Shown here piece after piece: positions 1 to 64,000 of a DNA stretch of 64,000 bases. Position 1 is the first letter of the stretch. Every line of letters starts with the position of its first letter. Made by a program: the position numbers and the translations under genes. The DNA comes from Nonomuraea angiospora. Lineage in GTDB: Bacteria > Actinomycetota > Actinomycetes > Streptosporangiales > Streptosporangiaceae. Below the pieces are notes generated by a model. The model did not search any database, was not told where the DNA came from, and saw only the letters and a program-made list of their open reading frames with translations. Where the stretch lies: the NCBI RefSeq assembly GCF_014873145.1, contig NZ_JADBEK010000001.1, positions 9,734,001-9,798,000 of the forward strand, read 5' to 3'.

Positions 1-132
1 ACCGCGGGCGGTGCCTGGCGCCTGGTATCGGTGAGCGTCACTTTCACTCCTTGTCGCGGCTTTTCAACGCGACCCACGCTAGGAGTGGAAATTTCAGGAT
101 CTGTGGGACCTATGGATGGACTTTGTGTAGGA

Positions 133-813
133 CTACAGATGACTCCGGTCAGACTTTCGGCCGATGGCTTCCGGTCGATGTGACGGCACGATCAGCCCCG
201 CCTCGTACGCGTACACCACGACCTGGGCCCGATCCCGCAGCCCCAGCTTGGCCAGCACCCGCCCCAGGTGCGTCTTCACCGTCGCCTCCGCCACCTGCAG
301 CCGACCGGCGATCTCCATGTTGGACAGGCCGCGGGCCACCATGAGCAGCACCTCCCGCTCGCGCGGCGTCAGGTCGGCCGTCGCCACCGGGTCGTCCGTC
401 GGGAGCTGCGCGGCGAACCTGTCCAGCATCCGCCGTAACGTGCTCGGCGACACCACCGAGTCGCCCGCGTGCACGATCTTGATCGCCTCGACCAGGTCGG
501 CCGGCGGCACGTCCTTCAGCAGGAACCCGGCCGCGCCCGCCTTGACCGCGGCGAACGCGTACTCGTCGAGGTCGAACGTGGTCAGGATCAGCACCTTCGG
601 GCCCTGGATGCGGCTGGTGGCCTCGACGCCGTCCATGACCGGCATGCGCACGTCCATGAGCACGACATCCACCTCGGTGCTCTCCAGCAGCTCCAGCGCC
701 GCGGCGCCGTCGCCGGCCTCGGCCACCACCTCGATGTCCGGCTGGGCCGCGAGCACCATCCTGAACCCGGCGCGCAGCAGCTCCTGATCGTCGACCAGCA
801 TCACGCGAATCAC
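133..813 (-). CDS. NarL/LuxR-type response regulator
   Basis: A 226-residue DNA-binding response regulator. The N-terminal receiver domain has the acidic DD pair at residues 8-9, the phospho-acceptor Asp54 (in VVLMDVRMP) and Lys100 (in FLLKD). A LuxR-type helix-turn-helix starts near residue 148 (LTPREREVLLMVARGLSNMEIA). The GTG start at 813 has a strong ribosome site (GGAGGTGGCCGG). It lies 13 bp downstream of the histidine kinase gene, so the two form one operon and almost certainly a cognate pair. The target promoters cannot be deduced from the sequence. Confidence 0.95.
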   Translation of the reverse strand: MIRVMLVDDQELLRAGFRMVLAAQPDIEVVAEAGDGAAALELLESTEVDVVLMDVRMPVMDGVEATSRIQGPKVLILTTFDLDEYAFAAVKAGAAGFLLKDVPPADLVEAIKIVHAGDSVVSPSTLRRMLDRFAAQLPTDDPVATADLTPREREVLLMVARGLSNMEIAGRLQVAEATVKTHLGRVLAKLGLRDRAQVVVYAYEAGLIVPSHRPEAIGRKSDRSHL

Positions 814-826
814 CCGGCCACCTCCT

Positions 827-1999
827 CTATGCCGCCTTGACCATGGGCAACCTGGCCAGCACCTCGAACCCGCCGTCCCGCAGCGGCTCCGCCGAGACGG
901 CGCCGCCGTACATGCCGACCCGCTCGCGCATGCCGATCAGGCCGTGGCCGCCGGCGCTCCTGGGGGCCGCCGCGCCCCGGCCGTCGTCGGTCACGCGTAC
1001 GACGAGCTCGGGGCCGCTGTAGTCGATCTCCACGAGCGCCTGGACGCCGGGGCCGCCGTGCTTGAGCGCGTTCGTGAGGGCTTCCTGGACGATGCGGTAG
1101 ACCGCGAGCTGCTGGCCCTCCGGCAGCTCGACGGGCGCGCCGCCGACCTGGAGCCGGGTGGGCACGGCCGAGCCGCGCACCAGGTCCTCCAGCTGGCCGA
1201 GCCCCGGCTGCGGCGTGTAGTCGGTGCTCTCCTGCTCGCCCTCGCGCAGGACGCCGACCAGCCTGCGCATCTCGGCGAGCGCGGCGCGGCCGGTCTTGGA
1301 GATGGCCCTGACGGCCTCGCGGGCCTGCTCGGGATCGGAGTCGAGGGCGTAGCCCGCGCCGTCGGCCTGCACCACCATCACGCTGACGTTGTGGGCCACG
1401 ACGTCGTGCAGCTCCCTGGCGATCCTGGCGCGCTCGGCCGCGGCGGCCATCCTGGCCTGCTGGTCGCGCTCGCGCTCCGCCCGTTCCGCGCGCTCTTCGA
1501 GCCCTTCCAGGTATCGCCTGCGGGTGCTGGCGTACAGGCCGGTCAACCAGACCGTCACGGTGAAGATCGAGCCGCTGAAGAACATCCCCAAGGTAGGCGT
1601 GTCCCACCTGGCCAGGGCCAGGAACACCCCCAGCTCCGTCACCAGGCCCGCGGCCAGGCTCCAGCGGAACGAGCACCGGTACGCCACCGCCCAGAGGGCG
1701 ACCAGCACGGCGAGGTTGGCGGGCAGCGGGTTGACCCCCGCCAGCCACTGCCCGAAGCTGATCAGCGCGATCACGGCGAACGAGGCGACCGCGCGCTCGC
1801 GCCAGAGCAGCGGCAGCAGCAGCGCCGCCGACAGGGCCAGATATCCGGCCACGCCGAAGTAGGGGCCGGCGGCCGTGGCCGGGGGGACGGCCGCGTACGG
1901 GATCGCCAGGATCGCGCACAGCGTGGCGAGCGGGGCGACCCGGAGGACGCCCGCCAGCTTCTCGTGGCGCCTCGACCACGCCCGCACCTTGCCGAACAC
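827..1999 (-). CDS. Two-component sensor histidine kinase (HisKA_3 family)
   Basis: A 390-residue membrane kinase. Several hydrophobic segments fill residues 20-155 with almost no extracytoplasmic domain, so it is an intramembrane-sensing type. A charged linker follows (residues 160-190). The H-box is ARELHDVVAHNVSV with phospho-acceptor His198, and the C-terminal ATPase domain has the N-box (ALTNALKHGG) and a GRG-containing G-box (VTDDGRGAAAP). The start is GTG at 1999; other in-frame starts nearby cannot be excluded. It is the first gene of the operon with the response regulator. The signal is unknown; many family members sense envelope stress or antibiotics. Confidence 0.93.
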   Translation of the reverse strand: MFGKVRAWSRRHEKLAGVLRVAPLATLCAILAIPYAAVPPATAAGPYFGVAGYLALSAALLLPLLWRERAVASFAVIALISFGQWLAGVNPLPANLAVLVALWAVAYRCSFRWSLAAGLVTELGVFLALARWDTPTLGMFFSGSIFTVTVWLTGLYASTRRRYLEGLEERAERAERERDQQARMAAAAERARIARELHDVVAHNVSVMVVQADGAGYALDSDPEQAREAVRAISKTGRAALAEMRRLVGVLREGEQESTDYTPQPGLGQLEDLVRGSAVPTRLQVGGAPVELPEGQQLAVYRIVQEALTNALKHGGPGVQALVEIDYSGPELVVRVTDDGRGAAAPRSAGGHGLIGMRERVGMYGGAVSAEPLRDGGFEVLARLPMVKAA

Positions 2000-2175
2000 A
2001 CCATCACGATATGTACCGCCGTCTGACCGTTGTTCCGCCTGTAGGTGGAAGTGCGTCTACGACCCAGGTCTTACGCGGCGGGGGACTGGCGGGGGTCTTA
2101 CGCCGGGCTTACGGTGACTTGGGCATTCTTGTCTCTGGGAGCGCCCCTCTTGCGGGCGAGTAAAGGGAGATCGTG

Positions 2176-2679
2176 ATGGCGGATCATGATCGCGACGCCG
2201 GGTCGCGCGGTGAAGAGGAAGCACCGCGCGACCCGACCCCTGATGACGACCTTCACGAGTCCGGGGCGCGGAGCCGGCTGAAGTACGGCGAGGCCCCTCC
2301 GGGCCCCGGATTCACGACGCCTCTCGAGCCGCCTCGGCACCCCGACTCCTACCGGGAGTTCTTCCGGCAGAAGCAGGCCCAGGTCCTGGGCGCCGGACTC
2401 ATCGGCCTCGTGATCGGCGCCCTGCTGGGCGGCACCGCCGTGGCGGTGGTCAGCGGATTCGCGCACCGGGACGAGGTGCACAGGGTGTACTGGCAGGAGC
2501 CGGACCCGATGCCCAGGCGCTTCCAGGTGCCCGAGCGCCTCGACTCCGCCTGCGAGGAGGAGGGGAAGGGCCGCGTCTTTTGCGGCTGGGTGGTGCCGAA
2601 GGCTCCGCAGTCCGTCGCTCCGCCGGCGCCGGTCCCGTTCCCTACCAGCAGCGGGCAGGTCCTCAACATGATCGAGTAG
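2176..2679 (+). CDS. Hypothetical single-pass membrane protein
   Basis: A 167-residue protein I do not recognise. Residues 1-65 are highly charged and proline-rich, probably disordered and cytoplasmic. One clear membrane segment lies near residues 70-96 (LGAGLIGLVIGALLGGTAVAVVSGF). The C-terminal part, about 70 residues, has two cysteines (CEEEGKGRVFCGW) that could pair outside the cell. The ATG at 2176 is preferred over the GTG at 2173 because GGGAG (2165-2169) is 6 bp upstream of the ATG. It is transcribed divergently from the two-component operon. No function is assigned. Confidence 0.75.
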   Translation: MADHDRDAGSRGEEEAPRDPTPDDDLHESGARSRLKYGEAPPGPGFTTPLEPPRHPDSYREFFRQKQAQVLGAGLIGLVIGALLGGTAVAVVSGFAHRDEVHRVYWQEPDPMPRRFQVPERLDSACEEEGKGRVFCGWVVPKAPQSVAPPAPVPFPTSSGQVLNMIE

Positions 2680-2773
2680 CAAACCGGGCGATTATTACAG
2701 TAAATGGTCGATCGGTGAGAACGGGCGAGATCGTTTTCGCGAAAGTGTCGGTCCCCGGCTTTATTCTGCGTCC

Positions 2774-3826
2774 ATGTCGAACGCCGATCCAACCCCCGAA
2801 GAGCTGGCCGGATTCGTGCGCCGGGCTCGGTCGATCACCGAGGTCGTGTCCTTGCTGGGTCTGAGAAACTCCGGCGGCCGGCGGGCGAGCTTGAGCCGGA
2901 AAATAGCCGAACTCGGCATCGATACCAGCCATTTCCGTCGCATCTCGCGAAGTAAATACACTCTCCAGATCTTGACCGAGGCCGTGGCGGCGTCGACGAG
3001 TGTCTACGAAGTGCTCGATCGCCTCGAAATTCCACGTAGTGGTGGGGCGCATTCGCATATCAGCCGTCGGATCAAAGCCATGCGCATCGATGTATCACAT
3101 TTCAATCGCCTTCCCGGGCATCGGGAGAGCGCGCTGCCCGAGGCGTTCGAGCGCGACGCTCTTGAAGAGGCGGCCAAGGGTGCGAAGAGCATGCGGGAAA
3201 TTCTGCGGCGCCTTGGCGTGGCTGAGAGCGGGAGATCCCGGGAGGAGGTCCGTCGTCAGCTCCGAGCTTTCGACATCGCCGAACCCGCCGGCTTCCAGCG
3301 TCTCCGGCTGAATGAGCACGATGTTAGATCCGCGGCGAAAGAGTCCCGATCGGTGGCGTCGATGATGCGCCGGCTTGGCCTGCCCGTCAACGAAACGAAT
3401 CGGCGGCGACTCCTTCGGCACATCGCACGCCATGGCATCGACACGGCCCACTTCGAACGCAAGATCACCAGTTCGGTGATGAGCAAGCCACGCAGAGACC
3501 CTGCCGCCGTTCTCGCGGAGCGCCCTCTTCGGACGAGCCGCACTTCAGGTGCGGTGCTGCGACGTGCCCTGGACGAGATCGGCGTGCCCGCACGTTGCGT
3601 CATGTGCGGGACCGGAGACACCTGGCAAGGGAAACCGCTGATCCTTGAAGTGGACCACATCAATGGCAATCCGCTGGACAATCGGCGAGAGAACCTGAGG
3701 CTGTTGTGCCCGAACTGCCACTCGCAGACAGCGACTTTTGCCGGGCGAAACAGAGGCCGATCCGGTGCACAGGTGTGCGGGCGGGGGGACTCGAACCCCC
3801 ACGGTGTCTCCACCAACAGGACCTAA
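2774..3826 (+). CDS. HNH endonuclease with four N-terminal helical repeats
   Basis: A 350-residue protein. The N-terminal two thirds holds four related units of about 45 residues (approximately 8-54, 66-110, 130-175, 184-227). Each follows the pattern S-x-x-E-V/I-L-x-x-L-G-[L/I], then a basic stretch, then a variant of LGIDTSHF. The C-terminal HNH nuclease has zinc-ligand pairs C275/C278 and C312/C315 and the core VDHING (His295, Asn298) ending NCHSQ. Base composition is lower in GC than in the neighbours, especially at 2900-3120. No ribosome site is obvious before the ATG. The last 51 bp are antisense to a tRNA-Leu gene, which suggests the terminus moved by insertion next to the tRNA. It is probably a DNA-binding nuclease, possibly of mobile-element origin. 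Confidence 0.8.
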   Translation: MSNADPTPEELAGFVRRARSITEVVSLLGLRNSGGRRASLSRKIAELGIDTSHFRRISRSKYTLQILTEAVAASTSVYEVLDRLEIPRSGGAHSHISRRIKAMRIDVSHFNRLPGHRESALPEAFERDALEEAAKGAKSMREILRRLGVAESGRSREEVRRQLRAFDIAEPAGFQRLRLNEHDVRSAAKESRSVASMMRRLGLPVNETNRRRLLRHIARHGIDTAHFERKITSSVMSKPRRDPAAVLAERPLRTSRTSGAVLRRALDEIGVPARCVMCGTGDTWQGKPLILEVDHINGNPLDNRRENLRLLCPNCHSQTATFAGRNRGRSGAQVCGRGDSNPHGVSTNRT

Positions 3827-3858
3827 ACCTGCCGCGTATGCCATTTCGCCACGCCCGC
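3776..3858 (-). tRNA. tRNA-Leu (anticodon UAG)
   Basis: The reverse strand folds as a class II tRNA of 83 nt. The acceptor stem is GCGGGCG/CGCCCGC with discriminator A. The anticodon arm is GCAGG-TTTAGGT-CCTGT, giving anticodon TAG (codon CUA). There is a variable arm of leucine-tRNA type, and the T arm is GGGGG-TTCGAGT-CCCCC. The 3' CCA is not encoded. The 3' end faces and overlaps the end of the HNH-endonuclease gene. Confidence 0.93.
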
Positions 3859-3934
3859 GCAGCCCCCGCCAATGCGGGCCTGACACAGTTTAGCGCTCTC
3901 AGCGGGAAAGAGGAGCGCATGTGAAGACGGGTAC

Positions 3935-3953
3935 GGGCCCTCTGGGAGGGCCC
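3935..3953 (-). terminator. Hairpin downstream of bcp
   Basis: A perfect 8-bp inverted repeat, GGGCCCTC-tgg-GAGGGCCC, lies 11 bp past the bcp stop codon. It has no long U-tract, as is usual in actinobacteria. It probably ends bcp transcription before the tRNA gene. Confidence 0.55.
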
Positions 3954-3963
3954 GCCGGGGTGG

Positions 3964-4437
3964 TCAGCTGAGGCCGAGCTTCTTCTTGAGCCCGGCCACG
4001 TGGCCCGTGGCCTTCACGTTGTAGAGCGCCTGCTCCACCTTTCCGTCCGCGTCGATGACGAACGTCGAGCGGATGACCCCCACGACCTCCTTGCCGTACA
4101 GCTTCTTCGGGCCGTACGCGCCGTAGGCCTGATGCACGGTCAGGTCGGGGTCGGACAACAAGGGGAAGGTCAGGGCGTCACGTTCGGCGAATTTGGCAAG
4201 TTTTTCCGGTTTGTCCTTAGACACGCCGAGAACGACGAAACCCTCGGCCGTCAACTGGCCGAGGTTGTCGCGGAAGTCGCAGGCCTGCTTGGTGCAGCCG
4301 GGCGTCATCGCGGCAGGGTAGAAATAAAGGATCACCCGCTTGCCGCGGTAGGCGTCGAGCGAGACGGCCTCGCCGTCGGCGGTGGGTAGCGTGAACTCGG
4401 GCGCGGCGTCGCCGGGCGCGAGCTTGGTGTCGGTCAA
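3964..4437 (-). CDS. bcp: Thioredoxin-dependent thiol peroxidase (peroxiredoxin Q/BCP)
   Basis: A 157-residue cytoplasmic peroxiredoxin that reduces hydrogen peroxide and alkyl hydroperoxides using thioredoxin. The fold is complete: APEFTLPTADG near the N-terminus, then FYPAAMTPGCTKQACDF with peroxidatic Cys48 and resolving Cys53, the atypical 2-Cys BCP arrangement. Length matches the family. It is monocistronic, diverges from the DUF3618 gene, and is followed by a hairpin. The neighbourhood tRNA-Leu / bcp / DUF3618 recurs in actinobacteria (from memory, not searched). Confidence 0.95.
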   Translation of the reverse strand: MTDTKLAPGDAAPEFTLPTADGEAVSLDAYRGKRVILYFYPAAMTPGCTKQACDFRDNLGQLTAEGFVVLGVSKDKPEKLAKFAERDALTFPLLSDPDLTVHQAYGAYGPKKLYGKEVVGVIRSTFVIDADGKVEQALYNVKATGHVAGLKKKLGLS

Positions 4438-4589
4438 TTGGCCCTCCTGAGTTCCTTCCCGCCAACCTACCGGCCTGGCCGCCGTGCCGTACGGCGCGCC
4501 GACCTGACAGACTGATCAGCACCAAGAACGACGGAGCTCGCACGGCACGCGGAGCGGGCGCGGCCACGCGTGAGGCCGAGAGGAGAGCC

Positions 4590-4919
4590 ATGGCTGACAC
4601 CGATCCGGACGAGCTGGAGCGGCGGATCGCGCGGACACGCGCGGAGTTGGCGCAGACGGTGGACGCCATAGCCGACCGGGTGAGCCCCAAGCGGGTCGCC
4701 GAGCGCACGGTGTCCGACGTCAAGAGCAGGGCCACGCACTTCGTGGCGTCCGTGGGCGACGCGCTGGGGGTGACGCCGCGGCCGGTCGAAGCCGGCGACC
4801 ATCCCGACGAGATGTGGGAGGAGGAGCGGCCCGACCTGGCGCCGGTGCTGATCGGGATCGGCGCGGTGCTGGTCGTGGGGGCCGCCATCGTGCTCTGGCG
4901 CCGCCGCAGGCGCCGCTGA
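4590..4919 (+). CDS. DUF3618 domain-containing membrane protein
   Basis: A 109-residue protein. The N-terminus has the DUF3618 signature (LERRIARTRAELAQTVDAIADRVSPKRV), an amphipathic helical stretch. A linker is followed by one C-terminal membrane helix (VLIGIGAVLVVGAAIVLW) ending in a run of arginines, so the N-terminal domain faces the cytoplasm. The ATG at 4590 follows GAGAGGAG. The family has no established function; it is common in actinobacteria. Confidence 0.85.
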   Translation: MADTDPDELERRIARTRAELAQTVDAIADRVSPKRVAERTVSDVKSRATHFVASVGDALGVTPRPVEAGDHPDEMWEEERPDLAPVLIGIGAVLVVGAAIVLWRRRRRR

Positions 4920-4971
4920 CCCGTGGGGGCTCGCCGGGGGCGGTCAGACCGCGGGGGCTGGCCGGGGGCGG

Positions 4972-6165
4972 TCAGAGGAAGGTCCGGCCCTCGCCCCGGT
5001 ACGTGGGCACCGACTCCACCAGAGTGTCGCCGTCGATGAGGTGGAGCGCGTCGAAGCGCTCGCACATCTCGCCCGCCTTGGCGTGCCTGAACCACACCCG
5101 GTCCCCGATCCGCAGGTCCTGGGCCGCCTGGCCGAGCAGCGGGGTCTGCACCTCGCCCGCCCCCTCGTCCGGGGCGTAGCGCAGCCCGGCCGGCAGGTAC
5201 GGCTGGGGCAGGCGGCTCCGGTCCGGCGTGCCCGAGGCCAGATAGCCGCCGCCGAGCACGGTCACGGTGTCCACGCTCGGGCGGCGCACCACCGGCAGCG
5301 CGAAGAGCGCGGCGGGGTGCCCGGTGAAGCGGCGGTAGAAGTCGAACAGCCTCGGGTGGAAGAAGCCGGATCCGGCCGCCACCTCCGTGATGGCCTTCTC
5401 GCGCACGGTGCGCTCGACGGACCCGGTGCCGCCGCCGTTGACGAACTCCAGGTCGGTGACCTGGCGGACGGCGTTCACGATGCGGCCGCGCCTGATGATG
5501 AGGTCCCTGGCGGAGCGGGCCTGCATGAGGCGGACGGCGCGGGTGTAGGCGGCGTTCGCGGGCGGGGCGTCGCCGACCCCGGCGATCTGGGCCTCGTACG
5601 CCATCAGCCCGGCCACCCGGAACCCGGGGCGCTTGGCGACGGCGGCGGCCAGGTCGGCGGCCCCTTCGGGCTCGCGGATCGGCGAGCGGAGCACCCCAGC
5701 CCGAAATTTCCCGCCAAAGGCGATATATCCGGCGTCGATGTCGATGCAGGTCCGGATCTCGGCCCGGGGGCTCACCCCCGCCACGGCCGCCTCAGCGAAG
5801 TCCAGGTGGGCGGTCGAGTCGATGGTCACGGTGATCTGCCTGGCCGCGTTCTCGTCCCCGGCCAGCTCGGCCAGCGCCTGCCGGTCGGCCGTCGGGTAGG
5901 CCACCAGGATGTCGGTGAACCCGTGGGAGGCCAGCCACAGCGCCTCGGGGAGCGTGAAGGCCATGATGCCGTGGAAGCCGTCCATGGCCAGGATGCGTTC
6001 GAGCACGGCGCGGCTGCGCACCGACTTGCTGGCCACCCGGATCGGCTTGCCCGCCGCCCGCCGTACGAGGTCCGCCGCGTTGGCCCGCATGGCCGCCAGA
6101 TCGAGGATCGCGAACGGCGGCTCGAGGGCCGCTGTGGCGCGGTCATAGCGCTGGCGGTCGTCCAT
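4972..6165 (-). CDS. PLP-dependent amino acid deaminase/aldolase (alanine racemase-like N-terminal fold)
   Basis: A 397-residue enzyme of the alanine-racemase / D-threonine-aldolase fold type III group. The N-terminal barrel starts with PFAILDLAAMRANAADLVRRA and contains IRVASKSVRS, whose lysine is the expected PLP-binding residue. The C-terminal domain (TVLGGGYLASGTPDRS and RIGDRVWFRHAKAGEMCERF) resembles the metal-binding half of D-threonine aldolase and D-serine dehydratase. Substrate is therefore probably a D-amino acid or a beta-hydroxy amino acid, but it is not determined by the sequence. ATG start at 6165. The gene stands alone. Confidence 0.8.
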   Translation of the reverse strand: MDDRQRYDRATAALEPPFAILDLAAMRANAADLVRRAAGKPIRVASKSVRSRAVLERILAMDGFHGIMAFTLPEALWLASHGFTDILVAYPTADRQALAELAGDENAARQITVTIDSTAHLDFAEAAVAGVSPRAEIRTCIDIDAGYIAFGGKFRAGVLRSPIREPEGAADLAAAVAKRPGFRVAGLMAYEAQIAGVGDAPPANAAYTRAVRLMQARSARDLIIRRGRIVNAVRQVTDLEFVNGGGTGSVERTVREKAITEVAAGSGFFHPRLFDFYRRFTGHPAALFALPVVRRPSVDTVTVLGGGYLASGTPDRSRLPQPYLPAGLRYAPDEGAGEVQTPLLGQAAQDLRIGDRVWFRHAKAGEMCERFDALHLIDGDTLVESVPTYRGEGRTFL

Positions 6166-6301
6166 ATGGGCAGCGTAACGGCATATCAGGCAAATGAATA
6201 TGAGTGTTGTTCACCTTGTTGGCCGCCCCGTAATGTTCGGGCAAACGGGCGGCGGGGGCGCGGTTCCGGCCACGCGGGATCCGTGTACGTGTGTCGTTGT
6301 G

Positions 6302-6901
6302 ATGACCACGCTTCAGCAGACAGTCACCGGCGCCGCGGTCCCCGCCCGGCACACCGGGCTGCGCCGGGCGAGCAGGGCGCTCAGGCCGGCCCGAACCCTC
6401 CCTGGAGCCCTCGTCGCGCTCACGCTGGCCGCCGGGCTGGGGGCGACGGCGGCCGAGATCGTGTCAGGGCTGCTCGGCCACCGGCTCGGCTGGGTCCCCG
6501 TGAACAAGCTGGTCGAGCTCGCGGGCAGGACCACCTGGCCAGAGCTGTTCACCGCCGCCGCGGCCATGGTGGGCGCGGGCACGATGATGCTGCTGCTGGC
6601 GATCGTGCCCGGCCAGTCGAGCCTGGTGCCGGTGGAGACGTCGGACCCGCGGATCGTCATCGGCATCACCCGCTCGGGCCTGCGCCGCACGCTCCGCGCG
6701 GCCGCCCAGCAGGTGCCGGGGGTGGACCGGGCCCGGGTACGGCTGCGCAGGAGCACCATCGAGGTCACCGTCATGACGGGGACGGAGAGCTCCGGCGCGA
6801 TGCTCAGGCAGGTCGGCACGGCGGTGGGAGACCGGCTGGCGGGCGTGGGCACGCTGGGCACGGGCGAGGTCGTGGTCCGGCTGCGCAGAAAGGGAGCCTG
6901 A
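6302..6901 (+). CDS. DUF6286-type membrane protein, envelope-stress locus
   Basis: A 199-residue protein with two membrane segments (about 34-56 and 84-103). A C-terminal cytoplasmic region (RIVIGITRSGLRRTLRAAAQQVPGV and onwards) resembles Asp23/alkaline-shock-type domains. The ATG at 6302 is chosen because upstream in-frame codons look non-coding; the ribosome site is weak. The stop codon overlaps the ATG of the first 47-bp mini-ORF (TGATG). In related actinobacteria such genes sit with asp23 and amaP genes; here amaP follows, but no asp23 gene precedes it. Confidence 0.7.
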   Translation: MTTLQQTVTGAAVPARHTGLRRASRALRPARTLPGALVALTLAAGLGATAAEIVSGLLGHRLGWVPVNKLVELAGRTTWPELFTAAAAMVGAGTMMLLLAIVPGQSSLVPVETSDPRIVIGITRSGLRRTLRAAAQQVPGVDRARVRLRRSTIEVTVMTGTESSGAMLRQVGTAVGDRLAGVGTLGTGEVVVRLRRKGA

Positions 6902-6994
6902 TGCCCGAACCCACCGAGACGCTCCGGCCGCGCAGAGAGGCGGCGTGATGCCCGACGGCACCGAGACGCTCCGGCCGCGCGGAAAGGCGGCGTG
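6901..6994 (+). repeat. Two tandem 47-bp repeats, each a 15-codon ORF
   Basis: Units 6901-6947 and 6948-6994 are near-identical. Each begins ATGCCCGA, carries the core ACCGAGACGCTCCGGCCGCGC and ends GGCGGCGTG. They encode MPEPTETLRPRREAA and MPDGTETLRPRGKAA. Each stop overlaps the next start as TGATG, and the second unit runs into the amaP start at 6995 (MPERTD). This forms a chain of four overlapping reading frames. The units look like duplications of the translation-initiation region of amaP. Confidence 0.85.
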
Positions 6995-7543
6995 ATGCCC
7001 GAACGTACGGACGCGCAACGGACGCCCCCTCGCGCCAAGGGGGCCGCGATGCGGCAGTACGCGGGCAACCGCGTCGGCCTGGCCATCGTGGGCGGCACGC
7101 TGCTGGGCCTGGGCGTGTACGCCTGGCTCCGCGGCCACGGCCGCTTCTTCGACCTGCCCGCCACCGCCAAGGTCCTCCCGGCCCAGACCCGCCGGGTCCT
7201 CGCCGACGAGCCCTGGCCCCTGTGGGTGCTGGCCCTGAGCTTCCTGCTCCTGTCGCTGGTCTCGCTCCGCTGGCTCCTGCTCAGCCTCGGCTGGGGCCGC
7301 CGCGGCGCCCGCAACGGCACGGGCACCGCGATGCTCTTCGTCGGGCTGAAGGGCGTGGAAGGGCTGGGCCGGTCGGCGGTGCGGGTCACCGAGAACGGCC
7401 TGCGCGTCACCCTGACCTGCCCGTCCACCGCGGACGTGGGCGCGGTGGTGAGCAAGCTGGACCACGACATCGTCGGCAGGATCCGCCGCGAGGTCAGCGA
7501 CGACGACGCCGGCACCGTCGTCCGCCTGCACGTTCGACGCTGA
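6995..7543 (+). CDS. amaP: Alkaline-shock membrane-anchor (AmaP-like) protein
   Basis: A 182-residue protein with membrane helices near residues 27-45 and 75-97. A C-terminal domain follows (GLGRSAVRVTENGLRVTLTC and onwards) of the type that recruits or mimics Asp23. AmaP anchors Asp23 at the membrane during envelope stress in Gram-positives; the role here is inferred. The ATG at 6995 overlaps the stop of the second mini-ORF, and GGAAAGG (6981-6987) serves as its ribosome site. It converges with sdaA, with 19 bp between their ends. Confidence 0.7.
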   Translation: MPERTDAQRTPPRAKGAAMRQYAGNRVGLAIVGGTLLGLGVYAWLRGHGRFFDLPATAKVLPAQTRRVLADEPWPLWVLALSFLLLSLVSLRWLLLSLGWGRRGARNGTGTAMLFVGLKGVEGLGRSAVRVTENGLRVTLTCPSTADVGAVVSKLDHDIVGRIRREVSDDDAGTVVRLHVRR

Positions 7544-7562
7544 CCCGGCCGTCAGGGCGAGG

Positions 7563-8939
<1,377 letters not shown>

Positions 8940-8993
8940 GGATGGCGCCCTTCATGCTGGGGCCGGGGCCCCGCGTAGGGCCCCGGCAAAAGG

Positions 8994-9383
8994 TCAGGAA
9001 TCGCCTGAGGTGAGCGCCTTGTACTCCTCGGCGGTGAGCACGTCCTCGGCGTCGCCCTCGACACGCACCCGGAACATCCAACCGTCGCCGTACGGGTCAC
9101 TGTTGACCAGGCTCGGGTCGTCGACCACGGCCTGGTTCACCTCGACGACCTCACCCCCGACGGGGGTGTAGATGTCGCTCACCGACTTGGTCGACTCCAC
9201 CTCGCCGACGGATTCGCCCGGCTCGACGCTCGCGCCGACTTCGGGGAGCTGCACAAAGACGACGTCACCAAGAGATTCGGCGGCGAAGGCCGTGACGCCG
9301 ATGGTCACGGTGAGGCCGTCGTCGAGGCCGGCCACCCACTCGTGCTCCTTGGTGTAGCTCAGCTCGTCAGGGATGTTGCTCAC
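8994..9383 (-). CDS. gcvH: Glycine cleavage system H protein
   Basis: A 129-residue lipoyl carrier protein of the glycine cleavage complex. The lipoylated lysine is Lys66 in [24 protein letters not shown], and the N-terminus (YTKEHEW) is typical. It shuttles the aminomethyl group from the P protein to GcvT and hydrogen to the L protein. The GTG start overlaps the gcvT stop (GTGA), so translation is coupled. The gcvP and lpd genes are not in this window. Confidence 0.96.
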
Positions 9384-10468
9384 TTGTTGTTCCTCCTGTA
9401 GAAGGGCAGCTCTACCAGGTCCATAGGTTCATGGCTGCCCCGGATGTCCACGGCCAGGCCTGCATCGGCGCCGGTGTCCACGTAGGCCATCGCGATGGGC
9501 CTGCCCAGGCTCTGGGAGGGCGCACCGCTGGTGACCTCGCCGACGACGGCGCCGTCTTTGGTGACCGGGTAGCCGTGACGCGGCACCCGGCGTCCCCGCG
9601 CGACCAGGCCGACGAGCCGGCGCCGGGGCTGGCCGTCCTTGACCGCCTCGAGCGCCGACCGGCCGACGAAGTCGCCCGGCTTGTCGAATTTCACCACTCT
9701 GCCCAGCCCCGCGTCGAACGGGGTCAGCTCGACGCCCAGCTCGTTGCCGTAGAGCGGCATGCCGGCCTCCAGCCTGAGGGTGTCGCGGCTGGACAGGCCG
9801 GCGGGCTTGAGGCCGTACGGCTCGCCCGCCGCCATGAGCGCGTGCCAGAGCGGCACCGCGTCCTGGTTGGCGACGAACAGCTCGAACCCGTCCTCGCCGG
9901 TGTAGCCGGTGCGGGCGATGAGCGCCTGCCGCCCGTCGACCAGGTCGGGCAGGCCCGCGTAGTACTTGAGCCCGTCGAGGTCGGCGTCGGTGAGGGTGGC
10001 GAGGATCTCCTGGGACCGGGGTCCCTGTACGGCGATCAGCGCGTACTGGTCCGACCGGTCCTCGACCAGCACGTCGTACGCTTTCGACCGCTCAATCAGC
10101 TCTTTTGCCACTTTTTCGTAGTTCGAGGCGTTTGCCACGACCATGAACTCGTCGTCGTCGAGCCGGTAGACGATGAGGTCGTCGAGGACCCCGCCCCGCT
10201 CGTTGACGATCATGGTGTATCTGGCCCGCCCGGTCGCCAGCGCCGACAGGTGGCCGACCAGCGCGTAGTCGAGCGCCTGCCCGGCCTGCGGCCCGGTCAG
10301 GAAGATCTCGCCCATGTGGGAGAGGTCGAACAGCCCGGCCGCCTGGCGAACGGCGTTGTGCTCCGCGGACTCGCTCCCGTACCGGAGCGGCATGAGCCAC
10401 CCGGCGAAGTCGGTGAGCGTGGCGCCGAGGCTCTCGTGAACGTCGCGTAGCGGTGTTGATCGGGACAT
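9380..10468 (-). CDS. gcvT: Glycine cleavage system T protein (aminomethyltransferase)
   Basis: A 362-residue folate-dependent aminomethyltransferase. It has the family motifs [24 protein letters not shown] and [12 protein letters not shown], and a C-terminal barrel ending [10 protein letters not shown]. The ATG at 10468 ([16 protein letters not shown]) is chosen because GAGGTG lies 6 bp upstream. Any longer start would run into the riboswitch. It is the first gene of gcvT-gcvH-sdaA and is controlled by the tandem glycine riboswitch just upstream. Confidence 0.96.
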
Positions 10469-10503
10469 TTGTCGCACCTCTGGACAGGGTTGGATGCCAG
10501 GAT

Positions 10504-10692
10504 CCTCCCCCTCTGTCATCGATGCCTGAGAGCTTCGCCCGAGTTTTGCCGGACTTTCACCTTCGGCGAGGCCCCGCGGGCCTGCTTTCCAGAGGTCACC
10601 ATGAGCCGCGCGGTCCTTTGCCTTGAGAGGTTTGCGGGGAGGGCTTGCTCCTTCAGGGACCCTGACCGGCTGTCAGGGCGCTCTCCCGCACG
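10504..10692 (-). ncRNA. Tandem glycine riboswitch
   Basis: On the reverse strand there are two consecutive glycine aptamers. The first has GCGGGAGAGCGC, then GAAGGAGCAAGCC and CTCTCAAGGCAAAGGACCGC. The second has CTCTGGAAAGC, then CGAAGGTGAAAGTC, CTCTCAGGCAT and ACAGAGGGGGAGG. Both carry the characteristic GAAGG(A/T)G and CTCTCA.GCA elements. The element ends about 35 nt before the gcvT start, where the ribosome site (GAGGTG) could be the regulated element. Glycine binding would switch on gcvT-gcvH-sdaA. Confidence 0.93.
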
Positions 10693-10792
10693 GTTTCGCC
10701 GGTGATGCTCGTCAGCCTAGTGCCGCGATGGGGTTGTTGTCGCGTTCTGATCGCTCATGAACCACTCCGGGGGGTGGTGACGTCGTAAGGAT

Positions 10793-11626
10793 ATGAATCG
10801 GCGAACGGCGGCATTCGGCCTGCTGACCACCCTGGCCCTGGCGGGCTGCGGCGCATCGGAGGCCGCGTCCCCGACCCGTTACGAGGCCGGCGGGACGGTG
10901 CTCGAAGGCGGCGGGCACGGGCCGCAGCTGTGCATGATGGTCATGGAGTCGTCGCCACCCCAGTGCAGCGGTCTGGACATCGCCGGCTGGGACTGGAACA
11001 AAGTGGATCACGAGTCGCAGGGCGGCGTGAAGTGGGGCGAGTACCACGTCGTGGGCACCTGGGACGGCACCAGGCTGACGCTCACCGAGCCGCCGGGCGC
11101 CCCCGCCAAGGCGGCGGCCCCCGCGCACGAGGAGGACCTCACCAGCCCGTGCCCGGCGCCGGAGGGCGGCTGGCGGCCGGTCGATCCCGCCAAGGCCACG
11201 CAGCGGGCGCTGGACGAGGCGATGGCGCGGGCCGGCACGGCCCAGGAGTTCGCGGGCGCCTGGCTCGACCAGAGCTACATGAAGGGGCTCCCCGCGGAGT
11301 CGCCGGAGGCGAGCGACCCGCGGCGGCTGGTGCTCAACCTGAAGTTCACCGGCGACCTGTCCGGCCGCGAGGCGTGGATCCGCGAGGTGTGGGGCGGCGC
11401 GCTCTGCGTCAGCGGGGCGGCGCGCAGCCAGAGCGAGCTGGAGGCGATCCAGCGGCAGGTCGAGGCCGAGCTGGGCGACCGTCTCGTCTCGGCCTCCTCC
11501 AGCGTGCGGGGCAACCAGGTGACCGCGCAGGTCTGGGTGGCCACCGACGAGCTGCGCCGCGACCTGGAGGCCAGGCACGGCGCCGGAGCCGTGGTGCTGG
11601 ACGGCGTGCTCAGACCGGCGGGGTGA
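10793..11626 (+). CDS. Hypothetical lipoprotein
   Basis: A 277-residue exported lipoprotein. The signal peptide (MNRRTAAFGLLTTLALAGC) ends in lipobox LAGC with the lipidated Cys near residue 19. The mature part has a region with CMMVMESSPPQCSGLDI, then DWNKVDHESQGGVKWGEYHVVGTWDG, which reads like a beta-rich domain. The C-terminal half resembles none that I recognise. Start ATG at 10793. It diverges from the riboswitch operon. Function unknown. Confidence 0.8.
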   Translation: MNRRTAAFGLLTTLALAGCGASEAASPTRYEAGGTVLEGGGHGPQLCMMVMESSPPQCSGLDIAGWDWNKVDHESQGGVKWGEYHVVGTWDGTRLTLTEPPGAPAKAAAPAHEEDLTSPCPAPEGGWRPVDPAKATQRALDEAMARAGTAQEFAGAWLDQSYMKGLPAESPEASDPRRLVLNLKFTGDLSGREAWIREVWGGALCVSGAARSQSELEAIQRQVEAELGDRLVSASSSVRGNQVTAQVWVATDELRRDLEARHGAGAVVLDGVLRPAG

Positions 11627-11632
11627 GAGCGT

Positions 11633-12322
11633 TCAGCAGGCTGACACGAGCGCCTCGAAGAGGGCGCCGTCCTCGGCCGCCTCGGGGTGCCACTGCACGG
11701 CCACGGCGAAGGGGGCCGAGTCCAGCTCGACCGCCTCGATGGTGCCGTCGCCGGCGGTGGCGGTGACCGTGAGGCCGGGCGCGAGCCGGTCGACGGCCTG
11801 GTGGTGGTAGTGGGGGACGGTCACGGGCTCCGTGCCCAGCGCCTTGGCCAGGCGGCTGCCGGGGACGGGCGTGACGGGCAGCGGGCCGAACCGGCCGGGG
11901 GCGGGGGAGTGGCCGGTGTGCCCCACGACGTCGGGCAGGTGCTGGTGGAGGCTGCCGCCGAGGGCGACGTTGAGGACCTGGAGGCCGCGGCAGACGCCGA
12001 GGTACGGCAGGCCGGCGTCGAGGGCCGCCGCGACCAGCCCAAACTCCGCCTCATCCCGAAATTTGCGGATATAGCCGGTTTGATCCCCCGGCTCCTGCCC
12101 GTACCGGGCCGGGTCGACGTCCCCGCCACCGGCCAGGACCAGGCCGTCCAGGCGGCCGACGACCTGCGCGGGCTCGCCGGCCGGCGGCAGCACGACCGGC
12201 TGCCCGCCGGCGCGTACGACCTGCTCCACGTACATGTACGGCAGGAGCGCCACGGTCATGTCCCAGACCGTGAACTTCGCCGGCTCCACGTACGACGTGA
12301 TGCCGATGACGGGACGCTGCAC
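11633..12322 (-). CDS. Gamma-glutamyl-amine hydrolase, class I glutamine amidotransferase-like (PuuD-like)
   Basis: A 229-residue protein. The nucleophile elbow is YLGVCRGLQVLNVALGGSLHQHL (Cys111) and the catalytic His-Glu pair is QWHPE (His212). This matches the peptidase C26 / PuuD family, which releases glutamate from gamma-glutamyl-linked intermediates. The start is GTG at 12322 (VQRPVIGITSYV), with GGGGGT upstream. It is the last gene of the cluster glutamine-synthetase-like / aldehyde dehydrogenase / SDR / hydrolase, where it would complete amine degradation. Confidence 0.88.
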   Translation of the reverse strand: MQRPVIGITSYVEPAKFTVWDMTVALLPYMYVEQVVRAGGQPVVLPPAGEPAQVVGRLDGLVLAGGGDVDPARYGQEPGDQTGYIRKFRDEAEFGLVAAALDAGLPYLGVCRGLQVLNVALGGSLHQHLPDVVGHTGHSPAPGRFGPLPVTPVPGSRLAKALGTEPVTVPHYHHQAVDRLAPGLTVTATAGDGTIEAVELDSAPFAVAVQWHPEAAEDGALFEALVSAC

Positions 12323-12350
12323 GATATGACCCCCGAGAACCAGACCAGAG

Positions 12351-13121
12351 CTAGAGCGGCGTGACGTAGGCGCCGGAGATGCCCCCGTCCACCAGGAACT
12401 CACTACCCGTGATGAACGACGCGTCGTCGCTGGCCAGGAACGCCACCGCCGCCGCGATCTCCGACGCCTCGGCGAAGCGCCCGACGGGGATGTGCACCAG
12501 CCGCCGCTGCGCCCGCTCCGGGTCCTTGGCGAACAGCTCCTGCAGCAGCGGCGTGTTCACCGGCCCGGGGCACAGCGCGTTCACCCTGATGCCCTCCCGG
12601 GCGAACTGCACGCCCAGCTCGCGCGACATCGCCAGCACGCCGCCCTTGGACGCGGTGTACGAGATCTGCGAGGTCGCCGACCCCATGACGGCCACGAACG
12701 ACGCGGTGTTGATGATCGAGCCCTTGCCCTGCTGTCGCATGTACGGGATGGCGTGCTTGCAGCAGAGGTAGACGCTGGTCAGGTTCACCTCCTGGACCCG
12801 GCGCCAGGCGTCGATGCCGGTCTCCAGGATCGAGTCGTCGTCGGGCGGCGAGATGCCGGCGTTGTTGAAGGCGATGTCCACGCTGCCGTAGGTGTCGAAG
12901 GCGGTCCGGAACATCCTGACGACGTCGTCCTCGACGGTGACGTCGGCCTTGACGAAGAGGCCGCCGACCTCGTTCGCGGCCTTGACGCCGGCCTCCTCGT
13001 CGACGTCCACGCAGACGACCTTGGCGCCCTCCTCGGCGAACCTGCGTGCCGTGGCCAGCCCGATGCCGCTGCCCGCGCCGGTGATGACGGCCACCCGATC
13101 CTGCAAACGCTGCACTTTCAC
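12351..13121 (-). CDS. SDR-family NAD(P)-dependent oxidoreductase
   Basis: A 256-residue classical short-chain dehydrogenase. The nucleotide-binding motif is TGAGSGIG (14-21), followed by NNAG (87-89 region). Catalytic residues are Ser141, Tyr155 and Lys159 (YTASK). The C-terminus, DGGISGAY, is typical. It overlaps the upstream aldehyde dehydrogenase gene by 4 bp. Its substrate is probably a hydroxy or amino-aldehyde intermediate of the gamma-glutamyl-amine route, inferred only from the operon. Confidence 0.88.
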   Translation of the reverse strand: MKVQRLQDRVAVITGAGSGIGLATARRFAEEGAKVVCVDVDEEAGVKAANEVGGLFVKADVTVEDDVVRMFRTAFDTYGSVDIAFNNAGISPPDDDSILETGIDAWRRVQEVNLTSVYLCCKHAIPYMRQQGKGSIINTASFVAVMGSATSQISYTASKGGVLAMSRELGVQFAREGIRVNALCPGPVNTPLLQELFAKDPERAQRRLVHIPVGRFAEASEIAAAVAFLASDDASFITGSEFLVDGGISGAYVTPL

Positions 13122-14461
13122 TCCCAGGAGATGAAGACGTTCTTGGTCTCGGTGAAGGCCGCCAGGGCGTCAGGGCCGAGCTCCCTGCCGAGACCGGACT
13201 GCTTGAAGCCCCCGAAGGGGGTCCAGTAGCGGACCGACGAGTGCGAGTTGACCGAGAGCGCGCCCGACTCGACGGCCCTGGCCACGCGGAGCGCCCGCCC
13301 GACGTCGCGGGTCCAGATGGAGCCGCTCAGGCCGTACGGGGTGTCGTTGGCGATGCGTACGGCCTCGGCCTCGTCCTCGAAGCGCACCACGGACACGACG
13401 GGCCCGAAGATCTCCTCGGTGAAGGCCGGGTCGGTGAGCTCCGGCGTCAGCACCGTCGGGGGGAACCAGTAGCCCCTGCCCTCGGGGCAGGATCCCTGAA
13501 GGTAGGGGGTGCCCTGGACGAAACCGCGCACCCGGTCGAGGTGTTCGGCGCTGATCAGCGGGCCCATCTCGGTGCCCTCGTCGAGCGGGTCGCCGACCTT
13601 GACGCCCCGCACGGCCGCCGCCAGGCGCTCCATGAACTCGTCGTACACCTCGGCCTGGACGAGCAGGCGGGAGCGGGCGCAGCAGTCCTGTCCCGAGTTG
13701 TCGAAGACCGCGTACGGCGCCGTACTCGCGGCCTTGCCGAGATCCGCGTCGGCGAAGACGATGTTGGCGGACTTGCCGCCCAGCTCCAGCGTGATCCGCT
13801 TGACCTGCCGCGCCGCCTTGGCGGCGATCTCCTTGCCCACCTCGGTCGAGCCGGTGAACACGATCTTCGCCACGTCCGGGTGCTCGACGAGCCGGGCCCC
13901 CGCGACCTCCCCTGCCCCAGGCAGCACCTGGAGCACCCCCTCGGGGAGGCCCGCGGCGAGGGCCAGCTCCGCCAGCCTCAGCGCGGTCAGCGGGGTCCAT
14001 TCGGCCGGCTTGACGATCACCGTGTTGCCGGCCGCGAGCGCCGGGGCCACGCCCCAGGTCATGATCACCATGGGGAAGTTCCACGGCACGATGACGCCGA
14101 CGACGCCCAGCGGCTCCTGGAACGTGAGGTCCACGCCGCCCGGCACCGGGATCTGCCTGCCGTGGTTGCGCTCGGGCGCGCCGGCGTAGAAGTGCAGCAC
14201 GTCGCGTACGTTGCCGGCCTCCCAACGGGCGTTCCCGATCGGGTGCCCGGCGTTGGCCAGCTCCAGCCGCGCCAGCTCCTCGCCGTGCTCGTCCACCAGG
14301 TCGGCGAACCTGCGCAGCAGCCGCGCCCGGTCCCCGGGCGACACCTCGCGCCAGGTCGCGTACGCGTTCCTGGCACGCTCCACCGCCCGGTCCACCTCGG
14401 CGGCGTCGGCCAGTTCGACGTCGGCGAGGACGTCCTCCGTCGCCGGATCAACGATCTTCAT
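13118..14461 (-). CDS. Aldehyde dehydrogenase (gamma-glutamyl-aminoaldehyde type)
   Basis: A 447-residue NAD(P)-dependent aldehyde dehydrogenase. Visible motifs are PWNFP (Asn127), KPAEWTP (Lys151), FTGSTEVGK, LELGGKS (Glu226) and NSGQDCCA with catalytic Cys260. It is about 30 residues shorter than usual because the N-terminal FINGEW segment is missing; an upstream start is limited by the glutamine-synthetase-like gene 10 bp away. In the pathway it would oxidise a gamma-glutamyl-aminoaldehyde to the acid (PuuC role). Confidence 0.9.
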   Translation of the reverse strand: MKIVDPATEDVLADVELADAAEVDRAVERARNAYATWREVSPGDRARLLRRFADLVDEHGEELARLELANAGHPIGNARWEAGNVRDVLHFYAGAPERNHGRQIPVPGGVDLTFQEPLGVVGVIVPWNFPMVIMTWGVAPALAAGNTVIVKPAEWTPLTALRLAELALAAGLPEGVLQVLPGAGEVAGARLVEHPDVAKIVFTGSTEVGKEIAAKAARQVKRITLELGGKSANIVFADADLGKAASTAPYAVFDNSGQDCCARSRLLVQAEVYDEFMERLAAAVRGVKVGDPLDEGTEMGPLISAEHLDRVRGFVQGTPYLQGSCPEGRGYWFPPTVLTPELTDPAFTEEIFGPVVSVVRFEDEAEAVRIANDTPYGLSGSIWTRDVGRALRVARAVESGALSVNSHSSVRYWTPFGGFKQSGLGRELGPDALAAFTETKNVFISWE

Positions 14462-14470
14462 GTGCTTCTT

Positions 14471-15841
14471 TCACATCCGCTCGAAACCACGGAACAGCTC
14501 CCAATCCGTCACCGCCGCGTCGAACGCGGCCAGCTCCACGCGCGCGTTGTTGGCATAGTGCTCGACCACGTCCTCGCCGAACGTCTCGCGGGCCAGCTTC
14601 GACCCCTCGAACAGCGCCAGCGCGTCCCGCAGCGTGTGGGGCACGCTCTCGGCGCCGGAGTCGTAGGCGTTGCCCTCGAACGCGCCCTCCAGCGGCAGCT
14701 CGTTGTCGATGCCGTGCAGCCCGGCCGCGATCAGCGCGGAGACCGCGAGGTAGGGGTTGACGTCGCCGCCCGGCACCCGGTTCTCCACGCGCAGCGACGG
14801 GCCGTGGCCGACGAGCCGGAGCGAGCAGGTGCGGTTGTCCACGCCCCACTTGACGGCCGTGGGCGCGAAGCTGCCGGGGACGTAGCGCTTGTAGGAGTTG
14901 ATGTTGGGGGCGTACAGGAGGGTGAGCTCGCGCAGGCAGGCGAGCTGCCCGGCGATGAAGTGGGCGCCGAGCGGGGAGAGCCCGTGCGGCCCGTCGCCCG
15001 CCATCACCGGATCCCCGTCGCCGCCGCGCAGCGAGATGTGGATGTGGCAGGAGTTGCCCTCGCGCTGGTTGGGCTTGGCCATGAAGGTGATCGACTTGCC
15101 CTCCTGGGCGGCGATCTCCTTCGCGCCGTTCTTGTAGATGACGTGGTGGTCGCAGGTCCTGAGCGCCTCGTCGTAGCGGAAGGTGATCTCGTGCTGGCCC
15201 AGGTTGCACTCGCCCTTGGCGGACTCGACGTAGAGGCCGGCGCCCTCCATGTTCCGGCGGATCCGCCGCAGCAGCGGCTCGATGCGGGCGGTGCCGAGCA
15301 GCGAATAGTCCACGTTGTAGAGGTTGGACGGTGACATGTCCCGGTAGCCGCGCTTCCAGGCGTCCTCGTAGCTGTCGTCGTAGACGATGAACTCCAGCTC
15401 GGTGCCCACGTACGCGGCCAGCCCCCGCTCGGCGAGGCGAGTGAGCTGCCTGCGCAGGATCTGCCGGGGCGAGGCGGTCACGTCGCCGCCGCCCTCCCAG
15501 GCGAGGTCGGCCATCAGCATGGCGGTCCCCTCGTGCCAGGGCACCCTGCGCAGCGTCGCGAGGTCCGGCTTCATCACGAAGTCGCCGTAGCCGCGCTCCC
15601 AGGACGACATCGCGTAGCCGCCGACGGTGTTCATGTCCACGTCTACGGCGAGCAGGTAGTTGCACCCCTCGGAGCCGTGGTGCAGCACCTCTTCGAGGAA
15701 ATAGCGGGCGGACAGCCTCTTGCCCTGCAGCCTGCCCTGCATGTCGGCGATGGCGAGGAGCACGGTGTCGATGCGCCCGAGCGCGACCTCGTCGCGCAGC
15801 TCGCTGACGGAAAGGAATCCGGTGCCCGATCTCTCGCTCAC
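14471..15841 (-). CDS. Glutamine synthetase family protein, probable gamma-glutamylpolyamine/ethanolamide synthetase
   Basis: A 456-residue GS-like ligase. It has GTELEFIVYD (metal-binding glutamates), KGECNLGQHEITFRY, MAKPNQREGNSCHIHISL and NINSYKRYVPGSFAP. These place it with PuuA/GlnA3/GlnA4-type enzymes, which gamma-glutamylate amines, rather than with GlnA. The neighbourhood (aldehyde dehydrogenase, SDR, gamma-glutamyl hydrolase, FadR-type regulator) supports amine catabolism. Which amine, polyamine or ethanolamine, cannot be read from sequence. The GTG at 15841 follows GGGGACAGC; longer forms to 15931 would cross the shared promoter. Confidence 0.88.
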   Translation of the reverse strand: MSERSGTGFLSVSELRDEVALGRIDTVLLAIADMQGRLQGKRLSARYFLEEVLHHGSEGCNYLLAVDVDMNTVGGYAMSSWERGYGDFVMKPDLATLRRVPWHEGTAMLMADLAWEGGGDVTASPRQILRRQLTRLAERGLAAYVGTELEFIVYDDSYEDAWKRGYRDMSPSNLYNVDYSLLGTARIEPLLRRIRRNMEGAGLYVESAKGECNLGQHEITFRYDEALRTCDHHVIYKNGAKEIAAQEGKSITFMAKPNQREGNSCHIHISLRGGDGDPVMAGDGPHGLSPLGAHFIAGQLACLRELTLLYAPNINSYKRYVPGSFAPTAVKWGVDNRTCSLRLVGHGPSLRVENRVPGGDVNPYLAVSALIAAGLHGIDNELPLEGAFEGNAYDSGAESVPHTLRDALALFEGSKLARETFGEDVVEHYANNARVELAAFDAAVTDWELFRGFERM

Positions 15842-15889
15842 GCTGTCCCCGCTCCGATCTGGCCAGAGGCGCTTTCCCGTTGATTGGGC

Positions 15890-15902
15890 TAGTCTTAGAC
15901 CA
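15890..15902. promoter_or_regulatory. FadR/GntR-type operator dyad
   Basis: TAGTCTTAGACCA is an imperfect palindrome with core GTCT-T-AGAC and outer T.GT/AC.A pattern. It sits between the divergent glutamine-synthetase-like and FadR-type genes. GntR/FadR proteins commonly bind T-n-G-T...A-C-n-A sites, so this is the likely autoregulatory operator. Confidence 0.5.
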
Positions 15903-15945
15903 TTGATGTGTATGGCGGGATCCGTTGTCAAGACCTGAGGACACG

Positions 15946-16671
15946 TTGGACGAGTCGGCGCGGTTGATGACGGTGTTGCGCCCGGTGCGGGCCGGCAACG
16001 CCTTCGAGGAGACGGTGGAACGGCTGCTCCAGGCCATCAAGCTCGGTGTGGTCCCGCCCGGCGACAAGCTCCCTCCCGAGCGCGAGCTGGCCGTACGGCT
16101 CGGCATCAGCCGGGTCACCCTGCGCGAGGCGATCCGCGCGCTGTCCGACGCGGGCTACCTCGACGTGCGGAGGGGCCGCTACGGGGGAGCCTTCGTCACG
16201 TACGTTCCCCCTCAACCCGACGCGGGCGACCTGCGGCAGGTCGTGGCGGAGATGGGCGGCGACGACCTGTCGGACGCGCTCACGTTCCGCCTGGCGGTGG
16301 AGTGCGGGGCGGCCCAGGTGCTGGCCACGTCCGGCCTCGCGGCCGACAGGCGCGAGCTGCTCCTGCGCCGGCTGTCGGAGCTGAACGAGGCCCCCATCGA
16401 GGACTACCGCCGCCTCGACACGGCCTTCCACCTGTCCATCGCCGAGCTGACCGGCTCGACCCTGCTCGCCACGGCGTGCGCCGACGCCCGCTCGCGGGTG
16501 AGCGACCTGCTGAACGCGATCCCCATGCTCCAGGTCAACCTGGACCACGCCGCCATCCAGCACCAGGCCATCGTGGACGCCATCCTGGCCGGCGACCCGG
16601 ACGGGGCCCGCCGGGCGGTCACCGAACACCTGGAGGGCACAGCAGCCCTTTTGCGGGCCTTTCTCGCTTGA
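15946..16671 (+). CDS. FadR/GntR-family transcriptional regulator
   Basis: A 241-residue regulator. The N-terminal winged helix has GDKLPPERELAVRLGISRVTLREAIRALSDAGYLDVRRGRYGG. The C-terminal FCD ligand-binding domain is helical, with likely metal ligands in DTAFHLSIAELTGS and the later HQAIVDAILAGD. The start is uncertain: TTG at 15946 follows GAGGAC at a good distance; ATG at 15967 is the alternative. It diverges from the gamma-glutamyl-amine operon and is probably its repressor. Confidence 0.88.
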   Translation: MDESARLMTVLRPVRAGNAFEETVERLLQAIKLGVVPPGDKLPPERELAVRLGISRVTLREAIRALSDAGYLDVRRGRYGGAFVTYVPPQPDAGDLRQVVAEMGGDDLSDALTFRLAVECGAAQVLATSGLAADRRELLLRRLSELNEAPIEDYRRLDTAFHLSIAELTGSTLLATACADARSRVSDLLNAIPMLQVNLDHAAIQHQAIVDAILAGDPDGARRAVTEHLEGTAALLRAFLA

Positions 16672-16717
16672 CGGTCTAGAAGGTGCAGGGGCCCTCGTAC
16701 CATCTCTTTCTAGAGTC

Positions 16718-17473
16718 ATGGGGAACTGGTTCGAGCACAACATCGTCGCCACAGGACGGCTGCCGCTGTTCTGTTATTTCGTCACGCTCATCGTGGCGTT
16801 CATCGCCACGCGCATCAACGTCCGCCTGATCAGGGCGAAGGTCGGCTGGTTCCGCAACCTGAACGTGGGCGAGATGCACATCCACCACGTCGTGTTCGGC
16901 GTCGTGCTGATGCTGGTCGGCGGGGTCAGCGGGCTCATCGTGTCCTCCGCCTCGCAGGTCGGCTACGCCGTCGCGGCCTGCGTCTTCGGCATCGGGTCCG
17001 CGCTCGTGCTGGACGAGTTCGCGCTGATCCTGCACCTGCACGACGTCTACTGGGAGGAGGAGGGGCGCACCTCGGTGGACGCGGTCTTCATCGCGATCGC
17101 CGTCACGGGCCTGCTCCTCATCGGCCTGCGCCCTCTGACCTGGGACTACGGCACCCTGGTCAACCCCGGCGCGCTCATCGTGGCCAACCTGGTGCTCGCC
17201 GTCGTCACCCTGCTCAAGGGCAAAATCTGGACAGGGATGGCCGGCCTGTTCGTGCCGCCGATGCTGGTGGTGGGCGCGCTGCGGCTGGCCCGGCCCGGCT
17301 CCCCGTGGGCCCGCTGGTTCTTCGCCCAGCGCTCGCCGCGCAAGATGGCCAAGGCCATCCACCGTGAGGAGCGGTGGCGGCGGCCCGCGATCAGGGCCAA
17401 GATCGCCTTCCAGGAGTTCCTCTCAGGGCGTCACGATCTCCCTTCCACGCGGCGCGGACGTTGGCATACTTGA
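16718..17473 (+). CDS. Conserved hypothetical multi-pass membrane protein
   Basis: A 251-residue integral membrane protein with about six hydrophobic segments. Polar signatures lie at membrane edges: NVGEMHIHHVVFG near residue 50, and DEFALILHLHDVYWEEEGRTSVDAV near residue 100. The His/Glu/Asp density suggests metal or quinone contacts, but that is inference. A basic C-terminal tail (RSPRKMAKAIHREERWRRPAIRAK) faces the cytoplasm. I recall similar proteins as unannotated integral membrane proteins in actinobacteria. ATG at 16718; its stop precedes the next gene by 3 bp. Confidence 0.8.
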   Translation: MGNWFEHNIVATGRLPLFCYFVTLIVAFIATRINVRLIRAKVGWFRNLNVGEMHIHHVVFGVVLMLVGGVSGLIVSSASQVGYAVAACVFGIGSALVLDEFALILHLHDVYWEEEGRTSVDAVFIAIAVTGLLLIGLRPLTWDYGTLVNPGALIVANLVLAVVTLLKGKIWTGMAGLFVPPMLVVGALRLARPGSPWARWFFAQRSPRKMAKAIHREERWRRPAIRAKIAFQEFLSGRHDLPSTRRGRWHT

Positions 17474-17476
17474 GCC

Positions 17477-17800
17477 ATGGCACTTCCTTCGATCTACGAA
17501 GGGCTCGAAGAGAAGGTCCCCGACTCCCTGGATGACCTTCACGGCCCGGCCGAGGGCGTCGTCGCGCTGCCGATGCATCTGGCGTGGTCGGGGCTGACGG
17601 AGTTCGACCTGTCCAACTTCAAGCTGCGCCTGTCGATGTACAAGATCGTGATCACCGCCGGTCGGCGAGCCGATTACGAGGCATACCTCAACGCGGATCA
17701 CCTCGTCACCGACTGGCCGTTGCTGCGGAAGGGGCTCGGGCGCGGCTACCGGCAGGCCTGGGAGAAGAAGCTCGCGTTGGCGCGGGAGATTCCCGCCTGA
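17477..17800 (+). CDS. Hypothetical protein, putative partner (antitoxin-like) of AbiEii nucleotidyltransferase
   Basis: A 107-residue soluble protein with no domain I recognise. It contains LSNFKLRLSMYKIVITAGRRADYEAYLNADHLVTDWPLLRKGLGRGYRQAWEKK, which looks helical. Its stop codon overlaps the ATG of the nucleotidyltransferase gene (TGATG), so the two are translationally coupled. In the AbiE system the antitoxin precedes the toxin in this way, but AbiEi homology is not visible here; the role is inferred from position. Confidence 0.65.
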   Translation: MALPSIYEGLEEKVPDSLDDLHGPAEGVVALPMHLAWSGLTEFDLSNFKLRLSMYKIVITAGRRADYEAYLNADHLVTDWPLLRKGLGRGYRQAWEKKLALAREIPA

Positions 17801-18492
17801 TGCGCTTTCCCCCCTTCCAGGAGCGGCTGCTCCAGGGGGTCCTGCCTGTCTGCGATCGCTACGGCCTGGTGCTCGCAGGCGGATATGCGATCAAGGCGCA
17901 CGGCTTCACCGACCGGCCCAGCAAGGACCTCGACTTCGCCACGGCGCAGGAGACGCCGCTGCCCGAAGTGGCCGACGGCGTCGTTGGAGCGTTCCGGAGC
18001 GCCGGGCTCAGCGCGCGGATCATCGAGGTGACGCCTCGGATGGGACGCCTGATGATCGAGGACGCGGCGACCGGTGAGACCTGCGAATTCGACCTCTTAC
18101 GCGAGGCGTTGCAGGAGCGGCCGACCACCCACGGCCTGCTGAAGGTGCTCGGCCTGGAAGACGCGGTCGGGCTCAAGATGCGAGCGCTGCACGAGCGCAG
18201 CTACGCGCGCGACGTCATCGACATCGCCGCCGTGAGCCATCTCTACGCCTTCCGCGCGCTCGAAAGCCTCGCCAGGGTGCACCACGACGAGTTCTCGCTC
18301 TATGAGCTGGCCTCGCGGCTGGAGGCCGTCGACTTCATGGACGACGAGGAGTTCGAGCGCTACGGCGTCGGCGAGGCGCGGATCAAGGAGATCCGATGCT
18401 TCGCGCTGGACTGGCTGGAGGACATCAAGCTGCGGCGGGCGGATGACGGGGACATCGATTACGACGACCCGGATCTGCCGGACATCGACTGA
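17800..18492 (+). CDS. Nucleotidyltransferase, AbiEii/AbiGii toxin family
   Basis: A 230-residue protein. The motif VLAGGYAIKAHGFTDRPSKDLDFA gives the GG...D-x-D nucleotidyltransferase core, with the third acidic residue probably in ETCEFDLL. GLKMRALHERSYARDVIDI follows, the KxxAlxxRxxxKDxxDi signature of AbiEii relatives. AbiEii toxins act in abortive infection by modifying RNA or tRNA ends. The ATG at 17800 overlaps the preceding gene. Its last 34 bp overlap the convergent SGNH hydrolase gene. Confidence 0.82.
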   Translation: MRFPPFQERLLQGVLPVCDRYGLVLAGGYAIKAHGFTDRPSKDLDFATAQETPLPEVADGVVGAFRSAGLSARIIEVTPRMGRLMIEDAATGETCEFDLLREALQERPTTHGLLKVLGLEDAVGLKMRALHERSYARDVIDIAAVSHLYAFRALESLARVHHDEFSLYELASRLEAVDFMDDEEFERYGVGEARIKEIRCFALDWLEDIKLRRADDGDIDYDDPDLPDID

Positions 18493-19259
18493 TCCCCGCT
18501 GATCACCGGGGTGAGCAGCGGGCGTTTGGCGGTGCGGCCGTCGCCGGAGGAGCGGCCGCGGAGGCGGCGGCCGATCCACGGGCCGGCGAAGGCGGCCAGC
18601 CAGCGCACCTCCGCCGACGCCGCCCGCCAGGCGCCCGGGGCGGGCAGCGGCGTCAGGGGCGCCATCCACGTGTCGTCGCTGCCGGGCAGGTCCAGGGCGT
18701 GTGCGACGGCGGCGGCGAAGCGGGTGTGCCCGGCCGGGCTCGCGTGCAGCCGGTCGGCGCTCCACATCCGGGCGTCCGTGAAGTCGAGCGGGAACGTGTC
18801 CAGCAGCGTGACCCCCGGGCGGGCGGCGGCCTCGCGGATGCGGGCGTTGAAGTCGAGCAGCCTGGGCCGCAGCGGGCGGGCCATCGGCGCGATCCTGGCG
18901 ATGTCGGGGAAGGTCATGGTGACCACGTGCGCGCCCGAGGCGGTCAGCTGGTCGATCATGTCCGCCACGATGCCCGCCACCCTGGCGGCGTCGAAGCCGG
19001 GGCGGATGATGTCGTTCATGCCCGCCATGACCGTGACCAGGTCGGGCCGTAACGCCAGGGCGGCGGGCAGCTGCTCGGCCCGGATCTCGGCCGCCTGGCG
19101 GCCGCGGACCGCGAGGTTGGCGTAGAGCAGGCCGGGGTCGGCGGCGGCCAGGTGCTCGGCGAGGCGGTCGGCCCAGCCGCGGTGGCCGGTGACGTCGTCG
19201 CCGTCGCCGAGGCCCTCGGTCTGGCTGTCGCCGAGGGCGACGTAACGCAGGTAGGTCAT
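18459..19259 (-). CDS. SGNH/GDSL-family hydrolase
   Basis: A 266-residue esterase/lipase-like enzyme. Block I is YVALGDSQTEGLGD with nucleophile Ser, block II glycine is in NLAVRGRQAAEI, block III is MAGMNDIIRPG, and block V is WSADRLHASPAGH with catalytic Asp and His. There is no signal peptide, so it is cytoplasmic. The C-terminal 60 residues are basic and extend beyond the usual fold. The ATG at 19259 overlaps the PadR stop (ATGA), so they form one operon. Confidence 0.9.
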   Translation of the reverse strand: MTYLRYVALGDSQTEGLGDGDDVTGHRGWADRLAEHLAAADPGLLYANLAVRGRQAAEIRAEQLPAALALRPDLVTVMAGMNDIIRPGFDAARVAGIVADMIDQLTASGAHVVTMTFPDIARIAPMARPLRPRLLDFNARIREAAARPGVTLLDTFPLDFTDARMWSADRLHASPAGHTRFAAAVAHALDLPGSDDTWMAPLTPLPAPGAWRAASAEVRWLAAFAGPWIGRRLRGRSSGDGRTAKRPLLTPVISGDQSMSGRSGSS

Positions 19260-19831
19260 GACTTCGTCCTCTCCGCGCGGGCCGCGCGGTCGGTCAGGGT
19301 CCGGGCGGTCTCCAGGCACCAGTCGCGCATCTCGCGTTCCAGGCGGCAGCCGGCCAGGCAGGACAGGTAGGGGCCGACGTGCTCGCCCCGGCGCAGGAAC
19401 GTCTCCTCGTCCTGGTCGCCGCGCAGGCGCAGGAGGGTCTGCTCGAAGAAGGCGAGCTTGACCGCGGCCTCCTCGGCCCGTTCCCGGAGCTGCTCGATCA
19501 CGGGCCCCGGGTCGACGTGGTCCACGGCGTGTACTTTGACGGCGAGGTCGTCGCGGATGAGCAGGGGCTTGGGCGGGGTCGCGGCGAAGGCGGCCAGCTC
19601 GGCGGCCCCGGCCTCGGTGACCGTGAACACCCGCTTGTTGGGCCGGCCCGTCTGGACGACCTCCCGGCCCGCGATCAGCCCGTGGGCCTCCAGCTTGGTC
19701 AGCTCCGCGTAGAGCTGCTGGGGGGCGGCGTACCAGAAGTTGGAGACGCCGACGTCGAAGATCTTGGTGAGCTGGTAGCCGCTGTATTCGCCGCCGAGCA
19801 GGGCCGCCAGCACGGCATGCCTCAGAGCCAT
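19256..19831 (-). CDS. PadR-family transcriptional regulator
   Basis: A 191-residue regulator. The N-terminal winged helix is AVLAALLGGEYSGYQLTKIFDVGVSNFWYAAPQQLYAELTKLEAHGLI. A C-terminal helical domain (Vir_C-like) carries dimerisation coiled segments. ATG at 19831. It is the first gene of the operon with the SGNH hydrolase. A perfect 14-bp inverted repeat lies 2 bp upstream of the start, indicating autoregulation. Confidence 0.9.
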   Translation of the reverse strand: MALRHAVLAALLGGEYSGYQLTKIFDVGVSNFWYAAPQQLYAELTKLEAHGLIAGREVVQTGRPNKRVFTVTEAGAAELAAFAATPPKPLLIRDDLAVKVHAVDHVDPGPVIEQLRERAEEAAVKLAFFEQTLLRLRGDQDEETFLRRGEHVGPYLSCLAGCRLEREMRDWCLETARTLTDRAARAERTKS

Positions 19832-19833
19832 GA

Positions 19834-19869
19834 ATAGTCATGTCCATGAGTAGTCATGGACATGACTAT
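19834..19869. promoter_or_regulatory. PadR operator, perfect 14-bp inverted repeat
   Basis: ATAGTCATGTCCAT (19834-19847) and ATGGACATGACTAT (19856-19869) are exact inverted copies around an 8-bp spacer. The unit TAGTCATG also recurs as a direct copy at 19851-19858. The position immediately before the padR start suggests autorepression. Confidence 0.75.
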
Positions 19870-19890
19870 AGAGGCGGAGGCGTGCGGACG

Positions 19891-21420
19891 CTAGAGGGTG
19901 GCCACCGAGCGGAGGGCCAGGCCCGCGCCGAGCAGCACCACCATCGCGGCCGTGCCCACCGGGGCCAGGCCCGAGAGCCTGGCGGCCAGGCGACGACCGG
20001 CCGAGGCGCGCTGTTCCAGGCGGTCCACCAGCTTGACCAGCAGGAGGCCGGTGGCGGTGAGGGTGGCGGCCATGCCGATGCCGTACGCGGTCACCAGCGC
20101 CACGCCGAACCAGGTGCGGCCGAGCGCGATGGCGCCGAGGAGCACGACGAGGGCCGACGGGCTGGGGACGAGCCCGCCCGCGACGCCGAGACCCACCAGC
20201 CCTGCCCGCTTTGTCCCCTCCTCGCCGCCGTGACCGTGCCCGTGCCCATGACCGTGCCCATGACCGTGCCCGTGACCGTGCCCGTGACCGTGGCCGTGCG
20301 GGGAGGTGTCGCGGCGGGCGTTCAGGAGGAGGCGGAAGCCGATGACGGCGATCAGCGCGCCGCTGGCCACCCCCAGCCACGCCAGCACGGACTCGCCCGC
20401 CAGCGCCGTGAACGCGCTCAGCAGCAGCCCCACCACCAGCACCCCGACCGTGTGCGTGGCCGTCACCGTCGCGCCCACCACGAGCGCGTCGCGCGGGCGC
20501 CCGCGCCGCCCGGCCAGGTACGCGGCCATGATGGTCTTGCCGTGCCCGGGGATCAGCGCGTGCCCGGCGCCCAGCACCACGGCCAGCCCGACCGCCAGCA
20601 GCCCGAGCGGGAGCGTCAGCGAGTCGGAGCCGATCAGCCCGGCGAACGTCCGGTCCAGGGCGGCCAGCGCGTCCCCGATCGGCCCGCCGGCGCCGATCCC
20701 GCCGGCGCCGATCCCGCCGGCGCCGATCCCGCCGGACCCGATCCCGCCGGACCCGGTGCCGCCGGACCCGGTGCCGCCGGGCGCGCCGGAGCCGTCCTGG
20801 CCGGGCAGGCCCGCGCCGGGCGTGACGGTGATCGTCGCGGTGCGCTGGTCGAGCGGATCGGCCAGCAGGTCCTCGGGGTAGGCGTGCAGCTCCTTGCTCA
20901 CGCTCACCGGCGGCACCGACGAGCGGACCAGGCGCACCCCGTCGCCCACCGCCGTGATCTCCCGCCAGCCGATCCTGTCCTGCTCGAACCCGTCGGCGAA
21001 CTCCACGGCCCCCGAGACCCGGACTTCGGCCACGAGCCGGCAGGTCAGGCGGCTGGTCTGGAGCCCCCCTTGGCCGGGGGCGTAGGCGAAGCCGGAGCCG
21101 GCCACCCGCCACGGCACCTCCGTGCCCGCCACCGTGAGCCGCTGGGCGGCGGCCAGGGCGCCGCAGCGGCGGGCCGCGTACGAGGCGTCCACCTGCGGCT
21201 CGGCCTGCAGCGTGGGCAGTTCGGCCGCGTCCACGACGGCGAGGTTGCGCACGTCGGAGGGCGAGATCCGCAGCCCGTTGTAGTGGTTGACGGTGAAGTT
21301 GCCCAGCGGGTGCATCGCCACGGGCGCCGCCTTGGCCGCGGCGACGAGGACGACGCTCAGGCCCGTCGACAGCACCAGCCCCATCGCGACGGACAGCAGG
21401 CCGAGCCGGATGACTCTCAT
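19891..21420 (-). CDS. NicO/RcnA-type nickel-cobalt transporter with His-Gly loop
   Basis: A 509-residue membrane protein. A signal-like first segment is followed by a periplasmic-type region of about 200 residues. A glycine-rich linker made of GSGGIGAGG repeats then leads to a six-helix permease domain with HALIPGHGKTIMAAYLAG and THTVGVLVVGLLL, the RcnA/NicO motifs. A cytoplasmic loop carries 12 His alternating with Gly, a likely metal buffer. Metal efflux or uptake of Ni/Co is inferred from the family. It overlaps the end of the TPR-protein gene by 4 bp, so it is the last gene of the DUF4331-TPR-NicO unit. Confidence 0.85.
   Translation of the reverse strand: MRVIRLGLLSVAMGLVLSTGLSVVLVAAAKAAPVAMHPLGNFTVNHYNGLRISPSDVRNLAVVDAAELPTLQAEPQVDASYAARRCGALAAAQRLTVAGTEVPWRVAGSGFAYAPGQGGLQTSRLTCRLVAEVRVSGAVEFADGFEQDRIGWREITAVGDGVRLVRSSVPPVSVSKELHAYPEDLLADPLDQRTATITVTPGAGLPGQDGSGAPGGTGSGGTGSGGIGSGGIGAGGIGAGGIGAGGPIGDALAALDRTFAGLIGSDSLTLPLGLLAVGLAVVLGAGHALIPGHGKTIMAAYLAGRRGRPRDALVVGATVTATHTVGVLVVGLLLSAFTALAGESVLAWLGVASGALIAVIGFRLLLNARRDTSPHGHGHGHGHGHGHGHGHGHGHGHGGEEGTKRAGLVGLGVAGGLVPSPSALVVLLGAIALGRTWFGVALVTAYGIGMAATLTATGLLLVKLVDRLEQRASAGRRLAARLSGLAPVGTAAMVVLLGAGLALRSVATL
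20230..20298 (-). repeat. His-Gly codon repeat
   Basis: A 69-bp low-complexity tract on the reverse strand encodes 12 His and 11 Gly alternating, with synonymous variation (CAC/CAT, GGT/GGG/GGC). It lies inside the NicO-type gene and is probably length-variable between strains. Confidence 0.85.
20686..20775 (-). repeat. Six tandem 15-bp units (Gly-rich linker)
   Basis: On the plus strand, units 20686-20700, 20701-20715 and 20716-20730 are identical (GCCGGCGCCGATCCC). Units 20731-20745, 20746-20760 and 20761-20775 differ at a few bases. They encode a Gly/Ile/Ser/Thr-rich linker of the NicO-type protein. Confidence 0.88.
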
Positions 21421-22616
21421 GAGAACCTCGCCAGTGCGGACAATGTCGGGTCGAAGCCGGCGTCCACCTTGACGGACCGGCCCAGCGCCTGCTCGATCTT
21501 GGCGCGGTGATACTTCAGCAGCGGGTTCCGCCAGCCGGTCGCCGTGGCCTTCTCGGCGTACGGGAGCGCCTCGGCCGGCTTGCCCGCCTTGAACAGGGCC
21601 CAGGCGAGGGCGTCGGCGGCGACCAGGTTCGGGTTGCGCGCGTACTCGGCCCTGGCGTGCTCGACCGCCCGCGCCGGGTCCCCGTGGTCGGCCTCGAACT
21701 CGGCCCAGGTCAGGTCGTCACGCACGCCCGCGGCCCGGAACAGCTCGCGCTGCGCCCTCAGCAGGGTCCAGTCGGCGGGCCGGCCCGCCTTGATCCGGGT
21801 CTCGCCCTGCTCGATCAGGTATTGGGGGAGCGGGAGGCGTTCGACGACGCTCTGGTAGAGGCCCAGCGCCTCGGTCAGCCGGCCGCTCAGCGCGGCGGTC
21901 CTGGCCTGGCCCGCGAGCGCCGGGGTGTAGCCGGGGTAGGCCTGCAGGGCCTTGGCGTACCAGCCGGCCGCCGTGGCCAGGTCGCCGGAGTGCAGGGCCA
22001 GCTCGCCCAGGTAGTAGCGGGCGTAGGCGAGGTCGGCCGGCTGCCACGCGTCGTTCTCCGCCATTTCGAGGTATTCGCGGGCTTTGGCCGTGTCGCCGCG
22101 CAGCTCGGCCGCGTACGAGGCGCGGGCGAAGGCCGCGACTCCCGGGCGCAGGCCCAGCATCTCGTCCACGGCCCGCCGCGCCCCGCGCAGGTCCCCGAGC
22201 TGGGTCCGCGCGTCGGCCAGCACGCCGTAGGCCGGGGCGCCGTACGGGTTGACGTCGATCGCGCGCTCGGCCAGCCGCACCGCCTCGGCGAACTCGTGGC
22301 GCCCGGCGGCCAGCGCCGCCTGGCCGGTGAGCACCGCGTCGTCCTCGGCCTTGAGCCTGGCGGCGGTGGCGATCGCGCCCTCCGCCTTGGTGTAGTACGA
22401 CGGGTCGCCGGTGGTCCTGGCCTGGTCGACGTACTGGGAGGCGAGCTGGGCCCAGCCGCGGTAGTCGCCCGGCAGGCGCTTGAGCCGATCCTGCAGCGTC
22501 TCGGTGAACGGCTTGTCCGCCACCGGCCCCGGCGCGGGCGCCGCCGAGAACGACAGGATCGTGAAGGTCATGGCCCCGATGAGGGCAAGCCCGGCGAAGA
22601 TCACGAAGGCACGCAT
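21417..22616 (-). CDS. Membrane-anchored tetratricopeptide-repeat protein
   Basis: A 399-residue protein. One N-terminal membrane helix (AFVIFAGLALIGAMTFTILSF) is followed by an array of TPR units, such as ALAAGRHEFAEAVRLAERAIDVNPYGAPAYGVLADARTQLGDLRGA and later LYQSVVERLP and ALAWALFKAGKPAEALPYAEKA. It is probably an extracytoplasmic scaffold. The ATG at 22616 has GGAG 7 bp upstream. It sits between the DUF4331 gene and the NicO-type transporter, which it overlaps by 4 bp. Role unknown. Confidence 0.85.
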   Translation of the reverse strand: MRAFVIFAGLALIGAMTFTILSFSAAPAPGPVADKPFTETLQDRLKRLPGDYRGWAQLASQYVDQARTTGDPSYYTKAEGAIATAARLKAEDDAVLTGQAALAAGRHEFAEAVRLAERAIDVNPYGAPAYGVLADARTQLGDLRGARRAVDEMLGLRPGVAAFARASYAAELRGDTAKAREYLEMAENDAWQPADLAYARYYLGELALHSGDLATAAGWYAKALQAYPGYTPALAGQARTAALSGRLTEALGLYQSVVERLPLPQYLIEQGETRIKAGRPADWTLLRAQRELFRAAGVRDDLTWAEFEADHGDPARAVEHARAEYARNPNLVAADALAWALFKAGKPAEALPYAEKATATGWRNPLLKYHRAKIEQALGRSVKVDAGFDPTLSALARFS

Positions 22617-22645
22617 GTCCAAGGCTCCAGGGTGCTGGGGGAGTC

Positions 22646-22724
22646 GGCCGGCCGGCCGTGACGGGGGGCACGGCCGGCCGGCCTCAGGTGGGCGGCAGAC
22701 GGTGGGAGACGGGTGTCTGCCGCC
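22646..22724. other. Two inverted repeats between the DUF4331 and TPR genes
   Basis: The first has a perfect 15-bp stem: GGCCGGCCGGCCGTG (22646-22660) with CACGGCCGGCCGGCC (22669-22683). The second has a 10-bp stem: GGCGGCAGAC (22691-22700) with GTCTGCCGCC (22715-22724). With the terminator at 22733-22765 they form three hairpins in 120 bp. They could limit read-through from DUF4331 into the TPR and NicO genes or stabilise mRNA ends. Confidence 0.6.
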
Positions 22725-22732
22725 GGGGGGCT

Positions 22733-22765
22733 GACCGGCCCGCTTGGAGAGGGAGCGGGCCGGTC
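22733..22765 (-). terminator. Hairpin directly after the DUF4331 gene
   Basis: GACCGGCCCGCT (22733-22744) pairs perfectly with AGCGGGCCGGTC (22754-22765) around a 9-nt loop. It starts 6 bp past the stop codon. There is no U-tract, so it may be an attenuating or stabilising stem rather than a full terminator. Confidence 0.6.
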
Positions 22766-22771
22766 GGGGAG

Positions 22772-24148
22772 TCAGCGCTGGTTCACCGCGACGTTGCCGG
22801 GCAGCGGGATGTACGGGAACGCCTGGAGGATCGGCTTGTCGTTCCTGTCCACCTTGTCCGTCAGCCCGGGCACGAGCTTGCCGGTCACCGCGGCGCCCGC
22901 CACGGCCTGCAGCGCGATGTCCACGACGTCGTCGGAGAGCCGGCGGCCGTTCGGGAACCCCTGCAGGTCGCCGGCCAGCACGCCGAGGCGGTTCGGGTCC
23001 TTCGCGGGCGGGATGGCCATGTTCAGCCGCAGCATCTCGGCGGGGCGCAGCTTGCCCGCGTCCTTGTTGAGCACCTGCGAGTTCAGGTCGGCCTTGATCG
23101 GGCCGTTCTGCTTGGCGATGCCGGTCAGGAAGATCTCGACCAGGTCGTCGCGCGGGGTCGCGGGGGCCTTGATGCCGTAGATGGCCTCCAGCAGCCTGGC
23201 CACCTCGGGGTCGGTGACCCGCTTGACCAGCGGCGCCACGTCGGCGTCCCGCTCCGGGGGCAGGGCGTTGAAGGCGTCCTTGAGCCCGGCGGGCGATACG
23301 ACCTCGTTCACCAGCGGGTTGCACAGGCGCGAGACCTGCACGTACCTGCTGCCGTTGAACTTGTCGGTGGTCGAGCAGACGCCGATCACCGGGTTGCGCC
23401 TGACGTCGCCCTTGAGCGCCAGCTCGGAGGAGGGCACCTGGAGGGCCACGCTGTTCACGTTGTAGCCCCTGGTGGTGTCCTGGCCGACCTCGGACAGGTT
23501 GCCGCCGTAGAGCAGGTCGAACACGCGCAGGTCCAGGAAGAACGCCTCGTCCGCCTGGCCGGCGAACGTCTTGCCGCCGCCGGGCAGGCTCTTGACGGAC
23601 TGGGCGCGCAGGGTGCCGTAGTCGGGCATCGAGGCCGGACCGACGTTGCTCGGCGCCACGATGCCGTCGTGGACCAGTGTCCGGACGCCGCTGTGGGTGA
23701 TCCTCCTGAGCGTGTAGCGCTGGCGGAAGAGCAGGTTCGGGTCGTCGAGCGAGGTGACGGGGCCGTTGTTGTAGAGGAACGTGGTGTTGCCGCGCTTGTC
23801 CTCGTTGCGGAACGTCCACTCGTACGTGATGTCGGGCCTGGCGTCGCCGTCGTTGTCGATCTTTATGTTGTAGCGGGACTTCGTGGCGAACGGGTAGAAG
23901 TTCGGGCCGCCGTGGGGCTCCTCGAACGGGATCCAGTTGGCCAGCAGGGTCACCGTGTCGGCCTTGTCGGGGCTCACGAACGCGTACACGTCCGTGTTGT
24001 CGTGCTGGGGGTCGCCCGCGATCATGGGGGCCTCGCGGTGCGAGGAAGCGATGCCGGAGTCGGTGCGGAGCACGGCCAACGACGACGCGGCGACAGCTGC
24101 GGCGAGGCCAAGTCCGACGAGAGCGCGCCGGTTGATCCGGAGCTCCAT
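22772..24148 (-). CDS. DUF4331 domain-containing secreted protein
   Basis: A 458-residue exported protein. The N-terminus has arginines and a hydrophobic core (RRALVGLGLAAAVAASSLAVL), consistent with a Sec- or Tat-type signal. The mature chain begins near ASSHREAPMIAGDPQHDNTDVYAFVSPD, the DUF4331 hallmark. It is rich in Asp/Asn, suggesting cation binding, but no function is established for the family. The ATG at 24148 follows CGAAAGGA. It is the first gene of the DUF4331 - TPR - NicO group. Confidence 0.88.
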   Translation of the reverse strand: MELRINRRALVGLGLAAAVAASSLAVLRTDSGIASSHREAPMIAGDPQHDNTDVYAFVSPDKADTVTLLANWIPFEEPHGGPNFYPFATKSRYNIKIDNDGDARPDITYEWTFRNEDKRGNTTFLYNNGPVTSLDDPNLLFRQRYTLRRITHSGVRTLVHDGIVAPSNVGPASMPDYGTLRAQSVKSLPGGGKTFAGQADEAFFLDLRVFDLLYGGNLSEVGQDTTRGYNVNSVALQVPSSELALKGDVRRNPVIGVCSTTDKFNGSRYVQVSRLCNPLVNEVVSPAGLKDAFNALPPERDADVAPLVKRVTDPEVARLLEAIYGIKAPATPRDDLVEIFLTGIAKQNGPIKADLNSQVLNKDAGKLRPAEMLRLNMAIPPAKDPNRLGVLAGDLQGFPNGRRLSDDVVDIALQAVAGAAVTGKLVPGLTDKVDRNDKPILQAFPYIPLPGNVAVNQR

Positions 24149-24262
24149 TTTCGGTCCTTTCGGAAGGGCTGATCGTTTTACTGCGAGGTTCCGGCCGGGT
24201 TCCTCGACGCCCTATTCGTCCGCCGGACGCTTCCGGATGTCGGCTCCTCCTCAAGAATGAGG

Positions 24263-24305
24263 GTCAACGAAAGTTGACATACTTAGGTCGTCAATTTAGG
24301 TTGAC
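24263..24305 (+). promoter_or_regulatory. Promoter with two overlapping dyad operators
   Basis: A sigma-70-like promoter is visible: TTGACA (24274-24279), 17-bp spacer, TAGGTT (24297-24302). Two related inverted repeats cover its elements: GTCAAC-gaaa-GTTGAC (24263-24278) over -35, and GTCAA-tttagg-TTGAC (24290-24305) over -10. It would drive the ABC exporter gene under repression by an unlinked regulator. Confidence 0.65.
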
Positions 24306-24378
24306 CCTGTCGAAGCGGTGCGGATCGCGCGGTCCCGTTCGTTGGAGCAAGTCGAGACATGTCGTGGAAGGAGATGTG

Positions 24379-26085
24379 GTGGTCAAGGAGTTGCTCTCCC
24401 ACGTCCGCCCGCACCGGAAGATCCTGATCCTGGGCGGGTTATTGGGCTTGATCGGCTCGGCGGCGGGCCTCGCCATGCCGTTGCTGGCCAAATACGTCGT
24501 GGACGCGTTCGGCGAGACCGGCTCGATGGCCGGGCCGTTGCTGGGGCTGACCGCGGCGGTGCTGATCGGCGCGGTCGTGTCGGCCGCCGGAAGCTATCTG
24601 ATGGAGCGCACGGGCGAGGGCATCGTGCTCGGCGCCCGGCGCAAGCTCGTGGACCGGATGCTGCGCCTCAAGGTCGCCGACGTGGACCGGCTCAAGCCCG
24701 GCGACCTGCTGTCGCGGGTGACGGGTGACACGACCTTGCTGCGGGCGGTGCTGACCAACGGGATCGTCGAGTCCGTCAGCGCCACGTTCATGCTGGTCGG
24801 GGCCATCATCATGATGGCGACCATGGACGGCGTGCTGCTGCTGGTCACGCTGCTCGTGGTGGTGGTGATCGGCGGGCTCGTCGCGCTGATCATGCCGAGG
24901 ATCCAGCGGGCGCAGACCCACGCCCAGGAGGCCGTGGGCGAGATGGGGGCCGTGCTGGACCGGGCGCTGCAGGCGTACCGGACCGTCAAGGCCAGCGGCG
25001 CGGAGGAGCGGGAGATCGCGGTGGTCGGCGACGCGGCGGTGCGCGCCCGCGACCGGGGGCTGCAGGTCGCCGGGTGGACGTCGCTCGCGGGAGTGGCGAC
25101 GTGGATGGCGGTGCAGATCGCGTTCCTCGCCGTGCTGGCCGTCGGCGGGGCCAGGGTCGCGTCGGGCACGCTGGAGGTGTCGTCGCTGATCGCGTTCCTG
25201 CTCTACCTGTTCTACCTGGTGCCGCCGATCGGGCAGCTCGTCCAGGGCGGCGTCCAGCTCCAGCAGGGGCTGGCCGCGATGAAGCGGATCAAGGAGATCG
25301 AGGACCTGCCCGCCGAGCCGGTCGGCGCCGCCGTCGCGGGGACCGCCGAGCCGGTCGGGGTGAGGTTCCAGGACGTGGTCTTCAAGTACGGCGACGACCG
25401 GCCGACCGTGCACGACGGGGTCACCTTCGAGGTGCCGCCCGGCGGGCTGACCGCGCTGGTGGGGCCGTCGGGCGCGGGCAAGTCGACGGTGTTCGCGCTG
25501 ATCGAGCGCTTCTACGACCACCAGAAGGGGCTCATCGCCGTCGGCGGGCGCGACATCCGCGACTGGCCGCTGGGCGAGCTGCGCGCCGCCCTCGGGTACG
25601 TCGAGCAGGACGCCCCCGTGCTGGCCGGCACCCTCAGGGAGAACCTGCTCTTCGCCGCCCAGGACGCCACCGAGGACGAGCTGCGCCGGGCCGTCGCCCG
25701 TACCAGGCTCGACGACCTGGTGGACAGGCTGCCCGAAGGGCTGGAGACGCCGGTCGGGCACCGCGGCGTGCTGCTGTCGGGCGGCGAGCGCCAGCGCGTC
25801 GCCATCGCCAGGGCGCTGCTGCGCAAGCCCCGGCTGCTGCTGCTCGACGAGGCCACCTCCCAGCTCGACGCGGTCAACGAGCTGCGGCTGCGCGAGGTCA
25901 TCGCCGAGGTGGCCACGGAGACGACCGTGCTGGTGATCGCCCACCGGCTGTCCACCGTGACGAACGCGGACCGGATCGTGGTCATGGAAGGGGGCGGCGT
26001 ACGGGCGGTCGGGACGCACGAATCGCTGGTCGGGGAGGACGAGCTCTACAGGGAGCTGGCCGCCACCCAGTTCCTCGTCAGTTAA
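24379..26085 (+). CDS. ABC exporter, fused permease and ATPase
   Basis: A 568-residue half-transporter. An N-terminal six-helix domain (about 1-300) is followed by the ATPase domain: Walker A GPSGAGKST (about 361), Q-loop region GYVEQDAPVLAGT, signature LLSGGERQR (about 465) and Walker B LLLLDEATSQLD. It would work as a homodimer in drug or lipid export; the substrate is unknown. Start GTG at 24379 is chosen because AAGGAG lies 5 bp upstream; GTG at 24376 is too close. No partner half-transporter is adjacent. Confidence 0.9.
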   Translation: MVKELLSHVRPHRKILILGGLLGLIGSAAGLAMPLLAKYVVDAFGETGSMAGPLLGLTAAVLIGAVVSAAGSYLMERTGEGIVLGARRKLVDRMLRLKVADVDRLKPGDLLSRVTGDTTLLRAVLTNGIVESVSATFMLVGAIIMMATMDGVLLLVTLLVVVVIGGLVALIMPRIQRAQTHAQEAVGEMGAVLDRALQAYRTVKASGAEEREIAVVGDAAVRARDRGLQVAGWTSLAGVATWMAVQIAFLAVLAVGGARVASGTLEVSSLIAFLLYLFYLVPPIGQLVQGGVQLQQGLAAMKRIKEIEDLPAEPVGAAVAGTAEPVGVRFQDVVFKYGDDRPTVHDGVTFEVPPGGLTALVGPSGAGKSTVFALIERFYDHQKGLIAVGGRDIRDWPLGELRAALGYVEQDAPVLAGTLRENLLFAAQDATEDELRRAVARTRLDDLVDRLPEGLETPVGHRGVLLSGGERQRVAIARALLRKPRLLLLDEATSQLDAVNELRLREVIAEVATETTVLVIAHRLSTVTNADRIVVMEGGGVRAVGTHESLVGEDELYRELAATQFLVS

Positions 26086-26161
26086 TCCATGTAGGCGCGG
26101 GCTCCGCTGCCTGCAACGGCCCGCTGAGACGCGGTCCGTTGTACTCTGCGGGTGACATATG

Positions 26162-26177
26162 TGAATGTTTTCATTCA
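26162..26177 (+). promoter_or_regulatory. Putative RpiR-type operator before hutU
   Basis: TGAATG-tttt-CATTCA is a perfect 6-bp inverted repeat 12 bp upstream of the hutU start. The same arms occur before the second hut operon at 31747-31762, which makes it a strong candidate for the site of the RpiR-family regulator encoded after hutU. Confidence 0.7.
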
Positions 26178-26188
26178 GGAGGGTCACG

Positions 26189-27838
26189 ATGAGCCGCAGC
26201 GTGCGCGCGCCGCGAGGCACGACGATCACCGCCAAGGGGTGGCCGCAGGAGGCGGCGCTCCGCATGCTCCAGAACAACCTGGACCCGGAGGTCGCCGAGC
26301 ACCCCGAGCAGCTGGTCGTCTACGGCGGCTCGGGCAAGGCCGCGCGTGACTGGGCGTCGTTCGACGCGATGGTCAGGACGCTGACGACGCTCGAGGGCGA
26401 CGAGACCCTCCTGGTCCAGTCGGGGCGCCCGGTGGGCGTGTTCCGCACCCACGAGTGGGCGCCCCGGGTGCTCATCGCCAACTCCAACCTGGTGCCCGAC
26501 TGGGCCAACTGGGAGGAGTTCCGGCGGCTGGAGGCGGCCGGGCTCACCATGTACGGGCAGATGACCGCCGGGTCGTGGATCTACATCGGCACGCAGGGCA
26601 TCCTGCAGGGGACGTACGAGACGTTCGCGGCCGTGGCCGCCAAACGCTTCGGAGGTTCGCTGGCCGGGACGATCACGCTCACGGCCGGCCTGGGCGGGAT
26701 GGGCGGCGCCCAGCCCTTGGCCGTCACCATGAACGGCGGGGTGGCGATCTGCGTCGACTGCGACCCGCGCTCGGTCACCCGGCGGATCGAGCACCGCTAC
26801 CTCGACGTGCAGGCGTCCTCGCTGGACGAGGCCCTGCGGCTGGCGTACGCGGCGCGCGACGAGCGCCGCCCCCTGTCCATCGGGGTCGTCGCGAACGCCG
26901 CCGAGGCCGTGCCCGACCTGCTCGCCCGCGGGGCCGAGATCGACATCGTCACCGACCAGACCTCGGCGCACGACCCCCTGATGTACCTGCCGCTGGGGGT
27001 CGCCTTCGAGGACATGGCCTCGGAGCGGGACAAGGACCCGGCCGGCTTCACCGAGCGGGCCCGCACCTCGATGGCACGGCACGTGGAGGCGATGGTCGGC
27101 TTCAAGGACGCCGGGGCGGAGGTGTTCGACTACGGCAACTCCATCCGGGGCGAGGCGCAGCTGGCCGGCTACGGGCGGGCCTTCGACTTCCCCGGGTTCG
27201 TGCCCGCGTACATCAGGCCGCTGTTCTGCGAGGGCAAGGGCCCGTTCCGGTGGGCGGCCCTGAGCGGCGACCCCGCCGACATCGCCGCGACCGACCGGGC
27301 CATCCTGGAGCTCTTCCCCGAGAACGAGGGGCTCGCCCGGTGGATCAGGAAGGCCGGGGAGAAGGTCCACTTCCAGGGGCTGCCCGCGCGGATCTGCTGG
27401 CTCGGCTACGGCGAGCGCAATGTCGCGGGGGAGCGCTTCAACGACATGGTGGCCTCGGGCGAGCTGCGGGCGCCCGTCGTGATCGGGCGCGACCACCTCG
27501 ACAGCGGCTCCGTGGCCTCGCCGTACCGCGAGACGGAGGCGATGGCGGACGGTTCGGACGCGATCGCGGACTGGCCCCTGCTGAACGCCATGCTCAACAC
27601 GGCCTCGGGGGCCGCCTGGGTGTCCATCCACCACGGGGGCGGGGTCGGGATCGGGCGGTCCATCCACGCCGGCCAGGTGACGGTGGCCGACGGCAGCGCG
27701 CTGGCGGGGGAGAAGCTGAACCGCGTGCTGACCAACGACCCGGGGACGGGGGTCATGCGGCACGTGGACGCGGGTTACGAGGAGGCCGCCGACGTCGCCG
27801 CCGCCCGCGGCGTCCGCATCCCGATGCGCGAGTCCTGA
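26189..27838 (+). CDS. hutU: Urocanate hydratase
   Basis: A 549-residue NAD-dependent urocanase, converting urocanate to imidazolone propionate in histidine degradation. It has [22 protein letters not shown], the NAD-binding [13 protein letters not shown], and the conserved block [25 protein letters not shown] with the family cysteine, ending [17 protein letters not shown]. The ATG at 26189 follows GGAGGG; the upstream in-frame ATG is inside the operator. hutH, which would supply urocanate, is not in this window. Confidence 0.97.
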
Positions 27839-27940
27839 TCCTCCGCGCTTCCGCCACCCCTCGACCCAGGAGTGCGGCGTGGGGTGGGGGTTGTGGGGTT
27901 GGTGGGATGAGAATGCGGGGCGGGAAGCGTTGGAGGTGGC

Positions 27941-28777
27941 GTGGCGGACGGATATCACGGTGGGCTGAGCGTGCTGCTGGATGGCCGGAGGCTGTCGCCC
28001 GTGCAGCGGAGGATCGCGCACTACCTCACCGAGCATCTCGATGAGGCGATCTTCCTGTCGAGCGTGGAGCTGGCCGAGCGGGCAGGGGTGAGCCAGCCGT
28101 CCGTGACCCGGTTCGCGATGGTGCTGGGCTTCGCCGGATATCCCGAGCTGCGGCAGGCGCTGCGCCCGCTCGTGCTGGGCGGCGCGGAGGTGGCGCAGCC
28201 GCAGGAGAGCCTGCTGCGCGGCGCCATCGACTGCGAGATCCGCAACCTCGCGATCGTCAGGGAGCGGCTGGCGGCCTTCCCGCTCAAGGAGCTCGGCGAG
28301 CAGCTGGCCGCCACCGAGCCGCTGCCCGTGGTGGGGCTGCGGGTCTCCTGCGGGCTGGCCACCACCTTCGCCTACTACGCCCGCCGCATCCACCCCGACG
28401 TGCGGCTGCTCACGCACGGCGGGTCGGAGCTGGTCGACGGGCTGCACGCGGCCCGCCGGGCGGGCGCGGAGTGGGTGGTGGCCGTGGTCCTGCCGAGATA
28501 TCCGGCCGAGGCCGTGCAGGCGCTGGAGTACGCGGAGAAGATGGGGCTGCGGGTGGCGGCCATAACGGATAAGTCGGATTTCCCGGCGGAGGTCGTGCTG
28601 GACGCCCCCGTCGGCGACCGGCTCGTGTTCGACTCGCACGCGGCGCCGCTCGCCCTGGCCATGGCCCTGGTCGAGGCCATGGCCGACGCGGCGCCGCTGC
28701 GCACCCAGGCCCGGCTCGAGGAGTACGAGCGGATGACCGACGAGACCGGTACGTTCCTACCCGGCGATCCTGCGTAG
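27941..28777 (+). CDS. MurR/RpiR-family transcriptional regulator, likely of the hut genes
   Basis: A 278-residue regulator. An N-terminal HTH_6 domain (residues 1-80; VELAERAGVSQPSVTRFAMVLGFAGYPELRQAL) is followed by a SIS domain (about 110-260; GLRVSCGLATTFAYYARRI, then the segment AAITDKSDFPAEVVLDAPV). SIS domains bind phosphosugars or other small effectors. The GTG at 27941 has a strong ribosome site (GGAGGTGGC). Placed between hutU and the rest of hut, it is the best candidate to bind TGAATG-n4-CATTCA. Confidence 0.88.
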   Translation: MADGYHGGLSVLLDGRRLSPVQRRIAHYLTEHLDEAIFLSSVELAERAGVSQPSVTRFAMVLGFAGYPELRQALRPLVLGGAEVAQPQESLLRGAIDCEIRNLAIVRERLAAFPLKELGEQLAATEPLPVVGLRVSCGLATTFAYYARRIHPDVRLLTHGGSELVDGLHAARRAGAEWVVAVVLPRYPAEAVQALEYAEKMGLRVAAITDKSDFPAEVVLDAPVGDRLVFDSHAAPLALAMALVEAMADAAPLRTQARLEEYERMTDETGTFLPGDPA

Positions 28778-29506
28778 CGAGCGCATCGACCAGATCGTGG
28801 TGAACACCGCCAGCACGATGAACACCGCGAACGCGATCGGGATCGACGAGTCCGACAACCGGCCGGCGAACAGCGCCCGCCCCGCCTCGACCGCGTGGTA
28901 GAGCGGGTTGATCGGGGCGAGCGTCTGCATCCAGCCGGGCGCGAACGAGATCGGGATGAACAGCCCGGCCAGCAGCATGATCGGCAGCATGAACAGGTTG
29001 AGCGTCTGCGACATGCCGTTCTCGTCGCGCACGGTCAGCGCCAGCCCCTGGGACAGCCCCGAGGCGAACAGCCCGGTGGCGGCCATGAGCAGCAGCACCA
29101 GCACCACCTCGACGGCCCCGATGCGCACGCCCATCGCGACGGCCACGACGAGCACGAGGATCGCCTGGCACACCAGCACGACCATGTCCTTGGCCACCCG
29201 CCCGAGGACGATGGCCGGCCGCCAGGCGGGGCTGACGGCGTACCGTTCGAGCGAGCCGTTGCGCAGCTCGGCGATCAGCCCGAACCCCGAGAACAGCGAC
29301 CCGAAGACCGCGATCATCATCATCGAGGCCGGCGTGAACATCCGCAGCGCGTCCACCGTCGAGCCGCCCGGCGTCAGCGACTTCAGCAGCGGCGCGAACA
29401 TGAGCAGGTAGAGCACCGGCTGCATGATGCCGAACAGCGGCCAGATCGGGTTGCTGAACGACTTCTTCAGCTCGTAGCCGGTGAACAGGGCGATGTGGCG
29501 GATCAC
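28757..29506 (-). CDS. ABC-2 type transporter permease
   Basis: A 249-residue membrane protein with six predicted helices and the DrrB-type arrangement (YAVSPAWRPAIVLGRVAKDMVVLVCQAILV). The family exports drugs or lipids with a DrrA-like ATPase. It overlaps the ATPase gene by 4 bp, so they are coupled. Its end overlaps the rpiR gene by 21 bp on the opposite strand. Confidence 0.92.
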   Translation of the reverse strand: MIRHIALFTGYELKKSFSNPIWPLFGIMQPVLYLLMFAPLLKSLTPGGSTVDALRMFTPASMMMIAVFGSLFSGFGLIAELRNGSLERYAVSPAWRPAIVLGRVAKDMVVLVCQAILVLVVAVAMGVRIGAVEVVLVLLLMAATGLFASGLSQGLALTVRDENGMSQTLNLFMLPIMLLAGLFIPISFAPGWMQTLAPINPLYHAVEAGRALFAGRLSDSSIPIAFAVFIVLAVFTTIWSMRSLRRIAG

Positions 29507-30456
29507 GAGGCGGCTCCGGTGTCGCGGAGGGAACGGCCGGTCTTGGCCAGGAAGACGTCGTCGAGCGTGGAGCGGTCGAGCGCGATCGAGCTCAGCCCCA
29601 GCCCCTGCTCCTCAAGGGCCCGCAGCAGCGCGGGCAGCGTGTGCTCGCCGTCGTCGACGTAGACGCGCAGCAGGTCCTCGTCGACGCGGGTCTCGCGGGC
29701 GTACGGCTTGAGCGTGTCCGCGGCCCGCTCCAGGTCGTCCACCCTGAGCGTGATCACGTCGCCGGAGACCTCCCGCTTGAGCTCTCCGGGGGTGCCCTCG
29801 GCCACGACCTCGCCATGGTCGACGATCATGAGGCGGTCGCACAGCGCGTCGGCCTCGTCGAGGTAGTGGGTGCTGAGCAGCACGCTCGTGCCGGCCTCGC
29901 GCAGCTGCCTGATGCGGTCCCAGAGGTTGGCGCGGTTCTGCGGGTCGAGGCCGGTGGTGGGCTCGTCGAGGAAGAGCAGCGGCGGGTTGTGCACCAGCCC
30001 GATCGCGATGGCCACGCGCCGCTTCTGCCCGCCCGACAGGGTACGGCCGGGGCGGTCGGCCGTCTCGGTCAGGTCGAAGCGCTCCAGCGCCTCGGCGGTG
30101 GCCCGCTTCGGGTCGGCCATGGCGTGGATCCTGGCGGCCATCATGATCTGGGCCCTGGCGCTCGTGGTGTCCTCCACGCCGCCGGCCTGGCTCACGTACC
30201 CGAGTTTGCGCCGGACGGCGGCGGGCTCCTTGAGCAGGTCGTGGCCCGCGACGGTGGCCCTGCCCGCGTCGGGGGCGATCAGCGTGGAGAGCATCCTGAT
30301 CGTGGTGGTCTTGCCGGCCCCGTTGGGGCCGAGCACGCCGAAGATCTCACCTTCCGCGACCTCGAGGTCCACCCCGCGGACGGCCTCGACGGTCTGCGTG
30401 CCCTTCCTGCTCCTGGTGGTGAACGTCTTTCGCAGGCCCTGCGCCTGAATGATCAT
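29503..30456 (-). CDS. ABC transporter ATP-binding protein (DrrA-like)
   Basis: A 317-residue ATPase. Walker A is GPNGAGKTTTIRML, signature is LSGGQKRRVAIAIGL, and Walker B is LLFLDEPTTGLDP. The C-terminal 80 residues (LRVDDLERAADTLKPYARETR and the end TLDDVFLAKTGRSL) match the daunorubicin-resistance subfamily. The ATG at 30456 (MIIQAQGLRKTF) is chosen; longer frames would cover the PadR gene. Operon: padR, ATPase, permease. Substrate unknown. Confidence 0.93.
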   Translation of the reverse strand: MIIQAQGLRKTFTTRSRKGTQTVEAVRGVDLEVAEGEIFGVLGPNGAGKTTTIRMLSTLIAPDAGRATVAGHDLLKEPAAVRRKLGYVSQAGGVEDTTSARAQIMMAARIHAMADPKRATAEALERFDLTETADRPGRTLSGGQKRRVAIAIGLVHNPPLLFLDEPTTGLDPQNRANLWDRIRQLREAGTSVLLSTHYLDEADALCDRLMIVDHGEVVAEGTPGELKREVSGDVITLRVDDLERAADTLKPYARETRVDEDLLRVYVDDGEHTLPALLRALEEQGLGLSSIALDRSTLDDVFLAKTGRSLRDTGAAS

Positions 30457-30472
30457 GGGGGGATTCAGCTCC

Positions 30473-31006
30473 TTAGGGCAATTCGTCGGCCTCAACCCGT
30501 TCGACGGCCTTCTCGACCCAGTCGAGCTGGGCCTGGACCATGGATCTGTTGAGGCGGAGGTTCTCGTCGATGTGCTGGGGAGCGCCGAAGCGCTGCTTGG
30601 CGCCCATGGCATGACCGAGGATCTCGACGCTCATTCTGAGCTGCTGCATCCTGCTGTAAAGAGCCTGCAGGAGCTCCTGCTTGTCCAGCCGGTCCATGAA
30701 TGTCACCGCCACCTGGAACGGATCGACGATGGGCCTGACCTCGTGCCAGGCGGTCAGCAACATCCGGTGGAACTCTTCGCGGCCGTGCTCGGTCAGCTCG
30801 TAGACGACCTTGCCGCCCCTGCCCGCCTCGACGACGGCCAGGAGCCCTTCGTCGGCCATCTTGCTCAGCCCGTGGTAGATCGACCCGAAGGCGACGTTCG
30901 CCCATTGGTCGGCACCCATCACCTCCAGCCGCCGCCGGACCCCGTAGCCGTTCATGGGACCGTCGAGCAGGGCGCCGAGGATGAGGATGCGCGTCGAAGC
31001 AGACAT
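30473..31006 (-). CDS. PadR-family transcriptional regulator
   Basis: A 177-residue regulator. The winged helix is ILILGALLDGPMNGYGVRRRLEVMGADQWANVAFGSIYHGLSKMADEGLL. The C-terminal part is helical (FMDRLDKQELLQALYSRMQQLRMSVEILG), as in the PadR-s2 type. It is the first gene of an operon with the ABC-2 exporter, 16 bp before the ATPase start, and is probably its local repressor, responding to the exported compound. A dyad lies 14 bp upstream. Confidence 0.9.
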   Translation of the reverse strand: MSASTRILILGALLDGPMNGYGVRRRLEVMGADQWANVAFGSIYHGLSKMADEGLLAVVEAGRGGKVVYELTEHGREEFHRMLLTAWHEVRPIVDPFQVAVTFMDRLDKQELLQALYSRMQQLRMSVEILGHAMGAKQRFGAPQHIDENLRLNRSMVQAQLDWVEKAVERVEADELP

Positions 31007-31019
31007 GGGTGCAAGTTTG

Positions 31020-31035
31020 TATTCAAATTTGAGTA
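31020..31035. promoter_or_regulatory. PadR operator candidate
   Basis: TATTCAAATTTGAGTA is a 16-bp palindrome with one mismatched pair (core TCAAATTTGA). It lies between the divergent padR and SDR genes and is AT-rich in an otherwise GC-rich region. Confidence 0.6.
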
Positions 31036-31062
31036 GCCGTCAACCTCAATAAGCTGATCTCC

Positions 31063-31749
31063 ATGAACGAACGACCGACTGCGCTGGTCACAGGCGCTTC
31101 GCGCGGGATCGGCGCGGCCGTGGCCGAGGCGCTGGGCCCCACGCACCACGTGATACTCAACGGCCGCGACGAGGAGTCGCTGGCCGCCGTGGCGGCCGGG
31201 CTGCCCGACGCGCGCGTCTGGCCGGCGGAGCTGACGGCGCTCACCGAGGCGGCCGTCGCCGGGATCGGACGGCTCGACGTGCTCGTGCACTCGGCCGGGA
31301 TCAACCGGATGGGCCGGATCGCCGACCTGTCCGCCGCCGCGTGGCGCGAGACGCTGGAGGTGAACGTCGTCGCGGTCGCCGAGCTGACCCGGCTGCTGCT
31401 GCCCGCCCTGCGCACGGCCGGGGGGCACGTGGTCTGCGTCAACTCGGGCTCGGGGCAGCGGGCCAACCCCGAGTGGGGCGCCTACGCGGCCAGCAAGTTC
31501 GCGCTGAAGGCGTTCGCCGACGCGCTGCGGCTGGAGGAGCCGCGGCTGAGGGTGACGACCGTCTACCCGGGCCGGACGGCCACCGACATGCAGCGCGAGC
31601 TGCGCCGCTACGAGGGCGGCGAGTTCGAGCCCGAGAAGTACCTCACGCCGCGGAGCGTGGCGCGGGCCGTGCTGGCCGCCGTCACCGCGGGCCCCGACGC
31701 CCACCTCACCGAGCTGACCCTCCGGCCCAGGGGAGGGCCTGTCAACTGA
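31063..31749 (+). CDS. SDR-family oxidoreductase
   Basis: A 228-residue short-chain dehydrogenase. It has TGASRGIG near residue 8, SAGINRMG, and the active-site YAASKFALKAFADALRLEE. Substrate unknown. The ATG at 31063 diverges from the padR gene. Its stop codon is embedded in the operator of the second hut operon. Confidence 0.9.
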   Translation: MNERPTALVTGASRGIGAAVAEALGPTHHVILNGRDEESLAAVAAGLPDARVWPAELTALTEAAVAGIGRLDVLVHSAGINRMGRIADLSAAAWRETLEVNVVAVAELTRLLLPALRTAGGHVVCVNSGSGQRANPEWGAYAASKFALKAFADALRLEEPRLRVTTVYPGRTATDMQRELRRYEGGEFEPEKYLTPRSVARAVLAAVTAGPDAHLTELTLRPRGGPVN

Positions 31750-31762
31750 ATGGATCCATTCA
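31747..31762 (+). promoter_or_regulatory. Second putative RpiR-type operator, hut operon
   Basis: TGAATG-gatc-CATTCA is a perfect 16-bp palindrome with the same arms as the site before hutU. It lies 13 bp before the start of the amidohydrolase gene, overlapping the stop of the SDR gene. Confidence 0.7.
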
Positions 31763-31775
31763 CTACAGTGGGGCC

Positions 31776-32954
31776 ATGCTTGAACCACTCGCGCACATAG
31801 GACGGGATCCGGCGACCGGGGGCTACGTCAGGGACGCCTGGTCGGCCGCTGACATGGAGCTTCGCGAGTGGTTCGCGGGCGAGGCCGGGCGACGGGGGCT
31901 CGACCTGCGCGAAGACCGCAACGGCAACCTCTGGGCGTGGTGGGGCGACCCTTCCGGCCGCCCCGGCGTGGTGACCGGGAGCCACCTCGACTCCGTACGG
32001 CAGGGCGGCGCGTACGACGGGCCGCTCGGGGTCGTGTCGGCCTTCGCCGCCCTCGACCTCCTGAAGGAGCGCGGGACCACGCCGGCCAGGCCGGTCGGCG
32101 TGGTCTGCTTCACCGACGAGGAGGGCGCCAGGTTCGGGGTGCCCTGCATGGGGTCGAGGCTGCTCACGGGCGTGCTGGCGCCCGAGCGGGCCCTCGCGCT
32201 CACCGACGACTCCGGCGACACGCTGGCCGACGTCATGACGAGGGCCGGGCGGGCGCCGCACGAGGTGGGGCGGGACGACGAGACGCTCGCCACGGTCGCC
32301 ACGTTCGTGGAGCTCCACGTCGAGCAGGGCCAGGCGCTCGTCCACGAGGGAAGGCCGGTGGGCGTGGCCGCGGCGATCTGGCCGCACGGACGCTGGCGCT
32401 TCGACTTCCACGGCCGGGCCGACCACGCGGGCACCACCCGGCTGGCCGACCGGGACGACCCGATGCTGCCGTTCGCCCGCATGGTGCTGGCCGCCCGCGA
32501 GGCCGCGGCCGGCCGCGACGTGGTGGCCACGGTCGGCAAGGTACGCGTCTCCCCGGGCAACGCCAACGCCATCCCCGGCCTGGTCTCGGCCTGGCTCGAC
32601 GCCCGCGGGGCGGACGAGGCCGCCGTGCGCGCCCTCGTCGCCGAGCTGACCGAGCTCACCGACCAGGCGGGGGCCGCGGTGCGGGAGGAGTCGTGGACGC
32701 CGATCGTCGACTTCGACGTGCCGCTCAGGGAACGCCTGGCCAGGGTCGCGGGAGGCGATACGCCCGCGCCCGTCCTGCCCACGGGGGCGGGCCACGACGC
32801 GGGGATCCTGGCCTCGGCGGGCGTCCCGAGCGCGATGTTGTTCGTCAGGAACCCCACAGGCGTGTCCCATTCCCCCGACGAGCACGCCGAGCGGGCTGAC
32901 TGCGAGGCGGGAGTCGTCGCACTCGCGGACGTGCTGGAGGACCTGTGCGGCTGA
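31776..32954 (+). CDS. Allantoate amidohydrolase-family enzyme in the hut operon
   Basis: A 392-residue M20-type amidohydrolase. Metal-site motifs are [36 protein letters not shown] and the C-terminal GAGHDAG. In hut clusters lacking HutG this family is thought to hydrolyse N-formyl-glutamate formed by HutF; that role is inferred here because it is the first gene before hutF and hutI. The ATG at 31776 is close behind the operator, so transcripts may be short-leadered. It ends 10 bp inside hutF. Confidence 0.85.
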
Positions 32955-34267
32955 CCTACTGGTGCGAACAGGCCTGGCTGCCCGGCGGGGTCACCGACGG
33001 CGTGCTCATCGAGGTCGAGGGCGAAAGGATCGCGAGCGTCGCCCAGGGCCCGCCGGGCACGGCCGAGCGCCTGCCGGGGATCACCGTTCCCGGCCTGGCC
33101 AACGCCCACTCCCACGCCTTCCACCGCGCGCTGCGCGGCACCGCCCAGGAGGGCAAGGGCGACTTCTGGACCTGGCGCGAGCGGATGTACGAGGTGGCGG
33201 GGGCGCTGGAGCCCGACTCCTACCTGCGGCTGGCCCGGGCGGTCTACGCCGAGATGGCGCTGGCCGGGGTGACCTGCGTGGGCGAGTTCCACTACCTGCA
33301 CCACGGGCCGGACGGCCGCCCGTACGACGACGCCAACGAGATGGGCCACGCCCTCGTCCGCGCGGCCCGCGAGGCGGGCCTGCGCATCGCGCTGCTCGAC
33401 ACCTGCTACCTGACCGGCGGCATCGGCGCCCCGCTGACCGGCGCGCAGCTGCGCTTCACCGACGGCGACGCCGAGCGCTGGGCGGTCAGGGCCGACGACC
33501 TGGCGGCGGCCTACGAGGGGCAGCCCGACGTGGAGATCGGCGCGGCCATCCACTCCGTGCGCGCGGTGCCGCCGGAGCAGATGCCGGTCGTGGCCGAGTT
33601 CTCCCACCGGCACGCGGGCCCCCTCCACATGCACGTGTCCGAGCAGCCCGCCGAGAACGCCGCCTGCGTGGAGATGTACGCGGCCACGCCGGTTCAGGTG
33701 CTGCACGAGCGAGGCGCCCTGGGGCCGCGCTCGACCGCCGTGCACGCCACCCACCTGACCGACGTGGACATCGAGCTGATCGCCCAGTCCGGCACCCACA
33801 TCTGCATGTGCCCCACCACCGAACGCGACCTCGCCGACGGCATCGGCCCGGCCAGGGCGGCGGCCGACCGGGGCGCGCAGATCACGCTCGGCTCCGACAG
33901 CCACGCCGTGATCGACCTGTTCGAGGAGGCGCGCGGGGTCGAGCTGGACGAGCGGCTGCGCAGCGGCAGGCGCGGCAACTGGAGCGCCGCCGACCTGCTC
34001 GCCGCCGCGACCGCCGCCGGCCACGCCTCCCTCGGCTTCCCCGACGCGGGGCTGCTGGTGCCCGGCGCGTGGGCCGACCTGGTGTCGGTACGCCTCGACT
34101 CCGTACGCACGGCGGGCACGGGCGGGCCGGAGGCCGTGGTGTTCGCGGCCACGGCGGCGGACGTGCACTCGGTGGTCTCCGGCGGCCGCCGGGTCGTCAC
34201 GGACGGGCGGCACCGGCTCGGCGACGTCGGATCCCTGCTGGCAGAGGCGATACGGAGGGTGAGATGA
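32945..34267 (+). CDS. hutF: Formimidoylglutamate deiminase
   Basis: A 440-residue amidohydrolase-superfamily enzyme converting N-formimidoyl-glutamate to N-formyl-glutamate and ammonia. Metal ligands appear in [13 protein letters not shown], in [11 protein letters not shown], in [10 protein letters not shown] and in [11 protein letters not shown]. The GTG at 32945 follows GGAGG and overlaps the preceding stop; the end overlaps hutI by 4 bp. This commits the pathway to the deiminase branch of histidine use. Confidence 0.93.
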
Positions 34268-35409
34268 GCACGACGCTGATCGACGGGATCGGATCGCTGT
34301 ACACCGGCGACCCCGAGCGCGAGGAGATCCCCGACGCGGCGCTGGTCGTGGCGGACGGCCTGGTCGCCTGGGCCGGGCCCGCCGCCCAGGCCCCCGACGC
34401 CGACGAGCGGGTGGACGTCGGGGGCCGCGCCGTCATCCCCGGCTTCGTGGACAGCCACGCCCACCTGATCTTCGCCGGTGACCGGACGGCCGAGTTCCAG
34501 GCCCGCATGTCCGGCGAGCCGTACACCGGTGGCGGCATCAGGACCACGGTCGCCGCCACCCGGCAGGCCGGCGACGCCGAGCTGGCCGCCCACGCGCGTG
34601 CCCTGGTGGCCGAGATGCTCGCCCAGGGCACCACGACCGTCGAGATCAAGAGCGGCTACGGCCTGACCGTCGAGGACGAGCGGCGCTCGCTGGAGATCGC
34701 CGCCGGGCTGACCGGCGAGACCACCTTCCTGGGGGCGCACGTCGTGCCCGCCGGCATGGACGCCGACTCCTACGTGCGGCTGGTCGCCGGGGAGATGCTC
34801 GACGCGTGCGCCCCCCACGCCAGGTGGATCGACGTGTTCTGCGAGCGCGGGGCCTTCGACGGCGACCAGACGCGCGAGATCCTGGGCGCCGGGCTCAAGG
34901 CGGGGCTGGGGGCGCGGGTGCACGCCAACCAGCTCGGGGAGGGGCCGGGCGTCCGCATCGCCTGCGAGCTGGGCGCCGCCTCGGCCGACCACTGCACCCA
35001 TCTGACACCGGCCGACGTGGACGCGCTGGCGTCGTCGGACACGGTGGCGACGCTGCTGCCGGGGGCGGAGTTCTCGACGCGGTCGCCGTACCCGGACGCC
35101 CGGCGGCTGATCGACGCGGGGGCCACCGTGGCGCTGGCTACCGACTGCAACCCGGGGTCGTCGTTCACGTCGTCGATGGCGTTCTGCGTGGCGCTGGCCG
35201 TACGCGAGATGCGCATGACGCCGCTGGAGGCGATCAGGGCGGCGACGTACGGCGGGGCGCGCGCGCTGCGCCGTACGGACGTAGGCTGGCTGCGGCCCGG
35301 GGCCCGCGCGGACCTCGTCGTGCTCGATGCCCCCTCCTATGTACACCTTGCCTATCGGCCCGGCGTCCCCCTCGTTCACCAGGTGTTTCGCGGCGGTCTC
35401 CTCCTTTAG
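34264..35409 (+). CDS. hutI: Imidazolonepropionase
   Basis: A 381-residue zinc hydrolase opening the imidazolone ring to formimidoyl-glutamate. Motifs: [17 protein letters not shown] (metal His pair), [37 protein letters not shown] and [10 protein letters not shown] with the catalytic Asp. ATG at 34264 overlaps the hutF stop (ATGA). It is the last gene of the operon. A small hairpin (TCCTCC-ttta-GGAGGA) covers its stop codon. Confidence 0.96.
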
Positions 35410-35513
35410 GAGGACATCCAGAACCATCCCTGCGGCGTACTGGTTTTGGGAATCTTTGCATTTGGTCGGACGTTGGCCGGGTATAGAACGCAGCTGCGGA
35501 ACGAGGTGCGGGG

Positions 35514-36455
35514 ATGGCAAGGCCTACGGGGAGTCGCACGCAGGAGCAGCACATCGCCGAGCGCGATCTGCTGGGGACATACCTGGCTGAGATCGGCAGG
35601 GTCCCGCTGCTCACGGCGGAGGAGGAAGTGGAGCTCGCCAAGCGGATCGAGGCGGGTCTCTTCGCCGAGCAGCTGCTCGACAGCGGGGGCTCGGAGCCGC
35701 GCATCGGGGACGCGGCCGACGAGGAGCTGGAGCGCCTGGCGATCTCCGGCCAGCGGGCGAAGGACGAGTTCATCCAGGCCAACCTGCGCCTGGTGGTGGC
35801 GGTGGCCCGGAAATACTCGGGGCGGGGGATGCCGCTGATCGACCTGGTGCAGGAGGGGAACCTGGGGCTGGTCAGGGCGGTGGAGAAGTTCGACTACCGG
35901 CGGGGGTACAAGTTCTCCACGTACGCGACGTGGTGGATCCGGCAGTCGGTGGGGCGTGCCATCCACGAGCAGGCCCGCCCGGTGCGCCTGCCCACGCACG
36001 CGGGGGAGCAGATGACGCGGCTGATGCGGGTCCGCCGCGACATGCTGGCGGAGTTCGACGCCGAGCCCACGGACGACGATCTCGCCGAGATCCTCGACCT
36101 GCCGATCGAGCGCGTACGCGAGCTGCGGCGCTGGGCCTCCGACCCGGTCTCGCTCCAGCTCGGGGTGGGCGACGAGGACGAGACGGAGCTCGGCGACATG
36201 ATCGCCGACGAGACGTGGGCCGATCCCGAGCAGCAGGCCATCGACATCCTGGAGCGCGAGCGGCTGGACCAGTGGCTGACGGGGCTCGAGGGCGACACCA
36301 GCGAGATGCTGCGGTGGCGCTACGGGCTGGTGGACGGGCGCGAGCACACGCTCACGGAGGTCGGGGAACGCTACGGCATCGGCCGCGACCGCGCCCGCCG
36401 CATCGAACGCGACGCTCTGGCCCGCCTCCGCAAAATGGCCACCGCGGCCGCCTGA
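35514..36455 (+). CDS. RNA polymerase sigma factor, group 2 (sigma-70 family)
   Basis: A 313-residue sigma factor with region 1.2 (DLLGTYLAEIGRVPLLTAEEEVELAKRIEAG), region 2 (IQANLRLVVAVARKYSGRGMPLIDLVQEGNLGLVRAVEKFDYRRGYKFSTYATWWIRQSVGRAI), region 3 and a region 4.2 helix-turn-helix (TLTEVGERYGIGRDRARRIERDALARLRK). It lacks the long region 1.1 of the housekeeping factor, so it is a non-essential HrdB paralogue type. ATG at 35514 follows CGAGGTG. TATAGA (35483-35488) may be the -10 of its promoter. Confidence 0.92.
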   Translation: MARPTGSRTQEQHIAERDLLGTYLAEIGRVPLLTAEEEVELAKRIEAGLFAEQLLDSGGSEPRIGDAADEELERLAISGQRAKDEFIQANLRLVVAVARKYSGRGMPLIDLVQEGNLGLVRAVEKFDYRRGYKFSTYATWWIRQSVGRAIHEQARPVRLPTHAGEQMTRLMRVRRDMLAEFDAEPTDDDLAEILDLPIERVRELRRWASDPVSLQLGVGDEDETELGDMIADETWADPEQQAIDILERERLDQWLTGLEGDTSEMLRWRYGLVDGREHTLTEVGERYGIGRDRARRIERDALARLRKMATAAA

Positions 36456-36493
36456 CCCTGGGGCCGGCCGCCTGAGGGGTGCTGCCACGCCTC

Positions 36494-36658
36494 GCCGACG
36501 CGGCGCTTTGGGGTGACGGCCGCGGGTGGCGTGGCGAGCTGTATGACGCTTGGGCGTTGTTGCGGTGCGGGCGTTGTCGGGCTGGGCGGCGCTGTGATGC
36601 GCCGGTCTCCGCCGTGCCACATCCCGCCGACGCGGCGCTTCGGGGTGACGGCCGCGGG
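36494..36658. repeat. Imperfect 33-bp direct repeat in an intergenic stretch
   Basis: 36494-36526 and 36626-36658 differ at one base (both contain GACGCGGCGCTT and GGGGTGACGGCCGCGGG). Further similarity follows each copy (GACGCT.GGGC near 36545 and 36710). The 300 bp from 36456 to 36754 show no credible gene, so this looks like a decayed duplication. Confidence 0.6.
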
Positions 36659-36754
36659 AGCGGGCGCGCGTGGCGGACGCGGGCGCGGGCGCGGTGTGGC
36701 GGGTCGTAGGACGCTCGGGCATTGCGGCGGTGCGGGGCGCGGCGGTGCGGCGTT

Positions 36755-37321
36755 CTAGGGCTGGAGGAGGCGGCGGAGGAATTCTTCGACGGCGGCCACC
36801 GCGGTGGTGTGGTCGCCGCCGCGGGCCACCATGAGGGCGCTCTCGTTGACGGCCGCCAGCAGCATGTGCGCGTGCAGGTCCAAAAACTCGGCCGGCACCG
36901 CCCCCGTGGCCCCCAGCGCCGCCTTCAGCATCCCGAATGAGTAGCGCTCCTCCATGGCCCGCCACCGTTCCCAGCCCATCACCGCGGGCGCGTCGATGAG
37001 GACGATGCGCTGGATGACCGGGTCCCCGGCGAGCGAGATCCAGGCCAGCACCCCGGCGCGCAGGGCCGCCGCCGGGTCGGTGATGCCGCGGACGGCCTGC
37101 CGGATCTTGCCGCCGATGGCCGACTCCGTCGCCTCCAGCACCGCCTCGAAGAGGGCGTCCTTGCCGGCGTAGTGGTGGTAGAGCGCCCCCCGGCTCAGCC
37201 CCGACTCCTGCAGGACCACCTCGATGGAGGTGTCGTCGTAGCCCCGGTCGGCGAACAGCCGCGTGGCGATCGCCAGGACCCTGTCGCGGGTGGCCGCGCC
37301 GCGTTCCGCCTTGAGGTTCAT
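36755..37321 (-). CDS. TetR-family transcriptional regulator
   Basis: A 188-residue repressor. The N-terminal HTH is RDRVLAIATRLFADRGYDDTSIEVVLQESGLSRGALYHHYAGKDALFEAVL. The C-terminal ligand domain contains PAVMGWERWRAMEERYSFGML. It diverges from the alpha/beta hydrolase gene, and two dyads lie in the shared promoter. It therefore probably represses itself and the hydrolase. Confidence 0.92.
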   Translation of the reverse strand: MNLKAERGAATRDRVLAIATRLFADRGYDDTSIEVVLQESGLSRGALYHHYAGKDALFEAVLEATESAIGGKIRQAVRGITDPAAALRAGVLAWISLAGDPVIQRIVLIDAPAVMGWERWRAMEERYSFGMLKAALGATGAVPAEFLDLHAHMLLAAVNESALMVARGGDHTTAVAAVEEFLRRLLQP

Positions 37322-37338
37322 GGAACCACCATAGACAA

Positions 37339-37385
37339 ACCGACCGTCAGTCGGTAATTTCGTAGACCGACAGTCGGTTTATAAT
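37339..37385 (+). promoter_or_regulatory. Two TetR operators and a TATAAT box
   Basis: ACCGAC-cgtca-GTCGGT (37339-37355) and ACCGAC-a-GTCGGT (37366-37378) carry identical arms. A perfect -10 TATAAT (37380-37385) immediately follows the second, positioned for the hydrolase gene. Binding would block that promoter and the divergent tetR one. Confidence 0.75.
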
Positions 37386-37403
37386 CTGCCCGAGGAGGGT
37401 TCC

Positions 37404-38207
37404 ATGGAAGGCCTCAGCTACGTCGACGTGGGGGAAGGGCCGGTCAGCCTGTTCGTGCACGGCGTCGGCACCAGCTCCTACCTGTGGCGCAACGTCATCG
37501 CCGCGTTCCGCGACGAGCGCCGCTGCGTGGCCGTCGACCTGCCGCTGCACGGCGGCAGCGCACCGCGCGACGACCTGTCGATCCCCGCGCTGGCCGAGGC
37601 CGTCGAGGAGCTGTGCGAGGGGCTCGGGCTCGCCGACGTGGATCTCGTCGCCAACGACACCGGCGGCGCCGTCGCCCAGGTCTTCGCCGTACGCCACCGC
37701 GAGCGCCTGCGTACGCTCACCCTCACCAACTGCGACGTCCACACCAACACCCCGCCCGAGGCGTTCAAGCCCACGGTCGACCTGGCCGCCAGGGGCGAGC
37801 TGGCCCCGCTCACCGCGCTCGTGCTGGAGCAGCCGGAGCTGCTGGCGCAGACCGCGTACGGCGAGGGTTACGAGCGGATCGACGACCCGGCGGCGCTGGT
37901 GGAGGCGTACCTGCGGCCGATCTTCGCCAAGCCCGGCGGCGGCCGCGCCTTCGAGCGCCTGCTGACCTCCATCGACGCCAAGGACATGATCGCCATCGAG
38001 CCGCGGCTCACCGTGCTGACCGTGCCGACGCTCCTGGTCTGGGGCACGGGAGACGTGTTCTTCGACGTGAGCTGGGCCCGCTGGCTGCGGGACACGATCC
38101 CCGGCGTCAAGGAGATCGTCGAGATCGAGGGCGGGCGGCTGTTCTTCCCCGACGAGCGGGCGGATGAGCTGGTGCCGCATCTCAGGCGGTTCTGGGCGCA
38201 GCCGTAA
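37404..38207 (+). CDS. Alpha/beta-fold hydrolase with Asp nucleophile
   Basis: A 267-residue hydrolase. The oxyanion-type HGVGTSSYLWRNV precedes a nucleophile elbow that reads LVANDTGGAVAQ, so the nucleophile is Asp as in haloalkane dehalogenase and epoxide-hydrolase relatives. The acid-containing strand is LVWGTGDVFF. The terminal catalytic histidine expected near the end is not clear (EIEGGRLFFPDERADELV). The ATG at 37404 follows GAGGAGGG. It is controlled by the adjacent TetR protein. Substrate unknown. Confidence 0.85.
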   Translation: MEGLSYVDVGEGPVSLFVHGVGTSSYLWRNVIAAFRDERRCVAVDLPLHGGSAPRDDLSIPALAEAVEELCEGLGLADVDLVANDTGGAVAQVFAVRHRERLRTLTLTNCDVHTNTPPEAFKPTVDLAARGELAPLTALVLEQPELLAQTAYGEGYERIDDPAALVEAYLRPIFAKPGGGRAFERLLTSIDAKDMIAIEPRLTVLTVPTLLVWGTGDVFFDVSWARWLRDTIPGVKEIVEIEGGRLFFPDERADELVPHLRRFWAQP

Positions 38208-38216
38208 GATCGCCCC

Positions 38217-38978
38217 ATGTACCTGGAGGCGCTGCGTCGCTACCCCGTCAAGTCGATGCTGGGGGAGGAGCTGACCGAGAGCGAGGTGAGCGAGCGCGGG
38301 CTGGCCGGGGACCGGGCGCGGGCGGTGCTCGACGTCGCGACCGGGAAGATCGCCAGTGCCAAGAACCCCCGCCTCTGGCGCGGCCTGCTCACGATCGACG
38401 GCACCGCGGTTCCCGGCGACGAGGAGCTGTCGTCGCGGCTCGGGCGCGAGGTGCGGCTGATCGGCGTGCCTCCGGACGGCGCCGAGTTCGAGCGCTCGGT
38501 CCCGGAACGGGTGCTGGCCGAGGGCATCGAGGCGGAGGTCCCCTACACCGTCGGCACGCTCGGCGGCGCCTCGCCCGCCGGGACGTTCTTCGACTTCGCC
38601 CCGATCCACCTCATCACGACCTCGGCGATCGCGCGGATCGGCGCGCTCGGCCCGCGCGGCACCGTCGAGGCCCTCCGCTACCGGCCCAACCTGGTGATCG
38701 GGACGGTGGCGGAGGGGTTCGTCGAGAACGACTGGGTGGGACGCGAGCTGCGCGTCGGTGAGGAGGTGGTGCTGGCGGTGATCGTGGCCAGCCCGCGCTG
38801 CGCGGTGCCGACGCTCGAACACGGGAGCCTCGGGCGCGACGCCGACGCGCTGCGCACGGTGGCCGGGCACAACCGGGTGCCCGTGTTCGAGATGGGGCCG
38901 CAGCCCTGCGCGGGGGTGTACGCGCGAGTGGTGCGGCCCGGGAGGGTCAGGAAAGGCGACCGGGTACGCCTGACGTGA
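38217..38978 (+). CDS. MOSC domain-containing protein
   Basis: A 253-residue protein. The N-terminal MOSC_N part starts MYLEALRRYPVKSMLGEEL, and the MOSC domain ends with SPRCAVPTLEHGSLGRDADALRTV and GVYARVVRPGRVRKGDRV. The Cys in SPRC matches the conserved cysteine of the family, which binds molybdenum cofactor or sulfur for reductase reactions. It follows the hydrolase gene by 9 bp, so a shared transcript is likely. Confidence 0.88.
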   Translation: MYLEALRRYPVKSMLGEELTESEVSERGLAGDRARAVLDVATGKIASAKNPRLWRGLLTIDGTAVPGDEELSSRLGREVRLIGVPPDGAEFERSVPERVLAEGIEAEVPYTVGTLGGASPAGTFFDFAPIHLITTSAIARIGALGPRGTVEALRYRPNLVIGTVAEGFVENDWVGRELRVGEEVVLAVIVASPRCAVPTLEHGSLGRDADALRTVAGHNRVPVFEMGPQPCAGVYARVVRPGRVRKGDRVRLT

Positions 38979-38979
38979 C

Positions 38980-39909
38980 CTACGACGCCAGCGGCGTGAG
39001 GTACTTGACCAGGTCGTCCAGGATCTTGCCGGCCGCCGTGACGCCGATGCCGGTCATCCAGATCTCATCGTCCACGTTGTGCGCGTTGTTCGACTTGACC
39101 GCGCCGAGGTTCTTCCACAGCGGCCCGCCGGTCACCGCGGTCTGCGACTTGACGGCCGCCTCCCCGTACGCGGTGTAGAAGATCGCGTCTGCGTCGGCCT
39201 GGGCGATGTTCTCCTGGCTCAGCTTGCCGAAGCGCTTGTCGGCCTGGCCGGCCAGCTGCTGCGCCTCGGGCCGCTGGATGCCCGCGTCACCCACCACGAT
39301 GCCGCTGAAGGACTCGGGCCCGTACATGCGGATCTCGGTGGGCATGAACCGCACGATGCTCACCTTCAGCTTCGAGAACTTCGCGCCCACCTCCTTGGCC
39401 CGCGTCTCGAAACCCGTCAGCAGCTGCTGGGCCTGGTCCTTCTTGCCCAGCGCCTCGGCGTCGAGCAGGAAGTTGTCCTTCCAGGTGATGCCCACCTTCT
39501 CGGTGAACACGGTCGGCGCGATCTTGCTGAGCTTGTCGTAGAAGGCCTCCTGCCGGAACTTGCTGCCCAGGATGAGGTCCGGCTGGAGCGCCATGATGGC
39601 CTCGATGTTGGGGGCCTGGGTGGTGCCGACCGCCTTGGTGGCCGACAGTGCCGAGCCGAGGTAGGCGGGCCACTTCTGGTTCTGGGACGCCTGTGCCGCG
39701 CCGACGGGCGCCAGGCCGAGCGAGACCATCGTGTCGAGCTTGTCCGTGTCGAGCACCACCACCCGCTTGGGGGTCATCGGCACCTTCGTCTCGCCCATGG
39801 CGTGCTTGACGGTCCGGGTCGGTCCCGCCTCCTGCGAGGACGTGGAAGTGCCGCAGGCGGCGAGGGCGAGGAGGGGGAGCATGGCGGCGACGGCCAGGCG
39901 AAGACGCAT
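38980..39909 (-). CDS. Siderophore-binding lipoprotein of an iron ABC importer (FecB type)
   Basis: A 309-residue exported lipoprotein. The signal peptide has lipobox LLALAAC, and the mature part has GETKVPMTPKRVVVLDTDKLDTMVSLGLAPVGA, typical of periplasmic-binding-protein type III domains. Later YTAYGEAAV completes the two-lobed fold. It should capture ferric siderophore for a permease not encoded here. The second ATG (39909) is preferred because AAGGA lies 6 bp ahead; the first (39915) has it too close. Converges with the MOSC gene. Confidence 0.88.
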   Translation of the reverse strand: MRLRLAVAAMLPLLALAACGTSTSSQEAGPTRTVKHAMGETKVPMTPKRVVVLDTDKLDTMVSLGLAPVGAAQASQNQKWPAYLGSALSATKAVGTTQAPNIEAIMALQPDLILGSKFRQEAFYDKLSKIAPTVFTEKVGITWKDNFLLDAEALGKKDQAQQLLTGFETRAKEVGAKFSKLKVSIVRFMPTEIRMYGPESFSGIVVGDAGIQRPEAQQLAGQADKRFGKLSQENIAQADADAIFYTAYGEAAVKSQTAVTGGPLWKNLGAVKSNNAHNVDDEIWMTGIGVTAAGKILDDLVKYLTPLAS

Positions 39910-39929
39910 CGGCATTCCTTGATCGAAGG

Positions 39930-39943
39930 TTAGGCAAACCTAA
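39930..39943 (-). promoter_or_regulatory. Iron box (DmdR/IdeR-type operator)
   Basis: TTAGG-caaa-CCTAA is a perfect palindrome matching the actinobacterial DtxR/IdeR consensus core. It is 20 bp upstream of the siderophore-binding gene start, so expression should rise in low iron. Confidence 0.85.
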
Positions 39944-39982
39944 GTATCTCATGGCCGATATTGCTGAGCCGAAATGGGAGGA

Positions 39983-39998
39983 GTGAGAACACCGAAAC
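39983..39998 (+). promoter_or_regulatory. Second, weaker GlnR-type half site
   Basis: GTGAG-n6-GAAAC matches the gTnAC-n6-GaAAC half-site at nine of ten positions; another GAAAC follows at 40005-40009. Together with the main box it lies in the amtB leader. Confidence 0.4.
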
Positions 39999-40024
39999 GC
40001 GTCCGAAACACCAGTGTGGCGAGA

Positions 40025-40062
40025 TTCACGAATGTGAAACACGCCTGGTCGAGTCATGAAAC
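40025..40062 (+). promoter_or_regulatory. GlnR box upstream of amtB
   Basis: The sequence reads TTCAC-n6-GAAAC-n6-GGTCG-n6-GAAAC, which follows the GlnR consensus gTnAC-n6-GaAAC repeated with exact 6-bp spacings. GlnR activates ammonium uptake genes under nitrogen limitation in actinobacteria. It ends 50 bp before the amtB GTG. Confidence 0.8.
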
Positions 40063-40112
40063 CCCGGACGAACACGCTGTGGCCACACGTCACATGTAAG
40101 GAGGGTCGCGTC

Positions 40113-41758
<1,646 letters not shown>

Positions 41759-41797
41759 CCCGGCGGGGCTCGGCCGATACGACGTATCCACGGCGAC

Positions 41798-41819
41798 GCC
41801 CGGACGACGGCGTCCGGGC
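41798..41819 (+). terminator. Hairpin between glnK and glnD
   Basis: GCCCGGAC (41798-41805) pairs perfectly with GTCCGGGC (41812-41819). It sits 25 bp before the glnD start and could reduce glnD transcription relative to amtB-glnK. Confidence 0.5.
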
Positions 41820-41843
41820 TGAGCCCAGCAAGGGGGCACAGCT

Positions 41844-44069
41844 TTGAGGGGAGAGGCCCGTTCGTTCGCCGCGGCCCGCAAGGAGCGGACCGCGGACACC
41901 GACCGCTGGCTCAAGGATCTCTTCCGCACGGCGAGCGACGGCGACCACGTCTCACTGGTCGCCGTCGGGAGCCTCGGGAGGGGCGAACTCGCACCGGGCA
42001 GTGACCTCGACCTGGTCCTGCTGCACAACGGGCGGGCCGACGTGGCCAGGATCGCGGACCGGATCTGGTATCCGGTCTGGGACTCCGCGGTCAACCTCGA
42101 CCACTCCGTGCGGACGGTCGAGGAAGCGGTGAGCGTCGCCAGGCAGGACCTGAAGGCTGTGCTCGGCCTCATCCAGGCCAGGCACGTGGCCGGTGACGCC
42201 GAGCTGACCAGGAAGGCCAGGGAGGCGGTGCTGGCCGAGTGGCGGGCCGACTCCCGGCGCCGGCTCGGCGAGTTGCGTGACGCGGCCGACAAGCGGGCGC
42301 AGGTGAGCGGCGAGCTGGCCTTCCTGCTCGAACCCGATCTCAAGGACGGGCGCGGCGGGCTCCGCGACGTCCAGGCCATGCAGGCGGTGGCCGCCGCCTG
42401 GGTCGCCTCGGCGCCCGGCCCCAGGGCGCGCGAGGCGTACGAGTTCATCCTCGACGTGCGGCACGCGCTGCACGTCGTCACCGCCCGCGGCACCGACCGG
42501 CTGGTGCTGCAGGAGCAGGACGCCGTGGCGGGGGTGCTCGGCCTGCTCGACGCCGAGGCGCTCATGCGCAGGCTCGCCGAGGCGGGCCGTACCGTCTCCC
42601 ACGCCTTCGACGGCACCTGGCGCACCGTTGACAGGCTCCTGTCAGGCCCCGCTCCCCGAGGCCGCCGCCCGCTGGCGGACGGCGTGGTCGAGCACGCCGG
42701 CGAGGTGGTGCTCGCCAGGGGGGTCGACCCGCGCAAGGACCCCGTGCTGGTGCTGCGCGCCGCCGCCGCGGCGGCCGACTCCGGGCTGCCGCTCGCCCCG
42801 GCGACGGTGTCCGTGCTCGCAGCTCAGTCACCTCCCATGCCGGTGCCGTGGCCGGAGGAGGCACGCGACTCGCTGGTGTCGATCCTCGGCGCGGGCCGCG
42901 CCGCCGTGCCCGTGTGGGAGGAGCTCGACCAGGCGGGCATCCTTGTCAAGTTGCTCCCTGACTGGGAACGCGTACGCCACCGTCCCCAGCGCAACCCGAT
43001 CCACCGCTTCACGGTCGACCGGCACCTGATCGAGGCCGCCGCGAACGCCGCCAGCCACACGCGCGAGGTCTCCCGTCCCGACCTCCTGCTGATCAGCGCG
43101 CTCCTGCACGACGTCGGCAAGGGCTGGCCGGGGGACCACTCGGCCACCGGCGAGGTCGTGGTCCGCGACATCGCCACCCGCATCGGCCTGCCCGCGCAGG
43201 ACGTCGACACCCTGGCCACCGTCGTACGCCACCACCTGCTGCTGCCCGAGACCGCCACCCGCAGGGACCTCGACGACCCCGTCACGATCGAGAAGGTCGC
43301 CGCCACCGTCGGCACCCGGGAGGTCCTCGACCTGCTGGCCGCGCTCGCGATCGCCGACGGCCACGCCACCGGGCCGGCCGCCTGGAACAGCTGGAAGGCC
43401 GGGCTCGTCGCCGACCTCGTGCGCCGGGTCAGGTCCGTGCTGGCCGGCTCGCCGCCGCCCAAGCCGCCGACCCTGTCGGCCGACCAGACCGCGCTCGCCC
43501 GGCACGGCGGCGGGGCCGTCCGCGTCAACGGGGGAGCCGTCACGGTCGTCGCCCCCGACCGGGTGGGGCTGCTCTGGAGCGCCGCCGGCGTGCTGTCCGC
43601 GCACCGGCTCATCGTGCGCTCCGCCTCGTCCGCCTCCGCGGGCTCCACCGCGGTGATCGAGTTCTCCGTCATCCCCGAGTACGGTTCCCCGCCCGACCCC
43701 GCGACCCTGGAGTCCGACCTCCGTCTCGTCCTTGCCGGCCGTCTTGACATCGAGCAGCGGCTGGCCCGCCGTGCGCGGGCCATGCGCCCGCCCCGCGTAC
43801 CTGTGGCCCCACCTCGGGTGACACTGGTCGACGACGCCTCCGCGACCGCCACCGTGGTGGAAGTCAGGGCCCATGACAGGCCGGGGCTTCTGTGGCGTAT
43901 CGGGCGGGCGTTCGGCGAGTGCGGTCTTGACGTGAGGGCCGCTCGCGTGGAGACTCTCGGCGCGGAGGCGGTGGACGTCTTCTATGTCGTGGATCGCGCC
44001 GGTCGCCCCCTCAGCGACGCCGCACAGAGGGCGCAAGTCCGCGATCAAGTCCTGGCCGCACTGCGATAA
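41844..44069 (+). CDS. glnD: PII nucleotidyltransferase / deadenylylating enzyme
   Basis: A 741-residue GlnD. The N-terminal nucleotidyltransferase has VGSLGRGELAPGSDLDLVLLH (Gly42-Asp56), the HD domain has ALLHDVGKGWPGDHSATGEV, and two C-terminal ACT domains sense glutamine (VTVVAPDRVGLLW and EVRAHDRPGLLWRI). In actinobacteria GlnD adds or removes AMP at PII Tyr51. The start is TTG at 41844 after GGGGG; it is somewhat shorter than the enterobacterial enzyme. Third gene of the operon, after a hairpin. Confidence 0.95.
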   Translation: MRGEARSFAAARKERTADTDRWLKDLFRTASDGDHVSLVAVGSLGRGELAPGSDLDLVLLHNGRADVARIADRIWYPVWDSAVNLDHSVRTVEEAVSVARQDLKAVLGLIQARHVAGDAELTRKAREAVLAEWRADSRRRLGELRDAADKRAQVSGELAFLLEPDLKDGRGGLRDVQAMQAVAAAWVASAPGPRAREAYEFILDVRHALHVVTARGTDRLVLQEQDAVAGVLGLLDAEALMRRLAEAGRTVSHAFDGTWRTVDRLLSGPAPRGRRPLADGVVEHAGEVVLARGVDPRKDPVLVLRAAAAAADSGLPLAPATVSVLAAQSPPMPVPWPEEARDSLVSILGAGRAAVPVWEELDQAGILVKLLPDWERVRHRPQRNPIHRFTVDRHLIEAAANAASHTREVSRPDLLLISALLHDVGKGWPGDHSATGEVVVRDIATRIGLPAQDVDTLATVVRHHLLLPETATRRDLDDPVTIEKVAATVGTREVLDLLAALAIADGHATGPAAWNSWKAGLVADLVRRVRSVLAGSPPPKPPTLSADQTALARHGGGAVRVNGGAVTVVAPDRVGLLWSAAGVLSAHRLIVRSASSASAGSTAVIEFSVIPEYGSPPDPATLESDLRLVLAGRLDIEQRLARRARAMRPPRVPVAPPRVTLVDDASATATVVEVRAHDRPGLLWRIGRAFGECGLDVRAARVETLGAEAVDVFYVVDRAGRPLSDAAQRAQVRDQVLAALR

Positions 44070-44202
44070 CCAACAGCACACGACTACCGGTCACATGTGT
44101 AACGATTGTGTCCGAAATGCCCGGTAAGTCAGAAGCTGCGGATACCTTGTGGACGGCTTGAAGGCCCGTCGGGGACGGGACGATTGAGGGGTAGCGGAAG
44201 CA

Positions 44203-47043
44203 GTGACGGGGAACTCCGACAGCGGCCCAGCCGTGAAGCGGGACCGCGCGAAGCGGCCACTGCCACGCCTGGGCCTGAGAAACTGGCGCGTACGGTGGCG
44301 GCTCACCGCCCTCATCCTGGTGCCCACCATCGCCGGCGTCGTGCTCGGGGGAGCGCGAGTCGTCGGATCGGTGCAGAGCATCGGCGACTACGACCGCACG
44401 GCGACCGGGGCGGAGCAGGCGACCCATATCCGCGACCTCCTGCAGGCGATCGGGCTGGAGCGTGACACGGGCGGCTGGATCGGCGCCAACCGCGCCATGC
44501 GCAAGAAGCTCGCCCAGCCGCTCGCGGAGCGCAAGGCCGCGGTGGACGCGCTGGTCAAGACCGTGAACGCCGACCTCGACACCATCGACGACTCCTACGG
44601 CCCCCGCATCGTCAAAGCCGCCCAGCAGGTGCGGTACGACCTGGGCCGGCTGCCGAGGATCCGCGCCGAGGGCCAGACCGAGACCATCCGGTACGACTTC
44701 CTCACCGACACCCTGCTCAAGCTGCACGACGAGCTGAGCCTGCTGTCCGACGACCCGCAGATCATCGGCCAGTTCCGCGCCCTGAGCGCGCTCGCCGCGG
44801 CCAAGGAGGAGGTCTCCCGCCAGCGCGTCCAGCTGCTCCAGGCCTCCTACGACACCCGGCGGGTGGACGCCAAGGAGGTCGAGCAGTTCATCGCCTCCAA
44901 CGCCCGCGAGCAGAGCGACATCTCCCAGGTCGGCGCGGAGGCCGGCGTCGAGGTCGGGCTCCAGCTGTCCAAGGCGCTCACCTCCCAGCCCGAGTACGTC
45001 AACGTCCAGCTCACCAAGGCGCGCGCGATCACGCTGGCCAGCGGCCGGGCGCCGGGCGTCCGGATCAGCGACAACCTGATCTCCGCCAACGGCAGCCGCG
45101 AGCAGTGGTTCAACGAGAACTCCGTGGCCGTCGACGTGCTGCACGGCATCGAGAAGGAGCTGGCCGGCCAGGTGAGCCTGCGCAGCAAGGAGCTGCGCGA
45201 GGCCGAGATCCGCAACGCGATCGTCGCTGGGATCCTGATCCTGGCGCTGCTGCTGCTGGTCCTGCTGCTCACCGTGGCCATCGCCCGCTCCATGGTCACC
45301 CCGCTGCGCCGGCTGCGCACCGAGGCGCTGGAGGTGGCCGGCTTCCGGCTCCCCGACGTGGTGCACCGGCTGCGGGCCAGCGGCGACGCGTCCGCCGGCG
45401 AGGTACGGCCGATCGAGGTCGAAGGCAACGACGAGATCGGCGAGGTCGCCAGGGCCTTCGACCAGGTCCACCAGCAGGCGGTGCGGCTGGCGGGCGAGGA
45501 GGCCGAGCTGCGCAGCAACATCAGCTCGATGTTCGTCAACCTCTCGCGCCGCACCCAGACGCTGGTCGAGCGGCAGATCTCGCTGATCGACGGCCTGGAG
45601 AAGGGCGAGCAGGACGGCACCCGGCTGGCCGACCTGTTCAAGCTCGACCACCTGGCCACCCGCATGCGCCGCAACTCCGAGAACCTCCTGGTCCTGGCCG
45701 GACACGAGGCCACCCGCCGGCGCAGCCAGCCGGCCAAGCTGGTCGACGTCGTACGCGCCGCGCTGTCGGAGGTCGAGGGCTACGAGCGCGTCCAGGTCAA
45801 GGTGCACCGGGCCACCTCCGTGCTCGGCAGCGCCGCCAACGACCTGGTCCACCTGGTCGCCGAGCTGGTCGAGAACGCCATCCAGTTCTCCCCGAGCAAC
45901 TCCCAGGTCGTCGTCACCAGCAGCCTCATCGAGGGCGGCGGCGCGCTGCTGTCGGTGAGCGACACCGGCATCAGCATGACCGAGGAGGAGCTGGCCGAGG
46001 CCAACCGCCGCCTGGCCGAGCCGCCCGTCGTGGACGTGTCGGTCTCCCGGCGCATGGGCCTGTTCGTGGTCGGCCGCCTGGCGCTGCGCCACGGCATCCG
46101 GGTCCAGCTCAGGAGGGGCGACGGCGCCGGCCTGATCGCGATGGTGCTGCTCCCGCCCACGCTGATCGCCGACGGCACGCAGCAGCAGCCGCTGCCGCAG
46201 CGGCCCGCGTTCGGCGGCGGCACCGTGCCCACTCCGGCGAGCCCGCCCGTGCAGAACGGGACGTTCAGGTCGTTCGGCAGCTTCGACTCCTTCGACGGCG
46301 GCCGGCGTCCCGACGGGCCCGCCCCCAGACACAGTTTCCAGACCCCCGAGAGCACGCCGCCGGGACCGCGCTCGTTCGACAGCGGGCCGTACCACTCCGA
46401 CCCCGGCAGGGCGGGCGTGAACGGGTTCACCGCCGACACCGACGGCGGCTCCTACCGCAGGCAGACGCACTCGCTCGACTCCGGCGTCTACCCGTCGTTC
46501 CCGAACACGGGCTCCTACCCATCCGGAAATGGCGCGTTCCAGACGCCTGCGCCGCCCCCGTCGTACCCCACGAACGACGTGCGCCGGCCCGACCCGACGC
46601 CCTCCGTCGAGGTGTCGCCGATGGAGCCGGAGCAGGAGGAGTTCCTGCCGATCTTCGCGGCCGTGGAGTCCGCCTGGTTCCGCAGGCCGCCGGAGGAGGC
46701 GGCGCCGCAGGTGCCCGGAGATGGTGAGGACAAGCCCCCGCAAGCCGTACCCTCTGGGGAGGAAGCGTGGCGAACGGCGGCCGACGCCGGTTGGCGCGCG
46801 GCGGCCGCTGCCGCCGAGCCCAGCCTCGGCGGCATGACCGCCGCCGGGCTACCGAAGCGCACCCCCAAGGCCAACCTGGTTCCCGGTACGGCGAACCAGC
46901 AGGCGCAGCCGCAGCAGCCGCAGCGGCCGGCTCCGATGCCGCCCGTATCGGCGGATCGGATGCGTAGCCGGATGGCCAGTTACCAGCAGGGTGTGCGACG
47001 GGGCCGCCAGGAAGTACGTGGACAGGAGGAACAGAGTGAGTGA
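44203..47043 (+). CDS. Conservon sensor kinase-like ATPase CvnA (copy 1)
   Basis: A 946-residue membrane protein. Helices near residues 30-55 and 339-363 flank an extracellular nitrate/nitrite-sensor-like helical domain. A HAMP linker follows, then LDHLATRMRRNSENLLVLAG and a histidine-kinase ATPase fold (NAIQFSPSN, about 556; DTGISMTEEEL). The last 290 residues are Pro/Gly/Ser-rich and disordered, ending in a conserved GLPKRTPKANLVPG and RMASYQQGVRRGRQEV. The GTG at 44203 is used. It heads the operon cvnA-B-C-D. Confidence 0.9.
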   Translation: MTGNSDSGPAVKRDRAKRPLPRLGLRNWRVRWRLTALILVPTIAGVVLGGARVVGSVQSIGDYDRTATGAEQATHIRDLLQAIGLERDTGGWIGANRAMRKKLAQPLAERKAAVDALVKTVNADLDTIDDSYGPRIVKAAQQVRYDLGRLPRIRAEGQTETIRYDFLTDTLLKLHDELSLLSDDPQIIGQFRALSALAAAKEEVSRQRVQLLQASYDTRRVDAKEVEQFIASNAREQSDISQVGAEAGVEVGLQLSKALTSQPEYVNVQLTKARAITLASGRAPGVRISDNLISANGSREQWFNENSVAVDVLHGIEKELAGQVSLRSKELREAEIRNAIVAGILILALLLLVLLLTVAIARSMVTPLRRLRTEALEVAGFRLPDVVHRLRASGDASAGEVRPIEVEGNDEIGEVARAFDQVHQQAVRLAGEEAELRSNISSMFVNLSRRTQTLVERQISLIDGLEKGEQDGTRLADLFKLDHLATRMRRNSENLLVLAGHEATRRRSQPAKLVDVVRAALSEVEGYERVQVKVHRATSVLGSAANDLVHLVAELVENAIQFSPSNSQVVVTSSLIEGGGALLSVSDTGISMTEEELAEANRRLAEPPVVDVSVSRRMGLFVVGRLALRHGIRVQLRRGDGAGLIAMVLLPPTLIADGTQQQPLPQRPAFGGGTVPTPASPPVQNGTFRSFGSFDSFDGGRRPDGPAPRHSFQTPESTPPGPRSFDSGPYHSDPGRAGVNGFTADTDGGSYRRQTHSLDSGVYPSFPNTGSYPSGNGAFQTPAPPPSYPTNDVRRPDPTPSVEVSPMEPEQEEFLPIFAAVESAWFRRPPEEAAPQVPGDGEDKPPQAVPSGEEAWRTAADAGWRAAAAAAEPSLGGMTAAGLPKRTPKANLVPGTANQQAQPQQPQRPAPMPPVSADRMRSRMASYQQGVRRGRQEVRGQEEQSE

Positions 47044-47064
47044 GCGTCCCGCCGGGGAGGATGC

Positions 47065-47487
47065 GTGACAACCCTTAGCCACGAGGCGCACAGGTTCGAC
47101 TGGCTGATCACCGACTTCGTGCGTAACACGCCCGGAGTCGCGCACGCCGTCGTCGTTTCGGCCGACGGCCTGTGCCTGGCCGCCTCCGAAGGCTTCCCGC
47201 CGGACCGGGCCGACCAGCTCGCCGCGGTCTCCGCGGGCCTGCTGAGCCTGACCGTGGGAGCGTCCAGGGTGTTCGAGGGCGGTTCTGTGACGCAGACCGT
47301 TGTCGAGATGCAGCGCGGCCTGCTCATCGTCATGGCGATCAGCGACGGCTCCGTCCTGACGGTGCTGGCGGGCCCCGACTGTGACATGGGTCTGGTGGCG
47401 TACCAGATGACGCTGCTGGTCGACCGGGCCGGGCAGGCGCTCACGCCGGCCCTGCGGGCTGAACTCCAGGCCGCCAGGACCCGGTGA
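47065..47487 (+). CDS. Roadblock/LC7-domain protein CvnB (copy 1)
   Basis: A 140-residue Roadblock/LC7 protein, starting MTTLSHEAHRFDWLITDFVRNTPGVAHAVVVSADGLCLAASEGFPPDRADQLAAVSAGLL. Such proteins bind small GTPases (MglB family) and connect the kinase-like CvnA with the CvnD GTPase. The GTG at 47065 has a strong ribosome site (GGGGAGG). It follows cvnA by 21 bp. Confidence 0.93.
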   Translation: MTTLSHEAHRFDWLITDFVRNTPGVAHAVVVSADGLCLAASEGFPPDRADQLAAVSAGLLSLTVGASRVFEGGSVTQTVVEMQRGLLIVMAISDGSVLTVLAGPDCDMGLVAYQMTLLVDRAGQALTPALRAELQAARTR

Positions 47488-47513
47488 TGTGATGGAACTG
47501 ATGGGAGAGGGCC

Positions 47514-47876
47514 GTGTACGGCGTTGACGGAGCCGGGGACGAAGAGCCCCTGTTCCGTCCTTACGCGGTGACGGGCGGCCGATCCGAGCCGCGCTATCAC
47601 CTCGCGATGGAGACGTTGATCTCGTCGATGTCGATCCCGGACGACGAGATGGCCATGCTCACCCCCGAGCAGGAGGCCATCATGCAGTTGTGCAGGTCGT
47701 TCCGGTCGGTCGCCGAGATCTCGGCCCTGCTCCGCGTCCCGCTGGGCGTGGCCAGGGTGCTCGTGGCGGACATGTCCGACGAAGGACTCGTCCGCCTGCA
47801 CCAGCCACGCCTCAGCCAGGGACAGCCAGACCTCAACATGCTCGAAAGGGTGCTCAGTGGACTACGCAGGCTCTAG
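47514..47876 (+). CDS. DUF742-domain protein CvnC (copy 1)
   Basis: A 120-residue DUF742 protein with a small winged-helix-like core (QEAIMQLCRSFRSVAEISALLRVPLGVARVLVADMSDEGLVRLHQPR) and an acidic N-terminus (DEEPLFRPYAVTGGRSEPRYHLAMETLI). The start is GTG at 47514. It overlaps cvnD by 20 bp, which is typical of conservons. Confidence 0.93.
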   Translation: MYGVDGAGDEEPLFRPYAVTGGRSEPRYHLAMETLISSMSIPDDEMAMLTPEQEAIMQLCRSFRSVAEISALLRVPLGVARVLVADMSDEGLVRLHQPRLSQGQPDLNMLERVLSGLRRL

Positions 47877-48435
47877 CCCCGGGCTGACGTCGACGAAGAT
47901 CGTCGTCGCCGGTGGGTTCGGCGTCGGTAAGACGACGTTCGTGGGGGCGGTGTCCGAGATCCTTCCGCTCACCACAGAAGCGGTGATGACGGACGCGTCC
48001 GCGGGCATCGACGACCTCGGTCTCACCCCCAACAAGCAGACCACCACGGTGGCCATGGACTTCGGCCGCCTCTCGCTCGACCGTGACCTGATCCTCTACC
48101 TGTTCGGCACGCCCGGGCAGCACCGGTTCTGGTTCATGTGGGACGACCTCGTACGCGGCGCCATCGGCGCGGTCGTGCTGCTCGACACCCGCCGGCTCGC
48201 CGACAGCTTCCCCGCCATCGACTACTTCGAAGAGGCGAAGCTGCCGTTCGTGGTCGGCGTCAACGGCTGGGACGGGCAGTTCCCGCACGCCGAACAGGAG
48301 GTCAGGGAGGCGCTCGCGCTGTCGCCGCACGTGCCGATCGTGCGGACCGACGCCCGCAACCGCGAGTCGGTCAAGGCGACGCTGATCTCGCTGGTGGAGC
48401 ACGTCGTACGGCTGCGTGCCGCGCCCGTGCGCTAG
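47857..48435 (+). CDS. Ras-like GTP-binding protein CvnD (copy 1)
   Basis: A 192-residue P-loop GTPase. The P-loop is GGFGVGKTTFVGAVSEI, then a conserved TTTVAMDFGRLSL and the G3 motif DLILYLFGTPGQHRF. The G4 motif is NGWDG instead of NKxD, as in the MglA-like family. The start is GTG at 47857, inside cvnC. The stop codon lies in a CTAG shared with the convergent gene. It is the effector of the CvnA-B-C complex; its target is not known. Confidence 0.93.
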   Translation: MDYAGSSPGLTSTKIVVAGGFGVGKTTFVGAVSEILPLTTEAVMTDASAGIDDLGLTPNKQTTTVAMDFGRLSLDRDLILYLFGTPGQHRFWFMWDDLVRGAIGAVVLLDTRRLADSFPAIDYFEEAKLPFVVGVNGWDGQFPHAEQEVREALALSPHVPIVRTDARNRESVKATLISLVEHVVRLRAAPVR

Positions 48436-49220
48436 CTCCAGGGAACGCTCTCCAGCGAGTTGAGCACCGGCACCAGCTGCTGCTCCTCGTAGGCGAAGTG
48501 GGCCTCCATCTCGCCGGCGATGCGCTCCAGCGTCGCCGGCCCGGGGGCCTCGCGCAGCTCGGCGACCAGCTCGGCGATCACCGCGTGCTCGGCGCGCAGC
48601 CGGTCGAGCGGCTCCTTCAGCTCGGGGAAGAGCTTCTCCAGATGCGGGAACGCCACCCGGTCCTCGCCGTTGTGATGGAAGGTCATCGCGTCGCAGAAGG
48701 CCAGGCAGTGCGCCCGCAGGTCGCCGGCGGGCGCCCCCTGGCGGACCTTGGCCAGCTCGCCCCTCAGGTGCTCGTGGATCCTGGCCAGCTCGTCCCCGAA
48801 CGCCTCCAGCCGCTCGCGCTCGGGGTAGAGCGCGATGACCGGGATGACGCGCTCGGTCTTCTCCTGGTACGCGGCGAAGGCCGGGTCGATCGCGGCCTGG
48901 CGGGCGTACAGGCGGTCGCGCTCCTCGCCTTCGAGCGGCGCCGCCCGGGCCGCGAACCGGTCCGCTCCCAGCTCGACGACGACCCTCGGGTTGGCGAGCA
49001 CGTTGTGGTACCAGGCCGGGTGGGCGTCGCCGCCCGCGTTGGAGGCGAACACCAGGACCCGCTCGCCGTCCCTCAGGTAGACGGCCGGGTTGGTGCGCCG
49101 CCGGCCCGTCCTGGCGCCCGTGGTGGTGAGCAGCACGAGGGGAGCGCCCTCGAACATGCCGCCCACCTTGCCGCCGTTCGCCCGGAACTCCTCGATCACC
49201 TGCTGATTGAAATCGGTCAC
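48432..49220 (-). CDS. Nitroreductase-family deazaflavin-dependent protein fused to a hemerythrin domain
   Basis: A 262-residue fusion. Residues 1-130 form a DUF385 / DDN-type F420-dependent domain (PLVLLTTTGARTGRRRTNPAVYLRDGERVLVFASNAGGDAHPAWYHNVLANPRVVVEL). Residues 140-262 form a hemerythrin HHE domain with metal-type ligands in RIHEHLRGEL, TFHHNGEDRVAFPHLE, EHAVIAEL and AHFAYEEQQLVPVL. The start is GTG at 49220 because AAGGA is 6 bp upstream. It diverges from a marR gene. It may couple oxygen or NO sensing to flavin chemistry; this is inference. Confidence 0.88.
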   Translation of the reverse strand: MTDFNQQVIEEFRANGGKVGGMFEGAPLVLLTTTGARTGRRRTNPAVYLRDGERVLVFASNAGGDAHPAWYHNVLANPRVVVELGADRFAARAAPLEGEERDRLYARQAAIDPAFAAYQEKTERVIPVIALYPERERLEAFGDELARIHEHLRGELAKVRQGAPAGDLRAHCLAFCDAMTFHHNGEDRVAFPHLEKLFPELKEPLDRLRAEHAVIAELVAELREAPGPATLERIAGEMEAHFAYEEQQLVPVLNSLESVPWS

Positions 49221-49249
49221 GTCATATCCTTGGACGAGGCTTCGTATTT

Positions 49250-49265
49250 GCTTTGCAAGCAAAGC
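49250..49265. promoter_or_regulatory. MarR operator candidate
   Basis: GCTTTGC-aa-GCAAAGC is a perfect 7-bp inverted repeat in the short region between the divergent hemerythrin-fusion and marR genes. Confidence 0.7.
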
Positions 49266-49290
49266 TAATTTAGACATCAAGGTGTTGGAC

Positions 49291-49740
49291 ATGTCAACAG
49301 ACGGCTTGAGCGTGGACGACGGGATCAGGACGCTGCTGCTGCTGATGCCGCGCATGGTGGGGCGGGTCAAACGGCTGGGGGTGCCCCCTGAGCTGCAGTC
49401 GTTGTCCCTGGCGCCCCGGCACCTGTCGCTGCTGGCCTACCTGCTGTTCGACGGGCCGATGACGGTGAACGAGCTGGCGGCCCGGCTGGAGGTGGCGCCC
49501 GCGACCGTCAGCCTGATGGTGGGGGACCTGAGCAGGAAGGGCGTCCTTGACCGGCGCGAGGACGACGCGGACCGGCGCCGTACGATCGTGAGCATCGCGG
49601 ACCGGCACCAGGAGTCGATCAACGAGTGGCTCGGCTACGGCGCCAAGGCGTGGCGCGAGGCCCTGGAGCCGCTCACGCCGGAGCAGCGGCGGATGTTCGT
49701 GGACACCCTGATGGCCTACGAAAGGGCCCTTTCAGGCTGA
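49291..49740 (+). CDS. MarR-family transcriptional regulator
   Basis: A 149-residue winged-helix regulator. The recognition region is MTVNELAARLEVAPATVSLMVGDLSRKGVLDRREDDADRRRTIVSI, with the typical wing DxRRxxVS. The ATG at 49291 is used because AAGGTG lies upstream; longer frames cross the operator. It diverges from the nitroreductase-hemerythrin gene and is probably its repressor. Confidence 0.92.
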   Translation: MSTDGLSVDDGIRTLLLLMPRMVGRVKRLGVPPELQSLSLAPRHLSLLAYLLFDGPMTVNELAARLEVAPATVSLMVGDLSRKGVLDRREDDADRRRTIVSIADRHQESINEWLGYGAKAWREALEPLTPEQRRMFVDTLMAYERALSG

Positions 49741-49744
49741 GCTG

Positions 49745-50509
49745 TCAGGCTGGGCGGCGGTTTATCAGGGCCTCGACGCCGTCGAGGACGCGCTCCAGGC
49801 CGAACTCGAAGGCGTGCTCCGGGCTGTAGGCGGCGTTGAGGGCCTCGCCCGCCGCCTGGCCGACGCGCGCGGCCGTGGGGTAGCGGGCGGCGTCGGAGAT
49901 CCGGCTGAGGAAGGGTGCGTGCGCGGCCCACCACTGCTCGTCGGTCATGCCCGTCAGGCTCTCGGCCTGCGCCGCCTCGACCGCGCCGCGCGCCGCCCCG
50001 TGCACGAACCCGCTGACCAGCGTGATCACCGAGTCCATCTCCAGGTCCGTCAGCCCGATGCCGTCCACGGCGCGCAGCTCGTAGTCGTACTTGGCCGTGA
50101 CGTTGGGCCCGAGCACCGGGCGGCTCGCCGCCACCTGCAGCAGCCACGGATGGCGCAGGTAGAGGGCCCAGTTCTCCCTGGCGATCTGCTCCAGCCGGCC
50201 CCGCCAGCCCCCGGGCACGTCGTCCGGCCTGGCCGTCTCGCCGTAGACGGTGTCGAGCATGACGTCGAACAGCTCGGGCTTGCCCGGCACGTACGTGTAG
50301 AGCGACATCGTCCCGACGCCCAGCCGCTCGGCCACGCGGCGCATGGACAGCGCCGCCAGCCCCTCGGCGTCGGCCACCTCGATGGCCGCGCGCACGATGC
50401 GGTCGACGCTCAGCTCGGGCTTGCCCTTGCGGCTGGCGCGCTCGCTGGTGCGCCAGAGCAGCGCCAGGCTGCGCGCGGGGTCGCCCTTCCCCGAGTACTC
50501 AACGGTCAC
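49745..50509 (-). CDS. TetR-family regulator with tetracycline-repressor-like C-terminal domain
   Basis: A 254-residue repressor. The HTH is VDRIVRAAIEVADAEGLAALSMRRVAERLGVGTMSLYTYVPGKPELFDVMLD. The C-terminal domain is of the TetR_C_1 type (LYLRHPWLLQVAASRPVLGPNV, then FVHGAARGAVEA). The start used is GTG at 50509, with no clear ribosome site, suggesting a leaderless message. Two dyads lie upstream in the divergent promoter shared with the ABC exporter genes. Confidence 0.9.
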   Translation of the reverse strand: MTVEYSGKGDPARSLALLWRTSERASRKGKPELSVDRIVRAAIEVADAEGLAALSMRRVAERLGVGTMSLYTYVPGKPELFDVMLDTVYGETARPDDVPGGWRGRLEQIARENWALYLRHPWLLQVAASRPVLGPNVTAKYDYELRAVDGIGLTDLEMDSVITLVSGFVHGAARGAVEAAQAESLTGMTDEQWWAAHAPFLSRISDAARYPTAARVGQAAGEALNAAYSPEHAFEFGLERVLDGVEALINRRPA

Positions 50510-50512
50510 AAA

Positions 50513-50571
50513 CGTACGGTACACCGTACGGTTGCCGTCGTGAACCGTATGCTGTACGGTACAGCGTACGG
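50513..50571. promoter_or_regulatory. Two long TetR operators
   Basis: CGTACGGT-ac-ACCGTACG (50513-50530) is a perfect 18-bp site. CCGTATGCTGTAC-g-GTACAGCGTACGG (50545-50571) is a 27-bp site with a single mismatched pair. Both lie between the divergent tetR and ABC genes and share the motif GTACGG. Confidence 0.8.
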
Positions 50572-50591
50572 AACTAGGGGAGGGGACACGC

Positions 50592-51530
50592 ATGCCGGCG
50601 GTGCTCGCGCAGGACCTGCGCAAGAAGTACGGCGACAAGGCGGCGCTCGACGGGATCGACCTCGACGTGGGCCAGGGCACGGTCTGCGGCCTGCTCGGCC
50701 CCAACGGCGCGGGCAAGACCACGACCGTCCGCATCCTCACCACGCTCCTGCGCGCCTCGGGCGGCCGCGCGGAGGTGGCGGGGTTCGACGTGGCGACCCA
50801 GCCCCGGCAGGTACGCCGCAGCATCGGCCTGGTCGGCCAGCACGCCGCCGTGGACGAGATCCTGACCGGGCGGCAGAACCTGGAGCTGTTCGGCCGCCTC
50901 CACCACCTCGGCGCGTCGCGGGCCCGGGCCAGGGCGGATGAGCTGCTGGAGCGGTTCGGGCTGGACCACAAGGGGCCGGCCAAGGAGTATTCGGGCGGCA
51001 TGCGCCGCAGGCTCGACCTCGCGGCCAGCCTGATCCTGGCGCCGCCCGTGCTGTTCCTCGACGAGCCGACGACGGGGCTGGACCCGCGCAGCCGCACGGA
51101 GATCTGGCGCGCGGTCCGCGACCTCGTCGCCGGCGGCACCACCGTGCTGCTGACCACGCAGTACCTGGAGGAGGCCGACCAGCTCGCGGACCGGATCGCG
51201 GTGATCGACGCCGGGCGGGTGGTGGCCGAGGGCACGCCGGACGAGCTCAAGTCCAAGCTCGGCGGCGACCGGCTCGACGTGGTGATCCACGACCCGGCGC
51301 GCCTCGACGAGGCCGCCGGGATCGTCGGCGGGGCGGCCTCGGGGCCGGCCGAGGTCGATCGGGACACCAGGCACGTGAGCGCGCCGGTGAGCGACCGGGT
51401 GCGGGCGCTCACGGAGGCGCTCGCGGCCCTGGCGGCGGCCGGGATCGAGGCCGAGGACGTGGCGGTGCGCCGCCCCACGCTCGACGAAGTCTTCCTGAAC
51501 CTCACCGACCGCCGAGGGGGCGCCGTATGA
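50592..51530 (+). CDS. ABC transporter ATP-binding protein (DrrA-like)
   Basis: A 312-residue ATPase. Walker A is GPNGAGKTTTVRIL, signature YSGGMRRRLDLAASLIL, Walker B VLFLDEPTTGLDPRS, and the C-terminus (RRPTLDEVFLNLTDRRGG) matches the daunorubicin-resistance type. The ATG at 50592 follows AGGGGAGGGGA. It forms an operon with the permease and is expected to be repressed by the divergent TetR protein, so it is a likely drug exporter. Confidence 0.95.
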   Translation: MPAVLAQDLRKKYGDKAALDGIDLDVGQGTVCGLLGPNGAGKTTTVRILTTLLRASGGRAEVAGFDVATQPRQVRRSIGLVGQHAAVDEILTGRQNLELFGRLHHLGASRARARADELLERFGLDHKGPAKEYSGGMRRRLDLAASLILAPPVLFLDEPTTGLDPRSRTEIWRAVRDLVAGGTTVLLTTQYLEEADQLADRIAVIDAGRVVAEGTPDELKSKLGGDRLDVVIHDPARLDEAAGIVGGAASGPAEVDRDTRHVSAPVSDRVRALTEALAALAAAGIEAEDVAVRRPTLDEVFLNLTDRRGGAV

Positions 51531-52306
51531 GATGGGCTCTGGCAGACGGCTGGACCGTCGCCCGCCGCGACCTGATCCACTGGGCGAACCAGCCGATGAC
51601 GGTCGTGTTCGGGATCCTCTTCCCCGTGGTGATCACGCTGGCCTTCGGCTACCTGTTCGGCGGCGCGGTCAAGGTGCCCGCGGGGGCCGACTACTTCGCC
51701 TTCCTCATGCCCGGCATGTACGGCATGACGATGCTCTTCGGTCTCAGCGCCACCATGATCGCCGTCGCCACCGACGTCTCCAAGGGCGTCACCGACCGCT
51801 TCCGCTCGATGCCCATGGCGCCTTCGGCCGTGCTGATCGGCCGGGCCGTCGCCGACCTGCTCAACTCGGTCCTGATCCTGGCCGGGCTGCTGGTCTGCGG
51901 CCTGGCGGTGGGCTGGCGGCCGTCCTCCTTCGCGGGCGCGCTGGGCGCCGTGGGCCTGCTGCTCCTGCTGCGCTTCGCGCTGCTCTGGGCCGGCATGTAC
52001 CTGGGGCTGCTGCTCAGGGACCCGGGCGGGGTGGTGGCGATCCAGGTGCTGGAGTTCCCGGTCGGCTTCCTGTCGAACGCCTTCGTCGCCCCCGGCACGA
52101 TGCCGGGCTGGCTGGGCGCGATCTCGGAGTGGAACCCGCTGTCGTCCACGGTGGCGGCGGCCAGGCAGCTCTTCGGGAACCCCGGCTGGGGCGGCGACTC
52201 CTGGGTGGCCCAGCACGCCGTCCTGATGGCGGTGTTCTGGCCGCTGGTGATCACCGCCGTCTTCTTCGTCCTGTCGGTACGCCTCTACCAGCGGCTCGAC
52301 CGGTAG
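51527..52306 (+). CDS. ABC-2 type transporter permease
   Basis: A 259-residue membrane permease with six helices and the DrrB-type core (TDRFRSMPMAPSAVLIGRAVADLLNSVLILAGLL; FPVGFLSNAFVAPGTMPGWL). The ATG overlaps the ATPase stop (ATGA), so the two are translationally coupled. It ends 4 bp before a convergent regulator. Confidence 0.94.
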   Translation: MRWALADGWTVARRDLIHWANQPMTVVFGILFPVVITLAFGYLFGGAVKVPAGADYFAFLMPGMYGMTMLFGLSATMIAVATDVSKGVTDRFRSMPMAPSAVLIGRAVADLLNSVLILAGLLVCGLAVGWRPSSFAGALGAVGLLLLLRFALLWAGMYLGLLLRDPGGVVAIQVLEFPVGFLSNAFVAPGTMPGWLGAISEWNPLSSTVAAARQLFGNPGWGGDSWVAQHAVLMAVFWPLVITAVFFVLSVRLYQRLDR

Positions 52307-52310
52307 GGCG

Positions 52311-52748
52311 TCACCTCACCCGCTGGGTGAGCAGGGCGATGGAGCGCTGGGCCGAGCGGATCCGCCGGATCCGCTCCTCGTCCTCCCCGCCCAGCTCCAG
52401 CCCCTCCTCCGCGATCTCCCCGAACGCGGCGAACGAGGCCAGCCGCTGCCGCACGACCTTCTCGAACGCGTCGTCCTCGATGCGGTAGTACGTGGTGCGC
52501 TCGCCCGGCCGGGTGCGCCGCCGGACGAGGCCGATGGAGGTCAGCAGGCGCAGGTTGGACGTCATGGACGCCCGGCTGGCCCCGATCGCGTCGGCGATCT
52601 CGCCGGCGGACTGCTCGGCGGGGGTGCAGATCAGCAGCCAGCCCAGCACGCGGCCGGTGATGGGCGCCAGGCCCCAGGCCTCGCCGCAGAACGTCGCCAC
52701 GCGCTCGACCCACTCGAGCGTCCGCTCGCGGTCGTCGGAAGGAGCCAT
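52311..52748 (-). CDS. GbsR/MarR-family transcriptional regulator
   Basis: A 145-residue winged-helix protein. It has WGLAPITGRVLGWLLICTPAEQSAGEIADAIGASRASMTSNLRLLTSIGLVRRRTRPGERTTYYRI, the GbsR arrangement. GbsR proteins regulate glycine betaine synthesis and uptake. Lying between an exporter pair and a betaine importer, it could control either. ATG at 52748. Confidence 0.88.
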   Translation of the reverse strand: MAPSDDRERTLEWVERVATFCGEAWGLAPITGRVLGWLLICTPAEQSAGEIADAIGASRASMTSNLRLLTSIGLVRRRTRPGERTTYYRIEDDAFEKVVRQRLASFAAFGEIAEEGLELGGEDEERIRRIRSAQRSIALLTQRVR

Positions 52749-52802
52749 GGGTTCAGCCTAGGCTGAAACGACTGTCACCCATGCCGCCTCGATCGCCGTC
52801 CC

Positions 52803-53744
52803 TCAGCGCGGGATCCAGTCCTTCCACACGATCTTGTTGTCCCGCACCCACCGCTCCGCGGCCTGCTCGGCGGTCATCTTCTCGTTGATCATGTCGCTGG
52901 CCACGGAGTTCTGGTCGTCGTTGGTCCAGGTGAAGTTGCGGACCAGCTCGTACGCCTTGCCGCCGGTCTGCGCGAACTTCTTGCTGACGATCTTGTCGAG
53001 CAGGTACGGCGGGTAGTCGCACGCGACCCGCTTGGCGTCGTCGTCGCAGCCCAGGGCGTAGGGCGGCAGCGCCACCTTGACCAGTTTGACCTTGGTGAAC
53101 AGCCATTGCGGCTCGTAGAAATACATCAGCAGCGGCGTCCGATTCTTGGTGGCGAACTCGGCCGCTTTGATCAGCGCCGCCTCGCTGCCCGAGTAGACGA
53201 CCCGGTAATTGAGCCCGAGGTTCTTGATGAGGACCTCGTCATTCGTCACGAATGTCGGATCTCCGTCCAGAACCTGTCCGGCATTTCCGGTTTTGTCGGT
53301 CCGGAAAAGGTGCGCGTACTTATTGAGGTTTCGGTAGTCCGTAATGTCGGGATATTTCTTGACCATCCACTCGGGGACGTACCACCCGATGACGCCCTGG
53401 TTCCCCGTGAGCCCGGCCGACAGCGCGACCTTCTTCTGCTCGATGAACTTCTTTTTCAGGTCGTTGTGGCCCCAGTTCTCGACGATCACATCGACCTTGC
53501 CCTCCTCGAAATCCTCCCAGGAGTCGCCCTCCTTCATGGTCCGCTTGTGCACCGAGTAGCCCAGCTCGTGCTCGAGCAGGTACGCCAGCACGGCGGCCTG
53601 GGCCTCGTACCCGACCCAGCCGTGGATGTCGATGTTGACGACGCCCTTCGGCCCCGTGGCGGAGCCGGGCTCCTCGCCGGAGCAGGCGGTCGTCAGCAGC
53701 AGGGCCGCGACCAGCGGCCCGACGAGCTTGTTCGTTCGCAGCAT
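52803..53744 (-). CDS. Glycine betaine ABC transporter substrate-binding lipoprotein (copy 1)
   Basis: A 313-residue OpuAC-type lipoprotein with lipobox LLTTAC. The binding-protein fold includes IDIHGWVGYEAQAAVLAYLLEHEL, VIVENWGH and VIGWYVPEW. Tryptophans in these motifs would form the aromatic cage for betaine. Its closest relative is the neighbouring copy 2 gene, and it is the last gene of the operon. Local base composition is lower in GC than copy 2. Confidence 0.92.
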   Translation of the reverse strand: MLRTNKLVGPLVAALLLTTACSGEEPGSATGPKGVVNIDIHGWVGYEAQAAVLAYLLEHELGYSVHKRTMKEGDSWEDFEEGKVDVIVENWGHNDLKKKFIEQKKVALSAGLTGNQGVIGWYVPEWMVKKYPDITDYRNLNKYAHLFRTDKTGNAGQVLDGDPTFVTNDEVLIKNLGLNYRVVYSGSEAALIKAAEFATKNRTPLLMYFYEPQWLFTKVKLVKVALPPYALGCDDDAKRVACDYPPYLLDKIVSKKFAQTGGKAYELVRNFTWTNDDQNSVASDMINEKMTAEQAAERWVRDNKIVWKDWIPR

Positions 53745-53794
53745 GAGGTCTCCCGGTGACCGCGGCCCCGCCCGGGGCCGCGGTCAAGAGGGCG

Positions 53795-54766
53795 TCACTT
53801 GGGGATCCAGGCCTGCCACTTGGCGGTGTTGGCCTCGATCCACTTCTTGGCGGCCTGCTCGCCGGTCAGGCCGTTGTTGGTCATGTCGTTGGCGACCGCG
53901 TTCTGGTCCTCGTTGGTCCAGCTGAAGTTCTTGACCAGCTCGTACGCCTTGCCGCCGGTGTCCGCGAACTTCTTGCTGACGATCTTGTCGAGGTCCATCT
54001 CCGGGTAGTCGCAGGCGACCTTCTTGGGGTCGGCGTCGCAGCCTTCGGTCCAGGCCGGCAGGTTGACGCGGACCAGGTCCACCTTGTCGAAGATCCAGTG
54101 CGGCGTCCAGAAGTAGAACAGCAGCGCCTTCTGCTGCTCCTGCGCCTGCGTGGCGGACTTGAGCAGGGCCGCCTCGCTGCCGCCGGTGACGACCTTGTAG
54201 TTCAGCTTCAGGTTCTTGACCAGGGCCTCGTCGTTGGTGACGTAGCTGGGATCACCGTCGAGGAGCTGGCCCTTGCCGCTGGACTCCGAGGTCTTGAACA
54301 GGGAGGCGTACTTGTTGAGGTTCTTGTAGTCGGTGATGTCCGGGTACTTGTCGGCCATCCACTTCGGGACGTACCAGCCGATGATGCCCTTGTTGCCGGT
54401 GGAGCCGGCCTCGACCGCGACCTTCTTCTCCTCGATGAACTTCTTCTTCAGGTCCGGGTGGCCCCAGTTCTCGATGATGACGTCGACGTCGCCGGTCTCG
54501 AAGCCCTCCCACGCGAGCTGCTCCTTGATCTCGGGCAGCTCGACGTTGTAGTGGAGCTCGTTCTTCAGCAGGTACGCGACGACGTTCGCGCTGGCCTCGT
54601 AGCCCACCCACGGGTTGATCGCGATCTTCACGGTCCCGGTGGCGGCGCTCGATCCGGAGGCCGCCGGAGCGGCGGAGGAGCTGGGAGAGGTCTCGACCGT
54701 GGCCCCGCCGCAACCGACAGCGGTGAGCCCGAGGGCGAGGAGGCCTGCGAGCAGGCGAATCTTCAT
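53795..54766 (-). CDS. Glycine betaine ABC transporter substrate-binding lipoprotein (copy 2)
   Basis: A 323-residue OpuAC-type lipoprotein with lipobox LTAVGC and a Ser/Ala-rich linker (ETSPSSSAAPAASGSSAATG). The core matches copy 1 closely: INPWVGYEASANVVAYLLKNEL, VIIENWGHPDLKKKFIEEKKVAV, IIGWYVPKW. The ATG overlaps the permease stop (ATGA). Two tandem copies suggest subtly different ligands or affinities. Confidence 0.93.
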   Translation of the reverse strand: MKIRLLAGLLALGLTAVGCGGATVETSPSSSAAPAASGSSAATGTVKIAINPWVGYEASANVVAYLLKNELHYNVELPEIKEQLAWEGFETGDVDVIIENWGHPDLKKKFIEEKKVAVEAGSTGNKGIIGWYVPKWMADKYPDITDYKNLNKYASLFKTSESSGKGQLLDGDPSYVTNDEALVKNLKLNYKVVTGGSEAALLKSATQAQEQQKALLFYFWTPHWIFDKVDLVRVNLPAWTEGCDADPKKVACDYPEMDLDKIVSKKFADTGGKAYELVKNFSWTNEDQNAVANDMTNNGLTGEQAAKKWIEANTAKWQAWIPK

Positions 54767-56676
54767 GTGGATTTCCTTTTTCGGGGGGAGGGGCGCCTGT
54801 CGGCGCCCTGCGTGATGCGGTCGAGCATGACGCCGAGCAGCACGGTCGCGATGCCGGCCACGAAACCCATGCCGAAGTCGGGTCGCTGGGAGAATCCGAC
54901 GACCACGTCGTAGCCGAGGGCCCCCGCCCCGACCAGACCGCCGACGACCACCATGGCCAGCGTCATCACGATGCCCTGGTTGGCCGCGAGCAGGATCGCC
55001 CGCCTGGCCATGGGCAGCTGCACCTTCCACAGGAGCTGGCCCGAGGTCGAGCCCGCCGAGGTGGCCGCCTCGACGACCGTGGCGGGCACGCCCTTGATGC
55101 CGTCCTCGACCAGCCGCACCACCGGCGGCACCGCGTAGATGACGGAGGCGAAGATCGCCGTGAACCGGGTGGTCTCGAACAGCGCCAGCGCCGGCAGCAG
55201 GTAGACGAACGCCGGCATGGTCTGCGCGGCGTCGAGTATGGGCCGCTGCACGGCCGAATATCGCGGCGAGCGGGCCGCGGCCACACCGAGCAGCAGGCCG
55301 GCGACCAGCGTGACGAGCACCGCGACGACGACCGTGGTCAGCGTCTGCATGGTGTGCTCCCAGACGCCGAGCAGCGCGATGGCCAGCAGGCAGCCGAGCG
55401 CCGTCAGCGCCGGGCGTACCCCGCTCACCCGCCAGGCCACGGTCAGCACCGCCAGGGCGACCAGCCACCACGGGGCCGAGGTGAGCAGCGTCTCCAGCGG
55501 GTTGAGCAGGGCGGCGGTCGTGAGGTCCTTGATGGACGTGGTCACCCCGTACCAGCTGGTCTCGGCCCAGCGGACGGCGTCGTTCACCTCGGCCACGAAG
55601 TTGACCGTGAGGCCGTCCGGCCACGTCCTGGGCAGCACGGGGATGAGCGCGACCCCGGCCACCGCCAGCACGCCGGCGGCGGCGAGGTCGAGCTTGCGAA
55701 GCCCCGCGTGGGGCCCGCGGTGGGCGATCGCCATCATGGTCCGGTCGAGCAGCACCGCCATGATGACGATGGCCAGGCCCGCCGGGAGCATGATGCCGAC
55801 CTGCGCCCGCGACAGGCCGCGGATGATGTCGCCGCCCAGGCCGGGGGCGGAGATCAGGTTGGCGATGACGACCATGGACAGGGCCATCATGATCGTCTGG
55901 TTGACCGCCAGCGCCATCGTCGACCTGGCCAGCGGCAGGTGGACCTTGAACAGCGTCTGCCGGCCCGTCGCGCCCAGCGAGGCGGACGCCTCGACGGCCG
56001 TGGGCGAGACCTCGGAGATGGCCAGCGCGGTGATGCGGATGGCCGGCGGGATCGAGTAGATCATCGTCGCGATGGCCCCGGCCGGGGCGCCGATGTGGAA
56101 GAACAGCGCGAGCGGCGCCAGGTACGCGAACGTCGGCATGATCTGCATGACGTCCAGCACCGGCGTGATCACCCGCCGGACGCGCGCGGAGAGCCCGGCC
56201 CAGACGCCCAGCGGGATCCCGATCGCCAGCGACAGCAGCACCGAGACCGCGACCAGGGCCAGCGTGTCCACGCTCGACTGCCACAGCCCCAGGAACCCGA
56301 ACGCGCTCACCCCCGCCACCGCGGCCAGCCCGATCCGCCAGCCGCCCGCCAGCCAGGCCAGCGCGCCCAGGACGCCGGTGATGCCGGGCCAGCCGAGCGC
56401 GTACAGGGTGGACTGGAACAGGCCGTACAACCAGCCCACGAAGAGCCGGATGTAGTTGAGGAAGTACAGGAAGAGCGGGTTGTCGTTGCGGTGGTCGTCG
56501 ATCCACTCGCGCAGGTCGGTGACGGCCAGGAACTGCGGCGCCTCCTTGTCGTGCGGCAGCGTCGCCGTGCCGCGGAAGACCAGGTACGCCACCACGAACA
56601 GGACCGCCACCCCGGCGGGGGCCGCCCACTTCGGCAACCTCAGCCGGGAAGGCGTGCTGACGGCGGTACTGCTCAT
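54763..56676 (-). CDS. Glycine betaine ABC transporter permease, two permease domains fused
   Basis: A 637-residue protein made of two BPD-type permease domains in one chain. The EAA loops are EASASLGATGRQTLFKVHLPLARS in the first half and EAATSAGSTSGQLLWKVQLPMARR in the second. Most OpuAB/ProW proteins have one domain and dimerise, so this is a tandem fusion. The ATG at 56676 follows AAGGAGGG and overlaps the stop of a 24-codon ORF. Confidence 0.93.
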   Translation of the reverse strand: MSSTAVSTPSRLRLPKWAAPAGVAVLFVVAYLVFRGTATLPHDKEAPQFLAVTDLREWIDDHRNDNPLFLYFLNYIRLFVGWLYGLFQSTLYALGWPGITGVLGALAWLAGGWRIGLAAVAGVSAFGFLGLWQSSVDTLALVAVSVLLSLAIGIPLGVWAGLSARVRRVITPVLDVMQIMPTFAYLAPLALFFHIGAPAGAIATMIYSIPPAIRITALAISEVSPTAVEASASLGATGRQTLFKVHLPLARSTMALAVNQTIMMALSMVVIANLISAPGLGGDIIRGLSRAQVGIMLPAGLAIVIMAVLLDRTMMAIAHRGPHAGLRKLDLAAAGVLAVAGVALIPVLPRTWPDGLTVNFVAEVNDAVRWAETSWYGVTTSIKDLTTAALLNPLETLLTSAPWWLVALAVLTVAWRVSGVRPALTALGCLLAIALLGVWEHTMQTLTTVVVAVLVTLVAGLLLGVAAARSPRYSAVQRPILDAAQTMPAFVYLLPALALFETTRFTAIFASVIYAVPPVVRLVEDGIKGVPATVVEAATSAGSTSGQLLWKVQLPMARRAILLAANQGIVMTLAMVVVGGLVGAGALGYDVVVGFSQRPDFGMGFVAGIATVLLGVMLDRITQGADRRPSPRKRKST

Positions 56677-56747
56677 GCGCCCTCCTTCGTCGGTCGCATG
56701 AGCAGTGCCTGACTGTGTCCGATTGTTCGCTCGCTGCGCTCGCTCAT
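56673..56747 (-). CDS. 24-codon ORF bridging ATPase and permease genes
   Basis: A 24-residue ORF beginning MSERSERT. Its ATG overlaps the ATPase stop (GCATGA) and its own stop overlaps the permease ATG (GCATGA), so the three frames are chained. The start of the ORF holds GCGAGCGCAGCGAGCG, a near-palindromic sequence that recurs in many actinobacterial genomes. It contains the permease ribosome site (AAGGAGG). It may serve only to couple translation. Confidence 0.5.
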
Positions 56748-57793
56748 GCCTTCACCGTGACGTCCGCGCCGGACAGGAAGGTCAGCAGGTCCACGCGGTC
56801 CACGACGCCCACGAGGTCGTCGCCGTCCACGACCCTGATGGGGCGGGAGGAGGCGGACGAGGCGCCGATGGCGTCCATGATGAGCGTGGTGGCCGGCAGG
56901 ACGGGCCCGTCCAGCGGCTCGCCGGGCTCGGGCTCTCGGCAGATCCAGCGCAGCGTCAGCACGTGGCTCCTGGGCACGTCGCGGACGAAGTCGGCCACGT
57001 AGTCGTCGGCGGGCGCGCCCACCAGCTCCTCCGCGGTGCCGAGCTGCACGATCGAGCCCGCCCGCATGATCGCGATCCGCTCGCCCAGCTTCAGCGCCTC
57101 GGACAGGTCGTGCGTGATGAAGACCATCGTCTTGCCGACCTCCCGGTGCAGGCGGATCACCTCGGCCTGCATGTCGCGCCTGATCAGCGGGTCGAGCGCG
57201 CTGAACGGCTCGTCGAACAGCATCACCTGCGGGTCCACGGCCAGCGCGCGGGCCAGGCCGACGCGCTGCTGCATGCCGCCGGAGAGCTGGTCGGGGTAGG
57301 CGTCGGCGTACCCGTCGAGGCCGACGAGGGAGAGGATCTCCGCGGCCCGCGCGTGCCTGGCCGCCTTGGCGGTGCCCTGGATCTCCAGCCCGTACGCCAC
57401 GTTGTCGATCACCTTGCGGTGCGGCAGCAGGCCGAAATGCTGGAAGACCATGCTGACCCGGTGGCGGCGGATCTCGCGGAGCCGGGCGGGGGAGGCGCGG
57501 CCGATGTCCTCGCCGCCGATCCTGATCTCGCCCGCGCTGGGCTCGATCAGCCGGGTGAGGCAGCGTACGAGGGTGGACTTGCCGCTGCCGGACAGGCCCA
57601 TGACCACGAAGACCTCGCCCGGTCGCACCTCGAAGCTCACGTCTCTGACGGCGGCGGTGCAGCCGGTCTTCTCTCTCAGTGCGGCCTGGTCGAGATGCCT
57701 GTCCTCGCTGTCCAGGACTTTCTGCGCCCTGGATCCGAAGATCTTCCAAAGGCCCTCAACAGTGATGGCCGCGCTGTCGGGAGAATCCCCCAC
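56744..57793 (-). CDS. Glycine betaine ABC transporter ATP-binding protein
   Basis: A 349-residue OpuAA/ProV-type ATPase. Walker A is [10 protein letters not shown] (66-74), signature [15 protein letters not shown] and Walker [16 protein letters not shown]. The C-terminal part ([35 protein letters not shown]) is CBS-like, a region that senses ionic strength in OpuA. The start is GTG at 57793 because GGAGG is 5 bp ahead. First gene of the operon ATPase, small ORF, permease, two binding proteins. Confidence 0.94.
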
Positions 57794-58134
57794 CCTCGCC
57801 TCCTTCTTTGACCGCCACAACATATGGGGCGATTAACGGAAATCTCAACGCCGTGACACTCCAGAGACCTCCATGCTTCTGGCGTGTTATGAGTTTGGAA
57901 CGCGCCAAACCCCCACATTGGGACATTCAATGCCTTAAAGGCTTATTTCCCGCTTTACGATCACGAATCATGGAGCTCCAGGTTTTGGCACTTGAGTCAC
58001 ACGAGTCGCTTTTTGTAGCGTTATGTTCGGGTGGGCCACACTGCTGTGGGATGTGTTCTAATTGGCCGGCACTTAGCTGATTTCCCACGGGACACAGCCC
58101 CCTCAAATACGCCGATTCGGGCGAGGTGCGTTCG
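57794..58134. other. Divergent regulatory region, betaine importer / conservon 2
   Basis: This 341-bp intergenic stretch is clearly lower in GC than its flanks and has no credible gene. It contains the inverted repeats GTTTGG-n6-CCAAAC (57893-57910) and GCCTT-a-AAGGC (57932-57942), and a possible promoter TTGAGT-n18-TAGCGT near 57990-58020. Both operons probably start here. Confidence 0.5.
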
Positions 58135-60726
58135 GTGACTACAGCGTTGGGTGAGAGGCAGGCCAGTAACGGCAACTGGCGGCTGAGCAATTGGCGTGTC
58201 CGCGCGCGCCTTGTTGCCCTCATCCTGATCCCGACGGCCGCCGCCGTCCTGCTCGGCGGCATCCAGGTGCTCGCCAGGACGTCCGCCGCCGGTGACTACG
58301 CGCGTACCAACCAGTTCGCCCGGCTCTCCGCCGAGCTGGGCGCGCTCACCCACCAGGTCGCGGCCGAGCGCGCCACGACCGCCTGGTACATCGCGCGCAA
58401 CCGGCCGGCGGGCATGCTCTCCACGGTGCAGGCCCAGATGGACCAGGCCGACCTGGCCGTCAGGCAGGTACGCGGCACCGCCGGGCAACTGCTGACCGAG
58501 GTCAGCGGCCGCAGCGCCGACCAGCTCGAGAACCTGCTCAGCCGCCTGGACGACCTGACCGGCCTGCGCAAGCAGGCGCTGGAGGCCAACCTGCTGCCGG
58601 GGCCCGCCGTCGAGCTCTACACGACCGTGATCGGTGACCTGCTCTCCGTCCACAACGAGCTGATCAAGGACAGCGTGGACGACGAGCTGTTCCGCCAGAC
58701 CCGCATGCTGAACGCCCTGGCCAGGGCCAAGGAGAGCGTCTCCTACCAGCAGGCGCTGGTCACCGCCGTGCTCGTCGAGGGCGCGTTCGACCAGGAGCAG
58801 CTCAAGCGCTTCCTCGGCGAGCAGTCCAAGGAGCTGAACGAGCGCAAGGCGTACTCGACCGAGGCCACCGCCGACGAGCGCCGCTTCTTCGACGAGACCG
58901 TCAACGGCAGGTCCGCCGACCGCATGCTGTTCCTGCGCGAGCTGGTGCTGATCAGGAGCACGAAGGGGCTGCCGCTGCGCGGCCTCGACCTGAGCAGGCG
59001 CGACGACGCCAAGGAGTGGTTCGACGCGGCCAACGTGGTCGTCGACTCCATGCGCGAGGTGGAGGAGCGCCAGGCCCAGGGCATCGTGGCACGCAGCGAG
59101 GCGCTCAGCGCGGACGAGCGGCAGCAGGCGTTCGTGACCGCGGGCGCCGTGCTCGCCCTGCTCGTGGCGGTCCTGCTGATCACCACCGGGGTGGCCAGGT
59201 CGCTGGTGCGCCCGCTGCGCCGCCTGCGGGGCGAGGCGCTGGAGATCGCGGGCAGGCGGCTGCCGGACTTCGTCCAGCACCTGCGCGAGTCCCGCGACGG
59301 CGCCGTCCAGGCCGAGGTCCCGCCCATCGGGATCTTCTCCAGGGACGAGGTCGGCGAGGTCGCCCGCGCGTTCGACGAGGTGCACCGCGAGGCCGTACGG
59401 CTGGCGGGCGACGAGGCCAAGCTGCGGGCGAACGTCAACGCCATGTTCGTCAACCTGTCCAGGCGCAGCCAGACGCTGGTCGAGCGGCAGCTCACGCTGA
59501 TCGAGCGGCTGGAGCGCGGTGAGCGCGACGACACCCGGCTCGGCGACCTGTTCAAGCTCGACCACCTGGCCACCCGCATGCGCCGCAACAGCGAGAACCT
59601 GCTGGTCCTGGCCGGCCAGGAGGCGGCGCGCAAGTGGAGCGAGCCGGTCGAGCTGATGGACATCGTGCGGGCCGCGCTCGGCGAGGTCGAGAGCTACGAC
59701 CGGGTCAGCACCCAGGTCCAGTCGGACGTCGCCATCGCCGGCCAGGCCGTCACCGACGTGGTGCACCTGCTGGCCGAGCTGGTCGAGAACGCGGTCTCGT
59801 TCTCCTCGCGGGACACCAAGGTCATCATCTCCAGCAGCCGCATCGACACCGGCTCGCTGATGTTGTCGGTCACCGACCACGGGATCGGCATGAGCGCCGA
59901 GGAGCTGGCCGAGGCCAACTGGCGGCTGGCGAACCCGCCCGTCGTGGACGTGTCGGTGTCGCGGCGCATGGGCCTGTTCGTGGTCGGCCGGCTGGCGCTG
60001 CGGCACAGCATCCGCGTCCAGCTGCGCATGCAGGACATCGGCGGGCTGACCGCCATGGTGCTGATCCCGCCCGCGCTGCTCACGGCGGTGTCGGGCGCGG
60101 TGCCGGGCGCGGTGCCCGTGCCGGCGCGCATCCCGGTGCCCAGGCAGGCTCACCCGCCGACGCCGGCCGCGCCCTTCCCGGGGCATCCGTCCTTCGGGAC
60201 CCTGCCGCCCGCCGACCCTTTCCCCGGCCCCCTGCCTGGGCATCCGTCGCTGGACGTCGTGCCCGCGGCGCCCGGGCCGTCGTCCTGGTTCAGCTCGTCG
60301 CAGACGCACTCGGTCGAGCAGTTGCCGCCGGACCTGGGCGGTCCCGCGGACGCCTACCCGTCGTTCGCCACCCCGCCGGCGTCCTCCAAGGACGAGGAGT
60401 TCCTGCCCATCTACTCCGCCGTCGAGGGGAGCGGCTGGTTCACCAAGACCACGCCGACGGCCGACCACCGCGACCCGGGCTGGTCCTCACCCGCCGATCA
60501 GGGCTGGCAGGCGGCCGGCGCCGCCGCCGAACCCGCGCAGAACGGCATGACCACCTCCGGCCTGCCGAAGCGGACACCGAAGGCGAATCTGGTGCCGGGC
60601 ACCGCGAGTCCGAAACCCCCGCCCACCCCGGCTCCTCCGGTGTCGCCCGATCGGCTGCGCAACAGGCTGGCCAGCTACCAGCAGGGCGTGCGCAAGGGCC
60701 GCGCCGAGCTCGAGGAGGACTCATGA
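58135..60726 (+). CDS. Conservon sensor kinase-like ATPase CvnA (copy 2)
   Basis: A 863-residue relative of copy 1. A first helix (RLVALILIPTAAAVLLGGIQVL) and a second near residue 334 (VLALLVAVLLITTGVARSLV) flank a NIT-like extracytoplasmic domain. HAMP, LDHLATRMRRNSENLLVLAG and the ATPase (NAVSFSSRD; DHGIGMSAEEL) follow, then a Pro-rich tail ending GLPKRTPKANLVPG and RLASYQQGVRKGRAELE. The GTG at 58135 is preferred since GAGG is 8 bp upstream (GTG at 58126 is the alternative). Its stop overlaps cvnB. Confidence 0.9.
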   Translation: MTTALGERQASNGNWRLSNWRVRARLVALILIPTAAAVLLGGIQVLARTSAAGDYARTNQFARLSAELGALTHQVAAERATTAWYIARNRPAGMLSTVQAQMDQADLAVRQVRGTAGQLLTEVSGRSADQLENLLSRLDDLTGLRKQALEANLLPGPAVELYTTVIGDLLSVHNELIKDSVDDELFRQTRMLNALARAKESVSYQQALVTAVLVEGAFDQEQLKRFLGEQSKELNERKAYSTEATADERRFFDETVNGRSADRMLFLRELVLIRSTKGLPLRGLDLSRRDDAKEWFDAANVVVDSMREVEERQAQGIVARSEALSADERQQAFVTAGAVLALLVAVLLITTGVARSLVRPLRRLRGEALEIAGRRLPDFVQHLRESRDGAVQAEVPPIGIFSRDEVGEVARAFDEVHREAVRLAGDEAKLRANVNAMFVNLSRRSQTLVERQLTLIERLERGERDDTRLGDLFKLDHLATRMRRNSENLLVLAGQEAARKWSEPVELMDIVRAALGEVESYDRVSTQVQSDVAIAGQAVTDVVHLLAELVENAVSFSSRDTKVIISSSRIDTGSLMLSVTDHGIGMSAEELAEANWRLANPPVVDVSVSRRMGLFVVGRLALRHSIRVQLRMQDIGGLTAMVLIPPALLTAVSGAVPGAVPVPARIPVPRQAHPPTPAAPFPGHPSFGTLPPADPFPGPLPGHPSLDVVPAAPGPSSWFSSSQTHSVEQLPPDLGGPADAYPSFATPPASSKDEEFLPIYSAVEGSGWFTKTTPTADHRDPGWSSPADQGWQAAGAAAEPAQNGMTTSGLPKRTPKANLVPGTASPKPPPTPAPPVSPDRLRNRLASYQQGVRKGRAELEEDS

Positions 60727-61142
60727 AGGAGCTCAGCCAGGCGGCCAGGGACATGAACTGGCTGGTCAGCAGCTTCGTCGACGAGGTCCCCGGCGTGGCG
60801 CACGCGGTGGTCGTGTCCGCCGACGGGCTGCCGATGGCCTACTCCAGGGGCTTCCCCAAAGACCGCGCCGACCAGCTGGCCGCGATCGCGGCCGGGCTCG
60901 TCAGCCTCACGCAGGGATCGGCGCGCGTGTTCGAGGGCGGAGGGGTCACCCAGACGCTCGTCGAGATGGACCGCGGCCTGCTGCTGGTCATGTCGATCAG
61001 CGACGGATCCTGCCTGGCGGTGCTGGCCGCGCCCGACTGCGACATGGGCCTGGTGGCCTATCAGATGACGATCCTGGTCGAGCGCGCCGGGCAGGTGCTC
61101 ACACCTGCCGTGCGGGCGGAACTGTCGGCGGCGCGTCCGTGA
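60723..61142 (+). CDS. Roadblock/LC7-domain protein CvnB (copy 2)
   Basis: A 139-residue Roadblock/LC7 protein (MNWLVSSFVDEVPGVAHAVVVSADGLPMAYSRGFPKDRADQLAAIAAGLVSLTQGSARVFEGG). ATG at 60723 overlaps the cvnA stop (ATGA). In copy 1 the corresponding genes are 21 bp apart, so coupling is tighter here. Confidence 0.94.
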   Translation: MKELSQAARDMNWLVSSFVDEVPGVAHAVVVSADGLPMAYSRGFPKDRADQLAAIAAGLVSLTQGSARVFEGGGVTQTLVEMDRGLLLVMSISDGSCLAVLAAPDCDMGLVAYQMTILVERAGQVLTPAVRAELSAARP

Positions 61143-61186
61143 TGGATACCGCTGGGGCCGGACAGACAGGGTGATGGGAGCAGACG

Positions 61187-61555
61187 TTGGCATCGTGGCA
61201 CAACGATGAGCCGGAGCAGGAGCGCAGTTCGCTCGTCCGGATGTACGCCGTCACCGGTGGCAGGACGACTCCTCGTACGGAGCTCGCCATGGAGGCCCTG
61301 GTATCGTCGGCCACCTCGGCACGCCTCGGCATGACGTACACCCGTGAATACCGCGCGATCAGCGAGCTGTGCCGGCAGGTGCGCTCCGTGGCGGAGATCT
61401 CCGCGCTGCTGAGCGTTCCTCTCGGGGTGGCGAGGGTGCTGGTGGCCGACATGGAGGCGGACGGGCTGGTCAGGGTGTACCAGCCCCAGCTGGACGCGGG
61501 GCTCCCCGACAGGAGCCTGCTCGAAAGGGTGTTGAGTGGACTTCGCAGGCTCTAG
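61187..61555 (+). CDS. DUF742-domain protein CvnC (copy 2)
   Basis: A 122-residue DUF742 protein (YRAISELCRQVRSVAEISALLSVPLGVARVLVADMEADGLVRVYQPQ). The start is TTG at 61187 with GGGAG 6 bp upstream, a rare start in this family member. It overlaps cvnD by 20 bp. Confidence 0.92.
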   Translation: MASWHNDEPEQERSSLVRMYAVTGGRTTPRTELAMEALVSSATSARLGMTYTREYRAISELCRQVRSVAEISALLSVPLGVARVLVADMEADGLVRVYQPQLDAGLPDRSLLERVLSGLRRL

Positions 61556-62102
61556 CCGGCTCACCTCCACGAAGATCGTCGTGGCGGGCGGGTTCGGTGT
61601 GGGGAAGACCACGTTCGTGGGCTCCGTGTCCGAGATCATGCCGCTGACCACGGAGGCGGTGATGACGGACGCGTCCGAGGGCATCGACGACCTCGGGCTC
61701 ACGCCGGGCAAGACCACCACCACCGTGGCCATGGACTTCGGGCGGCTCTCGCTGGACCAGGACCTGATCCTCTACCTGTTCGGCACGCCGGGGCAGCACC
61801 GGTTCTGGTTCATGTGGGACGACCTCGTACGCGGCGCCATCGGGGCCGTGGTGCTGGTGGACTCGCGGCGGCTGGCCGACAGCTTCCCGGCCATCGACTA
61901 CTTCGAGGAGTCCGGCATCCCGTTCGTCATCGGGCTGAACGGCTGGGACGGGGTGTTCCCGCACAGCGAGAGCGAGGTGCGGGAGGCGCTCACCCTCTCC
62001 CCGCACATACCGGTCATCCGCACCGACGCGCGGGCGCGGCCGGCGGTCAAGAACACCCTCATCTCGCTCGTCGAGCACGCGCTCGCCGCGCGGGTCCACT
62101 GA
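61536..62102 (+). CDS. Ras-like GTP-binding protein CvnD (copy 2)
   Basis: A 188-residue GTPase very similar to copy 1: GGFGVGKTTFVGSVSEIMPLTTEAVMTDASEGIDDLGLTPGK, DLILYLFGTPGQHRFWFMWDDLVRGAIGAVVL and the atypical G4 motif NGWDG. GTG start at 61536 inside cvnC. The near-identity with copy 1 in the core suggests gene duplication. Confidence 0.94.
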   Translation: MDFAGSSRLTSTKIVVAGGFGVGKTTFVGSVSEIMPLTTEAVMTDASEGIDDLGLTPGKTTTTVAMDFGRLSLDQDLILYLFGTPGQHRFWFMWDDLVRGAIGAVVLVDSRRLADSFPAIDYFEESGIPFVIGLNGWDGVFPHSESEVREALTLSPHIPVIRTDARARPAVKNTLISLVEHALAARVH

Positions 62103-62105
62103 CCC

Positions 62106-63065
62106 CTACCGGGCCGACCACCAATGCCCGGCGACCAGCTCGGCCACCAGCGTCTCGGTGAGCAGGGCGACGTCGGGGTCGTCGTCGTGCGCGTACCTGA
62201 CCGCGGCCCTGGCGTCCTTCACCTCGCCCCCCACCGTGACCACCGTGGAGCCGCGCTCGCGCACCCAGTCCATGGCCTGCTCGGTGTAGCGGGAGCCGGG
62301 GTAGAGCAGCGCGCGGTAGTCGAGGGTCTTGGTGAGGTAGACGTCCACGTGTGACCAGTCGCCCGTCTCGCACGCGTCGGCGGGGCGGCGCGGGCCCTCG
62401 CGGAACATCAGCGCCGACTGCTCGGCCGACGACAGCCGCTCGGCGGGGGCGACGGTGTAGACGCCGCGGTCGCCGTCCAGCAGCTCCATGGTCATGGGGA
62501 GCCACTCGTCCCTCCTGTCCAGGAGGTCCGTCGTGGCCTCGGCGGCCCGCTCCAGCAGCTTCGGCAGGTCGCGGCCCGTCCCGGTGAGGTGGGCCTCCAG
62601 GGCCAGGAGGAGGGCCAGGGTGTGCTGGAACGTACGGCAGGCGACGCCGCCGCGCTCCTCGCCCGCGCGCATGTCGACCACCAGGTCCGCCCGCTCGGCG
62701 AGGGGGGAGCCCTGGATGTTGGTGAGCGCCGCCAGGTAGGACGGCCCGCCCGTGTACCGTTCCACGGCGTCGAGGGTCTCCCTGCTCGAACCGGTGGCCG
62801 AGATCGGGACGACCAGGGTGTCCGCGGCGGCCGGATAGGTGGCCTCCGCCGAGGCGTAGTCGGCGTAGGCGTCCACGCCCGCCCGGCGCAGGCGCAGCGC
62901 CGCCACGCCCGCGGCGTACCGGGAGCTGCCCATGCCCAGGAAGAGCACCCTGGTCAGGCCCGGGGGGAGCGCCGCGAACGGGTTCTCCTCCCGCAGGGCG
63001 GCGGCCAGGCCCCTGAGCGCCGCCGGCTTGGCCTCCAGGTCGGACAGGTAGAGCTCGGAATTCAC
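62106..63065 (-). CDS. SIS-domain (sugar isomerase/phosphosugar-binding) protein
   Basis: A 319-residue protein with tandem SIS-type folds. It has VLFLGMGSSRYAAGVAALRLRRAG, VVPISATGSSRETLDAVER, and a second half with GVYTVAPAERLSSAEQSALMFREGPRRPADACETGDWSHVDVYL. The arrangement resembles the isomerase half of glucosamine-6-phosphate synthase. GTG at 63065 overlaps the kinase stop (GTGA). With the phosphotransferase it may handle amino-sugar phosphates; this is inference. Confidence 0.85.
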   Translation of the reverse strand: MNSELYLSDLEAKPAALRGLAAALREENPFAALPPGLTRVLFLGMGSSRYAAGVAALRLRRAGVDAYADYASAEATYPAAADTLVVPISATGSSRETLDAVERYTGGPSYLAALTNIQGSPLAERADLVVDMRAGEERGGVACRTFQHTLALLLALEAHLTGTGRDLPKLLERAAEATTDLLDRRDEWLPMTMELLDGDRGVYTVAPAERLSSAEQSALMFREGPRRPADACETGDWSHVDVYLTKTLDYRALLYPGSRYTEQAMDWVRERGSTVVTVGGEVKDARAAVRYAHDDDPDVALLTETLVAELVAGHWWSAR

Positions 63066-64000
63066 GTGATGTTCTCCTCTTGGTACCAGGTGCGCAGGAC
63101 GCCCATGGGGGCGTAGCGCCAGCGGGGCAGGTGGCGGGCGGCGTAGATGAGCTCCCGGCACTCCTGCTCCACCTCGAACGGCCGGACCAGCCTCTCGTCG
63201 AGCAGCTCCGGCCGGTCCTTCTCGGCCAGGCGGACCTTGTAGGCCGCCAGCAGCCCGGCGCGCGCCTCGGCGGCCCAGGCCGCCGCCGCGCCGGGGTCGG
63301 TGCCCCTCCGCTTGATCGCCACCTGGGCCACGTGCTCGATGCTCGTGGTGAGCTGGGCCACGTCCCTGGCGGCGGGCTGGCACGGGTCGGCGTCGGTGAC
63401 GGTGGGGTTGCCGTCGAAGTCGATCACCGCGTACCCGTCCCGCCATTTGAGGATCTGACCCACGTGCAGGTCGCCGTGGATCCTGACGCGGGGGCCGGTG
63501 ATCGGCTCCTGGAGGGCGGCCAGCTCGCGCCGGATCGCCGGGGTCCGCGTGGCCAGCCAGGCGCCGTCCTCGCCGTCCGTGAGCGCGAGCGCCTCCGCGA
63601 GCGCGGCCTCCGCCCTGGCCGCCGTACCCGCGGCGTCGGGCTCCCGCGCGGAGGTGGGGAGCGTGGCGAGGGCGAGGTGCAGGTCGGCGGCGAGGCGGCC
63701 GAGCACGGGCGCGAAGTCCGTGGCGCCGGCCTCGGCCTCGTCGACGCACCACTCCCAGCCGTCGCGGGCGTCCGGAAGGTAGCCCGTGACCAGGGCCAGG
63801 AGCTGCTCGTTCCCGTCCACATCGCGGGTCAGGGCCGCGTAAGGGGGCGCGGTGTCGTTGAACCCCGCCTCAACGAGGTGGGCGAAGACCTCTGGGGCGG
63901 GGTGGGGCAGGGGGACCGGTGGGGTGAGCCACTTCACGACGACCTTCTCGTCCACGACCACCGAGTAGTTCGTCTGGTCCACGTGCGCGCCGAAATCCCG
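63062..64000 (-). CDS. Phosphotransferase, glucosamine-kinase/maltokinase-like (5' end beyond the window)
   Basis: At least 306 residues of an aminoglycoside-phosphotransferase-fold kinase. The active site reads IHGDLHVGQILKWRDGYAVIDFDGNP, with catalytic Asp and metal-binding residues. The segment DQTNYSVVVDEKVVVKW near the visible start is the ATP-lysine region. The reading frame stays open to the window edge; a GTG exists at 63982 but the true start probably lies outside. Together with the SIS protein it resembles actinobacterial glucosamine kinase clusters. Confidence 0.75.
   Translation of the reverse strand, partial: RDFGAHVDQTNYSVVVDEKVVVKWLTPPVPLPHPAPEVFAHLVEAGFNDTAPPYAALTRDVDGNEQLLALVTGYLPDARDGWEWCVDEAEAGATDFAPVLGRLAADLHLALATLPTSAREPDAAGTAARAEAALAEALALTDGEDGAWLATRTPAIRRELAALQEPITGPRVRIHGDLHVGQILKWRDGYAVIDFDGNPTVTDADPCQPAARDVAQLTTSIEHVAQVAIKRRGTDPGAAAAWAAEARAGLLAAYKVRLAEKDRPELLDERLVRPFEVEQECRELIYAARHLPRWRYAPMGVLRTWYQEENIT

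Follow-up and report, generated by a model that had tools for sequence, protein, structure and literature searches.

A palindrome shared by two histidine-degradation units in Nonomuraea angiospora and an RpiR-family protein as its putative repressor

Why does one and the same palindrome, TGAATG-N4-CATTCA, stand before two separate units of histidine-degradation (hut) genes in Nonomuraea angiospora, and which protein might bind it? The locus lies in the window, the whole stretch of 64,000 nucleotides that was analysed. Its gene order is hutU, rpiR, then an opposite-strand ABC-2 transporter pair and PadR regulator, an SDR gene, an M20 hydrolase gene, hutF and hutI. The hutU gene (26189..27838, + strand) encodes urocanate hydratase (TIGR01228, 903 bits, cut-off 375). 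The rpiR gene (27941..28777, + strand), which we propose is co-transcribed with hutU, encodes an RpiR-family regulator (HTH_6 and a SIS fold), the proposed repressor, a role suggested by PF01418, an AF2 model with PDB matches, and co-occurrence. The second unit, also on the + strand, begins with the M20 hydrolase gene (31776..32954; NCBIfam allantoate amidohydrolase, NF006770, 596 bits, cut-off 372) and continues with hutF, formimidoylglutamate deiminase (32945..34267; TIGR02022, 471 bits, cut-off 413), and hutI, imidazolonepropionase (34249..35409, start codon provisional; TIGR01224, 377 bits, cut-off 298). We propose that the M20 protein is a predicted N-formylglutamate hydrolase; no FGase above the cut-off was found in 54 genomes. 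The hutH gene is unlinked (G000:C1:3629126, 651 bits).

Operator copy 1 (TGAATGTTTTCATTCA, 26162..26177, no strand assigned) ends 11 bases before the hutU ATG at 26189, and its final base is the first base of the AGGAGG ribosome-binding sequence. Operator copy 2 (TGAATGGATCCATTCA, 31747..31762, no strand assigned) is a perfect 16-bp palindrome that ends 13 bases before the M20 ATG at 31776. The sequence-only reading of this DNA had put the copies 12 bp before hutU and 13 bp before the operon, 5.6 kb apart. Both copies are present, the distance of 13 is right and the two starts are 5,585 bp apart, but the gap to hutU is 11.

The 13.09 Mb single-contig genome holds two exact copies of the palindrome, both upstream of hut genes, where 0.041 (about 0.04) would be expected at the window's G+C; the probability of at least two exact copies is 0.0008, a value that gives no credit for both being upstream of hut genes. 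The reversed pattern, used as a control, had no exact copy in the whole genome, and at up to one mismatch it occurred in two places, compared with five for the palindrome. The three extra places are one within an ORF, one upstream of a ferrochelatase-like ORF and one upstream of a P-loop-protein-like ORF (both labels read from the sequence by eye, with no profile scan), and none of them resembles a hut gene context. No further site was found in the window at zero or one mismatch. At up to three mismatches the window contains nine places, but 5.0 are expected and 9 of 100 shuffles reach nine, so that these loose matches are background. The sequence-only reading had noticed no other copy, which the genome scan confirmed, and had named random scatter over unrelated loci as the outcome that would speak against a regulon; no such scatter was seen. 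Its expectation of further sites at hutH and at a histidine permease failed: the 4.5-kb hutH locus, including 1.5 kb before the match, has no copy at up to three mismatches, and the genome has no third exact copy. We dropped hutH as a regulon member in the N. angiospora genome.

Within the genus, 48 of the 54 genomes had an exact copy; 35 had two, 10 one, 3 three and 6 none. The copies counted are not all hut-linked, and the loci of seven genomes were left out or listed in part. The reversed pattern gave no copy in any of the 54. Of the ten genomes with one copy, eight have a second site at one mismatch; the lone copy of G029 is not near hut genes, and the locus of G051 was left out of this check. 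Two of the six zero-copy genomes (G026 and G037) have both sites at one mismatch, and the other four lack hutU at the locus. One of the two exact copies in G010, and likewise in G043, is not at a hut gene, and the third exact copy of G019 lies between a second RpiR gene (46%) and a second hutU. In the 20-kb loci around the stray exact copies of G010, G015, G029, G035 and G043, a search for homologues of the hut genes in the window, with hutH not among the queries, found none. When one mismatch was allowed in the locus, the 47 other genus genomes showed the site at 39/39 hutU and 39/39 M20 genes, with both sites in 38 genomes and both exact in 28.

Part of the set of loci L068-L147 was fetched via the motif, and the 28 loci picked by their RpiR match are therefore the fairer test. 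In these, every hutU (24/24) and every M20 gene (24/24) has a site at up to one mismatch within 300 bp, which, together with the two exact genome copies, bears out the claim that the palindrome marks a hut regulon. Upstream of the SDR, hutI, sigma, ABC, PadR and hutF genes of the same loci the best match had at least three mismatches, with the exception of two hutF genes and one PadR gene. The M20 gene was not found at the loci of these two hutF genes. In the L068-L147 set, many of whose loci were fetched via the motif and in which no hutU gene was overlooked, 10 of the 12 columns in the arms never vary over 59 hutU sites, and 11 of 12 never vary over 60 M20 sites; the information is 0.12-1.58 bit in spacer columns and averages 0.25-0.74 bit in the flanks. 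Named loci, which partly repeat strains of the other set, showed the site at 21/22 hutU genes (the exception is Actinocrinis) and at 22/24 M20-like genes. Where hutU stands beside an RpiR gene of the window's type, 62 of 65 hutU genes have the site, a count that includes six loci fetched later and chosen because they had no exact copy at the hutU site; the three without belong to one genus.

The positions of the sites at both units fit repression. At the M20 operon, a -10-like box, TACAGT (31764..31769, + strand), lies one base after operator copy 2 and 6 bases ahead of the ATG, and TAnnnT or ATAAT occurs 0-3 bases downstream of the M20 site in 59/60 loci; a transcript start about 7 nt after TACAGT would make the M20 transcript leaderless. 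The box of the inferred hutU promoter, TACTCT (26142..26147, + strand), lies 14 bases ahead of operator copy 1, and TA(C/G)TCT was present at 15/15 hutU sites inspected, as counted by eye. A sigma-70 consensus promoter scan gave no match at either box, so that the argument for both is one of conservation only. Since the operon site ends 0-3 bases before the -10-like box, a protein bound there would block RNA polymerase. In the mechanism that we propose, the RpiR-family protein, as a dimer or as one half of a tetramer, would bind TGAATG-N4-CATTCA and repress two promoters. It would cover the stretch adjoining the -10 box at M20-hutF-hutI; in front of hutU(-rpiR) its place would be just downstream of the transcript start, where it would touch the ribosome-binding sequence. 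The rpiR gene would probably be autoregulated, because it lies behind hutU and has no separate site. When histidine is broken down, a pathway intermediate, for which urocanate is the first guess, would bind the altered SIS domain and release the protein from the DNA.

The RpiR gene right after hutU had been called the natural binder of the palindrome. It is the best candidate by far on the grounds of co-occurrence, position and its constancy as a neighbour, and we take the RpiR/SIS protein as the palindrome's likely binder. In 54/54 complete loci the distance between rpiR and hutU is no more than 700 bp. PadR is absent from 18 of these loci, the ABC pair from 13 and the SDR gene from 4, and the sites remain. 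A comparison of 200 family genomes, 190 of which have hutU, showed the exact motif in 54 of the 66 with RpiR of the window's type and in 8 of the 134 without it, and all 33 family genomes with at least two exact copies have this RpiR. The 66 RpiR-positive genomes were set by hand (best E <=1e-70, plus the two split matches G171 and G227), G084 with an ambiguous split match was counted as negative, and the p-value of the co-occurrence is a guide and not literal, the genomes being related. Five of the eight genomes with the motif and without RpiR were inspected; none of the window's genes was nearby, and one copy was on a 3-kb contig. Where hutU is missing from the locus, the motif stands ahead of rpiR itself (L071 with one mismatch, L084, L087, L124, L147 and L332; by coordinates also G196, G209 and G240), an arrangement that agrees with autoregulation. 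In a tree of 35 RpiR proteins, from which two rows with stops were dropped and whose deep forks are weak, the window's branch forms one clade (99/96), with the motif-less genus inside it and apart from the hut-linked branch of Streptomyces. Most of the named proteins among the 120 RpiR relatives listed are from Nonomuraea, and two are filed under Actinomadura.

Could the palindrome be a true hut operator that is bound by another, unlinked transcription factor, with rpiR as a mere passenger in the cluster? Such an explanation, which we regard as unlikely, draws on the genomes in which protein and motif part. In seven inspected genomes (G006, G021, G023, G029, G044, G132 and G235) RpiR is retained at a locus that contains no hutU and no motif, and two of them, G023 and G132, also keep hutF there. 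One genus (G120, G150 and G171) has RpiR (59-69%, identical recognition helix) beside hutU, as well as hutF, and its fetched loci show no copy at up to two mismatches, with none ahead of M20 in the two loci that have M20. In these genomes either the regulon is rewired or RpiR has further targets, and our confidence in the binder is held down because of them. However, an unlinked factor would leave unexplained that the motif tracks RpiR of the window's type over 200 genomes, that it moves ahead of rpiR where hutU is absent, and that it recurs near a related RpiR in Actinophytocola amid quite different neighbours; nor is any other regulator gene constant at the locus, PadR being the example given above. 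The recognition helix does not help to decide. As a covariation test it was uninformative, since it is identical in motif-bearing and motif-lacking members, and it is no proof of specificity because Streptomyces paralogues, whose neighbourhood has other palindromes, share the same SQPSVTRFA.

The palindrome might instead act as RNA, in the form of a leader hairpin that hides the ribosome-binding site. The overlap of the hutU copy with the ribosome-binding sequence would suit this role, as would a 6-bp hairpin within a larger stem (z -1.7). Yet the M20 site precedes its -10-like box and would lie outside a transcript that starts from this box, no Rfam family matched in 25800-32400, and the pairing is not kept, because the sixth hutU arm position is altered in 14/59 loci (A in 12, T in 2) while its partner stays C; we hold an RNA role to be highly improbable. 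That the two copies reflect chance or shared descent without function we consider next to negligible. The motif is indeed short and its loci come nearly all from related bacteria, but its arms are near-invariant amid varying spacers and flanks, the two copies in the window have spacers and flanks that are not alike, and both the expectation per genome and the reversed control across the genus speak against it. The reading that we prefer, and consider probable, is that the palindrome serves a small hut regulon as its operator, with the RpiR protein as repressor and a pathway intermediate as inducer. The sites, their conservation and position and the co-occurrence were observed here; we infer the binder, repression over activation, and the effector.

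What could the protein sense? The 27941-28777 product has an N-terminal HTH_6 domain (PF01418, 54.6 bits, cut-off 28.3), and its Pfam SIS match (E 0.058) falls below the cut-off. An AF2 model (mean pLDDT 84.8) superposed on the isomerase domain of 3sho with a TM of 0.85 (by target length) and an rmsd of 2.2 A, and Foldseek matched the full-length fold to RccR and VvNanR with E about 1e-11, so a C-terminal SIS fold is supported by the predicted structure. The phosphate-binding Ser/Thr loop, which marks the sugar-sensing members of the RpiR/MurR family and not the fold itself, is missing: SSSGST of VvNanR aligns with PRYPAE in the window's RpiR. The RYP motif is present in 17/17 rows of alignment A1, including L142 and L145, whose fetched loci contain no hut gene, and in 14/22 rows of alignment A2, the other eight being Streptomyces paralogues with PRH. 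Because the loop reads PRYP, a phosphosugar effector is unlikely. Since 3sho, a Sphaerobacter RpiR, has WRY at the same loop and likewise lacks the Ser loop, its loss is not special to hut regulators and does not prove a histidine-related effector. Our guess is that the effector is a carboxylate, perhaps urocanate.

Outside the family, a class-wide scan found an exact copy in 26 of 394 genomes, 10 inside the family and 16 outside. Within the short loci (1.6-3 kb), only one of these 16, G316 from another family, shows a hut-type gene; the other 15 show none. The G316 genome has a single exact copy, placed 49 bp ahead of a lyase gene that scores below the hutH cut-off; an RpiR gene (41%) is 7 kb away from this copy, and hutU is 8.6 kb away. 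In two Actinophytocola genomes, where a related RpiR (51 and 52%) is encoded near the motif, the motif stands ahead of an operon for a betaine-type ABC importer and a homologue of histidine ammonia-lyase, the latter with a score below the hutH cut-off. One of these genomes (L212) has an exact motif, 45 bp downstream of rpiR; in the other (L224) a lyase gene separates rpiR from the motif, which is 1.5 kb away and has one mismatch. A site ahead of such a transporter-plus-lyase operon was found only in these two genomes. Five Streptomyces genomes encode an RpiR with 44-48% identity at a distance of 1.6 to 6.6 kb from hutU, and the hutU upstream region reads TTGACT-N5-TATTCA-N13-TGAAT in four of them and has N14 in the fifth, so that Streptomyces has the half-sites in common with the window in a different arrangement. 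Up to two mismatches, this pattern matched in 55 of 61 Streptomyces genomes, most of them exactly, with only G259 and G582 tied to hutU by the loci examined. We give an even chance to the broader idea that this RpiR branch serves as hut repressor of many Actinobacteria, with the Arg-Tyr-Pro loop, in place of the phosphate loop of a family known as phosphosugar sensors, for a carboxylate such as urocanate, and with TGAAT half-sites otherwise arranged in Streptomyces and in a second cluster type.

If the preferred reading is true, it names a regulator of histidine degradation for a large group of soil bacteria, it describes an RpiR protein whose signal is no sugar phosphate, and it allows the annotation 'MurR/RpiR family transcriptional regulator' to be replaced by a function for the window's branch. 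Among the papers listed in our literature searches we found no RpiR regulator of histidine degradation.

The proteobacterial repressor of histidine-degradation genes is HutC of the GntR family, according to the accessible text of PMC5343134. The target pathway is the same and the protein family is different; none of the 10 proteins scanned over 26189-36455 has a GntR or an IclR domain, and RpiR and PadR are the regulators encoded in this stretch. HutP of Bacillus controls hut genes as an RNA-binding antiterminator, whereas here, at one of the two units, a DNA site lies ahead of the -10-like box. The contrast with HutC and HutP drawn in the sequence-only reading holds, but its list was incomplete, since the accessible text of PMC8222616 describes HutR, an IclR-family regulator of the hut cluster in Corynebacterium resistens with the palindromic site GTCTGWWATWCCAGAC. 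That system is also actinobacterial with a palindromic site, and it differs in family and motif. A hut repressor of Staphylococcus aureus is named HutR as well in the part of PMC3616918 available. VvNanR, SpNanR, RccR and MurR, all of solved structure, combine HTH_6 with a SIS domain as the window's RpiR does, and the fold match extends over the full length. SpNanR, an RpiR protein whose complex with DNA has been solved, has TGAAA/TTTCA half-sites. It holds the phosphate of its effector with Ser135, Ser179, Ser181 and Thr184, as far as the accessible text of the preprint PMC12713135 goes. These regulators bind phosphosugars with a conserved loop where PRYP stands here, and the targets here are histidine genes. 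The two systems have an inverted repeat with TGAA half-sites in common, at a TGAA-to-TTCA distance of 8 here and 6 in SpNanR. RccR, in the portion of its description available, uses one half-site at two spacings, and the same may also occur across the relatives of the window's RpiR.

Copies of the TGAATG-N4-CATTCA palindrome, the proposed operator of the hut genes, were also found before lyase genes in other genomes. Two loci of Actinophytocola carried it, one with an exact copy (L212:2317-2332) and the other with a copy containing one mismatch (L224:10290-10305). In both loci, the operon downstream of the motif combines an ABC importer of the betaine type with an aromatic amino acid lyase, and a gene for an RpiR-family regulator (RpiR) is located nearby. 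The importer-lyase operon is possibly a unit for the uptake and breakdown of histidine or histidine-betaine. An exact copy in the genome G316 (L184:2554-2569) lies 49 bp upstream of a lyase gene whose product scored 209 bits to hutH, which is below the cut-off of 539. RpiR and hutU lie in the same region of G316, together with what looks like a genuine hutH (76% identity to hutH of the window genome). Separately, the genome G015 has a third exact copy, which is embedded in a longer 34-nt inverted repeat inside an ORF (L083:9992-10025), and no homologues of the hut genes of the window were found near it in the 20-kb locus.

In the genus in which RpiR lies beside hutU and the motif is absent from the fetched loci, a CGTA(A/G)GATCCG..TACGGAG stretch is conserved upstream of hutU (L318, L319, and L324), and is perhaps a replacement operator. 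Some genomes of the family carry a second kind of hut cluster, RpiR-hutU-M20-hutF-hutI, with an RpiR of 45-50% identity. TGAAT/ATTCA occurs in other arrangements before hutU in three of these clusters (L088, L187, and L188), and no such arrangement was found there in L115, L143, or L144. In Actinocrinis (L226), hutH and RpiR stand together, divergent from hutU-M20-hutF-hutI, and the closest motif match upstream of hutU has two mismatches. Streptomyces has an RpiR paralogue (49-55% identity; L169-L175) located away from hut genes, and a TGAAA..TTTCA-like palindrome lies directly 3' of this paralogue.

Downstream of hutI in the window is a sigma-70-like factor gene (35514-36455), which follows hutI (or hutF) in most related loci with 82-99% identity. 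The M20-family hydrolase that begins the M20-hutF-hutI operon (31776-32954) bears the NCBIfam name allantoate amidohydrolase. None of the 54 genus genomes had an FGase (PF05013) match above the cut-off, two weak matches falling below it, while hutF implies that formylglutamate is produced; the M20 hydrolase may therefore be the absent N-formylglutamate hydrolase of the pathway.
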